A stretch of DNA of 64,000 nucleotides from Marinicella meishanensis. GTDB taxonomy: Bacteria > Pseudomonadota > Gammaproteobacteria > Xanthomonadales > Marinicellaceae. Within the stretch, counting starts at the first letter, position 1, and each line of letters starts with the position of its first letter. This document shows, piece by piece, positions 1 to 64,000 of this stretch. Position numbers and translations under genes: made by a program. The stretch covers positions 62,001 to 126,000 of the forward strand of contig NZ_JAIOUV010000003.1 of assembly GCF_019931145.1 (NCBI RefSeq), written 5' to 3'. The notes under the pieces were generated by a model. It worked only from the letters and a program-made list of their open reading frames with translations, was not told where the DNA came from and did no database searches.

Positions 1-2668
1 CAAAGGCATTGAGAAAGTGACATCGGTCGAGGGCATCACCGAATACCGATTGGACAATGGCTTACAAGTCTTGTTGTTCCCAGATCAGTCACAAGAAACC
101 CAAACCGTTAACATCACCTACCACGTGGGCTCAAAACACGAAAACTACGGTGAAACAGGCATGGCCCACTTGTTGGAACATTTGGTGTTCAAAGGCACCC
201 CCAAACACCCCAACATCACCAAAGAGTTGACCGATCGCGGCGCCGAACCCAATGGCACCACCTGGACCGACCGCACCAACTACTTTGAAACCTTTGCCGC
301 TTCTGATGACAATTTGGAATGGGCCTTGGAGTTGGAAGCCGATCGCATGATCAATTCCTTCATCGCCAAAGAAGATTTGGACTCTGAAATGACGGTGGTC
401 AGAAATGAATTGGAAAACGGCGACAACAACCCGATACGCGTGTTGTTACAGCGCATGGGCTCAGTGGCCATGGACTGGCACAACTACGGCAAGAGCACCA
501 TTGGTGCCCGCTCTGATTTAGAAAACGTCGACATCAGTAACCTGCAAGCGTTTTATAAAAAATATTACCAACCCGACAACGCCACTTTGATTGTGGCCGG
601 TAAAATTGATGAAGCCAAAACCTTGGGTTTGATCAAAAAACATTTTGCCCCGATTCCCAAGCCCAAGCGGGTGTTGCGTGAGCTGTACACCGAAGAACCC
701 ATCCAGGATGGCGAGCGCATGGTCACCGTCAGACGGGCGGGTGATGTGCAAGTGGTGGCCACCATGTACAAAGCACCGGCTGGATCCGATGAAAACTACC
801 CAGCCTTGAATGTGCTGTCACAAATCATGGCCCACCCCACCAGTGGTCGACTGCATGAGAACGTGGTGAAAAAAGAATTGGCCGCCAACTCATTTGGTTT
901 TAACTTTCAGTGGGCAGAGCCCGGGGTGGCCAATTTCATGATGCAAGTGGCCAAAGACAAAGACATCGACGCGGCCAAAATGGCCATGTTGGCGACGCTG
1001 GAAGGGGTCAAAGACAGCCCCATTACCGAAGACGAGGTCAAACAGGCCAAAGCCAACTTGATCAAACAATTTGAGTTGTCTTTCAATTCTTCAGAGCGCA
1101 TTGCACTGGCTTTGAGCGAGTGGGTTGGTATGGGTGACTGGCGTTTGATGTTCCTCAACCGCGACCGCACCGAAGCCGTCACCACCGAACAGGTACAAGC
1201 CGCCGCCGAAGAGTATCTGGTCAATGACAACCGCACCCTGGGCTTGTTCATTCCAGAAAATGACTTTGATCGCGCCGACTCCATCAAACGCTATACATTG
1301 GCCGAAATCAAAGCCAAAGTCGAAGGCTACGAAGGCCGTGAAATGGTGGCCCAAGGGGAAGATTTTGACCCTTCCTTTGATAACATCGACGCCCGCACTG
1401 CTTATGTGGACTTAGACAATGAAGCCAAAATGGTGCATGTGCGCAAAGAAACCCGTGGCGACTCGGTGGTGATGAACATTCGCCTGGATTTGGGTAATGA
1501 GGAAGCCCTGTTTAACCAATCGGTGGTGGGTCGTTTGGCCGCCAACATGTTGGACCGTGGTACCGAAAACCACAGCCGCACCGAGTTGAAAGCCAAATTC
1601 GATGAGTTGAAAGCCAATGTCGGCGTTTCGGGCAGTGCCCGCGGTGCCAGCATCAGCGTACGCACCACCCATGAAAACCTGCCTGCCGTGATCAATGTGC
1701 TGGACGAGGTGTTGAAAAAACCGGCATTCGATGCCGAAGAGCTGGAGGTGTTGAAACAGGAGTTGGTGGTTTCATTGGAGCAACAAAAACAACAACCCAC
1801 CACCCAAGTGTTCCGCCAGTTGGGGCAACACCTGGACCCTTATGAGCCAGGTCATCCCCGCTACCAAATGGACATCGATGATGAAATTGAGGCCATCAAA
1901 GCCACCACTGCTGACCAAGTCAAAGCCTTCCATAAACGCTTTTATGGCGGTCAAAATGCCGATGTGAGTGTGGTGGGCGACTTCGACGTCAATGCGGTCT
2001 CTGACAGCGTCAAAAAGGTGCTCAATGGTTGGAGCAGTGACGTCGAGTATCAGCGGGTACCCGCGGCCTATTCAGCGGTGGATTCAATCAATAAATTTGT
2101 CGACACCCCCGACAAATCAGGCGCCGCCTTTGGGGCCATGATGAGATTGCCCATTGGTGATGACCATCCGGATTATCCGGCCTTGGTGATGGCCAACCAA
2201 ATGTTTGGTGGTGGTTTCATCAGCAGCCGTCTGGCCAACCGCTTGCGTCAACAAGATGGTTTGAGTTATGGCGCCGGTTCATTCTTCAACGCATCGTCTT
2301 TCGATGAGTTGGCCACTTTTGGGGCTTATGCGATCTGTGCACCAGAAAACCTGGAGCGGGTTGAAATCGGTTTCAAAGAGGAATTGCAAAAAGTTCTGGA
2401 TGAAGGTTTCACCCAACAGGAACTGGATGATGCCCGCAATGGGGTGTTGCAAAACAACCGCATTGACCGCGCCAAAGATGACCGATTGGCCCGAGAACTG
2501 GCCGGTTTCATTGATTTGGATCGCACCCAACAATGGAACAAAAAATATGAAGAGGCGATCCAAGACCTGACCATCTTGCAGGTCAACATGGCGTTCAATA
2601 AGTACGTCAGTGCCGACAGCTTCTCCATCATCAAAGCCGGAGATGCGAAAAAAATGGTCGCTGAATAA
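1..2668 (+). CDS. M16 family zinc metallopeptidase (5' end outside window)
   Basis: Pitrilysin/insulinase-type protease with two M16 halves. The first half carries the inverted zinc motif HLLEH about 51 residues after the GTG at 17, with the third ligand expected in the VVRNE stretch about 75 residues on. The second half ends with the R/Y substrate-binding region (SSRLANRLRQQDGLSYG), as in C-terminal M16 domains. The frame is open through the window edge and the conserved N-terminal segment (VEGITEYRLDNGLQV) begins right at the GTG, so the true start, probably with a signal peptide, lies upstream. The GTG at 17 is an internal valine rather than a start. About 889 residues are visible; periplasmic members run 900-950. 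A terminator follows the stop. Family assignment is firm; substrate unknown. Confidence 0.93.
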   Translation, partial: KGIEKVTSVEGITEYRLDNGLQVLLFPDQSQETQTVNITYHVGSKHENYGETGMAHLLEHLVFKGTPKHPNITKELTDRGAEPNGTTWTDRTNYFETFAASDDNLEWALELEADRMINSFIAKEDLDSEMTVVRNELENGDNNPIRVLLQRMGSVAMDWHNYGKSTIGARSDLENVDISNLQAFYKKYYQPDNATLIVAGKIDEAKTLGLIKKHFAPIPKPKRVLRELYTEEPIQDGERMVTVRRAGDVQVVATMYKAPAGSDENYPALNVLSQIMAHPTSGRLHENVVKKELAANSFGFNFQWAEPGVANFMMQVAKDKDIDAAKMAMLATLEGVKDSPITEDEVKQAKANLIKQFELSFNSSERIALALSEWVGMGDWRLMFLNRDRTEAVTTEQVQAAAEEYLVNDNRTLGLFIPENDFDRADSIKRYTLAEIKAKVEGYEGREMVAQGEDFDPSFDNIDARTAYVDLDNEAKMVHVRKETRGDSVVMNIRLDLGNEEALFNQSVVGRLAANMLDRGTENHSRTELKAKFDELKANVGVSGSARGASISVRTTHENLPAVINVLDEVLKKPAFDAEELEVLKQELVVSLEQQKQQPTTQVFRQLGQHLDPYEPGHPRYQMDIDDEIEAIKATTADQVKAFHKRFYGGQNADVSVVGDFDVNAVSDSVKKVLNGWSSDVEYQRVPAAYSAVDSINKFVDTPDKSGAAFGAMMRLPIGDDHPDYPALVMANQMFGGGFISSRLANRLRQQDGLSYGAGSFFNASSFDELATFGAYAICAPENLERVEIGFKEELQKVLDEGFTQQELDDARNGVLQNNRIDRAKDDRLARELAGFIDLDRTQQWNKKYEEAIQDLTILQVNMAFNKYVSADSFSIIKAGDAKKMVAE

Positions 2669-2686
2669 GCATCATCACAAGCAAGC

Positions 2687-2718
2687 AAAAAGCCGGGTCC
2701 TTGGATTCGGCTTTTTTT
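2687..2718 (+). terminator. Rho-independent terminator after M16 peptidase
   Basis: A 9-bp stem AAAAAGCCG / CGGCTTTTT with a 12-nt loop, followed by a run of T. It lies 19 nt after the M16 stop, separating that gene from the M28 gene. Confidence 0.8.
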
Positions 2719-2751
2719 GTGCCCCAAAGCATACATGCCACGGGGCTGTTT

Positions 2752-2760
2752 TGTTACAAT
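2752..2760 (+). promoter_or_regulatory. extended -10 promoter for M28 peptidase
   Basis: TGTTACAAT is an extended -10 (TGn plus TACAAT). No good -35 is visible. The predicted start of transcription is about 22 nt before the ATG, and an AGAGGG ribosome site (2778-2783) precedes the ATG by 6 nt. Confidence 0.5.
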
Positions 2761-2789
2761 CCTGGGCATTGTAGTTAAGAGGGCAGTCC

Positions 2790-4202
2790 ATGAAACCAGG
2801 TATTTTGTTGGCGATGATGTTGGTCACCGTTGGTTCGGCACACAGTCATGAAGCAGATGGGGCGTTGTTTGCCCCAGCATTTTTGCAACAAGTGAGCGCA
2901 TTGCGTGATCACGCTTTGACCGATGGGTTGGCCTATGAGCTGACGGAGTCATTGACCACCGAAGTGGGCCCCCGTTTGGCGGGCAGTCCGGCTGACGCCA
3001 AAGCGGTGGCTTGGGGTGAGGCCAAATTCAATGCCCTGGGCTTTGACCGGGTCACTTTGGAGCCTGCCTCGTTCCAACGATGGGTCCGTGGTGAGGAAAC
3101 CGCAGAAATTTTAGCCCCATATCCACAACCATTGGTGATCACGGCGTTGGGTAAATCCATGCCGACACCCCCAGCTGGAGTCACTGGCGAAGTGGTGCAT
3201 TTTGCCAGCCTGGCAGATTTGGAAGCGGCTGACCCCGATCAAGTCAAAGGCAAAATCACCTTCATCAGCAACCGCATGTCACGTCATAAAGATGGGTCAG
3301 GCTATGGTCAGGCCGTGGGTGCCAGAGGGACCGCTGCCCAAGTCACCGCTGCCAAAGGTGGTATCGGGACTTTGATTCGATCCATTGGTACCGACAGTGA
3401 CCGTTTACCGCATACGGGCGCCATGAAACATGAGCACGAGGTCCCAACCGTGCCGGCGGCTGCTTTGTCCAATCCCGATGCCGATTTATTGGTCAATATG
3501 CTCAAACGCGGCCAGCCAGTCACCATCAAATACCGATTGGGTTCCGAGTTTGGGGGCCAATACACCTCACACAATGTGATTGGTGACATGCTGGGCACCG
3601 ACCAAGCAGACCAGTACATCGTCATTGGCTGTCATCTGGATTCCTGGGATTTGGGCACCGGTGCGATCGACGATGCGTCGGGTTGTGGCATCACCATGGC
3701 AGCGGCCAAATTGATCAAACAACATTTGGGCCCTTTGCGCAAAACCATTCGGGTGGTGTTGTGGGCCAATGAAGAATACGGCTTGTCTGGGGCCAAGGCC
3801 TATCACGCCGCCCACCAAGCTGAAATGCAACAGCACATCTTGGGTGGCGAATCTGACTTTGGTGCCGGCCGCATTTACGCCTTGGGCACCCGGGTTGCTG
3901 AAAGTGCGTTGCCGATCATTGAACAAATGATGCCATTGCTCAAGCCTTTGGGCATTGAATATGCCAACAACCAAAGCAGCTCAGCACCGGATTTGATCCC
4001 ATTGCGGGCCGCCGGTATGGCGGTGTTCAGCCTCAAGCAAGATGGCACCGACTATTTTGACTACCACCACACCGCCAATGACACCTTGGATAAAGTGGAT
4101 CCAGCGGCCCTGGCACAAAATGTGGCCGCCTGGGTCGTGGTGGTGGCATTGGCTGCCCAGACCGAACATGATTTTGGCTTTGGTTTGACCGACCCAAAAT
4201 AA
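2790..4202 (+). CDS. secreted M28 family zinc aminopeptidase/carboxypeptidase
   Basis: A 470-residue exported peptidase. The first ~19 residues (MKPGILLAMMLVTVGSAHS) form a signal peptide. The M28 co-catalytic two-zinc site is visible in order: GCHLDSWD (His ligand near residue 282), AIDDASG (bridging Asp), WANEEYG (catalytic base Glu and ligand Glu) and YHHTAND (last His). A PA-like insert lies between the signal peptide and the catalytic domain (about residues 120-230), as in plasma glutamate carboxypeptidase-like enzymes. It probably trims peptides in the periplasm. The start is supported by AGAGGG 6 nt upstream. The gene is flanked by two terminators, so it appears monocistronic. Exact peptide specificity cannot be read from sequence. 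Confidence 0.92.
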   Translation: MKPGILLAMMLVTVGSAHSHEADGALFAPAFLQQVSALRDHALTDGLAYELTESLTTEVGPRLAGSPADAKAVAWGEAKFNALGFDRVTLEPASFQRWVRGEETAEILAPYPQPLVITALGKSMPTPPAGVTGEVVHFASLADLEAADPDQVKGKITFISNRMSRHKDGSGYGQAVGARGTAAQVTAAKGGIGTLIRSIGTDSDRLPHTGAMKHEHEVPTVPAAALSNPDADLLVNMLKRGQPVTIKYRLGSEFGGQYTSHNVIGDMLGTDQADQYIVIGCHLDSWDLGTGAIDDASGCGITMAAAKLIKQHLGPLRKTIRVVLWANEEYGLSGAKAYHAAHQAEMQQHILGGESDFGAGRIYALGTRVAESALPIIEQMMPLLKPLGIEYANNQSSSAPDLIPLRAAGMAVFSLKQDGTDYFDYHHTANDTLDKVDPAALAQNVAAWVVVVALAAQTEHDFGFGLTDPK

Positions 4203-4220
4203 GCGCAGCAAGCAGTTCAA

Positions 4221-4253
4221 AAAAAAGCCTGGACAATCTGACCAGGCTTTTTT
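4221..4253. terminator. bidirectional Rho-independent terminator
   Basis: Perfect 12-bp stem AAAAAAGCCTGG / CCAGGCTTTTTT with a 9-nt loop. It lies between the convergent M28 gene (plus) and the repeat-protein gene (minus) and provides a U-tract on both strands. Confidence 0.9.
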
Positions 4254-4270
4254 GTGCTCAGTGGCTCAGA

Positions 4271-7200
4271 TCAACGACGCAGCTGTTGGCGGTATGCCGC
4301 CACAGCCAGCATCAACAGGGCCATCAACAACAACATCCATTGACTCAAGGTGGGGACCCGGATGGCCGATGAAATCGGCCCTTCGGTGTCCACCGTTTCG
4401 GTGTCAATTTCAGGGTCGGTGATGGTTTCATCCGACACCGCTTGGGCCACGTTGACCACTTGGCCATTGTCGACATCAGACTGTTGTACCACAAAAGTCC
4501 CGACCAAGGTACAGGTGCCGCCCACCAGCAGCACCGCACAACTGGTGTTGTTGGGGGTGATCATGTTGTCAGTCACCACCACATTGTTCAAGGTGACGTT
4601 ACCGACGTTGGTGGCCACGATGGTGAAAGTCAGCGTGTCATTGATGGTCACCGTGCCCGAACCGTCTTCATCGGCATTGCTGGTCAGCGATTTGTCGATG
4701 CTCAGGGCCGGATTGGTCGACAGCGGTGTGTTGATCGTGTCTTGAACTGGTGGGGTTTCATCAGAATCTGCCGTACCGGTGTTGCTGATCTGACCGGCAT
4801 TGACATCCGCTTGTTGCACCACATAGGTTCCGGTTAAGGAGCAAGTGGCCGCCGGAGCCAAAGTGACACAGGTGGTGTTGTTCGGGGTGATCAGGGTGTC
4901 GGTCACCGTGACATTATTCAACGTGATGTTACCGGTGTTGGTGGCCACCACGGTGTAAGTCAGGGTGTCGTTCAAACTGATGGTGCCAGAACCATCTTCA
5001 TCGGCATTGTTGGTCAAAGTTTTGACCACGTCCAAACCGGGATTGCCCACCACCGGAGTCACCAAGGTGTCGGTTTCAGGTCCGGTTTCATTGGAGTTGC
5101 CGGTGCCGGTGTTGTTGATCGATCCGTTGAGGATGTCGGCTGCGGTGACCACATAGGTGCCGACTAACACACAGGTGCCGCCGACGGCAACGGTGCCACA
5201 ATTGATGGTGTTGGGGGTGATCATGGGGTCAGAGGTGGACACATTGTTCAACGGGATGTTACCGGTGTTGGTGGTGGTAATGGTGAAGGTCAGGGTGTCA
5301 TTCTCAGTGATGGTGCTCGATCCGTCTTCATCGGCATTGCCGGTCAGGGCTTTGCTGACAATCAAGGCCGGAGAGCCCACCACCGGCGTCACCAAGACGT
5401 CATTGGCCGGTGGCGTCTCATCTGAATCGCCGGTACCGGTGTTGGTGATGCTGCCATTGGTGACATCGGCTGCGGTGACCACATAGGTGCCGACCAACAC
5501 ACAAGTGCCAGCCGGTGGCACGGTGCCACAGTTGATGGTGTTGGGGGAAATCATCGGATCTGAGGTGGTCATGTTGTTCAACGGAATGTTACCACTGTTG
5601 GTTGAGGTCACGGTGAAGGTCAGGGTGTCGCCCTCGGTCACGGTGCCTGAACCGTCTTCATCGGCGTTGTTGGTCAAGGCTTTGACCACGGTCAAATCAG
5701 GCGAACCGACGGTCGGCGTGATCAGGGTGTCGGTCACGGGTGGGGTCTCATCAGAATCGCCGGTACCTGTGTTCGAGATCGAACCGTTGGTGATGTCGGC
5801 CGCGGTGACCGCATAAGTCCCAACCAACACGCAAGTGCCACCAACTGGCACAGTACCGCAGTTGATGGTGTTCGGCGTGATCATGGGGTCAGAGGTGGAC
5901 ACGTTGTTCAACGGGATGTTACCGGTGTTGGTGGTGGTGATGGTGAAGGTCAGGGTGTCATTTTCGGTGATGGTGCCCGAACCGTCTTCATCGGCGTTGT
6001 TGGTCAAGGCTTTGGCCACAGTCAGCGCCGGAGATGGCAAGACTGGGGTCACCACCACGTCATCTACGGGGCCTGTTTCGTCTGAGTTACCGCTGCCAGT
6101 GTTGGTGAAATTCCCAGCCAACACGTCGGCGTTGGTGACCACATAGGTACCGACCAGCACACAGGTGCCAGCAGGTGCCACCGTGCCGCAGTTGTTGCTG
6201 TTGGGTGTCAACTGGGGATCTGAGGCCGTCAGGTTGTTCAAGGGGATGTTGCCGGTGTTGGTCACGGTGATGGTGAAGGTCAGCGTGTCGCCTTCGGTCA
6301 CGGTACCCGAACCATCTTCATCGGCGTTGTTGGTCAATTGTTTGTCGGTGGTTAAAGCCGGTGAGCCCACCACAGGGGTGACAACCACATCATCCACCGG
6401 GCCGGTTTCGTCCGAGTTGCCGCTGCCGGTGTTGGTAAAATTGCCAGCCATCACATCGGCCAACGTGACCACGTAGGTGCCGACCAGCACACAGGTGCCG
6501 GCTGGTGCCACGGTGCCACAGTTGATGCTGTTGGGTATCAATTGAGGATCTGAGGCGGTCATGTTGTTCAAGGGGATGTTGCCGGTGTTGGTCACGGTGA
6601 TGGTGAAGGTCAGCGTGTCGCCCTCGGTCACGGTGCCGGAGCCGTCTTCATCGGCGTTGTTGGTCAATTGTTTGTTGGTGGTCAAAGCCGGTGAGCCAAA
6701 CACCGGGGTCATGACCACATCATCCACCGGGCCGGTTTCATCCGAAGTGCCGCTGCCGGTGTTGGTGAAATTGCCAGCCATCACATCGGCCAGCGTGACC
6801 TCGTAGGTACCGATCAGCACACAGGTGCCGGCAGGTGCCACCGTGCCGCAGTTGTTGCTGTTGGGTGTCAGTTGCGGGTCTGAGGCCGTCATGTTGTTCA
6901 GCGGAAAATCGCCGGTGTTGGTCACGGTGATGGTGAAGGTCAGGGTATCGCCTTCGGTCACGGTGCCAGAGCCGTCTTCATCGGCATTGTTGGTCAACGC
7001 CTTGGTGGTGCTCAAAGAGTTGATGGCCCGACACACCGGCAAATCGACCACCGGTGAGGTCACTTCATTGGGTTGTCCAGCAGCACCAATGGTGGCACCA
7101 TTGGCCATGAATTCGGTCACGGCTGTGGATTGACTGATGCCATTGGCCCCACCGTTGGCCACCGGCGTGCCGGTGCCGCCACTGACTGAGATGACGCCAC

Positions 7201-8584
7201 CGCCACCGCCGCCACCTGGGCCTTCATTTTCATTGCCGATCGGTAATTGATCGCCACCCACACCGCCGTTGGCCGTGAGGTTAACCCCGGCTGCGGTGCT
7301 GCTGGCAGAAACCACGATGGTGCCACCGGCCCCACCGCCACCTGGGGCGTCGTTGTTACCGCCGTTGTTGGCGGTGTCAAAGCCGTCTTGGCCATTGACG
7401 TTGATGGTTCCGGTACCCGACAAGTTGGTGGTGATCAAATAGACCAAACCGCCGCCGCGGCCACCAGCCCCGGCTCGGCCATTGTTGCCGTCACCGGCCC
7501 CACCGCCGCCGCCAAAGAACAAGCGTCCAACATCGTCAAACGGCACGGGTCGTCCACCCAAGCCACCGCGCTCACGTCGCAGGTTACCGCCCCATGCACC
7601 ACTGCCAGGTGGCAAAGTGAGGGCGTCTTGGTTGCTGGAACCATAGGTGTAGCCACCGCGGCCACCACCAGATGAGGTGCTGGCAGAGGTGATGGTGCCA
7701 TCGATGTCCCAAGCTGTGCTCCAACCAGCCGGACCATTGTCCGGGTTACCTTGGCCAGTCCAGGCGACGCCGTTGTTGCCATTGGCGCCACCGCCACCAC
7801 CGCCGTTGTGGGCGTTACCGCCACCACCGCCATTGGCCGGTGCGCCACGGCCATAGCGACCATTGTTGGCATCGTACACCGCCGCAAAACCCAACACACT
7901 TTCGCCTTTTTCTGCGCCATTGGCATTGGATGCGCCGCGGTACAAAGTCACATCGGTGCCCGCGCCGGTGGTGACGTTATCAACCACACCACCACGGAAG
8001 CCAGCCGCCGCTGCGGTGATGGTGCCGTTGACGGTCAAATTGGTGTTGACATCTATGGCGACCACACCGCCACGCGATCCGTTCCAAGCGGTGGTGGTGA
8101 TGCTGCCACCGGCATTGACGGTCAGGTTATCAAATTGGGGCACACGAATGACTTGTGTCTGTCCCAGGTTGTAACTGTAAATCAGGCTGTTACCGGTACA
8201 CAAGTTGCCATTTTCAGCCACCACCACATCGTTGCCAGTGACTGAAATCACTTCGTACAATTCATAACGTCCGGCGTTGCCCAAGTTGAAAGCACCGTAG
8301 GTGCTATTGTTGCCGCTGTCAGCAAAAGAGGCCCCTTGCGCCTGGTACAACATAATCAGATCACCGGGGGTCAATGTCGGGGTGGCATAGATGCCGGCGA
8401 CATCGGTCAGGTCATTGATGTTGCTGACGGTCAAAGTGACGCCGCCAACGGTGTTGACCGCGGTCAAACCGGTGAAGTAATTGACTTGTTGGCTGGCCAC
8501 AACGGTGAAATCGCCGTCTTTGCCTTTGATGGCCGCAGCCGTTCCGGCCAGCAGCAGCAGGCCCAGTACCCATAATTTTTTCAT
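4271..8584 (-). CDS. large secreted repeat protein with IPTL-CTERM-type sorting tail
   Basis: A 1437-residue surface or secreted protein. The frame opens further upstream, but the ATG at 8584 begins MKKLWVLGLLLLAGTAAA, a clear signal peptide, so I place the start there. Order: signal peptide; a glycine/asparagine-rich region of about 500 residues with many GGGGG runs and parallel-beta character; eight near-identical 110-residue modules of DUF11/DUF7507 type (each with NADEDGSGT, TLTFTI and TNTGN), probably beta-sandwich stalk domains; and a C-terminal tail VPTLSQWMLLLMALLMLAV followed by a basic end (YRQQLRR). That tail resembles the IPTL-CTERM sorting signal (motif, hydrophobic helix, arginine cluster). 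Likely an envelope-anchored or processed adhesin/biofilm-type protein; no enzymatic motif seen. Convergent with the M28 gene. Confidence 0.88.
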   Translation of the reverse strand: MKKLWVLGLLLLAGTAAAIKGKDGDFTVVASQQVNYFTGLTAVNTVGGVTLTVSNINDLTDVAGIYATPTLTPGDLIMLYQAQGASFADSGNNSTYGAFNLGNAGRYELYEVISVTGNDVVVAENGNLCTGNSLIYSYNLGQTQVIRVPQFDNLTVNAGGSITTTAWNGSRGGVVAIDVNTNLTVNGTITAAAAGFRGGVVDNVTTGAGTDVTLYRGASNANGAEKGESVLGFAAVYDANNGRYGRGAPANGGGGGNAHNGGGGGGANGNNGVAWTGQGNPDNGPAGWSTAWDIDGTITSASTSSGGGRGGYTYGSSNQDALTLPPGSGAWGGNLRRERGGLGGRPVPFDDVGRLFFGGGGGAGDGNNGRAGAGGRGGGLVYLITTNLSGTGTINVNGQDGFDTANNGGNNDAPGGGGAGGTIVVSASSTAAGVNLTANGGVGGDQLPIGNENEGPGGGGGGGVISVSGGTGTPVANGGANGISQSTAVTEFMANGATIGAAGQPNEVTSPVVDLPVCRAINSLSTTKALTNNADEDGSGTVTEGDTLTFTITVTNTGDFPLNNMTASDPQLTPNSNNCGTVAPAGTCVLIGTYEVTLADVMAGNFTNTGSGTSDETGPVDDVVMTPVFGSPALTTNKQLTNNADEDGSGTVTEGDTLTFTITVTNTGNIPLNNMTASDPQLIPNSINCGTVAPAGTCVLVGTYVVTLADVMAGNFTNTGSGNSDETGPVDDVVVTPVVGSPALTTDKQLTNNADEDGSGTVTEGDTLTFTITVTNTGNIPLNNLTASDPQLTPNSNNCGTVAPAGTCVLVGTYVVTNADVLAGNFTNTGSGNSDETGPVDDVVVTPVLPSPALTVAKALTNNADEDGSGTITENDTLTFTITTTNTGNIPLNNVSTSDPMITPNTINCGTVPVGGTCVLVGTYAVTAADITNGSISNTGTGDSDETPPVTDTLITPTVGSPDLTVVKALTNNADEDGSGTVTEGDTLTFTVTSTNSGNIPLNNMTTSDPMISPNTINCGTVPPAGTCVLVGTYVVTAADVTNGSITNTGTGDSDETPPANDVLVTPVVGSPALIVSKALTGNADEDGSSTITENDTLTFTITTTNTGNIPLNNVSTSDPMITPNTINCGTVAVGGTCVLVGTYVVTAADILNGSINNTGTGNSNETGPETDTLVTPVVGNPGLDVVKTLTNNADEDGSGTISLNDTLTYTVVATNTGNITLNNVTVTDTLITPNNTTCVTLAPAATCSLTGTYVVQQADVNAGQISNTGTADSDETPPVQDTINTPLSTNPALSIDKSLTSNADEDGSGTVTINDTLTFTIVATNVGNVTLNNVVVTDNMITPNNTSCAVLLVGGTCTLVGTFVVQQSDVDNGQVVNVAQAVSDETITDPEIDTETVDTEGPISSAIRVPTLSQWMLLLMALLMLAVAAYRQQLRR
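4376..7015 (-). repeat. eight tandem 330-bp coding repeats
   Basis: The repeat-protein gene contains eight units with exact 330-bp spacing. The shared string CGTCTTCATCGG (or CATCTTCATCGG) recurs at about 4663, 4993, 5323, 5653, 5983, 6313, 6643 and 6973. Each unit encodes one 110-residue module. Unit length never varies, and neighbouring units are highly similar at the nucleotide level, so copy number may change by recombination. Confidence 0.93.
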
Positions 8585-8742
8585 ACACACACTCTTTTTG
8601 AATTGAAAAGGATTTTCTGGGTAATGATTATATTTTTCTGTAATGGATTTGCCACACAATTCAGACCAAAGGCGGCTTTTTTACTTGAGTTGTCAATTCA
8701 CAGCAGCCATCGTCATGAATTGACTGGAATGACTTCAGGCAT

Positions 8743-8771
8743 GAGACAATTTCTGTCAGACTTGCTACAAT
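8743..8771 (+). promoter_or_regulatory. promoter candidate for SPFH-PH operon
   Basis: A -35-like GAGACA, a 17-bp spacer and -10 TACAAT that is also extended (TGCTACAAT, 8763-8771). It lies 29 nt before the ATG at 8801. Confidence 0.45.
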
Positions 8772-8800
8772 GATTTACGTTAATTTTAGGAGAGCAGCGT

Positions 8801-9691
8801 ATGAGCCAAAGAATATCTTTTGCCAAATTCATTCCCTTGATCGTGATCGTGATCTTGTTGTTGGTCGGGTCCCGTTTCTGGGTCAGTGTGCCGGCCGGTC
8901 ACGTCGCCGTCGCCACTTTGTTTGGAGAAGTCCAAGCCAAAACATACAGTGAGGGCTTGAACATCCCAGTTAACCCATTATTGAAGTTTCATGAATTTGA
9001 TGTGCGTGAGAAAACCCACAAGGAAACCGCCCATGTACCTTCTCAGGATCAGTTACAAACCAAAATTGATGTGTCCGTCCAATATCGTCTGAATGGAGAA
9101 ATGGCCAACAACATCCTGAAAGATACCGGTAACATTGACAGCATGATCGAAGTGCAATTGGTGCCTAAGTTGCGGTCATTACTGAGGGAGCAAGGTAAAA
9201 CCATCAAGCGTGCCGAAGACTTTTTCTTGGAGGAAACTCAGGAACAATTGCAGTTGGGTCTCACGGCTGGCTTGTCAGAGTACCTGGCTCCCAAAGGGAT
9301 CAACGTTTCTGCGGTACTGATCAGGGACATTTCCTTGCCACCTTTCATCACCAAAGCCATCGAAGCCAAAAAAGAACGGGAACAAGAAGTGGAAAAACAA
9401 AAAGCCGAATTGGAGCGCTACAAAACCGAACAGCAGCAACTCATTGCCGCTGCCGAAGCCCAGCGTCAAGCGGCAGAAGAAGAGGCGGAAAAACGCCGCT
9501 TATTGGCCGATGCCCAAGCCTATGAAATTGAGAAGATCAACACCGCCATTGGCAACAACCCCAATTACGTCAAGTTGCAAGCTTTGGAGGCTTTGAAAGC
9601 GATCTCCAAAGATCCGGCATCCAAGATCTATTTCATCGACAGTGATTCAGCGCAACCACTGCCTCTGATGCACATGTCAGACAATAAATAA
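8801..9691 (+). CDS. prohibitin/SPFH-domain membrane protein
   Basis: A 296-residue single-pass membrane protein. One N-terminal transmembrane segment (about residues 8-25, FIPLIVIVILLLVG) is followed by an SPFH/band-7 domain (about 28-200). A charged, alanine/glutamate-rich coiled coil (about 185-240, KKEREQEVEKQKAELERYKTE) comes next, then a short tail. This layout matches bacterial prohibitin-like proteins, which form membrane-associated ring scaffolds and can hold membrane proteases such as FtsH. AGGAGA at 8788-8793 supports the start. Two PH-domain genes follow downstream, separated by a perfect inverted repeat, and may be co-transcribed. Family firm; partner unknown. Confidence 0.9.
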   Translation: MSQRISFAKFIPLIVIVILLLVGSRFWVSVPAGHVAVATLFGEVQAKTYSEGLNIPVNPLLKFHEFDVREKTHKETAHVPSQDQLQTKIDVSVQYRLNGEMANNILKDTGNIDSMIEVQLVPKLRSLLREQGKTIKRAEDFFLEETQEQLQLGLTAGLSEYLAPKGINVSAVLIRDISLPPFITKAIEAKKEREQEVEKQKAELERYKTEQQQLIAAAEAQRQAAEEEAEKRRLLADAQAYEIEKINTAIGNNPNYVKLQALEALKAISKDPASKIYFIDSDSAQPLPLMHMSDNK

Positions 9692-9703
9692 CGGCCAAAC
9701 AAA

Positions 9704-9732
9704 CACAGGTGGGTCATGACGACCCACCTGTG
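9704..9732 (+). repeat. perfect 12-bp inverted repeat between SPFH and PH genes
   Basis: CACAGGTGGGTC and its exact complement GACCCACCTGTG flank a 5-nt loop (ATGAC). The hairpin begins 12 nt after the SPFH stop and ends 24 nt before the next ATG. Only a weak TGATTTCAAT follows, so it may attenuate, protect the upstream mRNA end or partly terminate. Confidence 0.7.
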
Positions 9733-9756
9733 ATTTCAATCAGAACGGAGTCACTC

Positions 9757-10236
9757 ATGCAAACATTTGAAGAAAAACCCTTGCAACCGGCTTATTTGAA
9801 GGTGGTGCGCATCAGCACCGCCATCACCTTGTTACTGGTTGCCACCGGCCCGGCGATTTTGGTCACTGCGGTTTCAGGCATTCCATGGTATTGGGTGTTG
9901 GCCTGCTATGTGTCGTTTTATGGTTTGTTGTTGGGCTTGTTTTTTTGGTACTGGAAACATTGGTACAAAAGATACCGATATGCCCTGAAAACAGTGGGAT
10001 TGGGCATCAAGAAAGGGGTTTTCTGGCAGCAGCATGCCATGATCCCCCGCAACCGGGTGCAGCACATCGACATCACCACCGGGCCGATTGAACGGCGTTA
10101 TGATTTGAGTAAACTGGTGGTGCACACCGCCGGTACCAGCAATGCCTCGGTGACTTTGCCCGGCTTATTACATGATGATGCGGTGGCCTTGCGGCAAGAG
10201 TTGATCAACTCCAACCAAAACGAAGACACGGTCTGA
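9757..10236 (+). CDS. bacterial PH-domain membrane protein (YdbS-like)
   Basis: A 159-residue protein with two N-terminal transmembrane segments (about residues 19-42 and 45-65) followed by a bPH2 (DUF304-type) domain. The domain shows the usual features: GLGIKKGVFWQQHAMIPRNRVQHIDI and a final STAGTSNASVTLPG-like strand (HTAGTSNASVTL here). I start at the ATG at 9757, preceded by CGGAG (9746-9750) with 6-nt spacing. An upstream GTG at 9709 would place residues inside the inverted repeat and lacks a ribosome site. The next gene, a larger PH-domain protein, begins 4 nt after the stop, so the pair is an operon like E. coli ydbS-ydbT. Molecular role unknown for the family. Confidence 0.85.
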   Translation: MQTFEEKPLQPAYLKVVRISTAITLLLVATGPAILVTAVSGIPWYWVLACYVSFYGLLLGLFFWYWKHWYKRYRYALKTVGLGIKKGVFWQQHAMIPRNRVQHIDITTGPIERRYDLSKLVVHTAGTSNASVTLPGLLHDDAVALRQELINSNQNEDTV

Positions 10237-10240
10237 GCCC

Positions 10241-11743
10241 ATGGAGTTGAATACCGCAGGATATCGACTGAGTCCGGTTTCCCCACTGTTTCTGTTCATC
10301 GAAGCGGTGAAGAAAATGGTCTTTCCGTTATTGATCGGCATCGTCGGCACCAGTGGTGACCGCCAAGACCTGTTCCTCATCGGCATCGCCGCTTTGGCCT
10401 CGGTGATCACCATCGTGCAGTTTTGGTTTTATCACTATTGGTTGGAAGCCGACCGCTTGGTGGTCAAACAAGGCATTTTGTTCAAGTCATTGCGCCAGGT
10501 GCCCTATGAACGCATTCAGAACCTCAATGTGGAACGCAACTTGCTGCACAAATTGTTTAATGTGGCCACCTTGCAAATCGAATCGGCCTCTGGGGTCAAG
10601 CCTGAGGCGGTGATTCGGGTCATCAGTAACGACCAGGTCAAACACATCCAGGACACCATCAAACGCCGAACCGGGCACACCATTGGGGTCCAGGATGACG
10701 CGGAGGACAGCGCCGCAGCTGATGCCAGCGCCGCATCAGCCACCGATGACCCAGCGATGTTTCGCATGAGTCACCAGGAGGTGTCCAAGTATGGTTTCAT
10801 CTCGCACCAGGCCCTGGTGCCGATCGGCATCGTTGGATCAATTCTGTCTCAAAACGATTACTATCGGAGTCAGTTCATCGGTTTCATGCAGAAGTTCATT
10901 GGTGATTTGCACGTCGAGTCGTGGGGCTGGTCTCAATGGTTGATCTATGGACTGGGCTTTGCGGTGTTGATGCTGGTGTCCATCTGGCTGTCGTCGATTG
11001 CTTTGGCTTTTTTGAAGCTGTACCGGTTTCAGATCAACCGCGTGGATGACAACCTGCATGCCGAGATGGGCTTGTTGACCAAACTCAATGCCAACATCCC
11101 GTTGAAACGGATCCAATTAATCAAAATCCGCCATTCACCCTTGCACCGTTATTTCAAGCGGGTCAGCATCAAAATGGAAACCGCTGGCGGGGTGACCGAA
11201 CAAAGTGGCCTCACCATGCGCTGGATTGCACCGTTGATCGCGGCCAAACAGTGGCCACAACTGTTGTCTCGGGTGCAACCAGAAGTGGATTGGCAAGGTA
11301 TGGATTGGCAGCCGGTGGCCGCCAGGGCCTGGAAACGGGTGTTCAAGCGCTTGACCTTCTTTGTGTTGTTGCTGTGTGCGCCACTGGTCTACGTTTACCA
11401 CGGTTGGGGTCTGTTGCCGCTGTTGTTGCTGCCACTGAATTTCTGGTATGCCAAAGCCTTCATCAAACACGCAGCCTATGCCATCAATGATCAGGTGATC
11501 GCTTGGCGACAGGGCGTTTTCTTCCACACCATGGGGGTGGTCAAAGTGGGCAAAATTCAGAATCTGTCAGCCCGCCAAACACCGTTTGACCGGCGCAATG
11601 GCATGGCCCGCTTATCGGTGGATACGGCCGGTTCCAATCCGGTGACGCAAGACATCAACATCCACTACCTGAACACGGCAGAAGTCCATGCCATGATGAC
11701 GCGCTTGTCAAGGCAGGTCAGTCAAGTGAAATTCGTTTGGTGA
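10241..11743 (+). CDS. bacterial PH-domain membrane protein (YdbT-like)
   Basis: A 500-residue membrane protein with repeated bPH2 domains separated by paired transmembrane helices. Visible repeats of the domain signature are VKQGILFKSLRQVPYERIQNLNVERN (about residues 76-102), a second copy near 275-320 (AEMGLLTKLNANIPLKRIQLIKI) and a third near 420-470 (WRQGVFFHTMGVVKVGKIQNLS). Each copy is preceded by hydrophobic segments. This matches the YdbT/COG3428 architecture encoded next to YdbS-type proteins. An alanine/aspartate-rich linker (about 155-170) separates the first two parts. It is the last gene of the SPFH-PH-PH run and converges with the phosphomannomutase gene. The family is widespread but its function is unsettled. 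Confidence 0.85.
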   Translation: MELNTAGYRLSPVSPLFLFIEAVKKMVFPLLIGIVGTSGDRQDLFLIGIAALASVITIVQFWFYHYWLEADRLVVKQGILFKSLRQVPYERIQNLNVERNLLHKLFNVATLQIESASGVKPEAVIRVISNDQVKHIQDTIKRRTGHTIGVQDDAEDSAAADASAASATDDPAMFRMSHQEVSKYGFISHQALVPIGIVGSILSQNDYYRSQFIGFMQKFIGDLHVESWGWSQWLIYGLGFAVLMLVSIWLSSIALAFLKLYRFQINRVDDNLHAEMGLLTKLNANIPLKRIQLIKIRHSPLHRYFKRVSIKMETAGGVTEQSGLTMRWIAPLIAAKQWPQLLSRVQPEVDWQGMDWQPVAARAWKRVFKRLTFFVLLLCAPLVYVYHGWGLLPLLLLPLNFWYAKAFIKHAAYAINDQVIAWRQGVFFHTMGVVKVGKIQNLSARQTPFDRRNGMARLSVDTAGSNPVTQDINIHYLNTAEVHAMMTRLSRQVSQVKFVW

Positions 11744-11809
11744 TGAACCAACTGGGTGCTGCCTGGCGTTCATCACCGTCAATGGAGGCAAGGCACAACG
11801 CGTGGCTGA

Positions 11810-14221
11810 TCAGAACGGCAATTCCAGAGAATCACTGACCGCCAACAATTGGCTCCTGAACTCTTCTTGGATTTGATGCAGCGTGTCCTCATCATCGGCA
11901 TCAAAACGAATCACCAAGCACGGTGTGGTGTTGGAACATCTGACCAGACCCCAACCACCGGCAAAGTCAGCCCGGATGCCATCAATGGTGGTGATTTTGG
12001 CGTCTGGGAATGAAGCCTTTTCAATGAACTTATCCATGAACAGGTAATGTTCACCCTCTTGCATGTGAACTTTCAATTCTGGGGTGTTGACGCTGTTGGG
12101 CAAGGTGTCAAACACCTCTTCTGGGGTGCCATCTTCCTGATCGAGAATTTCCAACAAGCGGGCCGCTGCATAAATGCCGTCATCAAAGCCGAACCAACGT
12201 TCGTTGAAGAAAAAGTGGCCACTCATTTCACCCGCCAAGGCGGCGTTGGTTTCTTTGAGTTTGGCCTTCATGAAAGAATGACCGGTTTTCCACATGATGG
12301 GCATGCCGCCATGTTTGACAATGGACTTGGGCAAGTGACCGGTGCATTTGACATCAAAAATGATGCTTGAACCAGGCTGTCTGGACAACACGTCTTTGGC
12401 AAACAACATCAACAGGCGATCGGGGTTGATGATTTCGCCGGCTTTGGTGACCACCCCCAAACGATCGCCGTCACCATCAAAAGCGATGCCGATGTCGGCA
12501 TCCACCGATTTCAAGGTGGCAATCAGGTCTTGCAGGTTTTCCGGCACGCTGGGATCGGGGTGGTGATTGGGGAAGCTGCCATCCACTTCGCAATGCAGAG
12601 GAATCACTTCACAACCAATTTCTTCCAATACCTCAGGCCCCAGTTCTCCAGGGATGCCGTTGCCGCAGTCAACCACCACAGTGGGTTCATTTTCCAATTG
12701 TATTTCGGAACTGATGTAATCCACATAATCATCGGCGATGTCCAGTTCTTGGACTGAACCTTGCCCATGTAACAGGTCTTTGTTGGCGATCATGTCATAC
12801 AGGTTGCTGATCAACTTGCCGGCCAAGGTTTCACCGTCCAGCATGATCTTCAGGCCGTTGTAATCGGCCGGGTTGTGACTGCCAGTCAACATCACCCCAG
12901 AACCAGTTTCCAGGTGATGGGTTGAAAAATACAGCACCCCGGTGGGAACCGCGCCAATGTTGATCACATCACAGCCACTGCGGGCAATGCCTTTGATCAA
13001 AGCTTCCAACAGGGCAGGGCCGGACAAGCGACCGTCTCTGGCCACCACGATGCTCTTGCGACCGCGGTTGAGGTTCTCTGAACCAATGGCATGACCGATT
13101 TGTTCCACGGCACTGACCGTTAGGGTCTTGTCGACAATACCCCGAATGTCATAGGCTTTGAAGATGGACTTGTCTGGCAATGGCATGTCTTCCAATGCAG
13201 CCGCTGCGTCACCGCCTGATTCAGTGTTTTTGTCATCCAATTGAGCGGTGCCGCTGGATTTTTTGACGCTGGGGGTATGCACATAAACTTTTTCTTCTTT
13301 GGCGGCGGCTTTTTTCTGGTTGATGATGACCAAAGCTTCTTTGCGCTTGAGGTAGGTCAGATAGGCCAGGGCCAGGGAGCACAACAGCGCGATGGCACTG
13401 CCAGTGAACGACAAATTAAACAAGCCACTGTAATTTTTTTCCACCGCATAAGTCACATAAAAGGGTGAATTGGGGATCGGGATTTCTTGGTTGTTGCGGG
13501 CGGCATTGGGATCGACCTGGCCCCATTTTTGTAACACCACACTGCTGTATGCGCCTGATTTCTGCACTAAGGCCAATTCACTGCGATCAAATTCCAGCCT
13601 TTGCGGTTTGATGATCAATTCAACCGGATAGCTGACCACCACATAGGTGTCATTGGGCTTTTGGATGTAAACAAAATTCAGGTACTGGTTGCGTTGACCG
13701 TATAAGTGAATTTCAGGCTGTGGTTCTTGTTGGGTTTCACTGGTTTGTTTGATCATGTCCAGGGTGGCAAAGTTGATCCCTGGGAATTCAGTGGTGGGTT
13801 CGATCTGATCCACCGGTTCGGTGATTTTGACCACCCGCAGGGTGTCCTCGGTGTTGGCTTCGATCAAACCAACGATGTCATCGGCATCGGGGTTGTGCGC
13901 GATGATGGCACCAGCGCGGTCCCTGATGTTGTTGGTGGCTTGTTCTATCTGAGTGGCCAGTCGTTCACTTTGGCTCTCCAAGTGAGACAAGGCACGGCGC
14001 TCAAAAATATTGTCTTTTAACAGATAACCAAACAACAAACTGGCAATCACTGCCAAGGCATAACAACTGGTCCACAGGTATTCATCACCAAAGTCTATCA
14101 GTGGTTTTTTCTTTTTTTTGCTGTCTTCTTGTTGCGCTTCGTCTTCAGAAGTCGACTTGTCAGCCTTGGCCGACGGGTTCTTTTTTTGCTTGAATGAAGC
14201 AACTAATTTGTTTAAATCCAT
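11810..14221 (-). CDS. algC: membrane-anchored phosphomannomutase/phosphoglucomutase
   Basis: An 803-residue fusion. The C-terminal ~455 residues are an alpha-D-phosphohexomutase: the phosphoserine loop TGSHNP (Ser448), the metal loop DGDGDR, the sugar loop GEMSGH and the phosphate site RCSNTTP. It interconverts mannose/glucose 6- and 1-phosphates for surface polysaccharide precursors. The N-terminal part has a basic cytoplasmic start, a transmembrane helix (about 49-68), about 200 residues predicted periplasmic and a second helix (about 268-290). The mutase would therefore sit on the cytoplasmic face tied to a periplasmic domain. Plain AlgC is about 460 residues; long versions with such extensions exist in some pseudomonads and relatives. 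The start codon overlaps the dut stop by 1 nt, so the two are coupled. Confidence 0.9.
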   Translation of the reverse strand: MDLNKLVASFKQKKNPSAKADKSTSEDEAQQEDSKKKKKPLIDFGDEYLWTSCYALAVIASLLFGYLLKDNIFERRALSHLESQSERLATQIEQATNNIRDRAGAIIAHNPDADDIVGLIEANTEDTLRVVKITEPVDQIEPTTEFPGINFATLDMIKQTSETQQEPQPEIHLYGQRNQYLNFVYIQKPNDTYVVVSYPVELIIKPQRLEFDRSELALVQKSGAYSSVVLQKWGQVDPNAARNNQEIPIPNSPFYVTYAVEKNYSGLFNLSFTGSAIALLCSLALAYLTYLKRKEALVIINQKKAAAKEEKVYVHTPSVKKSSGTAQLDDKNTESGGDAAAALEDMPLPDKSIFKAYDIRGIVDKTLTVSAVEQIGHAIGSENLNRGRKSIVVARDGRLSGPALLEALIKGIARSGCDVINIGAVPTGVLYFSTHHLETGSGVMLTGSHNPADYNGLKIMLDGETLAGKLISNLYDMIANKDLLHGQGSVQELDIADDYVDYISSEIQLENEPTVVVDCGNGIPGELGPEVLEEIGCEVIPLHCEVDGSFPNHHPDPSVPENLQDLIATLKSVDADIGIAFDGDGDRLGVVTKAGEIINPDRLLMLFAKDVLSRQPGSSIIFDVKCTGHLPKSIVKHGGMPIMWKTGHSFMKAKLKETNAALAGEMSGHFFFNERWFGFDDGIYAAARLLEILDQEDGTPEEVFDTLPNSVNTPELKVHMQEGEHYLFMDKFIEKASFPDAKITTIDGIRADFAGGWGLVRCSNTTPCLVIRFDADDEDTLHQIQEEFRSQLLAVSDSLELPF

Positions 14222-14676
14222 TAACTGACTCCTGTGTGCCCAAAGCCGCCTTCTCCGCGGTGTGAATGATCAAATGATGTCACTGGGTTGAACGCCACTT
14301 GGACCACCGGCACAAACACCAACTGAGCCAAACGAGCCCCTCGACTCAGCACAAAGTCTTGGCCAGATCGATTCCAACAAGAGACATACAATTGACCTTG
14401 GTAATCAGAGTCAATCAGCCCCACCAAATTGCCCAACACGATGCCGTGTTTGTGACCCATACCAGAGCGGGGCAAAATGACGGCTGCCAATCCCGGATCG
14501 GCGATGTGAATGGCCAGTCCAGTGGGGATTAATTCGGTTTGACCGGCGGCAATGGTCATGTCTTCAGTCACACAAGCCCGTAAATCCAAGCCGGCAGAAC
14601 CACTGGTGCCATAGTCTGGGGTGCCGAATTCATCGACAAACGCCTGATCCAAAATTTTCAAATCAATTGACTTCAT
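14221..14676 (-). CDS. dut: deoxyuridine 5'-triphosphate nucleotidohydrolase
   Basis: A 151-residue dUTPase that hydrolyses dUTP to dUMP and pyrophosphate, keeping uracil out of DNA. All five trimeric dUTPase motifs are readable: GSAGLDLRA (1), [11 protein letters not shown] (2), [11 protein letters not shown] (3), RGARLAQL (4) and [10 protein letters not shown] (5). Motif 5 has His where most members have Ser. The reading frame extends 19 codons upstream, but [10 protein letters not shown] is the family's usual N-terminus, so the ATG at 14676 is chosen; no clear Shine-Dalgarno precedes it. The stop overlaps the algC start by one base. In many gammaproteobacteria coaBC lies between radC and dut; here radC is divergent and coaBC is absent. 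Confidence 0.95.
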
Positions 14677-14834
14677 CAAAGGGTGAAATTGAATTAAAAA
14701 GTGATTGTAAACCACTGTGACAAAAATCTCCAATGTTATGAATTCCTACCACCCAGTCAGAATCAATTGACTGCAAAATCAGAGACCTGCGCTTAACATC
14801 AACATTTTTTGTCACATCCATGATGGAGCAGAAC

Positions 14835-15494
14835 ATGTCCCATGCCCTCAAACCCCGGGAAAAGTTGGTGACCCTCGGTGCCCAGGCCCTCAGCGATGAG
14901 GAGTTGTTGGCGATTTTTTTGCGCATTGGGGTGCGTGGGAAAACGGTCACTGAACTGGCGGCTGACCTGCTGCGGCATTTTGGCGGTGTCAGCCAGGTAC
15001 TGGCTGCCACCTTGGGCCAATTCGAGGCCATTCATGGCTTGGGTTTGGCCAAATATGCGCAACTGCAGGCGGCCCATGAATTGGTCAAACGCGCCATCAA
15101 TGAACAATTCGCTTCAGACACCAGCTTTGCCAATCCAGGCGCCGTGGATCAATTCCTCAAAGCCAATTTTGAATGTTGCCAATATGAACGCTTTGCCGCC
15201 TTGTTTTTGAACAGCAAAAACCATTTATTGAAATTTGAATACCTGTTCAATGGCAGCATCAATTCGGCTCAGGTGTATCCGCGCACGGTGGCCCAGCATT
15301 GTTTGAAACTCAATGCCGCAGCGGTGATCTTTGCCCACAACCACCCCTCGGGTGATCTCAAGCCATCAACCGCTGACATTGAACTGACCCAACGCTTGCG
15401 ACAAACCCTGGCATTGATTGATGTCAAAGTGCTGGATCATTTTGTGGTCAATGCGCGCCAAACATTTTCCATGGCGGCCCATCAAATGATATGA
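14835..15494 (+). CDS. radC: RadC-family JAB/MPN-domain protein
   Basis: A 219-residue RadC homologue. The N-terminal helix-hairpin-helix-like part (PREKL...LSDEELLAIFLRIGVRGK...LAKYAQLQAA) precedes a C-terminal JAB1/MPN metal domain with HNHPSGD and the spaced Asp/Glu ligands. Despite the name, a direct role in DNA repair is not established; the domain looks like a metalloprotease or nuclease. ATGs at 14820 and 14823 are in frame, but GGAG at 14825-14828 sits 6 nt before the ATG at 14835, which I prefer. It is divergent from dut, with about 160 nt between the two starts. A helical-repeat hypothetical gene follows 57 nt downstream. Confidence 0.93.
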   Translation: MSHALKPREKLVTLGAQALSDEELLAIFLRIGVRGKTVTELAADLLRHFGGVSQVLAATLGQFEAIHGLGLAKYAQLQAAHELVKRAINEQFASDTSFANPGAVDQFLKANFECCQYERFAALFLNSKNHLLKFEYLFNGSINSAQVYPRTVAQHCLKLNAAAVIFAHNHPSGDLKPSTADIELTQRLRQTLALIDVKVLDHFVVNARQTFSMAAHQMI

Positions 15495-15551
15495 ATTGAA
15501 GTGCTTTTTTGCTATGCTATGGCGTGAACAAAATATAGCAAATGATGGACA

Positions 15552-16100
15552 GTGTTTGGAAATCGATTAAATCCAGTCGCCCGAGCTGAAAAATACATAC
15601 AGAAAGGTAATTACAAAAAGGCCATGAAAATTTTGGCCAATACCTTCAAAAAATACCCCAACAGCCTGGATTTGGCCCGATTGCGATTTGAGTATGGCAA
15701 ATACATTCCCTTTGATGACTACCATCACCAAGCCGCCAAAGACTATTTCAATTTGCAGATGCAATTTGATGTCTCGGGCGAGAAAATTCACAGTGATTTC
15801 GTCAAGTACATGACCACCACCCAGGGGCGCATTCAACTGGATGACGAAACCCTGGTGCGTTTGTCGGTGGTGTTTGCCGCCAATGGCTTTGAAAACAATG
15901 CGGTCTACATCATCAACAACATGATCCGCAAGGAATGTGAATTACCCGAATTCATTGACGCCCTGGTGGCGATCATCAATTACCTGGAAGAAAAAGGGGC
16001 TGGCAAGAAAACCGCCAGTTACAAAAACTACCTCAAATGGCACTACCCTGACCACGAAATGACGCAATACATCTTGTCTCGTGGCAAGGAAACGGGCTGA
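15552..16100 (+). CDS. hypothetical protein with TPR-like helical repeats
   Basis: A 182-residue protein that I do not recognise by family. It has no signal peptide or membrane segment. The N-terminus (ARAEKYIQKGNYKKAMKILA followed by KYPNSLDLARLRFEYGKY) has the spacing of one to two TPR helices; the rest is alpha-helical and rich in Tyr and Asn. It starts with GTG at 15552; only a weak GGA lies nearby, and no in-frame ATG gives a better start. It lies between radC (same strand) and dxs (convergent, 4 nt away). Codon usage looks like the neighbours. Probably a protein-interaction scaffold; function unknown. Confidence 0.7.
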   Translation: MFGNRLNPVARAEKYIQKGNYKKAMKILANTFKKYPNSLDLARLRFEYGKYIPFDDYHHQAAKDYFNLQMQFDVSGEKIHSDFVKYMTTTQGRIQLDDETLVRLSVVFAANGFENNAVYIINNMIRKECELPEFIDALVAIINYLEEKGAGKKTASYKNYLKWHYPDHEMTQYILSRGKETG

Positions 16101-16104
16101 GCCG

Positions 16105-18009
16105 TTACACCGAATAGACTTGTTTGTTGGGCCCTCGGCGGGTGAAGTCGTTGATTTGCTGCAGCATTGATTTGACATCCAAGCCGGCCTCGGCCAACAG
16201 CTCCTCACGGGTGCCGTGATCCTGAAACACATCGGGTAAGCCCAAGTTCAACACCGGGGTGTCGATTTTTAACTGTTGCAACACTTCGTTGACGTGGCTA
16301 CCGGCGCCGCCTTGAATGACGTTGTCTTCCAAGGTGATCAGGTGCTCGTGGGTGCGGGCCACTTTCTCGATCATGGCACGGTCGATGGGCTTGATGAAGC
16401 GCATGTTGACCACAGTGGCATCCAGTTTTTCGGCCACCGCCATGGCGGCTTCCAACAACGCACCAAAAGACAAGATGGCCACCTGTTTGCTGCCTTTGCG
16501 CACGCGGTCGGCTTCACCCAGGTTCAATTCAGTCATTTTCGGCACGATGGCGGCACCAGGGCCTTTGCCACGTGGGTAACGCACGGCCGCAGGGCCGCGG
16601 TGCAGGTAACCGGTGTACAGCATTTGACGGCATTCGTTCTCATTGGCTGGGGCCATGATGGTCATGTTGGGTACACAGCGCAAAAAACTCAGATCCATGT
16701 TGCCGGCATGGGTGGCGCCATCAGGGCCCACCACACCACCGCGGTCAATGGCAAACAGCACATCCAGATTTTGGATCGCCACATCATGGATCAATTGGTC
16801 ATAGGCCCGCTGCAAGAAAGTGGAATAAATGGCCACCACCGGTTTGGCCCCTTCACAGGCCATGCCGGCAGCCAAAGTGACCGCGTGTTGTTCGGCAATG
16901 CCGACATCAAAATAACGTTTGGGGAACAGCTTCGAATACTCGACCAAACCAGAACCTTCGCGCATCGCCGGGGTGATGGCCACCAGATTTTTGTCTATGC
17001 GAGCCAGGTCACACAGCCATTGGCCAAACACTTCGGTGTAGGTCGGTTTGCTGGGTTTGGCTTTGCTTTGCATGCCGGCTTTGGGGTCGAACTGGCCCAC
17101 CGCATGGTATTTGATCGGGTCTGCTTCAGCGGGTTTATACCCTTTGCCTTTTTTGGTGATGATGTGCAGCAGTTTCGGTCCCTTGATGTCTTTGGCGATT
17201 TCCAGCTTTTCCACCAATTGGCCCACATCATGGCCGTCAATCGGGCCCAGGTGGTGGAATCCCAATTCTTCAAACAAGGTGTTGGGTACGAACATGCCTT
17301 TGGTGTGTTCCTCCCAGCGTGAGATGAACTTCCACAACCATGATCCCCGGCGCATGATGCGTTTGGATTTTTCGCGCATGCGGTTGTAGGTGCGGCCGCT
17401 GACAATTTTGATCAGCATGCGGGTCAGGGCGCCGACATTCGGTGAGATGGACATTTCATTTTCGTTCAGCACCACCAACATGTTGGTGTCCAATTCACCG
17501 CCATGGTTCAAGGCTTCATAGGCCATGCCGGCGGTCATGGCGCCGTCGCCAATCACCGCCACCACTTCACGATCGCTACCGGTCAGTTGGCTGCCCAGGG
17601 ACATGCCCAGGGCGGCGCCAATGGAGGTGGAGGAGTGCCCCACGCCGAAAGTGTCGTATTCGCTTTCACAACGCTTGGGGAAGGGTGCCAGGCCACCTTT
17701 GCGTTTGATGGTGTTCAAACGGGTTTTGCGACCGGTGAGGATTTTATGTGGATAAGCCTGATGGCCCACATCCCAGACGATGCGGTCATGCGGTGTGTTG
17801 AACACATAGTGCAGGGCCACAGTCAGCTCCACTGTGCCGAGTCCTGAGCCAAAGTGGCCACCGCACTGGGCCACCTGTTCAATCAGGTAGGCGCGCAATT
17901 CATCGGCTGCTTGTTTCAAATCAGACTTGGGTAACTGGCGCAAGTCGGCGGGGATGTTGATTTGATCCAGCAAGGGGTAGTTGGTGCTTGTGTTTGACTC
18001 GTTAGACAT
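16105..18009 (-). CDS. dxs: 1-deoxy-D-xylulose-5-phosphate synthase
   Basis: A 634-residue thiamine-diphosphate enzyme that condenses pyruvate and glyceraldehyde 3-phosphate in the first step of the MEP isoprenoid pathway. Features in order: [19 protein letters not shown] near the N-terminus, [16 protein letters not shown], the ThDP/Mg motif [13 protein letters not shown] ending in [11 protein letters not shown], the transketolase pyrimidine domain ([16 protein letters not shown]) and the C-terminal transketolase domain. Length matches the family (about 620-640). It starts 6 nt after the gpmA stop, forming a gpmA-dxs operon. gpmA lies just below the triose-phosphate level in glycolysis, a sensible partner. 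The 3' end runs to within 4 nt of the convergent hypothetical gene. Confidence 0.97.
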
Positions 18010-18015
18010 GTGTTC

Positions 18016-18765
18016 TCAGTGTTGTGCTTGCCCCTGTTTGGCCACCGCCTCCATGGCGGCGTTCAATTCATCCTGGTCACCCAAGTAGTAACTGGTGATT
18101 GGTTTGAGGTCGTCATCCAGCTCATAGACCAATGGCACGCCAGTGGGGATGTTCAGTTTCAGGATGTCGTCTTCGGAGACGTCATCCAAGTATTGCACCA
18201 AAGAACGCAATGAATTGCCGTGGGCGGCGATGATCAGGCGTTTACCGGCTTGTAGGTCCGGCACAATGTGTTCATGCCAATAAGGCAACACCCGGGCAAC
18301 GGTGTCTTTGAGGCACTCGCCCAATGGGATTTGTTCTTTGGTCAGGCCTTGGTAGCGGCGGTCACCGGCCACATTTCGTTCATCATCCCAAGCCAACTTG
18401 GGCGGCGGAGTGGCATAGCTGCGGCGCCAAATGTGGACCTGCTCATCGCCATATTTGGCGGCGGTTTCGGCTTTATTCAAGCCCTGCAAGGCACCATAAT
18501 GCCGTTCATTCAAGCGCCAGCTGCGTTTCACTGGCAGCCAGGACTGGTCCATGACGTCGGCCGCGATGTTGTAAGTTTTGATCGCCCGCTTCAACACCGA
18601 AGTGTATGCTTGATCAAATTCAAACCCAGCATCCAACAACAATTGACCGGCTTTGTTGGCTTGAGCCACACCCGTTTCGGTCAAATCCACGTCTTTCCAG
18701 CCGGTGAACCGGTTGGCCAGATTCCATTCGCTTTCGCCGTGTCGCAACAACACCAGTTTGATCAT
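18016..18765 (-). CDS. gpmA: 2,3-bisphosphoglycerate-dependent phosphoglycerate mutase
   Basis: A 249-residue cofactor-dependent phosphoglycerate mutase interconverting 3- and 2-phosphoglycerate. It shows the histidine-phosphatase signature [10 protein letters not shown] (phospho-His), [23 protein letters not shown] and [10 protein letters not shown] (second His). Four extra codons precede [10 protein letters not shown]; the internal ATG at 18765 matches the conserved N-terminus and is preferred, with a weak TTGGG upstream. Followed by dxs after 6 nt. A good extended -10 (TGGTATAAT on the minus strand) lies just upstream. The upstream region also contains a MITE-like element, so transcription from the permease gene further upstream may or may not reach it. 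Confidence 0.96.
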
Positions 18766-18792
18766 ATTTATGCCCAAGGTCTAAACCGGCCA

Positions 18793-18801
18793 ATTATACC
18801 A
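18793..18801 (-). promoter_or_regulatory. extended -10 promoter for gpmA-dxs
   Basis: Minus-strand TGGTATAAT, an extended -10, placed about 28 nt before the gpmA start. The -35 region coincides with a 7-bp inverted repeat TGGCAGC / GCTGCCA (18811-18832, 8-nt loop), which could be an operator. Confidence 0.55.
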
Positions 18802-18992
18802 TGATCGATGTGGCAGCAGGCATTCGCTGCCAGCAAATGATGTTCCATTCGTCTATTTTTTCTTACCGACCGATCAGAATATTGCGGTATCGCTGTGAGG
18901 GGCCATTTTTTACCATGGAGCCTCAAACACATACACAACAAAGGGTGTATACATCAATCAGGTTGAACTGCAAAAAGTGATGCAAGAATTCT

Positions 18993-19260
18993 AGGGCCTA
19001 TTAACACTAACTGAAAGGCGACTGCTGGATCGTATTTTTCAGCCATCAAGGCATCAGTCGTGAGGTGTGGTCACTCCACATGAACGAGTGAATAACGCTG
19101 AGGGATGAAAAATACGACCCAGCCCAATGGGTTCAGACTGCAAATGCCACACCCTGCGTTGCTCATCGCTCAATTGGAATGACCAAACCACGCGATTCGC
19201 GCCTTGATTGTGACCTTTGCAGCCTGAACAGTGGTCTTTCAGTTAGTGTTAATAGGCCCT
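18993..19260. mobile_element. MITE-like element with 25-bp terminal inverted repeats
   Basis: A 268-bp non-coding element between the SLC13 permease and gpmA. Its ends, AGGGCCTATTAACACTAACT... at 18993-19017 and the exact complement at 19236-19260, are 25 bp and perfectly matched. An inner pair, GCTGGATCGTATTTTTCA (19024-19041) and TGAAAAATACGACCCAGC (19106-19123), matches 17 of 18, so the left half folds on itself. No transposase is encoded and no clear target duplication is seen. The right half (CCCTGCGTTGCTCA..., TGGAATGACCA) recurs, rearranged, at 51457-51545. Probably moved in trans by a transposase elsewhere. The rest of the 18802-19374 intergenic region shows no convincing gene. Confidence 0.8.
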
Positions 19261-19279
19261 GGTTAATCATCAACCAATT
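19260..19279. repeat. 20-bp motif shared with the mraZ upstream region
   Basis: TGGTTAATCATCAACCAATT abuts the right end of the MITE-like element and differs by one base from 32601-32620, where the motif is a perfect palindrome. It may be a binding site for a common regulator. Confidence 0.4.
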
Positions 19280-19374
19280 GGCTCAGTGCAATTATTGTAA
19301 AAAAGGCATTGACTTGAAAAGTAAACAATTACTCAGTGAGTTGTTCAAACTGAAAATTGAACAGGCTTGTCAGA

Positions 19375-21213
19375 TCAAAAAAGCCAGTTGATCATGGACA
19401 GTGAGACGGCCCAAAAAATCAAAGTCATGACACTGCCCACTTTCAAGAAATCTTTGACGCTGTAGCCGCCAGGTCCCATCACCAAAGCCGACACTTGGTG
19501 GGTGGGCAACAAGAAGGCATTGGAAGTGGAAATGGCCACGATCAAAGCATACACCACCGGATTGCCACCCGTTTCCAGGGCGATGTTGATGGCCAAGGGG
19601 ACCAGCAACACCGTGGCACCGACATTGGACATCACCAATGAAAACAATGTGGCCAGGGTGGCGATGGCCAATTGGTAGATCAATTGGGGTTGAGAGCCCA
19701 AGGTGTTGATCGCTTGTTGGGCAATCCAAGCCGCCGCGCCGGTGTGTTCCATGGCATAGCCCAAGGGGATCAAACAGGCCAACAAGAACACCGTCTTCCA
19801 GCTCACCGCCCGGTAGGCTTCGTCCATGTTGAGCACCCCAAAAATGATCATGCCAATGGCGCCGGTCAACAGCGACAGGGATAATTTCAAATCGGTGAAG
19901 ATCACCAAGCAGATGCTGACAGCGAAAAACAGCAAGGCAAAAGGGATTTTCTGCGGCCTTTGCGGCTCGTTGGGCACATCACTGACCAAGGCCACATTGC
20001 GGGACTTGCCCAGGCCCATTTGGTCTGTCCAGCGGCCATGGATGATGAAGGTGTCTCCCAATTGTAGCTCCAGGTCATACATGTCCTCACCGGTGTATAT
20101 GCGGTTGTTGCGAGACACCGCCAGAATGGTGATGGCGAATTCTTTGCGGAAGTGAAACTCGGACAGCTTCACACCCAAATAACGTGAGCCGGGCACCACC
20201 ACCGCTTCTGAAGTGCCGGAGATGGCGGGGTTGAAATCCAATTTGAATTGTTTCAGTTTGGGCAGGATGGTGAGGTTGAATTCTTCGGCAAAATCTTGGA
20301 TCTGTTGTTTGGAACCCATCACGCCCAACACCGCACCATTCCATATGAATTTGTTCCTTGGTGGTGACAGCATCGATTCGCCTTCGGTGAACATGGCCAC
20401 AATGTTCGGCACATGCGGGTCGAATTCCAACTCCTGAATCATTTTGCCCACCAATGGGCTGTCGCGATTGACGATCATTTCGGTGATGGTTTTATCGATG
20501 CCGTAGTTGTCACGGAAGTAGCTGTCTGACTTGTGATTGTGGGCATATGAAATGGCCTTGGCTTTGGGCAACAGAAAACGGCCAATCAGCAAAAAGTAAG
20601 CCACCCCACTGACCAACAAGGCCAAACCAATCGGGGTGGTGGCAAACAAGCTGAACTTGGGCATGGTGTCGGCGCCGGGAGGCAAAGAGCGGTTGGAGGT
20701 GTCAATCAAGTCATTCAACAGGATCAATGGCGAGGAACCCACCATGGTCACGGTGCCTCCCAAAATGGCACAAAAGCCCATCGGCATCAACAAGCGCGAG
20801 ATGGGCAAGTTGGCGGCGCTGGAGATTTTGCTCATCACCGGCAAGAACAACGCGGTGGCCCCAACATTTTGCATGAAACCCGAGATGGTGCCGACGGTCA
20901 TGGACACGATGGGCATCACGGTTTTTTCGGTTTTGCCGCCAATCCGCAGGATCAGGTTGGCCACCGCGCTCATCACCCCCGTGCGGTCCAAGCCAGCACC
21001 CAATATCATCACCGCGATGATGGCGATCACCGCATTGGAGGCAAAGCCGTCAAACAAATGGGTGTCCGGCACCAAACCAGACAAGCCCAACATCACCAGG
21101 ATCAACAAAGCCGCCACATCAATCCTAATCACTTCGGTCACAAACATCAACACGGTGTAGGCCAAAATGGCAAACACCATGAGCATTTCATTGGTCAATG
21201 GCAGCGTTTCCAT
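19375..21213 (-). CDS. SLC13-family (DASS) permease with RCK_C/TrkA-C domains
   Basis: A 612-residue membrane protein. N-terminal hydrophobic segments include the start MLMVFAILAYTVLMFVTE and the family stretch SGFMQNVGATALFLPVM. A soluble middle region (about residues 215-385) follows with TrkA-C/RCK_C-like features (DYGIDKTITEMIV, PGSRYLGVKLSEFHFRKEFAITILAV, LELQLGDTFIIHG). More transmembrane helices follow, including SNVGATVLLVPLAIN and STSNAFLLPTHQVSALVMGPGGY. This is the usual SLC13/CitT-like arrangement for sodium-driven dicarboxylate, sulfate or other anion uptake; the substrate cannot be read. The start overlaps the trmB stop by one base (TGATG), so it is coupled to trmB. Confidence 0.88.
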   Translation of the reverse strand: METLPLTNEMLMVFAILAYTVLMFVTEVIRIDVAALLILVMLGLSGLVPDTHLFDGFASNAVIAIIAVMILGAGLDRTGVMSAVANLILRIGGKTEKTVMPIVSMTVGTISGFMQNVGATALFLPVMSKISSAANLPISRLLMPMGFCAILGGTVTMVGSSPLILLNDLIDTSNRSLPPGADTMPKFSLFATTPIGLALLVSGVAYFLLIGRFLLPKAKAISYAHNHKSDSYFRDNYGIDKTITEMIVNRDSPLVGKMIQELEFDPHVPNIVAMFTEGESMLSPPRNKFIWNGAVLGVMGSKQQIQDFAEEFNLTILPKLKQFKLDFNPAISGTSEAVVVPGSRYLGVKLSEFHFRKEFAITILAVSRNNRIYTGEDMYDLELQLGDTFIIHGRWTDQMGLGKSRNVALVSDVPNEPQRPQKIPFALLFFAVSICLVIFTDLKLSLSLLTGAIGMIIFGVLNMDEAYRAVSWKTVFLLACLIPLGYAMEHTGAAAWIAQQAINTLGSQPQLIYQLAIATLATLFSLVMSNVGATVLLVPLAINIALETGGNPVVYALIVAISTSNAFLLPTHQVSALVMGPGGYSVKDFLKVGSVMTLIFWAVSLSMINWLF

Positions 21214-21896
21214 CAGCGCTTATGCAGGATCAAATCGTAGCTGCCATGGTCCAGATTTTGACCTCGGCGCTCAAACTTGGTGACCGGTCGCCATGCTGGC
21301 CGTGCGGCAAACGCGTTGTTGGGTTCTTGGTTTTGCAGCCAAGCATTTTCGGCCACCAATTCCTGCACTTCCAAGGCATAGGGCTCCCAATCTGAGGCGT
21401 AGTGTAAGCGCCCGCCGGTGACCAGTTTGGGTTGGATCAAATCGAGAAATTCTTGATTGAGCAAACGTCGCTTGTGGTGGCGCTTCTTGTGCCAGGGATC
21501 TGGAAAATAGATGTGGATGGCGGCCAATGTCTGGTCTGCCATGTAAAGATTCAGCATGTCCACTGCGTCATTGCGGATGATGCGCACATTATTCAGGCCG
21601 AATTGCTCAATGGCCATCAACAAATGGCCCACACCGGGCAAATGAACTTCGATGCCGAGAAAATTCACATCGGGGTACTGTTGTGCGGCATGGATGATGG
21701 ATTCACCGTTGCCAAAACCGATGTCCAGCCACACTGGGTGGTCGTTACCAAACAAAGCCTTGAAGTCGATGGTGGTGGTGGGGTCAAAGGCGTAGATCGG
21801 CATCAAAGCCTCCACCGCTTTGCGTTGACCGGTGGTCATTTTGCCTTTTCTGAGGACAAAGCTGCGTATTTGTCGGTCAGTCGATTCGAATTTCAT
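21213..21896 (-). CDS. trmB: tRNA (guanine-N7-)-methyltransferase
   Basis: A 227-residue SAM-dependent methyltransferase that makes m7G46 in the tRNA variable loop. It has the TrmB signatures: RSFVLRKGKMTTGQ, LDIGFGNGES (SAM motif I), FLGIEVHLPGVG (motif II), NDAVDML, IYFPDPWHKKRHHKRRL (catalytic PDPWHKK) and a C-terminal TKFERRGQ. Length fits the family (about 220-240). The stop overlaps the start of the permease gene. Upstream on the minus strand there is a TAGAAT -10-like box but no strong -35. An alpha/beta hydrolase gene ends 84 nt upstream on the same strand. Confidence 0.96.
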   Translation of the reverse strand: MKFESTDRQIRSFVLRKGKMTTGQRKAVEALMPIYAFDPTTTIDFKALFGNDHPVWLDIGFGNGESIIHAAQQYPDVNFLGIEVHLPGVGHLLMAIEQFGLNNVRIIRNDAVDMLNLYMADQTLAAIHIYFPDPWHKKRHHKRRLLNQEFLDLIQPKLVTGGRLHYASDWEPYALEVQELVAENAWLQNQEPNNAFAARPAWRPVTKFERRGQNLDHGSYDLILHKR

Positions 21897-21980
21897 GCGG
21901 CCGTTGTTGTTGGAGTGACCCTATTCTACCGAAGTTCACCGATCTGTGACCACCCCTTTCTCAAGCGGTCATGGATTCAA

Positions 21981-23000
21981 TCAAGGGCTTGGTGGGCTCG
22001 GCGCATGGTTGTCATGAACGGTCGGCAAAAATGCCAGCAGCGCTGGCATCAAATCGGCATGTAAGGGGCGCTCGGGTTCGGCGTAGGTGGCCATGTTGGC
22101 CATTCGTTCCGCTGGTGCCGCTTTCAGCACGTGGTTCATGCCAGCAATGACTTGCAGGCGCACATGGGGTAAGCCAGCGGCCATCTGTTGGGTCTCCGGC
22201 ACCGCAATTTGGATGTCGTGATCACCCACCAGCACCAGGGTGGGGATGTACAAGTCTTGCAGCGCTGAGCGGGGTTCCAGTTGCATGAAAGATTGCAGAT
22301 AACCTTGGGTGTCAGGACCCAGCAGGGGGTGTAAGAACACCGGTACTTCACTGCCAGGGATGGTTTCACCTTGGGCCAAGCGGTCGAGCAAAGGCAAAGC
22401 GGCCTGGCGCACAAATTCCGGTTGGTTTTGCATCTGTCGCTTGACCGTGGCATGGGCTGAGTCGGCCACGCTGGCCAATGCCACCAATCGATTGACCGGT
22501 TCCTGACGCATCGCTTGCATTGCCATCAGCCCGCCCAGGCTGTGGCCGATGACGGTGATGTCGGTGTGGTGTTGGCGTAAGAATTGAATCCATGCCACCA
22601 CATCTTTGACGTGATGATCAAACCGGACTGCGGCCGGATCATGATCGGTTGCGCGGGATTGACCCACCCCCCGCTTGTCGGGGCGCAAGACGGCATAACC
22701 TGCCTGCTGCAAGGCGGCAGCCAACATCTGGTAGCTGTTGTTGTGTAAGCCCATGGCCAGGTTGTTGCCGTTGTGGTCGGTGGCACCAGAACCGGCTACC
22801 AACAACACCGCCGGGCTGGGCAGGTCTGGCTGCTTGGCGGGTAGATAATGGGCTTTAATCAGGTAGCCATTGACGGTGGTTTGCACCCATTGGCTGGCGT
22901 TTTCATGGTCAGCTTTTTCAAGGCCTGTGTCTTCAGCCCGCGATGTGTCGGAACAGCAGAGCAACAGCCAAAGTCCCAAAATGAAATGTAGTCGATGCAT
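21981..23000 (-). CDS. exported alpha/beta-fold hydrolase
   Basis: A 339-residue alpha/beta hydrolase. An N-terminal signal (MHRLHFILGLWLLLCCSDTSRA) predicts export; the CC pair gives a poor lipobox, so a soluble periplasmic form is more likely. The catalytic domain shows the oxyanion region VLLVAGSGATDHNG, VLRPDKRGVGQS, the nucleophile elbow GHSLGG, an acid in VLVGDHD and the final His in GMNHVL. Family resemblance is to bacterial serine aminopeptidase/dienelactone-hydrolase-like proteins; the substrate is unknown. Upstream (23016-23035) is a perfect inverted repeat that could control it. A Fur-like regulator gene lies directly upstream on the same strand. Confidence 0.86.
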   Translation of the reverse strand: MHRLHFILGLWLLLCCSDTSRAEDTGLEKADHENASQWVQTTVNGYLIKAHYLPAKQPDLPSPAVLLVAGSGATDHNGNNLAMGLHNNSYQMLAAALQQAGYAVLRPDKRGVGQSRATDHDPAAVRFDHHVKDVVAWIQFLRQHHTDITVIGHSLGGLMAMQAMRQEPVNRLVALASVADSAHATVKRQMQNQPEFVRQAALPLLDRLAQGETIPGSEVPVFLHPLLGPDTQGYLQSFMQLEPRSALQDLYIPTLVLVGDHDIQIAVPETQQMAAGLPHVRLQVIAGMNHVLKAAPAERMANMATYAEPERPLHADLMPALLAFLPTVHDNHAPSPPSP

Positions 23001-23015
23001 GGTTCAGGCAAAAAT

Positions 23016-23035
23016 ATTTAGATTATCATCTAAAT
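23016..23035 (-). promoter_or_regulatory. operator-like palindrome upstream of hydrolase
   Basis: An 8-bp perfect inverted repeat ATTTAGAT / ATCTAAAT with a 4-nt centre, 16 nt upstream of the hydrolase ATG. On the minus strand the core reads GATGATAATC, similar to part of a Fur box but not a full match. The neighbouring regulator is a candidate binder. Confidence 0.5.
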
Positions 23036-23070
23036 GAAACAATCGCAAGTTGACTGCGATGGTGGTTGCT

Positions 23071-23664
23071 TCAATGTATCCAATAACGGGCCGCATGCGG
23101 CTGAATCAAGATGCGCGTGGCCGACAGGTCTTCGGGCCCCGTGTAATCAAACAGCCGGTCTGTTTGGGTGTCCAATATGTGGTCATGTGGGTAGGGGTTT
23201 TTGTCGTAAAAGCGCTGTGAGCCACTGTTGATGCATTGGATCAATTCTGCTTGGACCAGCCGCTGTAAAATGTCTTCCAGATCCTGGCAATGGGGCATTT
23301 GGGTGTTGAGCAGGGTTTCCATGGTGTCTTGGCATGGATGCAGACGCGACATGCGCAAGTACAGCAGCACATCACACATGGCCGGAGACTGAGCAGGTAA
23401 ATCCTGGGTCACGTGGTACCGGTGCAAACAGGCTTGGTGGTGAAAACTGGCCTGCATCAACAGCTGTTGAGCCAGGCTTTTGTTGATGGTGGTGGGGTGT
23501 TGGCCGCTGATTTTGCTGTGGCTGGCACGCAGCCAACGGGCCAGCTGGGTGGCCATTGGGCCAAACCAGCGGCGCAAGGGTTCACAACGGTTGTGCTGAG
23601 TCAGGGTCAAACAGGCTTCACCACAGTGTTGGTGGTTGGGTTCATATTGCAGTTGCCAATTCAT
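23071..23664 (-). CDS. divergent Fur-family transcriptional regulator
   Basis: A 197-residue protein. Residues from about 100 on resemble the Fur family: a winged-helix stretch (MCDVLLYLRMSRLHPCQDTM, then DLEDILQRLVQAELIQCI), the wing (GSQRFYDKNP), the HDH metal-ligand segment (PHDHILDTQTDRLFDYTGPEDLS) and a short beta-rich end. The N-terminal ~90 residues, rich in His, Gln and Cys, do not look like standard Fur and lack a clean first helix bundle, so the protein is longer and more divergent than Fur (about 140-150). Its promoter contains a perfect Fur box in the -35/-10 spacer, suggesting control by Fur or by itself. The signal sensed (iron, zinc, peroxide) is not readable. Confidence 0.68.
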   Translation of the reverse strand: MNWQLQYEPNHQHCGEACLTLTQHNRCEPLRRWFGPMATQLARWLRASHSKISGQHPTTINKSLAQQLLMQASFHHQACLHRYHVTQDLPAQSPAMCDVLLYLRMSRLHPCQDTMETLLNTQMPHCQDLEDILQRLVQAELIQCINSGSQRFYDKNPYPHDHILDTQTDRLFDYTGPEDLSATRILIQPHAARYWIH

Positions 23665-23696
23665 GCGTAAGGGGTCCGTAGGTTCACTGGGCTCTA

Positions 23697-23725
23697 AATA
23701 TAAATGATAATCATTATCATATCAA
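23697..23725 (-). promoter_or_regulatory. promoter of Fur-like gene with embedded Fur box
   Basis: On the minus strand: -35 TTGATA (23720-23725), a 17-bp spacer and -10 TATATT (23697-23702). The spacer contains TGATAATCATTATCA on the plus strand (23705-23719), a perfect 7-1-7 Fur-box palindrome. A repressor bound there would block RNA polymerase. Confidence 0.82.
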
Positions 23726-23750
23726 TAAGTGTTTTTATATTCTCTTTGAG

Positions 23751-23779
23751 TTGACAGCCAGGCAAACCCTGTAGATAAT
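23751..23779 (+). promoter_or_regulatory. sigma-70 promoter of marR-hutUHG
   Basis: Consensus -35 TTGACA (23751-23756), a 17-bp spacer and -10 GATAAT (23774-23779). Predicted transcription starts near 23786, about 35 nt before the marR-type ATG. Confidence 0.8.
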
Positions 23780-23788
23780 AATGCAATA

Positions 23789-23800
23789 TATTGCGCAATA
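23789..23800 (+). promoter_or_regulatory. palindromic operator candidate
   Basis: TATTGCGCAATA is a perfect 12-bp palindrome, nearly extended on each side (ATATATTGC / GCAATACAT). It lies just after the predicted transcription start of the marR-hut promoter, a typical position for MarR autorepression. Confidence 0.6.
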
Positions 23801-23820
23801 CATTACCTAAATAGCTGGAA

Positions 23821-24342
23821 ATGAACCAACAACCAGACCACACATTCACCCGATCTTTCATCGGTAAACAAGCCGAAGACCTGGGTAACCTGATCAGTGA
23901 GCAAATCAAGCCGATCTATGAGTCCTTGGGCATTGTGGTGCCGGTGAAGTCGGTCTCCATCATCCATGCTTTGCGCCAAAGCGAGCAAGCATCTTTGACC
24001 GAACTGGCCAAATTGCTGCAACAATCCCATCAATTGGTCAAACAAAAATTGCCGCGCTTGACCCAATTGGGCCTGATTACCCGCCAACAAGATCCCCATG
24101 ACAAGCGCCGATTCTGGTACCGCTTGACGGCTTTGGGGCAGGACCAAGCACAAATGTTGAATGACCATTCTTTGACCCAGGTCTATGCCGAGTTGTCGGC
24201 TGAAATCCAAGCCGATTTGTACGCGGTGTTGACCGCGGCCATCGCCGGTTTGAAAAAACAAGACCTGTACAGCCGTTTTCAAAGTAAACTTGGCCGCACC
24301 ACAGGTGCGGTCAAACAACTGCAGAGGAACCCATCATCATGA
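23821..24342 (+). CDS. MarR-family transcriptional regulator, first gene of hut operon
   Basis: A 173-residue cytoplasmic regulator with a winged helix at about residues 45-115. Visible features are [24 protein letters not shown] (helix-turn-helix), then [24 protein letters not shown], the classic MarR wing with the D-x-R-R motif. Helices on each side would form the dimer. The stop overlaps the hutU ATG (ATGA), so it is translationally coupled to the histidine-degradation genes and is the likely local regulator. Typical hut regulators are HutC (GntR) or, in other bacteria, HutP; a MarR-type regulator in this place is unusual. A perfect palindrome beside its promoter is a candidate operator. 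Confidence 0.85.
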
Positions 24343-26015
24343 CGCCCAAAGATCAACCAGCTGCCCGGGTCATCAAAGCCCCCACCGGCACCACCTTGCA
24401 AGCCAAATCCTGGCTGACCGAAGCCCCCTTGCGGATGCTGATGAACAACCTGGACCCAGACGTGGCCGAACGGCCTGAAGATTTGGTGGTGTATGGTGGC
24501 ATCGGCAAAGCGGCCCGCAACTGGGCTTGTTTTGATGCCATCGTCGACAGCCTGAAACAATTGCATGAAGACGAAACTTTGTTGGTGCAGTCGGGTAAGC
24601 CGGTGGGGGTGTTCAAAACCCATGCCGATGCGCCGCGGGTGTTGATCGCCAATTCGAATTTGGTGCCCCATTGGGCCAACTGGGAACATTTCAACGAACT
24701 GGATCAAAAGGGTTTGATGATGTACGGTCAGATGACCGCCGGTTCCTGGATTTACATTGGTTCACAAGGCATTGTGCAGGGCACCTATGAAACCTTTGTT
24801 GAGGCCGGACGTCAACACTTTGGTGGTGACACCCAGGGTAAATGGATTTTGACTGGTGGCTTGGGCGGCATGGGTGGCGCCCAGCCCTTGGCCGCCACCA
24901 TGGCTGGTTATTCCATGATTGCGGTGGAGTGTGATGAGACGCGCATCGATTTTCGTTTGAAAACCGGCTATGTGGATTGCAAAGCGCACAGCATCGATGA
25001 GGCCATGCGCTTGTTGCGTGAATCATTGGCGGCGGGTAAACCGACTTCGATTGGCTTGTTGGGCAATGCCGCCGATGTGTTCACCGCCATGCAGCAGCAG
25101 GGCATTCGGCCCGATCTGGTCACCGACCAAACCTCGGCCCATGATCCGGTCAACGGGTATCTGCCCCAAGGTTGGACTGTGGAACAATGGCGTCAAACGG
25201 CCAAAACCGATCCATCAGCCGTGGCCAAGGCCGCCCGGGCTTCGATGGCGGTGCAGGTACAGGCCATGCTGGCGTTCCATGCCCAGGGCATTCCGACGGT
25301 CGACTATGGCAACAACATCCGGCAGGAAGCTTTCAATGAAGGGGTGGGCAATGCCTTTGATTTTCCTGGCTTTGTGCCGGCCTATGTCAGGCCCTTGTTT
25401 TGCCGTGGGGTGGGGCCATTTCGCTGGGCCGCCTTGTCTGGTGACCCCGAAGACATTTACAAAACCGATGCCAAAGTGAAGGCATTGATCCCGGATGATC
25501 CACACCTGCACAATTGGTTGGACATGGCCCGCGAGCGCATCCAATTCCAAGGATTGCCGGCCCGAATTTGTTGGGTGGGCCTGGGTCAGCGTCATCGCTT
25601 GGGCTTGGCTTTCAATGAAATGGTCAAGTCCGGTGAACTCAAAGCGCCGGTGGTGATCGGTCGCGATCACTTGGATTCCGGTTCGGTGGCTTCACCCAAC
25701 CGCGAAACCGAAAGCATGGCCGATGGCTCGGATGCGGTGTCTGATTGGCCGCTGCTGAATGCCATGTTGAACGTGGCCGGCGGCGCCACCTGGGTGTCTT
25801 TGCACCACGGCGGCGGTGTGGGCATGGGTTATTCACAGCATTCTGGCGTGGTGATCTGTTGTGACGGCACCGATGCCGCCGCCCAGCGCATCGAGCGGGT
25901 GTTGTGGAATGACCCAGCCACTGGGGTGATGCGGCATGCCGATGCCGGCTATGAGATCGCCCAAGATTGTGCCCGAGAGCAGGGTTTGAATTTACCGATG
26001 TTGCCATCACAGTGA
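24339..26015 (+). CDS. hutU: urocanate hydratase
   Basis: A 558-residue urocanase that converts urocanate to 4-imidazolone-5-propionate with tightly bound NAD, the second step of histidine degradation. Conserved blocks: QGLLM-type [25 protein letters not shown], the nucleotide loop [35 protein letters not shown], and [15 protein letters not shown]. In that last block Cys411 aligns with the essential active-site cysteine of characterised enzymes. [17 protein letters not shown] closes the domain. Length matches the family (about 555). The ATG overlaps the marR-type stop; hutH follows 12 nt after the stop. Confidence 0.97.
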
Positions 26016-26027
26016 GGGGATAAACCA

Positions 26028-27554
26028 ATGAATTTCTGCATCACCATCCAAGGATTTACCTTGCCCGATTTGCGCCAGATTTGGCAACAGCCAAGCCAAT
26101 TGTCGGTTGATGACCACATGTTGCAAGGGGTCATCAAATCACGCCACACCATCGAGCAGGTGGCGGCTTCGGACCAGACCGTTTACGGGGTCAACACCGG
26201 TTTTGGCCTGTTGGCCAACGTGCAAATTGCCAAAGAAGAGCTGGATACCTTGCAACGCAACTTGGTGATTTCCCACGCCGTGGGTGTGGGTGATCCGATC
26301 GACCCCGACACCACCCGCCTGATCATGGCCCTCAAAGCCATGAGTCTGGCCCAAGGCGTGTCGGGCATCCATCCCAACACCTTGCAATTGTTGATCGACA
26401 TGATCAACCACGAGATTTACCCGGTGATCCCGGAAAAAGGGTCGGTGGGGGCCTCGGGAGACCTGGCGCCGTTGGCGCATTTGACTTCGACCATGATCGG
26501 CTTGGGTCAGGTCACTTACCAAGGACAAACCATGGACGCCATGGCAGCCTTGCAAGCCGCCGGTTTGCAACCGATCAAACTGGGGCCCAAAGAAGGCCTG
26601 GCCTTGCTCAATGGCACCCAGGTGTCCACCGCATTGGCGCTCAAAGGCCTGTTTTTGGCCGAGAACTGTTTCAACGCAGCATTGCTGGCGGGCGCCCTGT
26701 CCATCGATGCCGCCAAAGGGTCATTGGCACCCTTTGATGAACGCATCCATCAGGCCCGCCGTCAAGTGGGTCAGGTGCAGGTGGCAAGAACCATCCGCGG
26801 CTTGCTCAAAGGCAGCCAGATTGTGGTGTCGCACGAAGATTGTGATCGGGTCCAGGACCCGTATTGTTTGCGATGTCAACCGCAGGTGATGGGGGCGGTG
26901 CTGGACACCATCCATTACGCGGCCGATAAATTATTGATCGAAGCCAATGCTGCCACCGACAACCCCTTGGTGTTTGCCGATGAGGGTGAGGTGCTGTCGG
27001 GTGGTAATTTCCATGCCGAACCGGTGGCTTTGGTGGCCGATTTTCTGGGCATTGGCATCACCGACATGGCCAACATGTCCGAACGCCGCCTGGCGATGTT
27101 GATCGACCCGACTTTGAGTCGTTTGCCGGCGTTTTTGGTGCCCGATTCAGGCGTCAACTCCGGTTTCATGATTGCCCATGTGACGGCAGCGGCCTTGGCC
27201 TCGGAGAACAAAACCCTGGCGCATCCGGCCAGTGTTGACACCATCCCAACTTCGGCCAACCAGGAAGACCACGTCAGTATGGCGACTTTTGCCGCGCGCA
27301 AGCTGACCGATCTGACCGAAAATTCGGCCGCAGTCATCGGCATTGAAATGATGGCTGCCTGTCAAAGCATTGACTTTCATGAAGACCTGAAAACGTCCGA
27401 CGCCTTGTATGCGGTGTATGAAAAAGTCCGTGCCGATGTGCCATTCCTAAGTGAGGACCGCTTGTTGTCACCCGACATCAACCACATGCAACAACTGGTC
27501 ATTTCTGGCCTGTTGAATGCGTACCTGCCAGCCGTATGCCCGTCTTTGAGCTGA
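26028..27554 (+). CDS. hutH: histidine ammonia-lyase
   Basis: A 508-residue member of the MIO-lyase family that deaminates histidine to urocanate. The Ala-Ser-Gly triad that cyclises into the MIO prosthetic group is at residues 142-144 (GSVGASGDLAPLAHL). Other conserved features are YGVNTGFG with the catalytic Tyr53, LLNGTQVSTALAL, RVQDPYCLRCQPQVMG, EANAATDNPL and SANQEDHVSM. GGGGAT-type purine sequence (AGGGGA) precedes the ATG. The 3' end overlaps the hutG start by 19 nt. With hutU and hutG it forms a degradative operon. Confidence 0.97.
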   Translation: MNFCITIQGFTLPDLRQIWQQPSQLSVDDHMLQGVIKSRHTIEQVAASDQTVYGVNTGFGLLANVQIAKEELDTLQRNLVISHAVGVGDPIDPDTTRLIMALKAMSLAQGVSGIHPNTLQLLIDMINHEIYPVIPEKGSVGASGDLAPLAHLTSTMIGLGQVTYQGQTMDAMAALQAAGLQPIKLGPKEGLALLNGTQVSTALALKGLFLAENCFNAALLAGALSIDAAKGSLAPFDERIHQARRQVGQVQVARTIRGLLKGSQIVVSHEDCDRVQDPYCLRCQPQVMGAVLDTIHYAADKLLIEANAATDNPLVFADEGEVLSGGNFHAEPVALVADFLGIGITDMANMSERRLAMLIDPTLSRLPAFLVPDSGVNSGFMIAHVTAAALASENKTLAHPASVDTIPTSANQEDHVSMATFAARKLTDLTENSAAVIGIEMMAACQSIDFHEDLKTSDALYAVYEKVRADVPFLSEDRLLSPDINHMQQLVISGLLNAYLPAVCPSLS

Positions 27555-28324
27555 ACCAGGTTGACTCACCGCTGGTGATCAGTGTGCCGCATGATGGCGC
27601 TTTGATCCCGGATGACATCAAACGCCAGATGAACCCGTCGGTGATGGGTTCATCAGACCGGGATTTGTTGATCGATCAGGTGTTCAATTTTGCCCCGCCT
27701 GTGGGTTCCAAAATCAAAGCATTGTATTCCAGACATGTGATTGACCTGAACCGCCCTGATGATGGCGCGGCCTTGTATGCCGACCAAGCCGAAACCGAAT
27801 TGTGCCCGACCACCACCTTCGATTGGCAAGCCATTTACTTGCCTGGTCATGAACCGGATGCGGCCGAAATCAAGCGCCGCATTGAGGCTTTTTGGCGACC
27901 GTATCACCAACAACTGCAGGCACTGATCGAGCAAGCCAAAGTCCGCCATGGCTTCTGTTTGTTGATCGATGCCCACAGCATTGATGACACCGTACCGCGG
28001 TTTTTTACCGGGCAACTGCCGGCCATCAATGTTGGCACCAACAGCGGTCAGAGCTGTGCGCCCGCGCTGGAGCAAGCGTTGATGCAACGGTTGCAGGCGC
28101 AAAGTGATTTCAGTGTGGTCAACAATGGCCGCTTCAAGGGCGGTCACATCACCCGCCATTATGGCCAACCCGAACAAGGGGTGCATGCCATCCAATTGGA
28201 ACATGCCAAGTCGGCCTACCTCGATGCGGCGCTGAAATGGTCGACCCAAGGTGAACAATTGCGTCAGTTTTGGCAACAAACCTTGAACCATTTGTTGTCA
28301 GTTCACAAAATTGAAATGTCCTGA
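27536..28324 (+). CDS. hutG: N-formylglutamate deformylase
   Basis: A 262-residue N-formylglutamate amidohydrolase that releases formate and glutamate at the end of the longer (HutF-dependent) histidine pathway. Visible family features: LVISVPHDGALIPDDIK, SDRDLLIDQVFNF, YSRHVIDLNRPDD, DAHSIDDTVPRFFTGQLPAINVG and GRFKGGHITRHYGQP, which supply the metal-binding residues. It starts inside hutH (19-nt overlap), so expression is coupled. The HutF formiminoglutamate deiminase and HutI imidazolonepropionase needed with it are not in this window. Confidence 0.94.
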   Translation: MPVFELNQVDSPLVISVPHDGALIPDDIKRQMNPSVMGSSDRDLLIDQVFNFAPPVGSKIKALYSRHVIDLNRPDDGAALYADQAETELCPTTTFDWQAIYLPGHEPDAAEIKRRIEAFWRPYHQQLQALIEQAKVRHGFCLLIDAHSIDDTVPRFFTGQLPAINVGTNSGQSCAPALEQALMQRLQAQSDFSVVNNGRFKGGHITRHYGQPEQGVHAIQLEHAKSAYLDAALKWSTQGEQLRQFWQQTLNHLLSVHKIEMS

Positions 28325-28409
28325 CACGCCGCGCTTGAAAAACAGTTCCCTCTTGTGCTTGGGCTCGGTAGAATGTTTAATCTTGCCATTGATGAAAGAG
28401 AGATTGAGC

Positions 28410-29804
28410 ATGATTGAATTACCCATGAAAAAACTGTTTGGCCTGTTGTTGGTGTTGCTGGCCATGACGGCCCACGGCAAACGACTGGAAGGTGTGTTGT
28501 TACATGAAGTCGGCGATCCGCATTCGCCCCAAGCAGCAGCCCATGTGCGTTACCACTTACAAACGGCAGATCAGTTGGTGCCATTGCGGGTCAGTGGGGC
28601 GTTTGCCTCGCGCATGCCAATCAGCCATTGGCTGGGCAAGCGGGTGGCGGTGTTGTTGCAACATGAGCCGCTGTTCAATGGACAAGACAACCGCGTCCAA
28701 GCCATTGAATTGCTCGAAGGTGAGCGCGCGGGTGGCGGTGTGTTCGGGGCCCAGCCATGGGTGTCAATCTTATGCAAATTCAATGACGTGGCCGATGAGC
28801 CTGAAAACCTGGCCTTTTTCCAGGGTATGTATGCCAACCAACCGGCCGGTTTGGACCATTACTGGCGTGAGGTTTCATACAACAACATCAACGTGGTGGG
28901 TTCATTGGCCATTGATTGGTTGGATTTGCCCCTGAGCCACACGGCTTATGTGCCAGACCCTGGCAGCGGCACCGATGCCGACCTAAGCACATTATTTGAA
29001 GACTGCACCGGGGTGGCCGATCCGGTGGTGAATTTCGCCACTGGCGCCAATGGCAATGAATTCGTTGGCATCAACATGATGTTCAATGAAAGCTTGGATT
29101 GTTGTGCCTGGGGTGGTGGTCGCTTTGCCACTTTGGACGGTGTTACCAAAGTGTGGCGCACCACTTGGAACCCGCCTTGGGCTTTTCGCAGTGAAGGGGT
29201 GATTGCGCATGAAATGGGTCATGGTTTTGGTTTGCCCCATGCCAACAACTCCGATGGTGATGGCAGTCCCTATGACAGCCCCTGGGATGTGATGAGCTCG
29301 GCCACTGGTTATTCAGTGAATGATCCGGTCTATGGACGGCTGGGCAAACACGTCAACATGGAGTTCAAACACAACCTGGGTTGGGTCAATGATGGGGTGG
29401 GTTACATCGCTGATGCATCATCCAATGACGTGTTCTTATTGGTCAACTCTTCCAGCCCGGTGGTCGGAAATGGTTATCGCTTTGCCCGCATCCCCTTGTC
29501 CGATGGCACCCATTATGTGGTGGAGGCCAGAAAAGAAGAGGGCAATTATGAGAGCAACCTGCCTGGCACCGCAGTGATCATCCATCACGTGGACCATGCC
29601 CGCAGTGAACCGCCTTGGGTGGTCGATGCCGACAACCCGCCAGCCAATTACGCCGATACCGAAGGGGTGATGTGGAAAACCGGCGAAACCTTTGTCGATC
29701 CCATCGACGGCTTCATCGTCGAAGTCCTCGGTCAATTCGCCAGTGGTTACAACGTCAGGATCAAATCCCAGGATGACTTGATTTTTATCGATGGTTTTGA
29801 ATGA
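28410..29804 (+). CDS. secreted metzincin-type zinc metallopeptidase
   Basis: A 464-residue secreted protease. I place the start at the ATG at 28410, preceded by a GAGAGATTGAG purine stretch; the downstream MKKLFGLLLVLLAMTAHG gives the signal peptide. The frame also runs upstream to 28311, but that stretch overlaps hutG. The catalytic motif HEMGHGFGLPHA is an extended HExxHxxGxxH zinc site, followed by the Met-turn in WDVMSS. The pattern fits gametolysin/M11-like metzincins. N-terminal ~180 residues may be a pro-domain. The last residues are DDLIFIDGFE, a tail I have seen ending secreted proteins of related gammaproteobacteria; it may be a sorting or processing tag. Downstream neighbour is icd. 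Confidence 0.86.
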   Translation: MIELPMKKLFGLLLVLLAMTAHGKRLEGVLLHEVGDPHSPQAAAHVRYHLQTADQLVPLRVSGAFASRMPISHWLGKRVAVLLQHEPLFNGQDNRVQAIELLEGERAGGGVFGAQPWVSILCKFNDVADEPENLAFFQGMYANQPAGLDHYWREVSYNNINVVGSLAIDWLDLPLSHTAYVPDPGSGTDADLSTLFEDCTGVADPVVNFATGANGNEFVGINMMFNESLDCCAWGGGRFATLDGVTKVWRTTWNPPWAFRSEGVIAHEMGHGFGLPHANNSDGDGSPYDSPWDVMSSATGYSVNDPVYGRLGKHVNMEFKHNLGWVNDGVGYIADASSNDVFLLVNSSSPVVGNGYRFARIPLSDGTHYVVEARKEEGNYESNLPGTAVIIHHVDHARSEPPWVVDADNPPANYADTEGVMWKTGETFVDPIDGFIVEVLGQFASGYNVRIKSQDDLIFIDGFE

Positions 29805-29806
29805 CT

Positions 29807-29828
29807 GGGCCTGTTAACGCTGTCTGAA
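29807..29828 (+). repeat. MITE-terminus-like sequence after metzincin gene
   Basis: GGGCCTGTTAACGCTGTCTG and the next two bases match the MITE terminal repeat at 18994 in 18 of 22 positions. It starts 2 nt after the stop codon. Only one end is seen, so this may be a decayed fragment. Confidence 0.4.
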
Positions 29829-29900
29829 TCAGATGATCTCAGAGGGACTTTGTCAGGCCTCAATTGATTCGCTTCAGGTCATGTAATCACGACACCGTTT

Positions 29901-29909
29901 TGTTATAAT
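29901..29909 (+). promoter_or_regulatory. extended -10 promoter of icd
   Basis: TGTTATAAT, a consensus extended -10, about 67 nt upstream of the icd ATG. No convincing -35. GGAG at 29968-29971 is the ribosome site, 5 nt before the ATG. Confidence 0.6.
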
Positions 29910-29976
29910 GCGCCCCGAAAAATGTGGCACCCAGATCCGGAAGATCATGGGCCACAACAACCTTTTTGGAGCGGAC

Positions 29977-32199
29977 ATGACAAATCACACCATCATTTAC
30001 ACCATCACCGATGAAGCCCCGGCTTTGGCCACCTATTCATTTTTACCCATCGTACAAAAATTTGCCGGCCAAGCCGGTGTGGCGGTAGAAACCAAAGACA
30101 TTTCATTGGCCAGTCGCATCGTGGCTCAATTTCCTGAGCGCATGACAACGGCACAACAACAAGAAGACGCTTTGAGCCAATTGGGTGAATTGGCCAAAAC
30201 CCCCGAGGCCAACATCATCAAGTTGCCCAACATTTCTGCGTCCATCCCACAATTGAATGCCGCGATCAAAGAATTGCAAACAGGCGGTTATAATTTGCCG
30301 GATTACCCAGAAGAGCCGAAAAATGACGCCGAGCAGGCGATTCAAGCCAAGTACGCCACCGTGCTGGGCAGTGCGGTGAATCCGGTGTTGCGTGAAGGCA
30401 ACTCCGATCGCCGGGTGGCCGCCGCGGTGAAAGCCTACGCCAAAGAAAATCCCCACCGCTTGGGGGCCATCTCCCAGGACTCCAAAACCCGGGTGGCGCA
30501 CATGGACGGGCATGATTTTTATGGCAGTGAGCAGTCTTATGTGATGCCGGCGGCCGGTGAAGTGCGCATCGAGCACGTGGCCGAAGACGGTACCGTTTCG
30601 GTGTTGAAGTCAGGCATTCAACTGCAGGCCAAAGAGGTGATTGATTCTTCGTGCATGAACAAAAAGGCCCTGCGGCAGTTCTTTGCCAAAGCCATCAAGT
30701 CGGCCAAGAATGCTGATTTGTTGTTGTCTTTGCACCTGAAGGCGACCATGATGAAGGTGTCTGATCCGATCATGTTCGGTCACGCGGTCGAAGTGTATTA
30801 CGAAGACGTCTTCAAAAAACACGGCGCTTTGTTCGATGACATCGGGGTCGAAGTGAACAACGGCATCGGCAGTGTCTACAACAAAATCCAGGCTTTGCCG
30901 GCGGCCAAACAAGCCGAAATCAAAGCCGACATCGAAGCTTGTTATGCCAAGCAGCCGGCTTTGGCGATGGTCGATTCGGACAAAGGCATCACCAATTTGC
31001 ATGTACCCAACAACGTCATCATCGACGCCTCAATGCCCGCCGCCATCAAATCTTCAGCCAAAATGTGGAATGCCGATGGCCAATTGCAGGACACCTTGGC
31101 GGTCATTCCTGATCGCAGTTATGCCGGTATTTATCAAGAGATCATTGAATACTGTCAGGAAAACGGCGCCTTTGATGTGGTGACCATGGGCAATGTGTGT
31201 AATGTCGGCCTGATGGCGCAAAAGGCTGAGGAGTATGGTTCACATGACAAAACTTTTGAGGTGTCATCTGCAGGCATGATGCGGGTGGTCAACGCCGCCG
31301 GTGAAATCCTGATGCAACATGAGGTAGAAGCCGGCGACATTTGGCGCGCCTGTCAAACCAAAGACTTGCCGATCCAAGATTGGGTCAAGCTGGCCGTGAC
31401 CCGCGCCCGCAACACCGGTTCGGCCGCCATTTTCTGGCTGGACGAGAACCGCGCCCATGACCGCAACCTGATCGAAAAAGTCAACCTGTATCTGCAAGAT
31501 CACGACACCGATGGGCTGGAAATTAAAGTCATGAATCCACGTCAAGCCATGCGTTACACCTGTGAACGGGTGACTGCTGGGCTGGACACCATTTCGGTGA
31601 CCGGCAATGTCTTGCGTGATTACCTGACCGACTTGTTTCCCATTCTGGAATTGGGCACCAGTGCCAAGATGTTGTCCATCGTGCCGTTGTTGGCCGGTGG
31701 TGGATTGTTCGAAACCGGGGCCGGTGGTTCGGCGCCCAAACACGTGCAGCAGTTTGTTGAAGAAGGGCACCTGCGCTGGGATTCGTTGGGTGAGTTTTTG
31801 GCCTTGGCGGTGTCGCTGGAAGACCTGGCCGACAAAACCAACAACCCCCGAGCCAAAGTGTTGGCCGCAGCCTTGGATGACGCCAATGGGCGTTACCTGA
31901 TGCACAACAAAGCGCCATCCAGAAAAGTCAATGAGTTGGACAACCGCGGTTCGCAATACTACTTGACCAAGTACTGGGCCAAAGCCCTGTCCAGACAAGA
32001 CGACGATGCGGCTTTGAAGACCCGCTTCACCGCCGTGTTTGAGCAGTTGCAAACCAATGAAGCGGCCATCTTGCAAGAGTTGTTGGATGCACAGGGCCAG
32101 CCAGTGGACATCGGTGGCTACTATGAGCCCAACGATGCCATGGCCGAAGCCGCCATGCGCCCCAGCACCACCTTGAATCAAATCATCGATTCGATTTAA
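29977..32199 (+). CDS. icd: NADP-dependent isocitrate dehydrogenase, monomeric type
   Basis: A 740-residue monomeric IDH that oxidises isocitrate to 2-oxoglutarate and CO2 with NADP in the TCA cycle. The N-terminus [20 protein letters not shown], the block [20 protein letters not shown], the segment [20 protein letters not shown] and [23 protein letters not shown] are typical of the ~80-kDa family and unlike the dimeric Icd. The frame begins 23 codons earlier, but the ATG at 29977 has GGAG 5 nt upstream and gives exactly the family length. A strong hairpin follows the stop. It is not operonic with its neighbours. Confidence 0.97.
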
Positions 32200-32216
32200 T
32201 GGCTGAATGAAAAGTT

Positions 32217-32254
32217 CATGCTGACTGGCTGGTTGCACAGGCCATGTCAGCATG
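32217..32254 (+). terminator. stem-loop after icd, no U-tract
   Basis: CATGCTGAC / GTCAGCATG (9 bp) continue inward as TGGC / GCCA with a one-base bulge, giving about 13 pairs around an 11-nt loop. No T-run follows, so it may be a Rho-type or mRNA-end-protecting structure rather than a classic terminator. Confidence 0.5.
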
Positions 32255-32421
32255 GGCCGATGCGCCTGCCAAATGATCCAAGCATGAATCGGGCCACGGC
32301 ATTGAGCAAGCCCCATTCTTGGCAACAAGACCGAAACTTTGAAGCCCGGTAGACTGCCAGCGGTTTGCCTTTTGGGTTGGTTGGTCAATGGATCATGGCA
32401 AGTCTTCAACATACCATATAT

Positions 32422-32445
32422 AGGCCATCACTGAGGCCATCACTG
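32422..32445 (+). repeat. 12-bp tandem duplication
   Basis: AGGCCATCACTG occurs twice in direct succession in the 577-nt gap between icd and mraZ. Apart from this, the hairpin and the sites listed below, I see no gene in that gap. Confidence 0.6.
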
Positions 32446-32501
32446 AAATACCACATTGGATGGGCGCAACGCCTGTGGCCCGGGTGATCAACGACGCATT
32501 T

Positions 32502-32537
32502 CCCACCACTGACCCACCACTGGCCCACCATTTCCCA
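32502..32537 (-). promoter_or_regulatory. TGGGN box array, possible MraZ operator
   Basis: On the minus strand four TGGG boxes (TGGGA, TGGGC, TGGGT, TGGGA) lie 10 to 11 bp apart; their complements are at 32502, 32513, 32524 and 32534. MraZ of E. coli is known to bind direct TGGGN repeats one helical turn apart. The array is about 240 nt upstream of mraZ and in reverse orientation, so assignment is inference. Confidence 0.45.
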
Positions 32538-32599
32538 CTGAGCCACGAATCGGCCTGTTTTGGGCCCCATCAAACCCATTGATTCAGCAGGCTGCCGCA

Positions 32600-32618
32600 T
32601 TGGTTAATCATTAACCAA
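32600..32618. promoter_or_regulatory. perfect 19-bp palindrome upstream of mraZ
   Basis: TTGGTTAATCATTAACCAA has 9-bp arms about a central C. A near-identical 20-bp sequence occurs at 19260-19279. Likely a protein-binding site about 90 nt before the predicted -35. Confidence 0.55.
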
Positions 32619-32705
32619 TTCATATAAATCAACAACTTACAGAGTTTTCTTAATGTAAAATATCTTGTAAGTCATTGATTCTGTTCACATTTTCCGATTT
32701 GGAGC

Positions 32706-32734
32706 TTGACTTAAGACTTTTTTAGTCATAAAGT
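32706..32734 (+). promoter_or_regulatory. dcw cluster promoter
   Basis: -35 TTGACT (32706-32711), a 17-bp spacer and -10 TAAAGT (32729-32734). Transcription would start near 32741, about 36 nt before the mraZ GTG. Confidence 0.55.
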
Positions 32735-32776
32735 GCATAAATGTGGAGTTAAGTAGTAAATTTGTGGGATTTAGTA
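32733..32776 (+). promoter_or_regulatory. helically phased GTG/GTA boxes at mraZ start
   Basis: GTG or GTA triplets recur at 32733, 32743, 32753, 32764 and 32774, about one helical turn apart, including a pair TGTGGAGTTAAGTAGT / TGTGGGATTTAGTAGT. They overlap the transcription start and lie where MraZ autoregulates in other bacteria. Confidence 0.45.
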
Positions 32777-33226
32777 GTGTTTTACGGTGAAGTCGCCCTC
32801 AATTTGGATGTCAAAGGTCGCCTGGCAATACCCTCGATGTATCGTCAGCCGATTCTTGACGTCTGCGAAAACCGACTTGTGTTGACCTACAACGCCTATG
32901 AAAACGACTCTTTGTGGCTGTACCCCGAACAAGAGTGGGAGAAGGTGCGTGACTCAGTGATGTCGCTGTCAACCTTTGATCCCATGCATCGGGCGCTGCA
33001 GCGACGACTGGTGGGAAGTGCGTACCACGTGGTGCCTGACAAGGGCTCAAGAATTTTGTTGCCCATCACCTTGCGACAAGTGGCTTCGATGGAGAAGCGT
33101 GTGGTGATGCTGGGGTTGGGCAGTAAGTTTGAAATTTGGAATGAGGACGCGCTGCAGAAGACCAGACATCAGGTACCGGCCATGAATGGTGAGGTGTCTG
33201 ATGCGATGAAGTCATTGGTGTTGTGA
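32777..33226 (+). CDS. mraZ: transcriptional regulator / dcw cluster protein MraZ
   Basis: A 149-residue MraZ with two SpoVT-AbrB-like swapped-hairpin halves: VALNLDVKGRLAIPSMYR near the N-terminus and VVPDKGSRILLPITLRQ in the second half, each holding the D-x-(K/S)-x-R basic signature. E. coli MraZ represses its own cluster by binding upstream repeats. The frame opens at a TTG at 32762, but GTG at 32777 gives MFYGEVALNLDVKGRL, which aligns to the family start, and GGGA lies 7 nt before it. Its TGA overlaps the rsmH ATG by one base. First gene of the dcw operon. Confidence 0.93.
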   Translation: MFYGEVALNLDVKGRLAIPSMYRQPILDVCENRLVLTYNAYENDSLWLYPEQEWEKVRDSVMSLSTFDPMHRALQRRLVGSAYHVVPDKGSRILLPITLRQVASMEKRVVMLGLGSKFEIWNEDALQKTRHQVPAMNGEVSDAMKSLVL

Positions 33227-34140
33227 TGAGCCAATCATTGCACCAAACGGTTCTACTCAGCGAAGCAGTAGAAGCCCTGACCGTGAATGCCGACGGTCAC
33301 TACCTGGATGCCACCTTTGGTCGCGGTGGCCACAGCCAATTGATCTTGTCTCAGCTGGGCGCCCACGGGCGTTTGTCGGTGGTGGACTGTGATCCTGAAG
33401 CCATTGCCGTGGCCGAGGCCATGCAACAAAACGATCAGCGCTTGTCGATTCATGCTGGAGGTTTTGAGCAGGTGTTGAGGCAAATGGAGGAAGCGGGTCT
33501 GACCTTTGATGGAATTTTGTTTGATTTTGGGGTGTCTTCGCCACAACTGGACCAAGCCGAGCGCGGCTTCAGCTTTCAGCAAGATGGGCCGTTGGACATG
33601 CGCATGAACAACGCCCAAGGCATGACCGCTGCCGACTGGGTGAACAGCGCCAGTGCCGATGACATGAAGCGTGTGTTTTGGCGCTATGCAGAAGAGAAAA
33701 ATGCCGGGCGCATCGCCCGCAAAATTGTGGAGGTCAGACAAGACAAGCCATTGCTGACCACCTTTGATTTGGTCGACGTGGTCAGTCAAATCAATCGCCG
33801 CGAGAAAAAACACCCCGCCACCCGGGTGTTCCAGGCCATCCGCATCTTCATCAATGATGAGTTGGGCCAGGTGGAGCGGGTGTTGCCGGTGGCATGGCGC
33901 TTGTTGAATGCTGGCGGCCGTTTGGTGGTGATCAGTTTTCACTCACTGGAGGATCGCTTGGTGAAGCGCTTCATGCGTGGCTTGTCGCGACCTGAAAAAG
34001 TGGATCGACGCTTGCCGGTGGTGCCTGAGACGGCGAAACAGCCGACCATGAAATTGGTGGGTAAACCGGTCAAGGCCGTGGACCATGATGACAATGTGCG
34101 GGCCCGCAGCGCGATCATGCGGGTGGCGGAGAAATTATGA
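33226..34140 (+). CDS. rsmH: 16S rRNA (cytosine(1402)-N(4))-methyltransferase
   Basis: A 304-residue SAM-dependent enzyme that methylates C1402 in the ribosomal P site. Motifs: HQTVLLSEAVEAL at the start, LDATFGRGGHS (SAM motif I), DGILFDFGVSSPQLD, RGFSFQQDGPLDMRM, KHPATRVFQAIRIFINDEL and VISFHSLEDRLVKRFMR. I use the ATG at 33226, which overlaps the mraZ stop (TGATG), over the GTG one codon earlier. The 3' end overlaps ftsL (ATGA). Its place after mraZ is conserved across bacteria. Confidence 0.97.
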   Translation: MSQSLHQTVLLSEAVEALTVNADGHYLDATFGRGGHSQLILSQLGAHGRLSVVDCDPEAIAVAEAMQQNDQRLSIHAGGFEQVLRQMEEAGLTFDGILFDFGVSSPQLDQAERGFSFQQDGPLDMRMNNAQGMTAADWVNSASADDMKRVFWRYAEEKNAGRIARKIVEVRQDKPLLTTFDLVDVVSQINRREKKHPATRVFQAIRIFINDELGQVERVLPVAWRLLNAGGRLVVISFHSLEDRLVKRFMRGLSRPEKVDRRLPVVPETAKQPTMKLVGKPVKAVDHDDNVRARSAIMRVAEKL

Positions 34141-34406
34141 ACATGCAAAGTGGCATAACGGTGCTGTTGGCTTGCGTGTTGATCGGGGTGTTGGTCAGTT
34201 ATGTGTACAAACAAAACGAAACCAGAAAACTGTTTGCCCAGACCCAAAGCATTGAGAAAGAAAAATTGGAATTGAATGCCGAGTATGCGCGGCTACAAAT
34301 TGAAAAATCGACCCTGGTGTCCAACAACCGCATTGAGCAGGTGGCCCGGGAACAGTTGAACATGAAATTGCCAGAAGATGAACAGGTTTTGGTCATAGTG
34401 CGATGA
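34137..34406 (+). CDS. ftsL: cell division protein FtsL
   Basis: An 89-residue bitopic membrane protein. A short cytoplasmic N-terminus is followed by one transmembrane helix (about residues 7-24, ITVLLACVLIGVLVSYVY). A periplasmic coiled coil comes next with regular hydrophobic spacing (IEKEKLELNAEYARLQIEKSTL), ending in the conserved RIEQVAREQLNM segment. FtsL binds FtsB and FtsQ and helps activate FtsWI at the septum. Assigned by position, size and topology, since FtsL sequences diverge. It overlaps both neighbours by 4 nt. Confidence 0.92.
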   Translation: MNMQSGITVLLACVLIGVLVSYVYKQNETRKLFAQTQSIEKEKLELNAEYARLQIEKSTLVSNNRIEQVAREQLNMKLPEDEQVLVIVR

Positions 34407-36133
34407 GACAATCACAACACAAACAAGTCAATATCAGCCTCAGGATTGCCATTGTTATGGCTTTTCTGCTGTGTTGTTTTGTGGTGGTGGCAGTCCGCGC
34501 ATTTTCGATCCAAATCAGGGGCGCTGAGTTCTACCAAAGCCAAGGCGAAAAGCGGCATGTAAGGGAAGTGGAGATTCCGGTGTCACGTGGCACCATCTAC
34601 GACCGCAATGGCGAGCCTTTGGCTTTGAGCACGGCCATGGTATCGGTCGGTATTGTGCCTGGACAGCTGTTGGATCAATTCAGCAAGGTGGAACAATTGG
34701 CCGAAGTATTGGATTTGGATGCCGATGAACTGAAACAAGTCATCACGTCCAGAAAAGACCGCCAGTTTTTGTTCATCAAACGGCGCATCACGCCGATGCT
34801 TGCTGACTCAGTAAAGGCATTGAATATGAAAGGCGTGGAATTCAGAACCGAATTCAAACGGTTTTATCCGGCCGGTGAAATCTTGGCCAATGTGGTTGGC
34901 TTCACCGATGTGGAAGACGTGGGACAAGAAGGCTTGGAACGCACCTATGACAATTGGTTGACCGGCACTTCAGGCAAGAAAACCGTGGTCAAAGACCTGT
35001 TGGGACAGGTGGTGGCTGACATTGATGTGGATGAGCTGGAAGCGGCCAAACCCGGTAAAGACCTGCATTTAAGCATCGATCGCAGGTTGCAATACGCGGC
35101 CTATTTGGCCCTGAAAAAGGCGGTGTACAAACACCAGGCAGTGTCCGGTTCTGCGGTGGTTCTGGATGTCAAGACCGGCGAAATCCTGGCCATGGTCAAC
35201 CAACCCTCCTTCAACCCCAATGGCAACAAAGAAAACAACGAAGGTTTGCGCAACCGGTCAGTGACGGACATCTATGAGCCCGGTTCGGTGATGAAGCCCT
35301 TTGCCGTGGTGGCGGCCTTGGAAAGTGCTGAATACACCCCCCAATCGGTGGTCAACACCTCACCCGGTGAATATGAGGTGGACGGTTTTGTGATCCATGA
35401 CTTCAAAGATTACGGCGAATTGAGCCTGGTCGATATTTTGGTCAAATCCAGCAACATCGGGGTGGCCAAACTGGTCTTGGATTTGGGCAAAGAGCATTTG
35501 TGGGATGTGTACCACCGCTTTGGTTTCGGTCAATCCTCCGGCAGTGGTTTCATGGGTGAGTCCGCTGGTTACTTGCCGCACCATGACCGTTGGCGCACAG
35601 CCGACCATGCCGCTTTGTCGCGGGGCTATAACTTATCGGTCACCACCTTGCAATTGGCCTCGGCCTATTCGGTGTTTGCCAACCAAGGGCGTTACCGCGC
35701 GCCCACTTTCATCAAAGGCAACATCAACGAAGACAAAGCCATCATTGATCCGATGATTGCCGCGCAATTGACCGACATGTTGTCGCATGTGGTGAATGAC
35801 ACCGAAGGACACAAGGCCTTCATCCCCAATTACAGCGTGGCCGGTAAAACCGGGACCGCCAGGATCGCTGAAAAAGGCGGCTATTCAGACAAATACATGT
35901 CTTCCTTTGCGGGATTTTCGCCGGTGGAATCACCCCGGCTGGTGGTGGCTGTCAGCATCAATGACCCCAAAGGGGAAGAATACTATGGCGGACTGGTGGC
36001 AGCACCGGTGTTTGCAGAAATCATGAAAACCGGCCTGCGTTTATTGAATGTGCCGGCCGATCAATTGAACCGCACCCTGGCCGACGTCACTGGGGCTGAA
36101 AACACAACCGGAGCTGCCCATGTCAATGAATAA
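34403..36133 (+). CDS. ftsI: septal peptidoglycan transpeptidase FtsI (PBP3)
   Basis: A 576-residue class B penicillin-binding protein that cross-links septal peptidoglycan. It has a cytoplasmic tail, one transmembrane helix (about residues 13-35), a PBP-dimer domain (RGTIYDRNGEPLA) and a transpeptidase domain. The active-site serine is Ser295 in SVMK (YEPGSVMKPF), with the SxN motif in SSNIG and KTG in AGKTGTARI. Length matches E. coli FtsI (588). The ATG overlaps the ftsL stop and the 3' end overlaps murE by 14 nt. It works with FtsW, encoded downstream. Confidence 0.97.
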   Translation: MRQSQHKQVNISLRIAIVMAFLLCCFVVVAVRAFSIQIRGAEFYQSQGEKRHVREVEIPVSRGTIYDRNGEPLALSTAMVSVGIVPGQLLDQFSKVEQLAEVLDLDADELKQVITSRKDRQFLFIKRRITPMLADSVKALNMKGVEFRTEFKRFYPAGEILANVVGFTDVEDVGQEGLERTYDNWLTGTSGKKTVVKDLLGQVVADIDVDELEAAKPGKDLHLSIDRRLQYAAYLALKKAVYKHQAVSGSAVVLDVKTGEILAMVNQPSFNPNGNKENNEGLRNRSVTDIYEPGSVMKPFAVVAALESAEYTPQSVVNTSPGEYEVDGFVIHDFKDYGELSLVDILVKSSNIGVAKLVLDLGKEHLWDVYHRFGFGQSSGSGFMGESAGYLPHHDRWRTADHAALSRGYNLSVTTLQLASAYSVFANQGRYRAPTFIKGNINEDKAIIDPMIAAQLTDMLSHVVNDTEGHKAFIPNYSVAGKTGTARIAEKGGYSDKYMSSFAGFSPVESPRLVVAVSINDPKGEEYYGGLVAAPVFAEIMKTGLRLLNVPADQLNRTLADVTGAENTTGAAHVNE

Positions 36134-37619
36134 AACCATGGGCTGGTTGTTGGCCGAACTCCAGGTTCCCATGCCAGAGGGCTGTGATTCCGAACAAACG
36201 ATTCATGACCTGTGTTTGGACAGCCGCGCAGTGCAAGCCGGTGATGTGTTCATGGCCTTGTCGGGCTTCAAAGTGCACGGCATGGATTATGCCTACCAAG
36301 CCGAACGGGCCGGCGCCATTGCGGTCTTGACCGAACCAGTCAAGGCAGATCGTGCCGCCCAAGTGGGCCGCCAAAAGCCGTTGGGCATTCCGGTGATCGA
36401 AGTGCCTGATTTGAGCGCCCAGCTGGGACCGTTGGCCTGTGCCTTTTATGACCACCCCAGTGCGCATTTACAGGTTATTGCGGTGACCGGTACCAATGGC
36501 AAAACCTCAACCGCTTGGTTGTTGATGCATGCTTTGGAGCAACTGGGTCAAAAAACCGGTTATTTGGGTACCTTGGGTGCCGGTGACATGGATCAATTAC
36601 AGGCGTTGCCCAACACCACCCCATCGGCTTTGGCGATACAGCAACAACTGGCGCAGATGCGACAACGGGGTTGTCAGCAGGTGTGTGTCGAAGTGTCCTC
36701 GCATGCCTTGACCCAGGACCGATTCAGTGGCACCCAAGTGGCGGCCGCCTTGTTCACCAACTTGAGCCGTGACCACCTGGACTACCACAAAACCATGAAA
36801 GCCTATGCCGCTGCCAAGCGCAAATTGTTCACTGATTTTGCACCGGAGGTCAGCATCATCAATGCCGATGACGAGGTGGGCCTTGGCTGGTTGCAACAGG
36901 ATTTGGCCACGGCCAACACCCGAAGTTATGGTTTGGGTCAAAATGGCTTGGATTACCAAGCCACCGACATCCATTTGGAACCGGCGGGATTGGCTTTTGC
37001 TTTGCAACATGGCGGACAAAGCGTCCAGTTCACCACCGAATTGTTGGGTGAGTTTAACGTGCAAAATGTGCTGGCGGTGATTGCCACCTTGCACCACCAA
37101 GGCCATGACTTGGCAGCTTTGGTGCCGGTGGTGGCGGCTTTACAACCCGTACCTGGGCGCATGAACCGCATTGACAACCCAAGCAACGGCTCGACCCTGG
37201 TGGTTGATTATGCCCACACCCCGGATGCATTGGAGCAAGTGCTCAAAGCGTTGCGGGCCCACACCCAAGGACAATTGTGGTGTGTGTTTGGCTGTGGCGG
37301 TAACCGCGACAAAGGCAAACGCGCCATGATGGGGGCCATTGCCGAACAATGGGCCGATAAAGTGGTGTTGACCGATGACAACCCCCGGTTTGAATCGTCT
37401 GCCCAAATCATCGCGGACATTGAGTTTGGTATGAAAACCAAACCCCACGTGATCAGCAACCGCCAACAAGCCATTGCCCATGCGATTGACCAAAGTGAAG
37501 CCGGTGACATCGTGTTGTTGGCTGGCAAAGGTCATGAATCCACCCAAGAGATCAATGGCAAGTTGATTCCTTTCAATGACATGCAAGTGATCAAACAACT
37601 GATGCAGGTGGCGGTATGA
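36120..37619 (+). CDS. murE: UDP-MurNAc-L-alanyl-D-glutamate:meso-DAP ligase
   Basis: A 499-residue ATP-dependent Mur ligase adding the third residue to the peptidoglycan stem peptide. The ATP loop is GTNGKTSTAW, followed by the carbamoyl-lysine/Mg regions (SSHALTQDR, FTNLSRDHLDYHKTM) and VVDYAHTPDAL. The motif DDNPR near residue 420 is the meso-diaminopimelate recognition loop, so the wall is of the Gram-negative DAP type. The start ATG lies inside ftsI, upstream of its stop, and the stop overlaps murF (ATGA). Confidence 0.97.
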   Translation: MSMNKTMGWLLAELQVPMPEGCDSEQTIHDLCLDSRAVQAGDVFMALSGFKVHGMDYAYQAERAGAIAVLTEPVKADRAAQVGRQKPLGIPVIEVPDLSAQLGPLACAFYDHPSAHLQVIAVTGTNGKTSTAWLLMHALEQLGQKTGYLGTLGAGDMDQLQALPNTTPSALAIQQQLAQMRQRGCQQVCVEVSSHALTQDRFSGTQVAAALFTNLSRDHLDYHKTMKAYAAAKRKLFTDFAPEVSIINADDEVGLGWLQQDLATANTRSYGLGQNGLDYQATDIHLEPAGLAFALQHGGQSVQFTTELLGEFNVQNVLAVIATLHHQGHDLAALVPVVAALQPVPGRMNRIDNPSNGSTLVVDYAHTPDALEQVLKALRAHTQGQLWCVFGCGGNRDKGKRAMMGAIAEQWADKVVLTDDNPRFESSAQIIADIEFGMKTKPHVISNRQQAIAHAIDQSEAGDIVLLAGKGHESTQEINGKLIPFNDMQVIKQLMQVAV

Positions 37620-38977
37620 TTCAGATGAATGTGCATCAATTAGCCGCCATTGTGGGCGGCAGTATGGTCGGCAAAGAAGCCCGCATTCAAGGCGTCACCA
37701 CCGACTCCAGGGGCGACTGCCAAGGCAAATTGTTTGTGGCTTTACGAGGCGAATTTTTCAACGGCGAGGACTTTTGTCAAGTCGCGGTGCAACAAGGCGC
37801 CGCAGCGGTGATGGTGGCCCATGCCGTGGAAGTGGATGTGCCTCAGTTGATTGTGAAAGACACTTTGGTGGCTCTGCAAGCCATCGCCACCGCCTGGGTC
37901 AAGCAAACCGGCGTCAAAGTCATTGGCGTCACTGGCTCCAACGGCAAAACCACGGTGAAAAACATGCTGCTGTCGGTGTTGCGTCAGAAATACCGTTGTC
38001 ACGCCACCAGTGGCAATTACAACAACGAAATCGGCGTGCCCTTGTCGTTGTTGTCGATCGCTGCCGAAGATGAGGTGGCGGTGATTGAAATGGGCGCGGC
38101 GAAAGTCGGTGACATTGCCTTCTTAACCCGCATCATCCGGCCTCATGTGGCCCTGGTCACCAACGTGGGCAACGCCCATGTGGGCCGTTTTGGCAGTGTT
38201 GATAACATCGCTCAGGGCAAAGGTGAAATCTACGAGGCGCTGGACCGCGATGGGCTGGCGGTGATCAATGCCGATTCACCCTATGCCGAACAATTCAAAG
38301 CCAGGGTCCAAGGCAAAGTGATGACTTTTGGTGAGCACGAACAGGCCGACTTCCGTTTGCTCGAGCATGCCGGACGATACCAAGTGGTGACCCGAAGGGG
38401 CGAATCCTTTGATTTGGATTTGCCGGTGTTGGGCTTCCACAATTACCTCAATGCCACTGCGGTGGTGGCCATTGCGTTGTCCTTACAGGTCAGCTTCGCT
38501 GAGATTGCCCAAGGTTTGCTGGAGTTCGAACCCGAAGCTGGGCGCCTGCAAATCATCCCAAGTGCCAATGCCCTGACCATCATTGATGACAGCTACAACG
38601 CCAATCCCGCAGCGGTCAATGCCGCCATTGACGTGCTCAAAACCCAGTCCGGTCCGACGGTGTTGATTTTGGGCGACATGGCTGAATTGGGTGAATATGC
38701 CGCACAGATGCACCAACAAGTGGGTTCTTATGCCTGCCAACAAGGCATCAATCAGGTGCTGGCGGTGGGCGAATATGCCACCCAAGTTTGTCAGGACGCC
38801 ACCACAAAGACCGGCCATGACGGGACATGTCAATGCCAGTCTTTTGCGGCCGTGGATGAGCTGATGGCGCATTTACAACAACACAGACCCACAGCGGGAA
38901 CGGTCCTGATCAAAGGCTCCAGAAGCATGCGCCTGGAGCGGGTGATCCCGGTTTTGAGTCAAGGAGCACACGCATGA
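37616..38977 (+). CDS. murF: UDP-MurNAc-tripeptide:D-Ala-D-Ala ligase
   Basis: A 453-residue Mur ligase that attaches D-Ala-D-Ala to UDP-MurNAc-tripeptide. Motifs: [18 protein letters not shown] (UDP-binding domain), [14 protein letters not shown] (ATP loop), [38 protein letters not shown] and [15 protein letters not shown]. Length fits the family (about 450). It overlaps murE and mraY by 4 nt each. The order murE-murF-mraY is the standard gammaproteobacterial arrangement. Confidence 0.97.
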
Positions 38978-40056
38978 TTTATTGGCTGGCACAACAATTC
39001 AGTGAGCAGTTTTCTGGCTTGAACCTGTTCAATTACTTGACCTTCCGGGCCATCATGGGGGCATTGACGGCCCTGTTGTTGTCTTTGTTTTTGGGCCCTT
39101 GGTTCATCCGCACCTTACAAATCAAGCAGATTGGGCAACCCATCAGGGATTTGGGTCCGGAAACCCACCTGAGCAAACAAGGCACCCCCACCATGGGCGG
39201 CGCCATGATCTTGTCGATCATCATCATGTCCACCCTGTTGTGGGGCGACTTGAGCAACCAATACGTGTGGTTGGCCCTGTTCGTGTTGTTTGGTTTTGGT
39301 TTGATTGGTTGGGTCGATGACTACAAAAAAATTCACCTGAAAAATTCGGCCGGCTTGTCGGCCAAATGGAAATACAGCATGCAGTCCTTGGTCGGTTTGT
39401 TGGCGGTGTTGTATTTATATGAGTATGGGCACAGCAGCATCCACCAGCAACTGGTGCTGCCGTTGATCAGCGATTACAACTGGTCATTGGGCTTGTTGGC
39501 CATCCCCTTGGGCTATTTTGTGATTGTGGGGTCCAGTAACGCCGTCAACCTGACCGATGGTTTGGATGGTTTGGCCATCATGCCGACGGTGTTGGTGGCC
39601 TCGGCTTTGGGCGTGTTCGCCTACGTTTCGGGTAACGCGGTGATTTCAGATTACTTGTTGTTGCCGTTTATTCCTGGTACCGGCGAATTGACCATCTTTT
39701 GTGCCGCCATGGCCGGATCGGGCTTGGGCTTTTTGTGGTTCAACACCTATCCCGCGCAGGTGTTCATGGGCGATGTCGGGGCTTTGGCCCTGGGTGCGGC
39801 ATTGGGTTTGGTGGCCTTCATCACCCGCCAGGAGTTTGTGTTTTTTATTATGGGTGGCATTTTTGTGCTGGAAACCGTGTCGGTGATGTTGCAAGTGGCG
39901 TCATTCAAGTTGACCGGTAAACGCATTTTCCGCATGGCCCCCATCCACCATCATTTTGAATTAAAAGGTTGGGCCGAGCCCAAAGTCATCGTGCGTTTCT
40001 GGATCATTTCCATCATCTTGGTGTTGATTGGTTTGGCCACTTTGAAGATCAGATAA
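38974..40056 (+). CDS. mraY: phospho-N-acetylmuramoyl-pentapeptide transferase
   Basis: A 360-residue polytopic membrane enzyme that transfers phospho-MurNAc-pentapeptide to undecaprenyl phosphate, forming lipid I. About ten transmembrane helices are visible. Key motifs: [20 protein letters not shown] (the DD catalytic/Mg pair), [31 protein letters not shown] and the cytosolic [12 protein letters not shown] loop. Size equals E. coli MraY (360). The gene ends 3 nt before ftsW, where murD would normally sit; murD is absent. Confidence 0.98.
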
Positions 40057-40059
40057 ATC

Positions 40060-41235
40060 ATGGCAGCAGCGAACAACAAAAAATTGGTTTCCAGCTGGTA
40101 CAACGTCGGGGTCGACGGTTTGTTGGCTGTGGCCTTTTTGGCATTGTTGACCATTGGTGCGGTGATGGTCGCTTCGGCTTCGATCGCGGTGGCAGAAAAT
40201 GCCGTTAACGATCCGTTTTATTATTTCAAACGCCACCTGATCTTCATCGGACTGGGCGTGGTGTTCGGGGCCATGGTGATGAACATCCCTTCGCCCTGGA
40301 TGAATCGCTTGAGTCGCCCAGCTTTGATACTCGGGGTGTTGGCTTTGATGCTGGTGTTGATTCCGGGCATTGGGGTTGAGGTCAATGGTGCCAGGCGCTG
40401 GATCAATTTGGGCATTTCCCGCTTCCAAGTGGTGGAAGCCATCAAACTGGCCTTGATCATGTCACTGGCCACCTATGTGGTGAAACACAAAAAAAGCATT
40501 CAACATTCCATGCTGGGTGTGCTGAAGCCATTGGTGATGGTGGTGTTGATCGCTGGTTTGTTGTTGGTACAACCGGATTTTGGTTCGGCGGTGTTGTTGC
40601 TGATCATCACCCTGATCATGGTTTACATCGCCGGTGCCCGCTATCGGGATTTGAGTGTCATCAGCCTGTTGGCCGGTTCGGCCATGATGGTGATCGCCTG
40701 GGCCGAACCTTACCGGGTCAAGCGGTTGGTTAATTTTGTGGATCCATGGCAAGACCCATTCAATGCAGGGTTCCAATTGGTGCAGGCCTTGATTGCCGTC
40801 GGCCGCGGTGAAATTACTGGGGTCGGCATCGGTTCGAGCATCCAGAAGTTGTTTTATTTGCCCGAAGCGCACACCGATTTCATTTTTGCGGTGTATGCCG
40901 AAGAATTGGGTTTCATCGGGGTGATGGTGATGATCGCCTTGTTTGTGTTGTTGATTTTCAGGATTTTTAAAGTGGCCAGAAATGCGTTTGATCAAGGCAA
41001 TGATTTTGCCGGCTTCATGTGCACCGGTATTGCGGTGTGGATGGCCCTGCAAGCGTTTTTGAGCATGGGGGTCAATCTGGGTATGTTGCCCACCAAAGGT
41101 TTGACCTTGCCATTCATTTCTTCAGGTGGCAGTGCCATCATGATGAACATCATTGCCATGAGTGTGGTGTTTCGGATTTCATATGAAAACCGGAAAGTGC
41201 ATTTCAGGGCGGTGCATAAGGAGGCCAGCGCATGA
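40060..41235 (+). CDS. ftsW: septal peptidoglycan polymerase FtsW
   Basis: A 391-residue SEDS-family membrane protein that polymerises septal glycan strands with FtsI. Ten or so transmembrane helices are predicted. Motifs: KRHLIFIGLGVVFG, GARRWINLGISRFQVVE (conserved SEDS block), LVQPDFGSAVLLL (catalytic Asp region), QALIAVGRGEITGVGIGSSIQKLFYLPEAHTDFIF and GLTLPFISSGGSA. The start is at the ATG 3 nt after the mraY stop. The 3' end overlaps murG by 4 nt. Confidence 0.97.
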   Translation: MAAANNKKLVSSWYNVGVDGLLAVAFLALLTIGAVMVASASIAVAENAVNDPFYYFKRHLIFIGLGVVFGAMVMNIPSPWMNRLSRPALILGVLALMLVLIPGIGVEVNGARRWINLGISRFQVVEAIKLALIMSLATYVVKHKKSIQHSMLGVLKPLVMVVLIAGLLLVQPDFGSAVLLLIITLIMVYIAGARYRDLSVISLLAGSAMMVIAWAEPYRVKRLVNFVDPWQDPFNAGFQLVQALIAVGRGEITGVGIGSSIQKLFYLPEAHTDFIFAVYAEELGFIGVMVMIALFVLLIFRIFKVARNAFDQGNDFAGFMCTGIAVWMALQAFLSMGVNLGMLPTKGLTLPFISSGGSAIMMNIIAMSVVFRISYENRKVHFRAVHKEASA

Positions 41236-42281
41236 ATTTCGCGATCATGGCCGGCGGAACCGGTGGACACATCTTTCCAGGCATTGCAGTGGCCAAGTCA
41301 TTGCAAAAGAAAGGCCATCAAATTTTTTGGTTGGGCGCCGTGGGTGGCATGGAAGAGCGCATTGTGAAACAACATGGCATCAAATTGACCTTATTGCCGA
41401 TCAAACCCCTGCGAGGCAAGGGCCTGGTGGGCATGGTGACCATGCCATTCCGCCTGCTCAAAGGGATTTGGCAGGCCCGGCGATTTTTCCAACAAAACCA
41501 CATCCACGCGGCCATCAGCATGGGCGGTTATGTGGCCGCTCCAGGCGGCTTTGCCACCCGCTTGTGTGACACCAAGCTGATTGTGCACGAACAAAACAGC
41601 GTGTTTGGTTTGACCAACAAAAACCTGGCCAAATGGGCGCAAAAGGTCCTCACCGGATTTGATTTGAAACAACAGCATGAAGCCCAGTGGGTGGGTAATC
41701 CGGTGCGCGACAGCATTGAAAACATCAACAAACAATTCAACCGCACCAGCCCCATCAATGTGTTGGTCTTGGGTGGTTCTTTGGGGGCCCAAAGCTTGAA
41801 CCAATTGATTCCCAAAAGCCTGTCAACCTGGATTGAGGACGGCACCATCAAGATCAAACACCAATGCGGCAAAGACAAATTGCGGGCCACCAAAGCTGCT
41901 TATGGCGACCTGTCATTGGAAGTGGACATCCAGGAATTCATTCAAAACATGGCGGGCGCCTACCAATGGGCTGACGTGTGTATCTGTCGGGCCGGCGCTT
42001 TGACCATAGCTGAGATTTCAACGGTGGGGATTCCCACCTTGTTTGTGCCTTATCCGCATGCGGTCGATGACCACCAAACTCATAATGCTTTGAGTTTGGT
42101 CAACAAAGGCGCGGCACTGATGTGGCAGGAACGGGCTGCACAGACTGAATTTGTGGCCCTGTTTGAGCAATTGATTGATCCGGTGCTGCGCCAACAAATG
42201 CAGCAGGCTTTGCAGGCCATCAAAAAAACCCACGTCTCGGCCCACATTGCCAGTTTGTGTGAGGAGGTGGTCAGCGCATGA
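41232..42281 (+). CDS. murG: UDP-GlcNAc--undecaprenyl-PP-MurNAc-pentapeptide GlcNAc transferase
   Basis: A 349-residue GT28 glycosyltransferase that turns lipid I into lipid II on the inner face of the membrane. Motifs: the N-terminal glycine loop AGGTGGHIFPG, GAVGGMEERIVKQ, ISMGGYVAAPGG, HEQNSVFGLTNK, VLGGSLGAQSLN (second glycine loop), CRAGALTIAEI and FVPYPHAVDDHQTHNA. The length matches the family. Overlaps ftsW and murC by 4 nt each. Confidence 0.98.
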   Translation: MNFAIMAGGTGGHIFPGIAVAKSLQKKGHQIFWLGAVGGMEERIVKQHGIKLTLLPIKPLRGKGLVGMVTMPFRLLKGIWQARRFFQQNHIHAAISMGGYVAAPGGFATRLCDTKLIVHEQNSVFGLTNKNLAKWAQKVLTGFDLKQQHEAQWVGNPVRDSIENINKQFNRTSPINVLVLGGSLGAQSLNQLIPKSLSTWIEDGTIKIKHQCGKDKLRATKAAYGDLSLEVDIQEFIQNMAGAYQWADVCICRAGALTIAEISTVGIPTLFVPYPHAVDDHQTHNALSLVNKGAALMWQERAAQTEFVALFEQLIDPVLRQQMQQALQAIKKTHVSAHIASLCEEVVSA

Positions 42282-43705
42282 GTTATTTGAATCCTGAACA
42301 CAAATTCGCCAGCCGCATGCGCCGCATTCACTTGATTGGTGTGGGTGGTTCTGGCATGTCCGGCATTGCTGAGGTGCTGCACAACCTGGACTTCAAAGTC
42401 AGCGGTTCCGACATCCAAGCCAGTAAGGTGGTACAAAGATTACTGAACATGGACATTCAAGTGATGCTGGGTCATGACGCGGCCCATGTGGAAATGGCTG
42501 ATGTGGTGGTCTATTCATCGGCCATCAAAGCCGAAAACCCAGAATTGAAAGCCGCCCGAGCGGCGCAAATCCCGGTGTTGACCCGGGCTGAAATGCTGGC
42601 TGAATTGATGCGCTTCAAAGTGGGCATTGCGGTGGCTGGTACGCACGGTAAAACCACCACCACCAGTTTGGTGGCCAGCATCCTCACCGAAGCGGGCTTG
42701 GATCCGACCTTTGTGATAGGTGGCTTGTTGACCTCGGCGGGTACCAACGCTGGCTTGGGCACCAGTGAGTATCTGGTGGCTGAAGCCGATGAGTCTGACG
42801 GTTCGTTCCAATTGTTGCAGCCGGTGATGGCGGTGGTCACCAACATCGACGAAGACCACATGGAAACCTTTGACAATGACCTGGATCATTTGAAACAGTC
42901 GTTTGCCACGTTCTTACACCGCGTGCCGTTTTACGGGGTGACGGTGATGTGTGTTGATGATGACCATGTGTATGAATTGGCCAAGTCCATTTCACGCCAC
43001 CAAATCACCTATGGCCTGACCGACCGGGCGCAGATACAGGCCGTTAACTTACAACAAAATCAACAACGCGTTGAATTCGATGTCTTGATCAACCAACAAG
43101 TGGTGCTCCAGCAAGTGATGCTGAACTTGCCCGGTGAGCACAATGTCTTGAATGCTTTGGCGGCGATTGCCATCGGCCTGGAGTTGGACGTGGCCTTGCC
43201 TGACATGAAAAAAGCCTTGGCCGAATTCAATGGCGTGGGCCGCCGCTTCAATATTTATCCTGAGACCGAGATCAATGGTCATGCAGTGACCCTGATCGAC
43301 GATTATGCCCACCACCCAACCGAACTGGCAGCGGCCATCAAGGCGGTGCGGGATGGCTGGTCGAACAACCGATTGGTGCTGGTGTTTCAACCCCATCGTT
43401 ACAGCCGCACACGGGATTTGTTTGATGACTTTGCCGATGTGCTTAATGGCGTTGATTTGTTGCTGCTCAGTGAAGTGTATCCAGCCGGTGAAGCCGTGAT
43501 CTCCGGGGCCACCGCCAATGACTTGTGTCGCAGCATCCGCCACCGGGGCAAGCTCGATCCGGTGTTCGTGCAAGATGTCAACACCATCCCCGAGGCTTTG
43601 GCCCATGTGGTTGAAGACGGTGATGTGGTGTTGCTGGCTGGTGCTGGCAACATCGGCGCCCTGATCCAATCCATGGTGACTGTCAACGGAGGTGATGATG
43701 ACTGA
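42278..43705 (+). CDS. murC: UDP-N-acetylmuramate--L-alanine ligase
   Basis: A 475-residue Mur ligase adding L-Ala to UDP-MurNAc, the first amino acid of the stem. Motifs: HLIGVGGSGMSGIAEVL (UDP-binding glycine loop), SSAIKAENPEL, VAGTHGKTTTTSLVA (ATP loop), AEADESDGSF, TNIDEDHME and IDDYAHHPTEL. Size matches the family (about 475-490). Overlaps murG by 4 nt and ddl by 8 nt. Confidence 0.98.
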   Translation: MSYLNPEHKFASRMRRIHLIGVGGSGMSGIAEVLHNLDFKVSGSDIQASKVVQRLLNMDIQVMLGHDAAHVEMADVVVYSSAIKAENPELKAARAAQIPVLTRAEMLAELMRFKVGIAVAGTHGKTTTTSLVASILTEAGLDPTFVIGGLLTSAGTNAGLGTSEYLVAEADESDGSFQLLQPVMAVVTNIDEDHMETFDNDLDHLKQSFATFLHRVPFYGVTVMCVDDDHVYELAKSISRHQITYGLTDRAQIQAVNLQQNQQRVEFDVLINQQVVLQQVMLNLPGEHNVLNALAAIAIGLELDVALPDMKKALAEFNGVGRRFNIYPETEINGHAVTLIDDYAHHPTELAAAIKAVRDGWSNNRLVLVFQPHRYSRTRDLFDDFADVLNGVDLLLLSEVYPAGEAVISGATANDLCRSIRHRGKLDPVFVQDVNTIPEALAHVVEDGDVVLLAGAGNIGALIQSMVTVNGGDDD

Positions 43706-44606
43706 GTTGCACGTGGCATTGTTGATGGGTGGGCACAGCGCCGAAAAAGAAGTGTCGTTGAATTCTGGGGCAGCGGTGGAGCAAGCCTTGTTGCAACTGG
43801 GTCATCGCGTCACGGTGGTGCGAGAGTTGCATGAGTTGAGACAACTGGGTCCGGCTGCTGTGGATGTGGTGTTCAATATTTGGCACGGTGCCGAAGGCGA
43901 AGACGGTCAACTGGCCGCTTGGTTGGCGTTGGAAGGCTACCGTTCGACTTGCGGTGATTTCGCTGGCGCCTGTGTGTCCTGGCATAAAGATCTGGCCAAA
44001 ACCTTGGTCGCTGCCGCTGGCATCCTGACCCCCAACAGCCAACTGTTGCACCGGATGGAAGAATTGGCGGTGAATGGTGAAGGCCCGTGGATTGTGAAAC
44101 CAGCCACCGAAGGATCCAGTGTGGGCTTGTACAAAGTCGATGACGCGAAGCAACTCCAGCAGGCGGTGTCCGCAGCCTTTGCCGTCACTGATCAGGTGTT
44201 GGTGGAAGATTACATTGACGGCCAGGAATGCACCGTGGGCCTGGTTGGCGAAGTGGTGTTGCCGGTGGTCAGCATCGAACCGGCCAATGAGTTGTATGAC
44301 TACCAAGCGAAATACCAAAGCCAGGCCACCCAATACCATTGCCCGGCCAATTTTGCCGCCGATTGGCAGCAAGCCTTGCAAGCCGATGCACAAACCATAT
44401 ACCGGGTCTTGAACATCAATGGCTGGTGTCGCATCGATTTCATTGTGGACGCCCAGGGTCGGCGGTGGTTCTTGGAAGCCAACACCACCCCCGGCATGAC
44501 CAGCACCAGTTTGTTGCCCAAGGCCGCAGCGGTGCATGGTTGGGATTTCACGCAATTGGTGGCGGCGATTTTAGCCACCGCTGACAATGGAGGTCAGGAT
44601 GAGTAA
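43698..44606 (+). CDS. ddl: D-alanine--D-alanine ligase
   Basis: A 302-residue ATP-grasp enzyme that joins two D-Ala for the pentapeptide end. Features: VALLMGGHSAEKEVSLNSG at the start, FNIWHGAEGEDGQLAA, WIVKPATEGSSVGLYKV (ATP-grasp loop), EDYIDGQECTVG, WCRIDFIVD and EANTTPGMTSTSLLPKAA (metal ligands). GTG at 43692 and ATG at 43695 are in frame, but GGAGG (43688-43692) gives best spacing to the ATG at 43698. It overlaps the murC stop and, by 8 nt, ftsQ. Corresponds to ddlB by position. Confidence 0.96.
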   Translation: MTELHVALLMGGHSAEKEVSLNSGAAVEQALLQLGHRVTVVRELHELRQLGPAAVDVVFNIWHGAEGEDGQLAAWLALEGYRSTCGDFAGACVSWHKDLAKTLVAAAGILTPNSQLLHRMEELAVNGEGPWIVKPATEGSSVGLYKVDDAKQLQQAVSAAFAVTDQVLVEDYIDGQECTVGLVGEVVLPVVSIEPANELYDYQAKYQSQATQYHCPANFAADWQQALQADAQTIYRVLNINGWCRIDFIVDAQGRRWFLEANTTPGMTSTSLLPKAAAVHGWDFTQLVAAILATADNGGQDE

Positions 44607-45339
44607 AACCATGCAATTGGCGATGATCTTTGGCTTGTTGGTGTTGCTGTTGGTGGTGGCCATGATGAGTGGTTTGATCCAGTCTGACCGGTGGCGCATC
44701 AGCCAATTGGAAGTGGCCGCTGAATACCAGCGCATCACCCCGGAGCAATTGCGTTTGATGGTGGCCAAAACCCCAGAGCGGTCGTTTTTCCGATTGGATG
44801 CCGAACAGGTGAAAGCCAACATCGAATCGATGTCTTGGGTGCGCTATGCTCATGTGGTGAAACAATGGCCAGACACTTTGAAAATCACCATCAAAGAGCA
44901 CCAGGCCGTGGCCATTTGGAATGGCGAAGATTTGTTGAATCAATCGGGTGAGGTGTTCAAAGTGGACGCGGTGGATCATTTGAAAGCCTTACCACGGATT
45001 TACGGCATCAGTGAAGATTCGGAAACCACCTTGCAACATTTCAAACGGTTCAACCAGTTGTTGAAACCGGTGGGTTATGAAATCAGTGAAGCCCGGGTCA
45101 ATGAGCGCGGTGACTGGCGCTTGATTCTGCGCAATGGCTTGGAAGTGCTGTTGGGTTCAGAAAAGCACGAAGCCCGGGTCTTGCGGCTGGCAGAAACCTG
45201 GGATCAATTGTTGGCAACCGCCGAGCGGTTGCCGGAAAAAGTGGATTTGCGTTACAGCAATGGATATGTGGTGAAGTGGCGCATCGGAGACGAACAGACC
45301 GCGCAAAAAGTTGAATTTGCGGTCCAAGAGATGGGATGA
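44599..45339 (+). CDS. ftsQ: cell division protein FtsQ
   Basis: A 246-residue bitopic protein of the FtsQLB complex. A short cytoplasmic segment, one transmembrane helix (about residues 5-24, MQLAMIFGLLVLLLVVAMM) and a POTRA domain (WRISQLEVAAEYQRITPEQL...RSFFRLD) are followed by the beta domain (WVRYAHVVKQWPDTLKITIKEHQAVAIWN). ATG at 44587 is possible, but GGAGG (44588-44592) lies 6 nt before the ATG at 44599, so the shorter form is chosen. Overlaps ftsA by 4 nt. Confidence 0.94.
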   Translation: MSKTMQLAMIFGLLVLLLVVAMMSGLIQSDRWRISQLEVAAEYQRITPEQLRLMVAKTPERSFFRLDAEQVKANIESMSWVRYAHVVKQWPDTLKITIKEHQAVAIWNGEDLLNQSGEVFKVDAVDHLKALPRIYGISEDSETTLQHFKRFNQLLKPVGYEISEARVNERGDWRLILRNGLEVLLGSEKHEARVLRLAETWDQLLATAERLPEKVDLRYSNGYVVKWRIGDEQTAQKVEFAVQEMG

Positions 45340-46565
45340 AAATGGCCAAGAAGCATGAAACAAAACTGCAAGTGGGACTGGACATCGGGACATCCAAAGT
45401 GGTGGCCATCGTCGGTGAGTTGCATCCGGATGGTTCGATTGAGGTCGTGGGCATCGGTTCATCGCCTTCCCGTGGCTTAAAACGGGGGGTGGTGGTGGAC
45501 ATCGAATCCACCGTGCAATCGATCAAGCGGGCCATTGAAGAGGCTGAGTTGATGGCCGGTTGTGAAATTCAATCGGTGTACGTTGGCATCGCTGGCAGCC
45601 ACATCCGCTCAATCAACTCCGATGGCATCGTCGCCATCAAAGACAAAGAGGTCAGTAAGACTGATGTGGAAAAAGTGCTGGATGCGGCCAAAGCCGTGCC
45701 CATTCCCAATGACCAAAAAGTGTTGCATGTGTTGCCACAAGAATATGTGATTGATGGCCAAGACGGCATCCGCCACCCCATTGGCATGTCCGGGGTGCGC
45801 CTGGAAGCGCGGGTGCATTTGATCACCGGCTCTGAAAGTGCGGCGCAAAACATCACCAAATGTGTGGCCCGTTGTGGCTTGTCGGTCGACCAAATGATCG
45901 TTGAACAATTGGCTTCATCAACCGCGGTGTTGACCGAAGACGAAAAAGAATTGGGGGTGTGCATGGTCGACATTGGGGCGGGCACCACCGACATTGCGGT
46001 GTTCACCCAAGGCGCCATTCGACATGTGTCAGCGATTCCCATCGCCGGCGATCAGGTGACCAATGACATTGCGGTGTCAATGCGCACGCCGACCCAGCAT
46101 GCCGAAGACATCAAATTGAAATACGCCTGTGCCTTGCGTCAGTTGGCATCGGCGGAAGAAACCATTTCAGTACCCAGTGTCGGTGATCGCCAGCCTCGGC
46201 GCTTGGCCCGACAGACCCTGGCCGAAGTGGTGGAACCCAGATACGAAGAATTGTTCAGCCTGGTGCAGGCCGATTTGCAGCGCAGCGGATACATTGACTT
46301 GATCGCTGCCGGCATCGTGCTCACCGGCGGTGCATCAAGGATGGAAGGGGCCGTTGAATTGGCCGAAGAAATCTTTCATGTGCCCGTCAGGCTGGGGGTC
46401 CCGGTCGATGTGGCCGGACTCAGAGAAGTGGTCAACAACCCAGTGCATGCCACTGGTGTTGGGTTGTTGCAATACGGCAGTAACACCGATTTTGTTGCCG
46501 ATTCAGTGATGGAATCAGAGGGCTGGTTGCATCGGTTTAAAAAGTGGTTTTTGGGTGATTATTGA
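45336..46565 (+). CDS. ftsA: cell division protein FtsA
   Basis: A 409-residue actin-like ATPase that tethers FtsZ to the membrane. Motifs: LQVGLDIGTSKVVAIVGE (phosphate 1), the SHS2 1C domain, CMVDIGAGTTDIAVF (phosphate 2), AGIVLTGGASRMEGA (adenosine loop) and a C-terminal amphipathic helix (EGWLHRFKKWFLGDY) that inserts into the membrane. The ATG overlaps ftsQ by 4 nt; ftsZ follows after 65 nt. Confidence 0.98.
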   Translation: MKMAKKHETKLQVGLDIGTSKVVAIVGELHPDGSIEVVGIGSSPSRGLKRGVVVDIESTVQSIKRAIEEAELMAGCEIQSVYVGIAGSHIRSINSDGIVAIKDKEVSKTDVEKVLDAAKAVPIPNDQKVLHVLPQEYVIDGQDGIRHPIGMSGVRLEARVHLITGSESAAQNITKCVARCGLSVDQMIVEQLASSTAVLTEDEKELGVCMVDIGAGTTDIAVFTQGAIRHVSAIPIAGDQVTNDIAVSMRTPTQHAEDIKLKYACALRQLASAEETISVPSVGDRQPRRLARQTLAEVVEPRYEELFSLVQADLQRSGYIDLIAAGIVLTGGASRMEGAVELAEEIFHVPVRLGVPVDVAGLREVVNNPVHATGVGLLQYGSNTDFVADSVMESEGWLHRFKKWFLGDY

Positions 46566-46630
46566 GGACGTCATGAAGACCAATCAAACATCATCATTGC
46601 GATTAAAAATAAAGTTCGGAGGTATATAAC

Positions 46631-47800
46631 ATGTTTGAATTAATGGAAACAGAAGACACTGGCGCGGTCATCAAAGTGATCGGCGTTGGCGGGGGCGGTG
46701 GCAACACCGTACAACAAATGGTCGATGCAGACATCGAAGGTGTGGAGTTTATTTGTGCCAACACCGACATGCAGGCTTTGGAAAAAACCAACTGCCGCAA
46801 TGTGGTGCGCATCGGGCAGAACGTGACCAAGGGCCTGGGTGCGGGCGCCAATCCCGAAGTCGGCAGACAAGCGGCTTTGGAAGACTCCGAGCGCTTGAAA
46901 GAATGTCTGGCCAACACCGACATGGTGTTCATCACCGCCGGAATGGGTGGTGGCACGGGCACCGGCGCGGCACCCGTAATTGCCGCGATTGCCAAAGAAA
47001 TGGGGATTTTGACGGTGGCTGTGGTGACCAAGCCATTTCCGTTTGAAGGCAAACGACGCATGGATGTGGCCAACAAGGGCATCCAAGATTTGGAACAACA
47101 CGTGGATTCATTGATCACCATCCCCAATGCCAAGTTGTTGACGCACTTTGGTCGCGATGTGACCTTATTGAATGCCTTCAAAGCAGCCAATGACGTGCTG
47201 CAAGGTGCGGTGCAAGGGATTGCTGAATTGATCACCTGTCCTGGTTTGGTCAACGTCGATTTTGCTGACGTCAAAACCGTGATGTCTGAAATGGGCATGG
47301 CCATGATGGGCTCAGGGGTTGGTAAAGGCGATGACCGTGCTGCCACCGCCACCGAATTGGCGATGAACTCACCGTTGTTGGAAGACATCGACATGCACGG
47401 TGCGAACGGCGTGTTGGTCAACATCACCGCAGGCATGGACATGACCATTGGCGAATACGAAGAAATTGGCGACTTGATCAAGGAATACGCTTCGGATGAA
47501 GCCACCGTGGTGGTCGGCACGTCGATTGACATGGACATGAAAGATGAAATCCGCGTCACGGTGGTGGCCACCGGCTTGAACAAAGCGGTGAAGCAAAAGC
47601 AATTCAAATCGGTGGAAATTGTGCGCAATGCCACCAACAACCGGATTGAACAACCGATTCGGGCCACCCGAGATGAGCCCAACACCGCCAACAGCAGCGG
47701 TGGTCAGGCGGTGATTGACCAGTTGCGTGACAACAAAACCGAAGCGGAACAGGATGACTACCTGGACATCCCAACCTTCCTGAGAAATCAACTGGATTGA
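46631..47800 (+). CDS. ftsZ: cell division GTPase FtsZ
   Basis: A 389-residue tubulin-like GTPase that forms the Z-ring. The nucleotide site is VIGVGGGGGNTV and the tubulin signature is AGMGGGTGTGAAP; the T7 loop is NVDFADVKTVM. A linker of about 50 residues leads to the conserved C-terminal peptide DYLDIPTFLRNQ, which binds FtsA and ZipA. GGAGG at 46618-46622 precedes the ATG by 8 nt. It is separated from ftsA by 65 nt and from lpxC by 246 nt. Confidence 0.99.
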   Translation: MFELMETEDTGAVIKVIGVGGGGGNTVQQMVDADIEGVEFICANTDMQALEKTNCRNVVRIGQNVTKGLGAGANPEVGRQAALEDSERLKECLANTDMVFITAGMGGGTGTGAAPVIAAIAKEMGILTVAVVTKPFPFEGKRRMDVANKGIQDLEQHVDSLITIPNAKLLTHFGRDVTLLNAFKAANDVLQGAVQGIAELITCPGLVNVDFADVKTVMSEMGMAMMGSGVGKGDDRAATATELAMNSPLLEDIDMHGANGVLVNITAGMDMTIGEYEEIGDLIKEYASDEATVVVGTSIDMDMKDEIRVTVVATGLNKAVKQKQFKSVEIVRNATNNRIEQPIRATRDEPNTANSSGGQAVIDQLRDNKTEAEQDDYLDIPTFLRNQLD

Positions 47801-47980
47801 AACTGAGGACGCAGGCTGTGAACCCATAATAACCATAAGGCAGCCCGATTCCCACCGAGGTTGTCAGTTAAAAACGTCAACTTGGCCGGTCACCAAACCT
47901 CCAGTGGCCGGCCCCCTTTGTGGCGCCAATTGGGCTGTGGCAGAAAAGTCACAGGCGTTGTAAAAATACCACAAAAGCCG

Positions 47981-48008
47981 TTGAATGAACTGGACAGTGT
48001 GATACAAT
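47981..48008 (+). promoter_or_regulatory. promoter of lpxC
   Basis: -35 TTGAAT (47981-47986), a 16-bp spacer and -10 TACAAT (48003-48008), also extended as TGATACAAT. It is 39 nt upstream of the lpxC ATG, within the 246-nt ftsZ-lpxC gap. Confidence 0.65.
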
Positions 48009-48046
48009 TCACAAAAATTGATCATCACAATCAGTACCATTCGCCT

Positions 48047-48958
48047 ATGATTGCACAAAAGACTTTGAAAAACACCGTCCGCGCGACGGGTGTGGGAATC
48101 CATTCTGGACAAAAAGTTTTCATCACTTTACGACCCGCGCCAGTCGACACTGGCATCGTGTTTCGTCGGGTTGATTACAAACGTCCAGTGGCGATCCAAG
48201 CCATGGCCACGCAAGTGGGCGAAACCAGCATGTCCACCACATTGGTGAAAAACGGCATCAAGGTGGGCACTGTTGAGCACTTGATGGCGGCCTTTGCCGG
48301 CATGAACATCGACAACTGCTATGTGGATTTGAGCGCCTCAGAAGTGCCGGTGATGGATGGCTCTGCCGGGCCGTTTGTGTTTCTGATTCAATCGGCGGGC
48401 ATTCAAGAACAAGACGCCCCCAGAAAATTCATCAAAATCAAAAAAGCCATCAAAATTGAAGTGGATGATAAATTCGCCACTTTAAAACCACACTCAGGCT
48501 CCCAATTCTCATTTGAGATCGACTTTGATCACCCGGCCTTTGAAGACCACTGCAACCAAGCCGAAATTGATCTGAACAGCCAATCGTTCATCAAAGAAAT
48601 CTCACGGGCCAGAACGTTTGGCTTCATGCGTGACATTGAAATGTTGCGCAACAACAACCTGGGATTGGGTGGCAGCATGGACAACGCCATTGTGTTGGAT
48701 GACTACCGGGTGTTGAACAATGACGGTTTGCGCTATGAAGCTGAATTCGTGCGCCACAAACTGTTGGATGCCATTGGCGACATTTACCAACTCGGTCACC
48801 CGATCATCGGTGCCTACCATGGGCACAAATCAGGTCACGCCTTAAACAATGAATTGGCCCGCGCTTTGTTGGCCGATGAATCGGCGTATGAAATTGTGAC
48901 CTTCACTTCAGCCAAAGACCAAGCCGAGTCGATGTTGCCAGCGGGTTTACTGGCCTGA
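48047..48958 (+). CDS. lpxC: UDP-3-O-acyl-N-acetylglucosamine deacetylase
   Basis: A 303-residue zinc deacetylase for the committed step of lipid A synthesis. Motifs: [22 protein letters not shown] (family N-terminus), [17 protein letters not shown] (His zinc ligand), [14 protein letters not shown] and [16 protein letters not shown] (second His and Asp ligands), then [12 protein letters not shown] (general-base His). The frame opens 62 codons earlier, but that part does not match LpxC and lies over the promoter. No Shine-Dalgarno is visible before the ATG at 48047. The length matches E. coli LpxC (305). Confidence 0.97.
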
Positions 48959-48991
48959 TCTGACATTCTGAACCGCATTAAATAGACGCAT

Positions 48992-49032
48992 AAAAAACCG
49001 GCCAAGCAAGGTGGTTGCTTGGCCGGTTTTTT
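48992..49032. terminator. strong bidirectional terminator after lpxC
   Basis: An 18-bp perfect stem AAAAAACCGGCCAAGCAA with its complement, a 5-nt loop GGTGG and T-runs on both strands. It ends the dcw cluster and also the convergent hypothetical gene. Confidence 0.95.
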
Positions 49033-49072
49033 GTTGGGTGCCAGTTTTTTGTTGGGTGGTGTTGTTCGGGGA

Positions 49073-49834
49073 TCAGAGCTGCGAAACGGCAAAATCCACA
49101 TCCATGCTTTGTAAGGCATCCAACGGCTCGACCGCTGCCGCTTGGGTGTAATATTCGGTGGCTTCATCCATCCCTTTGTCTTCCCCTTTCAGCAGCAACA
49201 TGGCATTACCCGCTTCGATCAAATTGATGGCATTGGGCACCAGCTCCAAGGCCTGTTCCATGTGTTGGTAAGCAATTTTGGGTTTGGCACCATAGGTCAG
49301 GCCGCCCAAAGTGGCGCCGACTTTATCGATGATTTCTGCGTGGTACATGGCCATGGCCAGGTGGGCCTCGGCGTGATCAGGCTGGGCCTCAAGCACCGTT
49401 GTCAACAAATGCTTCACTTTGCCACCCAGTCCTTTGGACAGGGCTTTGGTGATGGAAATCGACTGAGAATAACGGCCCATGGCCAGCGCGGTGGTGAACT
49501 GCACATTGTGGTCATTACTGTCTGCAGCCTCTCCTAGTAAATAGGCTTGTTCCAATAAATCGGTGCACTGGGCTTCATCTTCACAAAGGTAGTCGGTGTA
49601 GGCCACCACCGAACGGATCAGTACCGGTATTCCGGCATCACCCAGTTCTTGGGCCGCTGCGGCGGCGGCGGCGAAGTGGCCATTGTGGAACAGCAGCCAA
49701 GCGGCCAACAAATCACCACTGGGCGCAGGAGCCAAGTCAGCGGCGTGCAGGTCTGACCAGCGTGACAACAAATCAGCATCGGTCAGGTCTTGAATGAATT
49801 GAGGATCGGTTGCTTCCCAGTCACTGATATTCAT
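49073..49834 (-). CDS. hypothetical alpha-helical (TPR/Sel1-like) protein
   Basis: A 253-residue cytoplasmic-type protein without signal peptide. It is made of alanine-rich helices with tetratricopeptide-like spacing (AAWLLFHNGHFAAAAAAAQELG; HLLTTVLEAQPDHAEAHLAMAMYHAE; AYQHMEQALELVPNAINLIEAG). This suggests several TPR units for protein binding. The frame opens 34 codons earlier, but MNISDWEATD at 49834 is the likely start because the upstream part is hydrophobic and unlike the rest. No strong ribosome site is visible. It is divergent from the phasin-like gene; a shared function is possible but unproven. Confidence 0.75.
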   Translation of the reverse strand: MNISDWEATDPQFIQDLTDADLLSRWSDLHAADLAPAPSGDLLAAWLLFHNGHFAAAAAAAQELGDAGIPVLIRSVVAYTDYLCEDEAQCTDLLEQAYLLGEAADSNDHNVQFTTALAMGRYSQSISITKALSKGLGGKVKHLLTTVLEAQPDHAEAHLAMAMYHAEIIDKVGATLGGLTYGAKPKIAYQHMEQALELVPNAINLIEAGNAMLLLKGEDKGMDEATEYYTQAAAVEPLDALQSMDVDFAVSQL

Positions 49835-49954
49835 GAGGTTTTCGGCTTCCAAAAAAATAATTGAAAAAAAATGGGGGTTTAGTGTGTTTACTCTACAAGC
49901 GCTGATTACTATACCCACATCAACAATAAAACACAACTTAATGAGGTGTCACGA

Positions 49955-50350
49955 ATGAATACTAAACAAGTAAAAGAATCAGTAAAAAATGCCGTATTGG
50001 CTGGTTTGGGTGTTGTTTCAATTGCCCAGAAAGAAGCTGCCAAAGTTTACGGTAACGTTTCAAAAGAAGCCAACAAGCTGTATGGCAACTTGCTGAAAGA
50101 AGGTCAGTCTTTGGAAAAGAAATCCAAAAAATCTGTTGATGAGTTGACCAAGAAAACCGAAGGTAAATTGAACAACATCAAAACTTTGGCCAGCAAGCAA
50201 TTCAGCAAAATTGAGTCTGTTTTTGAAGGCAAAGTTGAAAGCGCTTTGAACAAGTTGGACATCCCAACTGCAGAAGACCTGAAAGGTTTGACCAAGCGTG
50301 TTGATACTTTGATCAAAGAAATCAAAAAAATTGAAAAGAAAGCCGCTTAA
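49955..50350 (+). CDS. phasin-like / PhaF-type granule-associated protein
   Basis: A 131-residue lysine-rich helical protein. The N-terminal part (VKNAVLAGLGVVSIAQKEAAKVYGN) has the amphipathic pattern of the poly(hydroxyalkanoate) granule-associated phasin family, followed by a long coiled coil (KKSKKSVDELTKKTEGKLNNIK) and LTKRVDTLIKEIKKIEKKAA at the end. Phasins coat storage granules and influence DNA segregation. Start at the ATG at 49955, with GAGG 8 nt upstream. No PHA synthase gene is nearby, so a granule role is unproven. A terminator and then a repeat array follow. Confidence 0.72.
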   Translation: MNTKQVKESVKNAVLAGLGVVSIAQKEAAKVYGNVSKEANKLYGNLLKEGQSLEKKSKKSVDELTKKTEGKLNNIKTLASKQFSKIESVFEGKVESALNKLDIPTAEDLKGLTKRVDTLIKEIKKIEKKAA

Positions 50351-50393
50351 TACCGCTTCATTTTCAATCACGAGTTTGTACCTCGTCCCCCAG

Positions 50394-50424
50394 CAGCAGC
50401 CAAGGAAGGTTGCTGTTTTTATTT
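50394..50424 (+). terminator. Rho-independent terminator after phasin-like gene
   Basis: An 8-bp stem CAGCAGCC / GGTTGCTG with one G-T pair, a 6-nt loop and TTTTTATTT. Confidence 0.75.
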
Positions 50425-50434
50425 GAGGCTTTGT

Positions 50435-51041
50435 GAGACCTTTGGTTGGTTTCGTGGATCATGTCAAAAAGCCTCAAAACGACCTGCTTGGCGTTGGAAA
50501 ACTTGCCAATGACGGCGCATTGGACTGCGTTTCCCGCCTTAATCAGTCCGTTTTCAGATCTTTTTGCCAAAGACCCAGAAACCAACCAAAGGTCTCGAGG
50601 TTGGTTTCGTGGATCATGTCAAAAAGCCTTAAAATTCCCTGCTTGGCGTTTGAAAACTGACGGCGCATTGGACTGCGTTTCCCGCCTTAATCAGTCCGTT
50701 TTCAGATCTTTTTGCCAAAGACCCAGAAACCAACCAAAGGTCTCGAGGTTGGTTTCGTGGATCATGTCAAAAAGCCTTAAAATTCCCTGCTTGGCGTTTG
50801 AAAACTGACGGCGCATTGGACTGCGTTTCCCGCCTTAATCAGTCCGTTTTCAGATCTTTTTGCCAAAGACCCAGAAACCAACCAAAGGTCTCGAGGTTGG
50901 TTTCGTGGATCATGTCTAAAAGCCTTAAAATTCCCTGCTTGGCGTTTGAAAACTGACGGCGCATTGGACTGCGTTTCCCGCCTTAATCAGTGCATTTTCA
51001 GTTCTTTTTGCCAAAGACCCAGGACCCAACCAAAGGTCTCA
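50435..51041 (+). repeat. four tandem copies of a palindromic ~148-bp repeat
   Basis: TTGGTTTCGTGGATCATGTC starts copies at about 50446, 50601, 50749 and 50897 (periods 155, 148, 148). Copies 2 and 3 look identical; copies 1 and 4 differ. The array is bounded by GAGACCTTTGGTTGGTTTC (50435-50453) and its exact complement, first at 50578-50596. Each unit nests paired stems: GGTTTC/GAAACC, CAAAAAG/CTTTTTG, GAAAAC/GTTTTC, ACTGA/TCAGT, GGCG/CGCC. It would therefore fold as one long hairpin. No transposase or recognised gene lies inside; open frames across it are read-through of the repeat. It fills the gap between the phasin-like and A-type carrier genes. Confidence 0.93.
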
Positions 51042-51075
51042 GCCTTGTTGGTCCACAATCCCGTTAAAGAATGCC

Positions 51076-51104
51076 TTGAAAAATCGCTGCATTTACCGCA
51101 TATT
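51076..51104 (+). promoter_or_regulatory. promoter candidate for A-type carrier gene
   Basis: -35 TTGAAA (51076-51081), a 17-bp spacer and -10 CATATT (51099-51104), just after the repeat array and 28 nt before the ATG. Confidence 0.4.
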
Positions 51105-51131
51105 GTCAGCAAGTCAATTGAGCCATTTATC

Positions 51132-51458
51132 ATGTCCTTACAACTCACCCAACAAGCCGCTGACCGCATCTTGCATTTTTTGTCTTTGGATGAGAAGGCC
51201 ATGGGTTTTCGGGTGTCGGTGAAGAAAATGGGTTGTTCCGGTTGGGGTTACGAGGTCGAGCTGGCCCACGAAGTCAAAGCCGATGAAATGACCATGGAAG
51301 ACAAAGGCGTGACATTAATTGTACCCCAAGACGCTTTGGACAAGGTGGATGGCACGGTGATCGATTACGAACGCCAAGGCATCAATCAAATCTTTGTCTA
51401 CAGAAATCCCAACGCCACCGGTTCGTGTGGTTGTGGCGAAAGCTTCACCACCAACTAG
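51132..51458 (+). CDS. A-type iron-sulfur carrier protein (IscA/SufA/ErpA-like)
   Basis: A 108-residue HesB/IscA-family protein that carries and hands on Fe-S clusters. The three cluster cysteines are in KKMGCSGWGYEVEL and GSCGCGESF (one upstream, two at the C-terminus). The start MSLQLTQQAADRIL matches the family; the frame runs back into the repeat array but that part is not coding. It is a lone copy, without iscSU or suf genes, and cannot be assigned among IscA, SufA or ErpA. Its TAG stop includes the first two bases of a MITE-like terminus at 51457. Convergent with the FimT/GspH gene. Confidence 0.93.
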   Translation: MSLQLTQQAADRILHFLSLDEKAMGFRVSVKKMGCSGWGYEVELAHEVKADEMTMEDKGVTLIVPQDALDKVDGTVIDYERQGINQIFVYRNPNATGSCGCGESFTTN

Positions 51459-51545
51459 GGTCTGTCAACACCAACTGAAAGACCACTGTTCAGCCTGCAA
51501 AGGCCATACCCTGCGTTGCTCACCGATCGATTGGAATGACCAATC
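51457..51545. mobile_element. MITE-like remnant related to 18993-19260
   Basis: The left end AGGGTCTGTCAACACCAACT... matches the 25-bp terminal repeat of the 18993 element at 21 of 25 positions. It runs on through GACCACTGTTCAG and TGCAAAGG, as in the complement of that element's right end. Next comes CCCTGCGTTGCTCA ... TGGAATGACCA, which in the other copy lies on the opposite strand. The right terminus is not found. It lies between the convergent A-type carrier and FimT genes. Confidence 0.65.
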
Positions 51546-51548
51546 CAT

Positions 51549-52073
51549 TCAATCACAGCTGGTTATTTGCCTCGCCAGTCGTGGCCGTCCCACATTGCTG
51601 ATGATCACCGCTTTGCCGTATTCTGCACCCCGTTGATCACAAAAACGAATGGTCTGGTTGGCGCCTGGGGCAAACCCGGTGCGATCGAAACGTATGTAAG
51701 GTCGGTACACCGAAGCTTGTGCCCGCAAAGAGTCAGCCATGCCGTGTTCTTGTAACAACAAACGATCGCTGCCATCAAACACCCGGTTTTGGTTGTGATC
51801 CACAAAAGCCATCCAGCCGGCATGCCATTGGCTGTTGCCGTCGCATCCCAATTCACTGGCCGTGGCACACAATACCACCGACTGCTGCGCAATGATGCTT
51901 TGGTTCCTGGCGTGGTTGATGGTGGCCACCAAGCGATTGATCTCGTGGGTCATGCTTTGGTTGAGTTGAAAGGTTCGGTAATTGGGGATGGCATAGGCCG
52001 ACAGGATCGCCAGCATGCTCAAGGCGATGATCAATTCAATCAAGGTGAATCCGTGGTTTTGATGGGCATTCAT
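51549..52073 (-). CDS. FimT/GspH-type pseudopilin
   Basis: A 174-residue type IV pilin-like protein. After a short leader (MNAHQNHG) the prepilin peptidase site and helix [25 protein letters not shown] are visible, with Glu at +5. The body has the GspH/FimT layout ([53 protein letters not shown]), a minor pseudopilin of type IV pili or type II secretion. It is isolated from gspCDEF (56.6-62 kb) and from other pseudopilins. Its stop is 4 nt from the MITE-like remnant. GGAG lies 8 nt before the ATG. Confidence 0.88.
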
Positions 52074-52203
52074 GGGATTGGCTCCAAATGACCCCCATTA
52101 TCAAGTTCACAACGCTGCAGGGCTGCCCATGAATTCTTATGGGCCGGTCAAAATATTCGGACCACTGGGGGCAAAAATGACCCCAAGAATCCAGAACCTC
52201 AAC

Positions 52204-52232
52204 TTGAATCACGGCAGGGGGCACCCTATAAT
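52204..52232 (+). promoter_or_regulatory. promoter of ssb
   Basis: -35 TTGAAT (52204-52209), a 17-bp spacer and consensus -10 TATAAT (52227-52232); transcription begins about 22 nt before the ATG. Confidence 0.8.
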
Positions 52233-52260
52233 TGACCTTTCATTTTTTTGGACTCACATC

Positions 52261-52722
52261 ATGGCAAGAGGAATCAACAAAGTCATTCTGGTTGGCAATT
52301 TGGGTAACGACCCAGAAGTCCGTTACACCCCGGCAGGTGCGGCGGTGACCACCATTTCCGTGGCCACCACCGAAAGCTGGAAAGACAAAGAAGGCAACCG
52401 CCAAGAAAAGACGGAATGGCATCGTGTGGTGTTTTTCAGCCGCTTGGCTGAGATTGCCGGTGAATACCTGAAGAAGGGCAGCCAGGTTTACATTGAAGGC
52501 AAACTCAGAACCAACAAATGGCAAGACCAAAACGGTCAAGACCGCTACACCACCGAAATTCTGGCCAATGAGATGCAAATGCTTGGTGGCCGCGGTGACT
52601 CAGGATCAGGTGGCTTTGGCGGCGGGCAGTCGATGCCTTCGGCCCCCAAAGCCAACAAACCCCAACAGAACAACAACCCAGCCCCGAATTTTGATGATTT
52701 CGATGACGAAATTCCATTCTAG
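52261..52722 (+). CDS. ssb: single-stranded DNA-binding protein
   Basis: A 153-residue SSB with one OB fold ([22 protein letters not shown]..., [47 protein letters not shown]). A flexible Gly/Asn/Pro/Gln-rich linker ends in the acidic tip DDFDDEIPF, which recruits DNA-metabolism partners. The reading frame extends 63 codons upstream, but that lies over the promoter, and the ATG at 52261 gives the family start. A terminator follows. Confidence 0.98.
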
Positions 52723-52746
52723 TCCTGCCCTCAACTGATCTCTATG

Positions 52747-52770
52747 AGCCCCGCTTTGTGGGGCTTTTTT
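52747..52770 (+). terminator. Rho-independent terminator after ssb
   Basis: A 6-bp stem AGCCCC / GGGGCT around a 7-nt loop, followed by TTTTTT. Confidence 0.85.
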
Positions 52771-52977
52771 ATGCCCATAATACACGGTTGCCTGAACAGT
52801 CAAGCCAATTCAGGCCGACATCACAGCCGATCTTCAAATGTGGGAATTGGTTGGCATAAATGGGGCCAGTGGGCATGAAATTTCTGCCTGATGTCAGGAA
52901 TTGGACTGGATTTACGACTTATGACATGACACTGCCACAGAACAGTGTGAATTTATTAATCATTAAGGAGTAAAGCA

Positions 52978-53481
52978 ATGAAAAAATTATGGGTATTTTT
53001 ATTTATCCTGGGGATGGGTCTGGGCAGCGCGGCCGCCCAGTCGTTCACCACCGGCTATGCCGCCTTGGTTTCGTTTTCTGACCGCACCACGGCACGTCCA
53101 GCTGGAGAAACTCAAGAGGCCTGTGAAGAAAACAGACAGCGCCTCATCGACGATTATTTGGCTGCGCATCCAGGGGTTATTGTGCTTGAAGACCGGTCGC
53201 TGCCTTGTGGTCCCAGAACCAGCCCCGCCCCAGATGTGGATTTGCGGGCCTGGTTGGAAATAGATATTCCGCCTTACTGCACGTCCTGTCCGTTGTTGGG
53301 TCCGGACACCTTCAAAATCTTTTATCCGGACTTCACGGCCGAAATCAAAGAGCTGTATTATGGTTACAAGATCAACAGTTACAACAAGGAGTTGCGTGCC
53401 TTACAAAGCCAATATGACTTGGCCGGGTTTGAGGCTGAGGTGTTCAAACTCAACAAAGAGTTGAATCAGTACGAGCAATGA
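52978..53481 (+). CDS. small secreted protein of unknown function
   Basis: A 167-residue protein with a signal peptide (MKKLWVFLFILGMGLGSAAAQ). The mature part has four cysteines (CEENRQRL, LPCGPR, YCTSCP), suited to disulfides, and a charged C-terminal coiled coil (IKELYYGYKINSYNKELRALQSQYDLAGFEAEVFKLNKELNQYEQ). It has a good AAGGAG site before the ATG. I do not recognise the family. It sits between ssb and an exported aldo/keto reductase on the same strand, with no clear operon. Confidence 0.8.
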   Translation: MKKLWVFLFILGMGLGSAAAQSFTTGYAALVSFSDRTTARPAGETQEACEENRQRLIDDYLAAHPGVIVLEDRSLPCGPRTSPAPDVDLRAWLEIDIPPYCTSCPLLGPDTFKIFYPDFTAEIKELYYGYKINSYNKELRALQSQYDLAGFEAEVFKLNKELNQYEQ

Positions 53482-53604
53482 AGCATTGATGTGTACCACG
53501 GGAGCGGCTGCAGGCAGCTGCTCTCGACCTGATAATACCCAGGCCAGGGAACCTTTCCAGATTGATCCAGTCTATTGATAGGAACTTCAATTACGGGTTT
53601 CATC

Positions 53605-54528
53605 ATGTTAAATCGCAGGACGGTGTTACAGCGGCTGGCTGCGTTGGGATTGGCCATCAACACACCACTGTTGTCCGCCAACAACCAACCGTCACCTGGC
53701 TTGCTCAAAACCATTCCCAAGACCGGCGCTGCCATACCTGCGATTGGTATGGGCACCTGGATCACCTTTGATCACAACCCTGCACACACCGAACTGACCC
53801 GCTACCAGCAGATCTTGCAGGCGTTCTTCGCCGGCGGTGGTCGCTTGATTGATTCTTCGCCCATGTATGGCTTTGCCCAGAAATTGTTGGGGGCGGTGTT
53901 GCCGCAGGTGGCCGGTGCTGATTCATTGTTTGCCGCCACCAAGGTGTGGACCCGGGGTCAAGCCATGGGGCAGGTACAGATGCAGGAATCGTTGAATCTG
54001 TGGGGCTTGGAGTCTATGGCGTTGATGCAAATCCACAACATGCTCGACTGGCAGGCCCATCTGCCGACCTTGCAACAGTGGCAAGCCGAAGGGCGCATTC
54101 AATACACCGGCATCACCACCTCACACGGGCGGCGACATCGTGAATTGGTATCCATGCTGCAACAATACCCGGTGGATTTTGTGCAATTCACTTACAACAT
54201 GCATGACCGCGAAGCCGAGCAAGAGCTGTTGCCCTTGGCAGACGATTTGGGGGTGGCGGTGATCATCAATCGACCGTTTCAAACCGGTGGTCTGTTCGCC
54301 CGCGTGCGAGGCCGAGCGCTGCCCGATTGGTCCAAAGACTTGGGCTGCCACACCTGGGCCCAGTTCTTTTTGAAATTTGTCATTTCACATCCGGCGGTGA
54401 CCTGTGCCATTCCAGCCACCAGCCAGGTCCAACACATGCAAGAAAACATGCAAGCCATGCAAGGCCCCATACCAGATTCGACCATGCGCCAAGCCATGCT
54501 CAAATATTACCAGCGCATCATCCAGTGA
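53605..54528 (+). CDS. Tat-exported aldo/keto reductase
   Basis: A 307-residue aldo/keto reductase. The start MLNRRTVLQRLAALGLAINT has a twin-arginine motif and a moderately hydrophobic stretch, predicting Tat export with a bound cofactor. I use the ATG at 53605; the frame opens 10 codons earlier without a ribosome site. The catalytic tetrad is readable: Asp and Tyr in IDSSPMYG, Lys in FAATKVW and His in LMQIHNM. The NADPH-binding end (RPFQTGGLF, AIPATSQVQHMQEN) is present. Substrate unknown; close to Xanthomonadales-type periplasmic members. Confidence 0.85.
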   Translation: MLNRRTVLQRLAALGLAINTPLLSANNQPSPGLLKTIPKTGAAIPAIGMGTWITFDHNPAHTELTRYQQILQAFFAGGGRLIDSSPMYGFAQKLLGAVLPQVAGADSLFAATKVWTRGQAMGQVQMQESLNLWGLESMALMQIHNMLDWQAHLPTLQQWQAEGRIQYTGITTSHGRRHRELVSMLQQYPVDFVQFTYNMHDREAEQELLPLADDLGVAVIINRPFQTGGLFARVRGRALPDWSKDLGCHTWAQFFLKFVISHPAVTCAIPATSQVQHMQENMQAMQGPIPDSTMRQAMLKYYQRIIQ

Positions 54529-54634
54529 GGCCCGCCCCAGGTCACTTGCTGCGGCAGAACTGCGGCCGGGTAAACCGGTGTCAAACAAGACTGAAAAATT
54601 TTGTTGACCCGATATTTGATTCTCACAGAAGCGG

Positions 54635-54643
54635 TGGTAAAAT
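54635..54643 (+). promoter_or_regulatory. extended -10 promoter of acyl-CoA dehydrogenase
   Basis: TGGTAAAAT, an extended -10, with a weak TTTGAT 17 nt before the hexamer. It lies 32 nt before the ATG. Confidence 0.45.
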
Positions 54644-54660
54644 GCTTATCCTCATTAAAA

Positions 54661-54670
54661 CAAACGTTTG
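54661..54670 (+). promoter_or_regulatory. palindrome in acyl-CoA dehydrogenase leader
   Basis: CAAACGTTTG, a perfect 10-bp palindrome 4 nt before the ATG. The half-sites equal those of the TetR-type fatty-acid regulator PsrA (CAAAC...GTTTG), but PsrA sites have a 2-4 nt gap, absent here. Confidence 0.35.
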
Positions 54671-54674
54671 AATT

Positions 54675-56447
54675 ATGGCCAATTTACCCGCTCCTGTTAA
54701 AGACATACAATTCATCGCCGACGAAGTCCTCGATTTGACCGGTCACTACCAAAAACTGGGAGTGCACGAAGACATCGACGTCGAAACCTTCATGACCATT
54801 GTTGATGAAGCGTCAAAATTCTTGCATGAAAATGCCGGTCCCCTGAACCGCCAAGCCGATGAACAGGCTTGTCGCCATGCAGGCGATACCGTGACCACCC
54901 CGGATGGATTCAAGGCTTTGTACCAAGCCTATTGTGAAGCGGGATGGGCCTCATTGGATGGTGACCCAGAATACGGTGGTCAGGGCCTGAGTTACTGGTT
55001 GCAACTGATCCTGGGCGAGTTGAACACCTATTATTGTCCTGGTTGGTCGAATTACCCAGGCTTGACCCATGGAGCCCGTGAGTTGATCGAGCATTTTGCG
55101 CCAGACGCCTTGAAACAGCAATATTTGCCGCAGTTGACCACCGGCGAGTGGACCGGCACCATGTGTTTGACCGAACCGCATTGTGGCACCGACTTGGGCT
55201 TGGTCAACACCGCCGCCAAACCCATTGGCGATGACATGTATGAAATCACTGGCACCAAAATCTTCATCACCTCGGGTGAACATGACCTGGCCGACAACAT
55301 CATCCATTTGGTGTTGGCGCGTTTACCAGATGCACCCAAAGGCACCAAAGGCATTTCTTTGTTCTTGGTGCCCAAATTCATGCCGAATGCGGAAGGTGCC
55401 GTGGGTGAACGCAACAGCCTGGCGGCTGCCAGCATTGAACACAAAATGGGTTTGAACGGTTCAGCCACCTGTGTGATGAATTTTGATCAAGCCAAAGGCT
55501 ACTTGATCGGAGCCGGTAACGATGGCTTGAAAATCATGTTCACCATGATGAATGGGGCCCGCTTGAACACCGGCATTCAAGGCTTGTCAGCGACCCAAGC
55601 GTCTTATGAAAATGCCTTGGCCTATGCCAAAGACCGGTTACAAATGCGTTCAGCCACTGGGCCTAAAATGCCCAACAAACCGGCTGATCCTATCATCGTT
55701 CATGCCGATGTCAGACGCATGTTGTTGACCCAAAAAGCCTTCGCCGAAGGCAACCGCGCGATGGCCTATTTCGTGGGTCAAAAAATTGAGGTGATCAAAC
55801 ACAGTCAAGATCCTGAGGCGGTGCAACAAGCCGAGCAACTGCTGGCATTCTTGACCCCCATCATCAAAGCCTTTTTGACCGAAGTGGCCATGGAAGCCAC
55901 CAACCACGGGATTCAAGTCTATGGCGGTCATGGTTACATCCGCGAGCACGGTCAGGAACAATGGCACCGGGACGCCAAAATTTTTACCTTGTATGAAGGC
56001 ACCACAGGCATCCAGGCCTTGGACTTGACCGGTCGCAAAATGTTGCAAATGCAAAAAGGGCAGTTGGGCGAAATCGCTGACATCATTCAGGATTTCATCA
56101 ACCAAACCGACACCCCCTTGAATGATCAACTGCAGTCCTACCTGGACATGTGGCATGAAGTGACCGGCGAAATTGTGCAGCGCGCCATGCAAAACCCCGA
56201 TGAAGTTGGGGCCGCTTCGGTGGATTACTTGATGTTGTCAGGCTATGTGATTCTGGGTTACTTTTGGGCCCGCATGTATGCCGCCGCCGAGCAAAACAAA
56301 GGCAACTTGGGCGCCGATTTTTATCGCGGTAAATTGAAAACAGCAGTGTTCTATTTCCACAAGATATTGCCCCGTTGTCAGGCCTTGAAAGCCACCATTC
56401 TGACCGGTGCTGAATCGCTGATGGACATCGCCGAGGGCGAGTTTTAA
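54675..56447 (+). CDS. acyl-CoA dehydrogenase (DmdC/AcdA-like, ~590 residues)
   Basis: A 590-residue FAD enzyme that inserts a double bond into an acyl-CoA. Motifs: MCLTEPHCGTDLGLV and YEITGTKIFITSGEHDLADN (FAD-binding region), YGGHGYIREHGQEQWHRDAKIFTLYEGTTGIQALDL with the catalytic Glu in YEGTTG. A C-terminal extension of about 120 residues adds an extra domain, as in DmdC-type 3-methylmercaptopropionyl-CoA dehydrogenases and the long acyl-CoA dehydrogenases. The length matches these (about 590-600). Specific substrate uncertain. A stem-loop without a T-run follows the stop. Confidence 0.93.
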   Translation: MANLPAPVKDIQFIADEVLDLTGHYQKLGVHEDIDVETFMTIVDEASKFLHENAGPLNRQADEQACRHAGDTVTTPDGFKALYQAYCEAGWASLDGDPEYGGQGLSYWLQLILGELNTYYCPGWSNYPGLTHGARELIEHFAPDALKQQYLPQLTTGEWTGTMCLTEPHCGTDLGLVNTAAKPIGDDMYEITGTKIFITSGEHDLADNIIHLVLARLPDAPKGTKGISLFLVPKFMPNAEGAVGERNSLAAASIEHKMGLNGSATCVMNFDQAKGYLIGAGNDGLKIMFTMMNGARLNTGIQGLSATQASYENALAYAKDRLQMRSATGPKMPNKPADPIIVHADVRRMLLTQKAFAEGNRAMAYFVGQKIEVIKHSQDPEAVQQAEQLLAFLTPIIKAFLTEVAMEATNHGIQVYGGHGYIREHGQEQWHRDAKIFTLYEGTTGIQALDLTGRKMLQMQKGQLGEIADIIQDFINQTDTPLNDQLQSYLDMWHEVTGEIVQRAMQNPDEVGAASVDYLMLSGYVILGYFWARMYAAAEQNKGNLGADFYRGKLKTAVFYFHKILPRCQALKATILTGAESLMDIAEGEF

Positions 56448-56478
56448 CGGCAGTCTCTGAGGCCAACCATCCAGCCAT

Positions 56479-56507
56479 CTTGGAATCCCCGGGCCAGGGG
56501 TTCCAAG
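56479..56507 (+). terminator. stem-loop after acyl-CoA dehydrogenase
   Basis: CTTGGAA-T-CCCC / GGGG-TTCCAAG forms 11 pairs with a one-base bulge and a 6-nt loop. There is no U-tract, so terminator function is uncertain. Confidence 0.45.
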
Positions 56508-56616
56508 ATCATCCGGTGAGTTATTGCATTGTGACTCACCACATCATAAAATGACCCAAAACACGGGCCGGCCCTGACACGTCTGCTCATCAGTCACCCA
56601 ACCAGTCAGAGGTTCT

Positions 56617-57480
56617 TTGAACAGCTACAACAAACAACTAAAACCAATCATAACCTGGCTGCTGGTGGCATCAATTTTGGCTCTGTGGTTGCAGTTCATG
56701 TTGTTTCCCAAGCACCGCGACCAAGACATCCAAGCGGTGACTGCGCCGCCCACCAACCTGCCCAGCCTCACACCGCGACCCCTGCCATCCAGTTACCATT
56801 TATTTGGGTCTTCCACCGAAAGTGAGTTACCGATGGCCTTGTTGTCCGGTGAAACCTCCTTGAATCTGATTGTGACGGGTTTGTTTGCCAGTGATGACCC
56901 ACAACAAGGTCGTGCTTACATCCGTAGCCAAGGTGAAGAAAAAAAGTTTCAAGTGGGGGATGACGTGTTTGGCATGGCCGAATTGGAGGCCATCCATACC
57001 GACCATGTGGTGCTCAAACGCAGCGGCAACCGCAAAGAAACCTTGTCCCTGAGCAAAGGCCGCACCTCAATCGACACCAATCCGACCCAAGTGAAGTCGC
57101 CCATCAACAACAGCACAGTGGCCTCGCAGCGCATCAGCAATCACATCAACCAATCATCCAATTGGCAAGAGATGCTGAATCAACAAAAGTATGACCCCAA
57201 CAAAATTGCGCAAATGGCCAGCCAAGTGTCGGTGATTCGCGATGGACAAGGCCAAATCGCTGGTTTGCGGGTGTCGCAACTGTCTGGTGGCAATGCCTTG
57301 CTCAAACAAGGCTTGCGCGCCAATGACCAAATCGTCGCGGTCAACGGAGTGGACATCTCTTATCAAAACATCCTGACCCTGCAAAAACAATTGGAAAGCA
57401 GTGAAGAAGTCAGTGTCACGGTGATGCGAAATGGTCGCCGAATGAACCTCAACCTCAACTTATCAGAACTTCAACAATGA
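56617..57480 (+). CDS. gspC: type II secretion system inner-membrane protein GspC
   Basis: A 287-residue bitopic protein: cytoplasmic start, transmembrane helix (about residues 10-30, IITWLLVASILALWLQFML), a homology region (LNLIVTGLFASDDPQQGRAYIRSQGEEKKFQVGDDV) that binds the secretin, and a C-terminal PDZ domain (VSVIRDGQGQIAGLRVSQLSGGNALLKQGLRANDQIVAVNGVDI). The start is TTG at 56617, supported by AGAGG (56608-56612) 4 nt upstream; no better ATG exists. It overlaps gspD by 4 nt. Confidence 0.92.
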   Translation: MNSYNKQLKPIITWLLVASILALWLQFMLFPKHRDQDIQAVTAPPTNLPSLTPRPLPSSYHLFGSSTESELPMALLSGETSLNLIVTGLFASDDPQQGRAYIRSQGEEKKFQVGDDVFGMAELEAIHTDHVVLKRSGNRKETLSLSKGRTSIDTNPTQVKSPINNSTVASQRISNHINQSSNWQEMLNQQKYDPNKIAQMASQVSVIRDGQGQIAGLRVSQLSGGNALLKQGLRANDQIVAVNGVDISYQNILTLQKQLESSEEVSVTVMRNGRRMNLNLNLSELQQ

Positions 57481-59360
57481 ATAAAACGCCACTCATAATT
57501 GTCTGCTTGGGACTGCTGGGTCTGTACCGACCCGTGTGGGCCGAAGACCACATGCACACACTGAACTTGCAGGACACCGAAATTCGCTTGCTGGTTGAAA
57601 CCATCAGTGACATTACTGGCAAGAATTTTGTGATTGACCCAGAAGTAACCGGCAAAATCACCGTCATCTCTGGTCAACCCGTGCCTGAAGACAAAATTTA
57701 TGATTTGTTCTTGTCGATTCTCAGCGTCAATGGCTTCACCACCGAAACCCAGGGGGACACCATCAAGATCATTCCGATTGCCAAAAGCAACCCCTTGGCG
57801 GGTTTGACCAGTGACCACCCAGATCAGTTGATGACCAAAATTTTCCGCATCAAACACATCCCGGTGGAAGAGGTACTGCAGATGCTGAAGTCGATGAACA
57901 GCAAGGCCAAATTGATCAGCAACAAAGACTCGAATCTGCTGATTGTGTCAGACAAAGCCGCCAACGTCGACAAGATGGAGCAACTGATCGTGAACATCGA
58001 CCGCAAGTCAGATGCGTCGATTGATTTGATTCCTTTGGAGTATGCCAACGCCCAAGACGTGGCCGACACCCTGACCCAGTTGTTGGATTCTACCAACGCC
58101 TTGGGGCCGCAATCCAAAATTGTCCCAGACACCCGCACCAATGCGGTGATCGTCAACGCCAATCCATCGCTGAAGGGCAAAATCATGAGCATCATTTCGC
58201 GGCTGGATGTGCCCTTGGACACCAACACCCAGGCTCAGGTGGTGTACTTGAAATATGCATCGGCCGATAATTTGGTGCCCATTTTGGAAACCCTGGCCAA
58301 ACGGGGCCAAGGTGAAAATGCCGAGCAAAATGTCAGCATCCAGGCCCACAGCGAAACCAACAGTTTGGTGATCAACGCACCACCGGCCATCTACCGCAAC
58401 ATCCAACAGGCTGTGAACATGTTGGACATTCGGCGCCAACAGGTGCTGATTGAAGCGATCATTGCCGAAGTTTCGGTGGACAACTCCAAAGAGTTGGGGG
58501 TAGATTGGTTTGCGCCAATTGGTGGGGACAGTGACGATGGTTTGGTCGGTGGTTCATTTACTGGCAACACCTTGCCCAACCTCACCGGTGATGATCCGGT
58601 CGATGTGTTTGGCAGTTTGTTGGCCGGTGGTCTGAATTTGGGCTATTTGAACTTCGGCACAGGCAACGACGGTGAACAAATTCTCAAATTTGGTGGCCTG
58701 CTCAAAGCCATTGGCACCAGTGGCAACAACAACATTTTATCGACCCCGTCGGTGGTGACCTTGAATCACCAAGAAGCCTCCTTGTCAGTGGGTCAGGAAG
58801 TGCCGTTTGTGACCGGTCAGTTTTCTGCCACCGGCAGTTCTGACTCATCCGGTTCGCCCAACCCATTCACCACCATTCAGCGCGAAGATGTGGGCTTGTC
58901 GTTGACCGTCACTCCGCACATCAATGAAGGGGGACAGATTGTGGTTGACATCGCGCAAGAGATCTCCAGCATCGATGCCACGGCCGTCAGTGCGGTGGAT
59001 TTGATCACCAAGAAACGCACGCTGTCGACATCGGTGATGATTCCTGACAACTCCATTTTGGTGCTCGGTGGCTTGATCGATGATTCGGTGCAAGAAACCA
59101 TCAAGAAGGTACCCGTACTGGGCGACATCCCATTGATCAAAAATTTGTTCAGAACCAAAAAGCGCACCCGCATGAAGCGCAATTTGATGATTTTTATCCA
59201 CCCGCAGATTCTGCGCGACGATCTGCAACAAGAAGCCATCAGTCAGCAGCGCTACAATGAAATTCGCGAACAACAACTTGAAGAAGTGACGCCGGAAAAA
59301 TTCCGCCGCGGATCGCCGGTGTTACCCGAATTGGAAGAAACCGACAACAACCGGCCCTGA
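57477..59360 (+). CDS. gspD: type II secretion system secretin GspD
   Basis: A 627-residue outer-membrane secretin. A signal peptide (MNKTPLIIVCLGLLGLYRPVWA) precedes N0-N3 domains (LNLQDTEIRLLVETISDITGKNFVIDP; LIPLEYANAQDVADTL). The secretin barrel (SVGQEVPFVTGQF..., EDVGLSLTVTPHINEGGQIVVDIAQEIS, VPVLGDIPLIKNLFRTKKR) follows, then a polar tail. It forms the gated channel for folded exoproteins. The ATG overlaps gspC and gspE follows 5 nt after the stop. Confidence 0.97.
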   Translation: MNKTPLIIVCLGLLGLYRPVWAEDHMHTLNLQDTEIRLLVETISDITGKNFVIDPEVTGKITVISGQPVPEDKIYDLFLSILSVNGFTTETQGDTIKIIPIAKSNPLAGLTSDHPDQLMTKIFRIKHIPVEEVLQMLKSMNSKAKLISNKDSNLLIVSDKAANVDKMEQLIVNIDRKSDASIDLIPLEYANAQDVADTLTQLLDSTNALGPQSKIVPDTRTNAVIVNANPSLKGKIMSIISRLDVPLDTNTQAQVVYLKYASADNLVPILETLAKRGQGENAEQNVSIQAHSETNSLVINAPPAIYRNIQQAVNMLDIRRQQVLIEAIIAEVSVDNSKELGVDWFAPIGGDSDDGLVGGSFTGNTLPNLTGDDPVDVFGSLLAGGLNLGYLNFGTGNDGEQILKFGGLLKAIGTSGNNNILSTPSVVTLNHQEASLSVGQEVPFVTGQFSATGSSDSSGSPNPFTTIQREDVGLSLTVTPHINEGGQIVVDIAQEISSIDATAVSAVDLITKKRTLSTSVMIPDNSILVLGGLIDDSVQETIKKVPVLGDIPLIKNLFRTKKRTRMKRNLMIFIHPQILRDDLQQEAISQQRYNEIREQQLEEVTPEKFRRGSPVLPELEETDNNRP

Positions 59361-59365
59361 AGTCA

Positions 59366-60850
59366 ATGGCAGAGCAATCCACAGTCAAGTTGCCATCTTA
59401 CAGCTTTGCCAAGAATCGTGGGGCCACGATTCTGCAGCAACAACCCGATGGCACCGTGACCCTGGCGGTGTCGAAGAATGCATCACCGGCCGCCATTGCT
59501 GAACTCCAACGCCTGAGTCATCGGCCGGTCAAGATTCAATTCTTTGCCCCACAAGATTACCAACAGGTGATCCAAAAAATTTACCACCACCAGCAATCGA
59601 TGACCGATGATGTGGTGGCGGATTTGGATCACACAGACAGTGGCCTGTCGAGCATTGCCGAAGTGCTGGCCGAACCAGAAGACCTGTTGGAAAGCAACGA
59701 CGATGCGCCGATCATTCGATTGATCAATGCCCTGTTGGCCGATGCCGTGAAAGTCAATGCCTCAGACATCCACATCGAACCGGGTGAATATCACTTGTCC
59801 ATCCGTTACCGCATCGATGGGGAATTGCAGGAGGTGCTGACCCCGGATCGCTCATTGGCACAGCTGATTGCTTCCAGGATTAAAATCATGTCCAAGTTGG
59901 ACATCGCCGAGAAGCGTTTGCCACAGGATGGCCGCATTTCCCTGAAGATTGCAGCCCACCCCATTGACGTGCGGGTGTCGACCATTCCTGGGGCATTTGG
60001 TGAGCGCATTGTGATGCGGTTGTTGGACAAACAAGCCGGTCAGTTAAGCCTCAAGCAATTGGGCATGAATGACCGCCACCTGGCGATGATGCAACAGTTG
60101 GTGCAACTGCCCCATGGCATCATCTTGGTGACCGGCCCCACCGGTTCGGGTAAAACCACCACCTTGTACGCCGCCATCGAGGCCATCAATGAGCGTTCGC
60201 GCAACATCATGACCATCGAGGACCCAATTGAATACCACCTGGAAGGCATCAGTCAGACCCAAGTCAACAGCAAAGTCGACATGTCCTTTGCCCGTGGCTT
60301 GCGGGCCATTTTGCGGCAAGACCCGGACGTCATCATGATTGGTGAGATCCGTGATTTGGAAACCGCCGAAATCGCCATCCAGGCCAGTTTAACCGGTCAC
60401 TTGGTGTTCTCGACATTACACACCAACACCGCGGTTGGGGCCATCACCCGCTTGATTGACATGGGGGTGCCACCGTTTCTGCTGGCCTCTTCGGTCAAAG
60501 CGGTGATAGCCCAACGCCTGGTGAAAAAACTCAATCCACAAACCCGTTTACCACACCCATTGGATGCACAAACCCAGCAGGCATTGGGCTTACCGGTTGA
60601 CGCCACAGGGGTTTACCAAGCGGATGAACAGTTACCTGTCAACCAAGCCTACTCAGGCCGGTTGGGGGTGTTTGAAGTGATCACCATGGATCACCAATTG
60701 AAATCCATGATTCACCAAAATCAAGCCGAAAGTGCATTGGCCGAGTACGCCCACCGCAGCCATCCCAGCATCGAAGACGATGCCCGGGAAAAACTGTTGT
60801 CAGGCAAGACCACGGTGGATGAAATTTTGCGCGTGATTCACAGTGGGTAA
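59366..60850 (+). CDS. gspE: type II secretion system ATPase GspE
   Basis: A 494-residue cytoplasmic ATPase that powers pseudopilus growth. Features: an N1/N2 region, ASDIHIEPGEYHLSIRYRIDG, Walker A GPTGSGKTT, the Asp box (TIEDPIEYH), Walker B (DVIMIGEIRDLETAE), the His box (STLHTNTA) and a C-terminal region. The usual tetracysteine zinc motif is missing: the stretch after RLVKKL reads NPQTRLPHPLDAQTQ..., and I see no cysteine anywhere in the protein. This resembles cysteine-free members such as some PilB-like ATPases, yet its neighbours make it GspE. gspF follows 5 nt after. Confidence 0.93.
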   Translation: MAEQSTVKLPSYSFAKNRGATILQQQPDGTVTLAVSKNASPAAIAELQRLSHRPVKIQFFAPQDYQQVIQKIYHHQQSMTDDVVADLDHTDSGLSSIAEVLAEPEDLLESNDDAPIIRLINALLADAVKVNASDIHIEPGEYHLSIRYRIDGELQEVLTPDRSLAQLIASRIKIMSKLDIAEKRLPQDGRISLKIAAHPIDVRVSTIPGAFGERIVMRLLDKQAGQLSLKQLGMNDRHLAMMQQLVQLPHGIILVTGPTGSGKTTTLYAAIEAINERSRNIMTIEDPIEYHLEGISQTQVNSKVDMSFARGLRAILRQDPDVIMIGEIRDLETAEIAIQASLTGHLVFSTLHTNTAVGAITRLIDMGVPPFLLASSVKAVIAQRLVKKLNPQTRLPHPLDAQTQQALGLPVDATGVYQADEQLPVNQAYSGRLGVFEVITMDHQLKSMIHQNQAESALAEYAHRSHPSIEDDAREKLLSGKTTVDEILRVIHSG

Positions 60851-60855
60851 GGCGC

Positions 60856-62073
60856 ATGGAAGCTTTTGAATACATTTCACTGGATGCCACCGGCAAGCAA
60901 AAAAAAGGCATCATTCAAGCCGACAATGAAAAACAAGCCAGGCAGTTGTTGCGCAACCAACAATTGACCCCGGTGCAAATCAAACAGGTGATCGAGACCA
61001 CCGTCCGCCAGGAAACCGGGATCAAGACCCAGCGCCTGACCTTGAAAAAAAACGAATTGCCGTTGTTGATTCGACAATTGGCGACTTTGGTGCAGGCTGG
61101 TTTGCCCATCGATGACGCCCTCAAAACCCTGATTGAACAAAGTGAAAGCAGGCACAGTGAGCGCATCCTATCCAGCATCCATGCCAAAGTGCTGGAAGGG
61201 CAGTCTCTGGCTGCGGCCATGCGCACTTTCCCCCGGGCCTTTGATGAATTGGTGGCCACCAGCATTGAAGCCGGCGAACAAGCCGGTCAGTTGGAGGCGG
61301 TATTGATGCAACTGGCGTCCTATTTGGAAACCCGTGATGAAATGGGCAAGCAGTCCACTTCGGCCTTGATCTATCCGATGGTGCTGATGGCCACGGCCAT
61401 TTTGGTGGTGGCTGGCCTCATGGTTTACATCGTGCCCAAAGTGATTCAGGTGTTCGAAAGCAGTCAGGTGCAGTTGCCTGTGGCCACCCAAATGTTGATC
61501 GGACTCAGTGAATTTCTCAGTGCCTACGGTTGGTACATGTTGCTGTTTTTTGGGGTGCTGTTGGTGGCCTTTTTGTTGTTGCGGCGCTACCCGCCGTTTC
61601 AGCAGTCCTGGCATCGCTTGTTGCTGAAATTACCGGGAGTAGGGCGCTTGATCCGGGTTGGTCAAGCCGCGCGTTTCACCCGCACCTTGGGTATTTTGAC
61701 CCAAAGTGCGGTGCCGATTGTGCCGTCATTGTCGCTGGCCAAACAGGTGGTCAACAACGCCGTCATGAAACAAGCCTGTGAACAAACCGCCACCGCCGTC
61801 AGGGAAGGCAGTTCCTTGTCCAAAGCCATGCACAACACCGGTCAGTTTCCGCCTTTGAGCATCAAACTGGTCAATTCCGGCGAACAAAGCGGTCAACTCA
61901 GTGAAATGTTGGTGCGTTCGGCCTTGGTCCAAGAACGTGATGTGGAAAACAAAATCAAAACCTTGATTGGCGCCATCCAACCCTTGGCGATTTTGTTTGT
62001 TGGTTTGATGGTTTTGTTCATTGTGTTGGCCATGTTGTTGCCGATTTTCCAAATCAACACCGCTATTCAATGA
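60856..62073 (+). CDS. gspF: type II secretion system inner-membrane protein GspF
   Basis: A 405-residue polytopic protein with two GspF/T2SSF domains. The N-terminal cytoplasmic part (AFEYISLDATGKQKKGIIQADNEKQARQLL) leads to the first domain (LPLLIRQLATLVQAGLPIDDALKTL ... SIEAGEQAGQLEAVL), a pair of transmembrane helices, and a second domain (RFTRTLGILTQSAVPIVPSLSLA ... VNSGEQSGQLSEML) ending in a last helix. It is the platform for pseudopilus assembly. After it comes ftsE, not gspG: the pseudopilin genes are elsewhere. Confidence 0.96.
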   Translation: MEAFEYISLDATGKQKKGIIQADNEKQARQLLRNQQLTPVQIKQVIETTVRQETGIKTQRLTLKKNELPLLIRQLATLVQAGLPIDDALKTLIEQSESRHSERILSSIHAKVLEGQSLAAAMRTFPRAFDELVATSIEAGEQAGQLEAVLMQLASYLETRDEMGKQSTSALIYPMVLMATAILVVAGLMVYIVPKVIQVFESSQVQLPVATQMLIGLSEFLSAYGWYMLLFFGVLLVAFLLLRRYPPFQQSWHRLLLKLPGVGRLIRVGQAARFTRTLGILTQSAVPIVPSLSLAKQVVNNAVMKQACEQTATAVREGSSLSKAMHNTGQFPPLSIKLVNSGEQSGQLSEMLVRSALVQERDVENKIKTLIGAIQPLAILFVGLMVLFIVLAMLLPIFQINTAIQ

Positions 62074-62089
62074 GGGCTTGGGGCACAGC

Positions 62090-62764
62090 ATGATCATCGA
62101 TTTCAACCGCGTCAGCAAATCCTATGGCAAGCACAACAAAGCCTTGTCGGATGTCAGCTTTGGGGTGGAAGCCGGTGAAATGCTGTTCCTGACTGGTCAT
62201 TCTGGTGCCGGTAAAACCTCAATCTTGAAATTGATCATGAAGATTGAGGACCTCAGCTATGGGCAAGCCACGGTCAATGGCTTTCAACTGCGACAACTCA
62301 AAGAGCATCAATTACCACAATACCGTCAGGGACTGGGTATGATCTTTCAGGACCACCGTTTGTTGGCCAACCGCAACATCCTCGACAATGTGGCTTTGTC
62401 TTTATGGATTCGTGGCTATGGACAGCAGGAAAGTCGCAAACAAGCCCGGGTCATCCTGCAGCAAGTGGGCTTGGGTGACAAATTGGCCTTCTTACCCAGC
62501 CAACTGTCCAGTGGGCAGCAACAACGGGTCGGTATTGCCCGGGCCATTGTCAGCAAACCAGACATCCTGCTGGCGGATGAGCCAACCGGTAACTTGGATC
62601 CCGATTTGTCGTTGGAACTGATGGAGTTGTTCATGAAGATCAACGAAGCCGGCACCACCGTGGTCATTGCCTCGCATGATTTGATTTTGATCAAACGCTT
62701 GCGCAAACGGGTGTTGGTGTTGGATTCAGGGCAACTGATCGACGACTACCGGCCCAAAACATGA
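62090..62764 (+). CDS. ftsE: cell division ATP-binding protein FtsE
   Basis: A 224-residue ABC ATPase of the FtsEX complex that controls septal peptidoglycan hydrolases through EnvC/AmiC-like partners. Motifs: FNRVSKSYGKHNKALSDVSF, Walker A GHSGAGKTSIL, the Q-loop (GMIFQDHRLL), signature LSSGQQQRVGIARA, Walker B ILLADEPTGNLD and the switch His (VIASHD). The frame runs 23 codons upstream into gspF; the ATG at 62090 matches the family start. It overlaps ftsX by 4 nt and lies 16 nt after gspF. Confidence 0.97.
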   Translation: MIIDFNRVSKSYGKHNKALSDVSFGVEAGEMLFLTGHSGAGKTSILKLIMKIEDLSYGQATVNGFQLRQLKEHQLPQYRQGLGMIFQDHRLLANRNILDNVALSLWIRGYGQQESRKQARVILQQVGLGDKLAFLPSQLSSGQQQRVGIARAIVSKPDILLADEPTGNLDPDLSLELMELFMKINEAGTTVVIASHDLILIKRLRKRVLVLDSGQLIDDYRPKT

Positions 62765-63696
62765 ACCAGCCTTTGCAACAAACGCCCAGCGGCTTCAAGC
62801 GGTGGTATCGCGGTCACCTGCGGGCCATGCGCGAAGGCATCAACATGCCCTTTCAATCACCGCTGTCGAGTTTGTTCACGGTCATCACTTTGGGCATTTG
62901 TTTCTATTTGCCATTGGTGATGTGGACCATGTGGCAAAACTTCACCGAAGTTGAAGCCCGCTGGCAAGGGCAGGGCAGTGTCGCTTTGTTTCTGAAAAAA
63001 GGCTTGGATGCCAATCAGGTGACCGCGTTGCAACATGACCTGGATGAACGCAATCTGATTGCCGAAGTGACGGTGGTGGACAACGACACCATCAAAGCCA
63101 ACCTCAATGCCGACCCGCAATTGAATCAGATCATCGATGTCATCAAAAGCCATGAGTTACCCGATCAAATGTTGCTTAAGCCCCATCCCAATGCCACCAG
63201 CGATCAAATCCAAACATTGGCACAAAAACTGCAACTGCACCCGGATGTGGATTACGTGAGTTTTGATGCCGATTGGTTCAATCAGTTGAAGTCATTGACC
63301 CAGGCTCTGTACTATTTGATGCAAGCCAGCATCGCGGTGTTTTTGATCATCGTGTTTGTGTTCCTCAGTCATTCGATCGGTGGTGAAGTGTCGGCACACA
63401 AAGAAGAAATCGGCTTGAAAAAATTGTTGGGTGCCACCGCCGGTCAAATCCGTCGCCGATTTTTGTACGGTGGCATATACTATGGCCTGGCGGCCGCCTT
63501 GTTGTCGATGGCCATGTTAAACCTCACCTTGTGGTGGTTACAAACGCCGATTGAAGACTTGTCGGCTTCATTCGGGCACCGCATCGAATTGCGCACACCC
63601 AATGGGCCGGAAATGCTGTGGTTTGTACTGATTGTGACATTCATTGCCTGGGCCGGCTCGCGCATCAGTGCATCCAATCACATCAGGAATTTATAG
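62761..63696 (+). CDS. ftsX: cell division membrane protein FtsX
   Basis: A 311-residue membrane partner of FtsE. Four transmembrane helices (about residues 37-58, 188-215, 243-262 and 289-305) with a large periplasmic loop (about 60-185) holding the VALFLKKGLDANQVTALQHDLDERN part, and the FtsX/MacB-type C-terminus (HKEEIGLKKLLGATAGQIRRRFLY). The ATG overlaps the ftsE stop. In many relatives rpoH follows; here a regulator gene follows. Confidence 0.96.
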   Translation: MNQPLQQTPSGFKRWYRGHLRAMREGINMPFQSPLSSLFTVITLGICFYLPLVMWTMWQNFTEVEARWQGQGSVALFLKKGLDANQVTALQHDLDERNLIAEVTVVDNDTIKANLNADPQLNQIIDVIKSHELPDQMLLKPHPNATSDQIQTLAQKLQLHPDVDYVSFDADWFNQLKSLTQALYYLMQASIAVFLIIVFVFLSHSIGGEVSAHKEEIGLKKLLGATAGQIRRRFLYGGIYYGLAAALLSMAMLNLTLWWLQTPIEDLSASFGHRIELRTPNGPEMLWFVLIVTFIAWAGSRISASNHIRNL

Positions 63697-63762
63697 GTCC
63701 CTGATTTTTTGATGACCGCCACAAAAATCAACAATCGCCGCTAAGTCGCAGCACACTTGGTG

Positions 63763-63768
63763 TACAAT
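63763..63768 (+). promoter_or_regulatory. -10 box at start of receiver gene
   Basis: TACAAT lies 6 nt before the ATG at 63775, so transcription would begin at or next to the start codon. No strong -35 is seen. Confidence 0.4.
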
Positions 63769-63774
63769 GATCGC

Positions 63775-64000
63775 ATGAGTGAATCGCAGAAAGTTCTGAT
63801 CGCCGACTCTTCCAAGTTAGCCAGAACCATGACAGAAAAACTGGTCAAAAAAATCCGGCCTTACACCGATGTGTTTGCGGTTGATACGGTGGCACAAGCC
63901 CTCGATAAGCTACAAAACAACCGGGTGGATTTGATCATTTCAGCGCTGCGGTTACCGGATGATGACGGCACCAAAATCTGCCAATATGTGCGTGAGAACC
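63775..64000 (+). CDS. receiver-domain protein lacking the phospho-acceptor Asp (cut by window end)
   Basis: The first 75 codons of a gene whose frame runs off the window. They encode a CheY-like fold start: VLIADSSKLARTMTEKLVKKI (one acidic Asp kept, the second replaced by Ser), VDTVAQALDKL, and DLIISALRLPDDDGTKIC. In ordinary receivers the last block reads D-L-x-x-x-D-x-x-L-P with the phosphorylated Asp; here that position is Ala (S-A-L-R-L-P). It is therefore likely a pseudo-receiver. The downstream output domain is not visible. Just 78 nt after ftsX. Confidence 0.8.
   Translation, partial: MSESQKVLIADSSKLARTMTEKLVKKIRPYTDVFAVDTVAQALDKLQNNRVDLIISALRLPDDDGTKICQYVREN

Follow-up and report, generated by a model that had tools for sequence, protein, structure and literature searches.

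The locus considered here raises the question of why one non-coding repeat should stand four times in direct succession behind a phasin gene of Marinicella meishanensis, and whether the hairpin that it can form is of any use to the host. It lies in a 64-kb stretch of DNA (64,000 nucleotides, hereafter the window), for which a sequence-only reading had proposed either a tandemly amplified MITE or a structured-RNA array. The first of these proposals was supported by dispersed copies with fixed ends, by 5-bp target duplications and by IS5-family elements of the genus that share the ends (see below). The four repeats are thus probably the product of local tandem amplification of a single copy of an IS5-type MITE, an imperfect hairpin of about 160 bp without any gene, whose arm symmetry would come largely from template switching and which needs no host function.

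Organization of the array and its genomic site

The array comprised four head-to-tail units at positions 50435-51040 of the window (Table 1); position 51041, counted as its last in the sequence-only reading, belongs to the flank. Tandem Repeats Finder gave a period of 148, 4.0 copies and 95% matches at 50444-51040, in agreement with the copy sequences and with the four copies originally recognized; the proposed unit of about 148 bp describes copies 2 to 4 but not the longer copy 1. Two 7-bp deletions, one at the left end and the other beside the loop, were common to copies 2, 3 and 4. Sequence comparison confirmed that copies 2 and 3 are identical and that copies 1 and 4 have diverged, copy 1 differing from copy 2 by 5 substitutions and 14 gap columns and from copy 4 by 11 substitutions and 14 gap columns. 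At the unit junctions GGTCTC was directly followed by GAG, with zero spacer. The perfect 19-bp inverted repeat first assigned to the outer boundary of the array is that of copy 1 alone, where 50435-50453 pairs with 50578-50596; the outermost array boundary (50434/51041) had a perfect inverted repeat of 16 bp, and copies 2 to 4 taken singly had terminal inverted repeats of just 3 bp.

Table 1 Features at the array locus, in window coordinates (R1, covariance model described below)
Feature	Position	Strand	Remarks
Phasin gene, upstream of array	49958..50350	+	Pfam PF05597 Phasin, E 7.2e-23
Terminator-like hairpin of phasin gene	50392..50417	+	Pattern scan; 1 found vs 1.6 mean in shuffles, alone not significant
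Copy 1	50435..50596	+	Complete 162-bp element; perfect 19-bp terminal inverted repeats; R1 163.4 bits, E 5.6e-33 (in window), model positions 1-160
Copy 2	50597..50744	+	148 bp; lacks 7 bp of left terminal repeat and 7 bp of left side of apical hairpin; R1 99.4 bits
Copy 3	50745..50892	+	148 bp; sequence identical to copy 2; R1 match
Copy 4	50893..51040	+	148 bp; 6 substitutions from copies 2 and 3; R1 90.6 bits
Fe-S_biosyn gene (iron-sulphur cluster assembly, IscA/ErpA-like), downstream of array	51132..51458	+	Pfam PF01521, E 2.5e-15

RNA folding of one 148-bp unit gave -43.7 kcal/mol for the plus strand (z -2.51, 4 of 200 shuffles as good) and -47.7 kcal/mol for the minus strand (z -2.98, 0 of 200 shuffles as good). 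The predicted fold of this unit is hairpin-like, as had been proposed for every copy, but the two 7-bp deletions partly spoil it. The array was rejected as a CRISPR, which would have short repeats and unique spacers, since its 148-bp units abut without spacers. REP/BIME elements are alternating palindromes of 20-40 bp, and this identity was also rejected, the units being 162 or 148 bp long and all in one orientation; on both counts the sequence-only reading was right. Elsewhere in the window, a tandem repeat with a period of 330 and 6.3 copies (4917-7004) is probably a repeat protein gene, and a weak R1 match on the plus strand (19131-19229, 20 bits, E 0.02) is probably due to chance. The 64-kb window held no tRNA genes.

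A phasin match (E <= 0.001) was found in all 18 genomes of the genus, and in all seven relatives inspected the phasin gene was followed by the same stem with its run of T; the array starts 18 bp past this terminator-like hairpin. Among the 17 other genus genomes, 12 likewise had the Fe-S gene behind the phasin gene, and the other five loci had no match (the query was approximate, and the places agree). By R1, the element was present at 2 of the 18 phasin loci, that of M. meishanensis and that of genome G012, and a truncated relative was seen by eye at the corresponding place in G009. Since the G012 copy belongs to another subfamily and carries a loop insertion, we take it to have inserted independently behind this terminator. 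Three genomes (G007, G010 and G017) presented an empty site, with the same phasin terminator and no element ahead of the Fe-S gene.

A dispersed family with IS5-type ends

R1, a covariance model built from 14 full Marinicella copies, was used together with blastn to follow the element beyond the array. In its own genome blastn revealed no close form outside the array locus, and R1 located two decayed copies (C9:375102-375254, E 3.7e-21; C13:226106-226279, E 7.5e-10), the remaining matches being weak (E 0.2-0.7) or opposite-strand duplicates. Ten of the 33 genomes of the GTDB family, the own one included, had a blastn match; R1 at E <= 0.01 had matches in 27 of the 33 and none in the other six. 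In the order, 39 of 200 genomes matched at E <= 1e-6, including 12 that fall outside the family, and in a class sample 41 of 369 Gammaproteobacteria genomes and 36 of 272 genera did so, own included. Whole-genome match numbers may count a palindromic copy on both strands and are unfit as copy counts. An exact core-pattern search found 16 stretches, in contigs named Marinicella (e.g., M. pacifica, M. gelatinilytica) and in several MAGs. No match was obtained for the window array or for one GGAACC-type copy among plasmid and phage records, for one GGGCACC-type copy among plasmid records, or, as exact matches, for two core patterns in viral contigs; the GGAACC-type copy also had 0 matches in 20,395 E. 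coli records. The sequence-only reading had named a unit found nowhere else as evidence against itself: this holds for the close, blastn-level form, restricted to one locus of its own genome, but not for the family, whose copies occur across the class.

We inspected 100 loci from the best of the matches listed in related genomes, a sample that leans to well-kept copies. They contained 101 copies: one of 155 bp, four of 158, 53 of 159, 41 of 160 and two of 162. GAG...CTC ends were present in 92 of the 101, and 54 of these 92 were flanked by an exact 5-bp target duplication, compared with 1.9 when flanks were shuffled; no other duplication length stood out among the 92. As expected of MITEs, the elements were short (155-162 bp) and non-coding, had terminal inverted repeats, and occurred as dispersed copies with target duplications. 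The window array itself showed no target duplication (flanks TTTGT and AGCCT), so the case for its own transposition comes from these relatives.

The ends were related to those of an autonomous element through IS5-family elements in congeners. IS elements with CTCTGCATAA ends exist, and two IS of the genus had the same ends as the MITE together with a 5-bp duplication: L052 (AATAC) and L046 (TAATT), the latter inserted inside a MITE copy. The duplications at L057 were alike in four of five bases, and L062 had none. GAGACC-type MITEs and these two IS copies agreed in duplication size (5 bp in both), as expected of IS5-type mobility. Transposases from L046 and L047 matched the NCBIfam IS5 family NF033581 with 271.8 and 225.6 bits (cut-off 140). 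PF01609, on which the transposase search relied, had matches in 8 of 18 genus genomes and none in the own genome, which may therefore be unable to move the element now. The element had no transposase gene, and its core was absent from the 29 IS loci searched, save in the MITE copy interrupted by an IS; derivation of the core from an IS was rejected, the best core-profile match in IS loci outside the L046 MITE having E 0.44.

Variants of the element were also observed. Four copies (L227 at 1971-2197, L024, L021 and L249) carried about 66-140 extra bp of at least two unrelated kinds in the apical loop, and L249, from genome G024, was 69 bp longer than its ortholog L242 in G029. Two further G024 copies (L255 and L261) represented a subfamily with the ends GAGACTGTGAAAG and CTTTCACAGTCTC and the same plan.

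From these data a history of the array can be proposed. The element would have been moved in trans by an IS5-family transposase, now undetectable in its own genome, and would have landed behind the phasin terminator. A head-to-tail duplicate would then have arisen and been shortened at its left end and on one side of the loop hairpin; a 30-bp palindrome would result where two full ends meet, a likely reason for the 7-bp loss at the left end. The shortened unit would have been duplicated again, by recombination or slippage, leaving copies 2 and 3 as the youngest.

Another way to build such an array is repeated transposition of the element beside itself. The superfamily does offer examples of insertion next to a resident copy: genome G032 had six neighbouring pairs of elements spaced by 3-4 bp that resemble a shared target site (CTAG, CTGG, CTAA, TAG, CTAG and TTAG). 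The copies in the window, however, abut without any such spacer, and the deletions common to copies 2 to 4, together with the identity of copies 2 and 3, point to the multiplication of one shortened ancestor unit, so that we regard this origin as unlikely; an insertion that later lost its spacer could still account for the first duplication alone. Among the 100 related loci, taken from the best of the matches listed, none was seen to have two copies directly adjoining each other. A sequencing or assembly artefact is most improbable. Near-identical hairpins in an array do make assembly difficult, and in one related draft genome copy flanks look recombined, with one copy between mirror-image flanks (see below), but copies 1, 2 and 4 differ from each other and the array lies inside a 515-kb contig with unique flanks.

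To local amplification of one MITE copy can be added a wider history of its family. Sixty loci picked with R1 from 40 other genomes of the class yielded 61 elements, each 155-162 bp long. A profile built from the 14 Marinicella copies on sequence alone matched 59 of the 60 loci at E <= 1e-3 (0 of 60 when shuffled) and its core alone matched 52 (again 0 of 60), figures that, for loci chosen with R1, indicate homology within the set and not a rate. Among the 59 class elements with flanks, GGAACC-type ends (n=32) went with 4-bp duplications in 15 cases (3.75 when shuffled) and 5-bp ones in none; GAGACC-type ends (n=15 in this set) with 5-bp duplications in three (0.3 when shuffled) and 4-bp ones in none; and GGGCACC-type ends (n=6) with 4-bp duplications in three (0.95 when shuffled). 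Other end types (n=6) had one 4-bp duplication. The GGAACC and GGGCACC types presumably belong to other IS5 groups. By these counts, homologous cores go with different ends and different duplication lengths.

MITEs are usually viewed as short-lived and as derived by deletion from a single insertion sequence. This view does not accommodate a non-coding element in which length and a recognisable core persist across a bacterial class while ends and duplication vary, and the purpose of such a core is then in question. As a tentative answer, possible though not probable, the 160-bp hairpin would be one very old selfish element in which the core and not the ends is inherited (roughly one of every nine gammaproteobacterial genomes sampled has this core) and which different IS5 lineages serve, as the end types with 5-bp and 4-bp duplications would indicate; the core would aid its spread, perhaps as a minus-strand single-stranded hairpin, and the arms would be matched by template switching.

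Covariation and proposed template switching in the hairpin arms

Absence of covariation between the paired blocks had been named beforehand as evidence against the sequence-only reading, and covariation was present. In the 14 copies, changes on both sides affected 28 of 57 pairs (85 cells), with a score of 0.315 against 0.128 in shuffles, none of 500 of which scored as high; further pair types alone were less striking (19 of 500 shuffles). The changes could be read as the mark of selection for the hairpin of a structured RNA, the array being a multi-copy RNA locus, and the conservation of the core over the class would agree with this. Other results spoke against it. In 99 distinct copies, Watson-Crick cells were 1.24 times the shuffled number, and G-T was as depleted on the modelled strand as other mismatches (ratios of 0.28 for both, or 0.44 for G-T counting one constantly G-T pair; C-A, 0.61). 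There was no orientation bias to flanking genes: with crude ORFs, 22 of 91 scored copies were codirectional, 21 counter-directional, 35 divergent and 13 convergent (10 were unscored). A pattern scan found no promoter-like match inside the array. Rfam had 0 matches in the window at gathering scores and 0 at E <= 1 in 50350-51120, and a known Rfam family was rejected as its identity. Copies 2 to 4, moreover, lack one side of the apical hairpin, and part of the symmetric changes were templated (see below). A structured-RNA array, the second of the original proposals, is therefore not the best reading, and we consider it quite unlikely.

The templated changes came from comparison of individual copies. 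In L184 (G024) the near-apex right arm has CGAA where the ortholog L213 (G029) has ACTCA, a change that makes it match the unchanged left arm as an exact reverse complement; L182, an otherwise identical copy in the same genome as L184, has the old form. In the L134 copy at 1019-1177 (G018) the right arm is unchanged and a left-arm stretch has given way to the exact reverse complement of that right arm, with the old form kept in L136 and L146. An arm rewritten as the exact reverse complement of its partner is the pattern of template switching. A systematic scan for templated clusters, covering 1263 close pairs among 139 distinct elements, yielded 89 pair results that came from seven copies, of which the two above are counted as clean, the others resting on distant relatives or three-position end differences; both were recognised after looking, and no rate is given. 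Three ortholog pairs matched on both flanks were found among 51 copies, with one templated change, one loop insertion and one set of single changes. Along a tree, 112 double Watson-Crick changes were counted, with 64 changes to G-T and 114 to C-A, numbers from short sequences, a weakly resolved tree and an alignment fitted to the structure. The private changes of 86 copies with close relatives, all unique, comprised 32 C-A, 22 G-T, 43 other one-sided, four double mismatched and 10 double Watson-Crick changes, that is, 10 double changes from Watson-Crick to Watson-Crick (plus two shared) versus 97 one-sided changes to mismatches. The arm symmetry of the family would come mainly from DNA template switching that copies one arm onto its partner, rather than chiefly from selection on a folded RNA.

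Some copies showed other rearrangements. Between G024 and G029 the flanks of five copies (L263, L268, L274, L286 and L280) were exchanged in a chain, with target duplications kept in G024, either by recombination between copies or by misjoins in the G029 draft; the L262 copy around 1501-1659, with mirror-image flanks on both sides, is an artefact or an inversion.

Matching arms might instead reflect the selection of matched ends by each transposase lineage, with no copying between arms. At pair 7/189, TA occurred in 69 and CG in 26 of 99 copies, the end variants TTTGC and TCTGC changing jointly on both sides, and IS elements with CTCTGCATAA ends exist (see above). Covariation nevertheless continues through the inner stem to the apex, far from the transposase-bound ends, and both clear templated changes are internal, which makes this explanation doubtful.

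One observation points against template switching as the origin of the symmetry, namely the lesser depletion of C-A, which is G-U on the opposite strand and which a purely DNA-level process does not predict. In Marinicellaceae, 31 of the 42 informative pairs had more C-A than G-T (31 vs 11, sign test p 0.003); the class set gave 28 vs 18 (p 0.18), or 28 vs 16 outside the family (p 0.10), and private changes 32 vs 22, which was not significant (p about 0.2, an estimate). This wobble-like asymmetry would fit a minus-strand RNA; significant in Marinicellaceae but not in the class set or the private changes, it was not accepted as proof of one. The C-A excess may reflect some selection on a minus strand that folds, whether as single-stranded DNA or as RNA, or else a preferred direction of switching; it hints weakly at a role for a minus-strand hairpin.

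With its many near-neutral copies of one hairpin, the family allows selection and template switching to be tested copy by copy as sources of compensatory stem changes, and two clean one-step events (L184 and L134) are already visible. It also calls for caution, as strong hairpin covariation alone is no proof of a functional RNA.

Comparison with known systems

No description of the Marinicella hairpin family was found among the papers listed from the open-access literature on MITEs, IS5 and template switching. Among other long-hairpin bacterial MITEs, ERIC and Correia have a TA target duplication; by description, their ends and duplication differ from those of the Marinicella element. Like it, such MITEs are non-coding, palindromic, intergenic mobile repeats of 100-170 bp that can form hairpins (reviewed in PMC10969869). 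Coxiella QMITE1 and QMITE2, the latter of 150-190 bp, are gammaproteobacterial MITE families which, as far as the cited sections describe them, differ from the Marinicella family in that their duplications are of 2-4 or 7-11 bp and QMITE2 holds a GTAG REP; the same sections report no orthologues of QMITE1 in other genomes (PMC5896051).

Ends of this kind are also those of IS5-family insertion sequences with GAGACC ends (ISPg1, ISPg9 and ISNme1), the end of ISPg1 being GAGACCATTGCA and that of ISNme1 GAGACCTTTGCAAAA in the cited part of PMC4596501. They resemble the IS5-family elements of the genus, with GAGACCTYTGCATAA-like ends and, in the two genus IS read, a 5-bp duplication; unlike them, the Marinicella element has no transposase gene, nor is its core shared with the IS loci searched. 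BrickBuilt and other IS5-type MITEs of Porphyromonas gingivalis have in common with it the GAGACC ends and, in the sections cited, the lack of a transposase remnant (PMC4596501). BrickBuilt contains internal 23-nt minisatellites, and its likeness to other repeats is described there as confined to the ends (PMC4596501), whereas the Marinicella family keeps its core from genus to genus and its element forms a single hairpin over the entire length.

Template switching that rewrites one arm of an imperfect inverted repeat from the other has been proposed for RNA genes, with evidence for maintenance that its authors, in the part cited, call circumstantial (PMC8794818). In contrast to the quasipalindrome correction described in that part, the process proposed here would act in a high-copy transposon, whose copies can be compared one by one.
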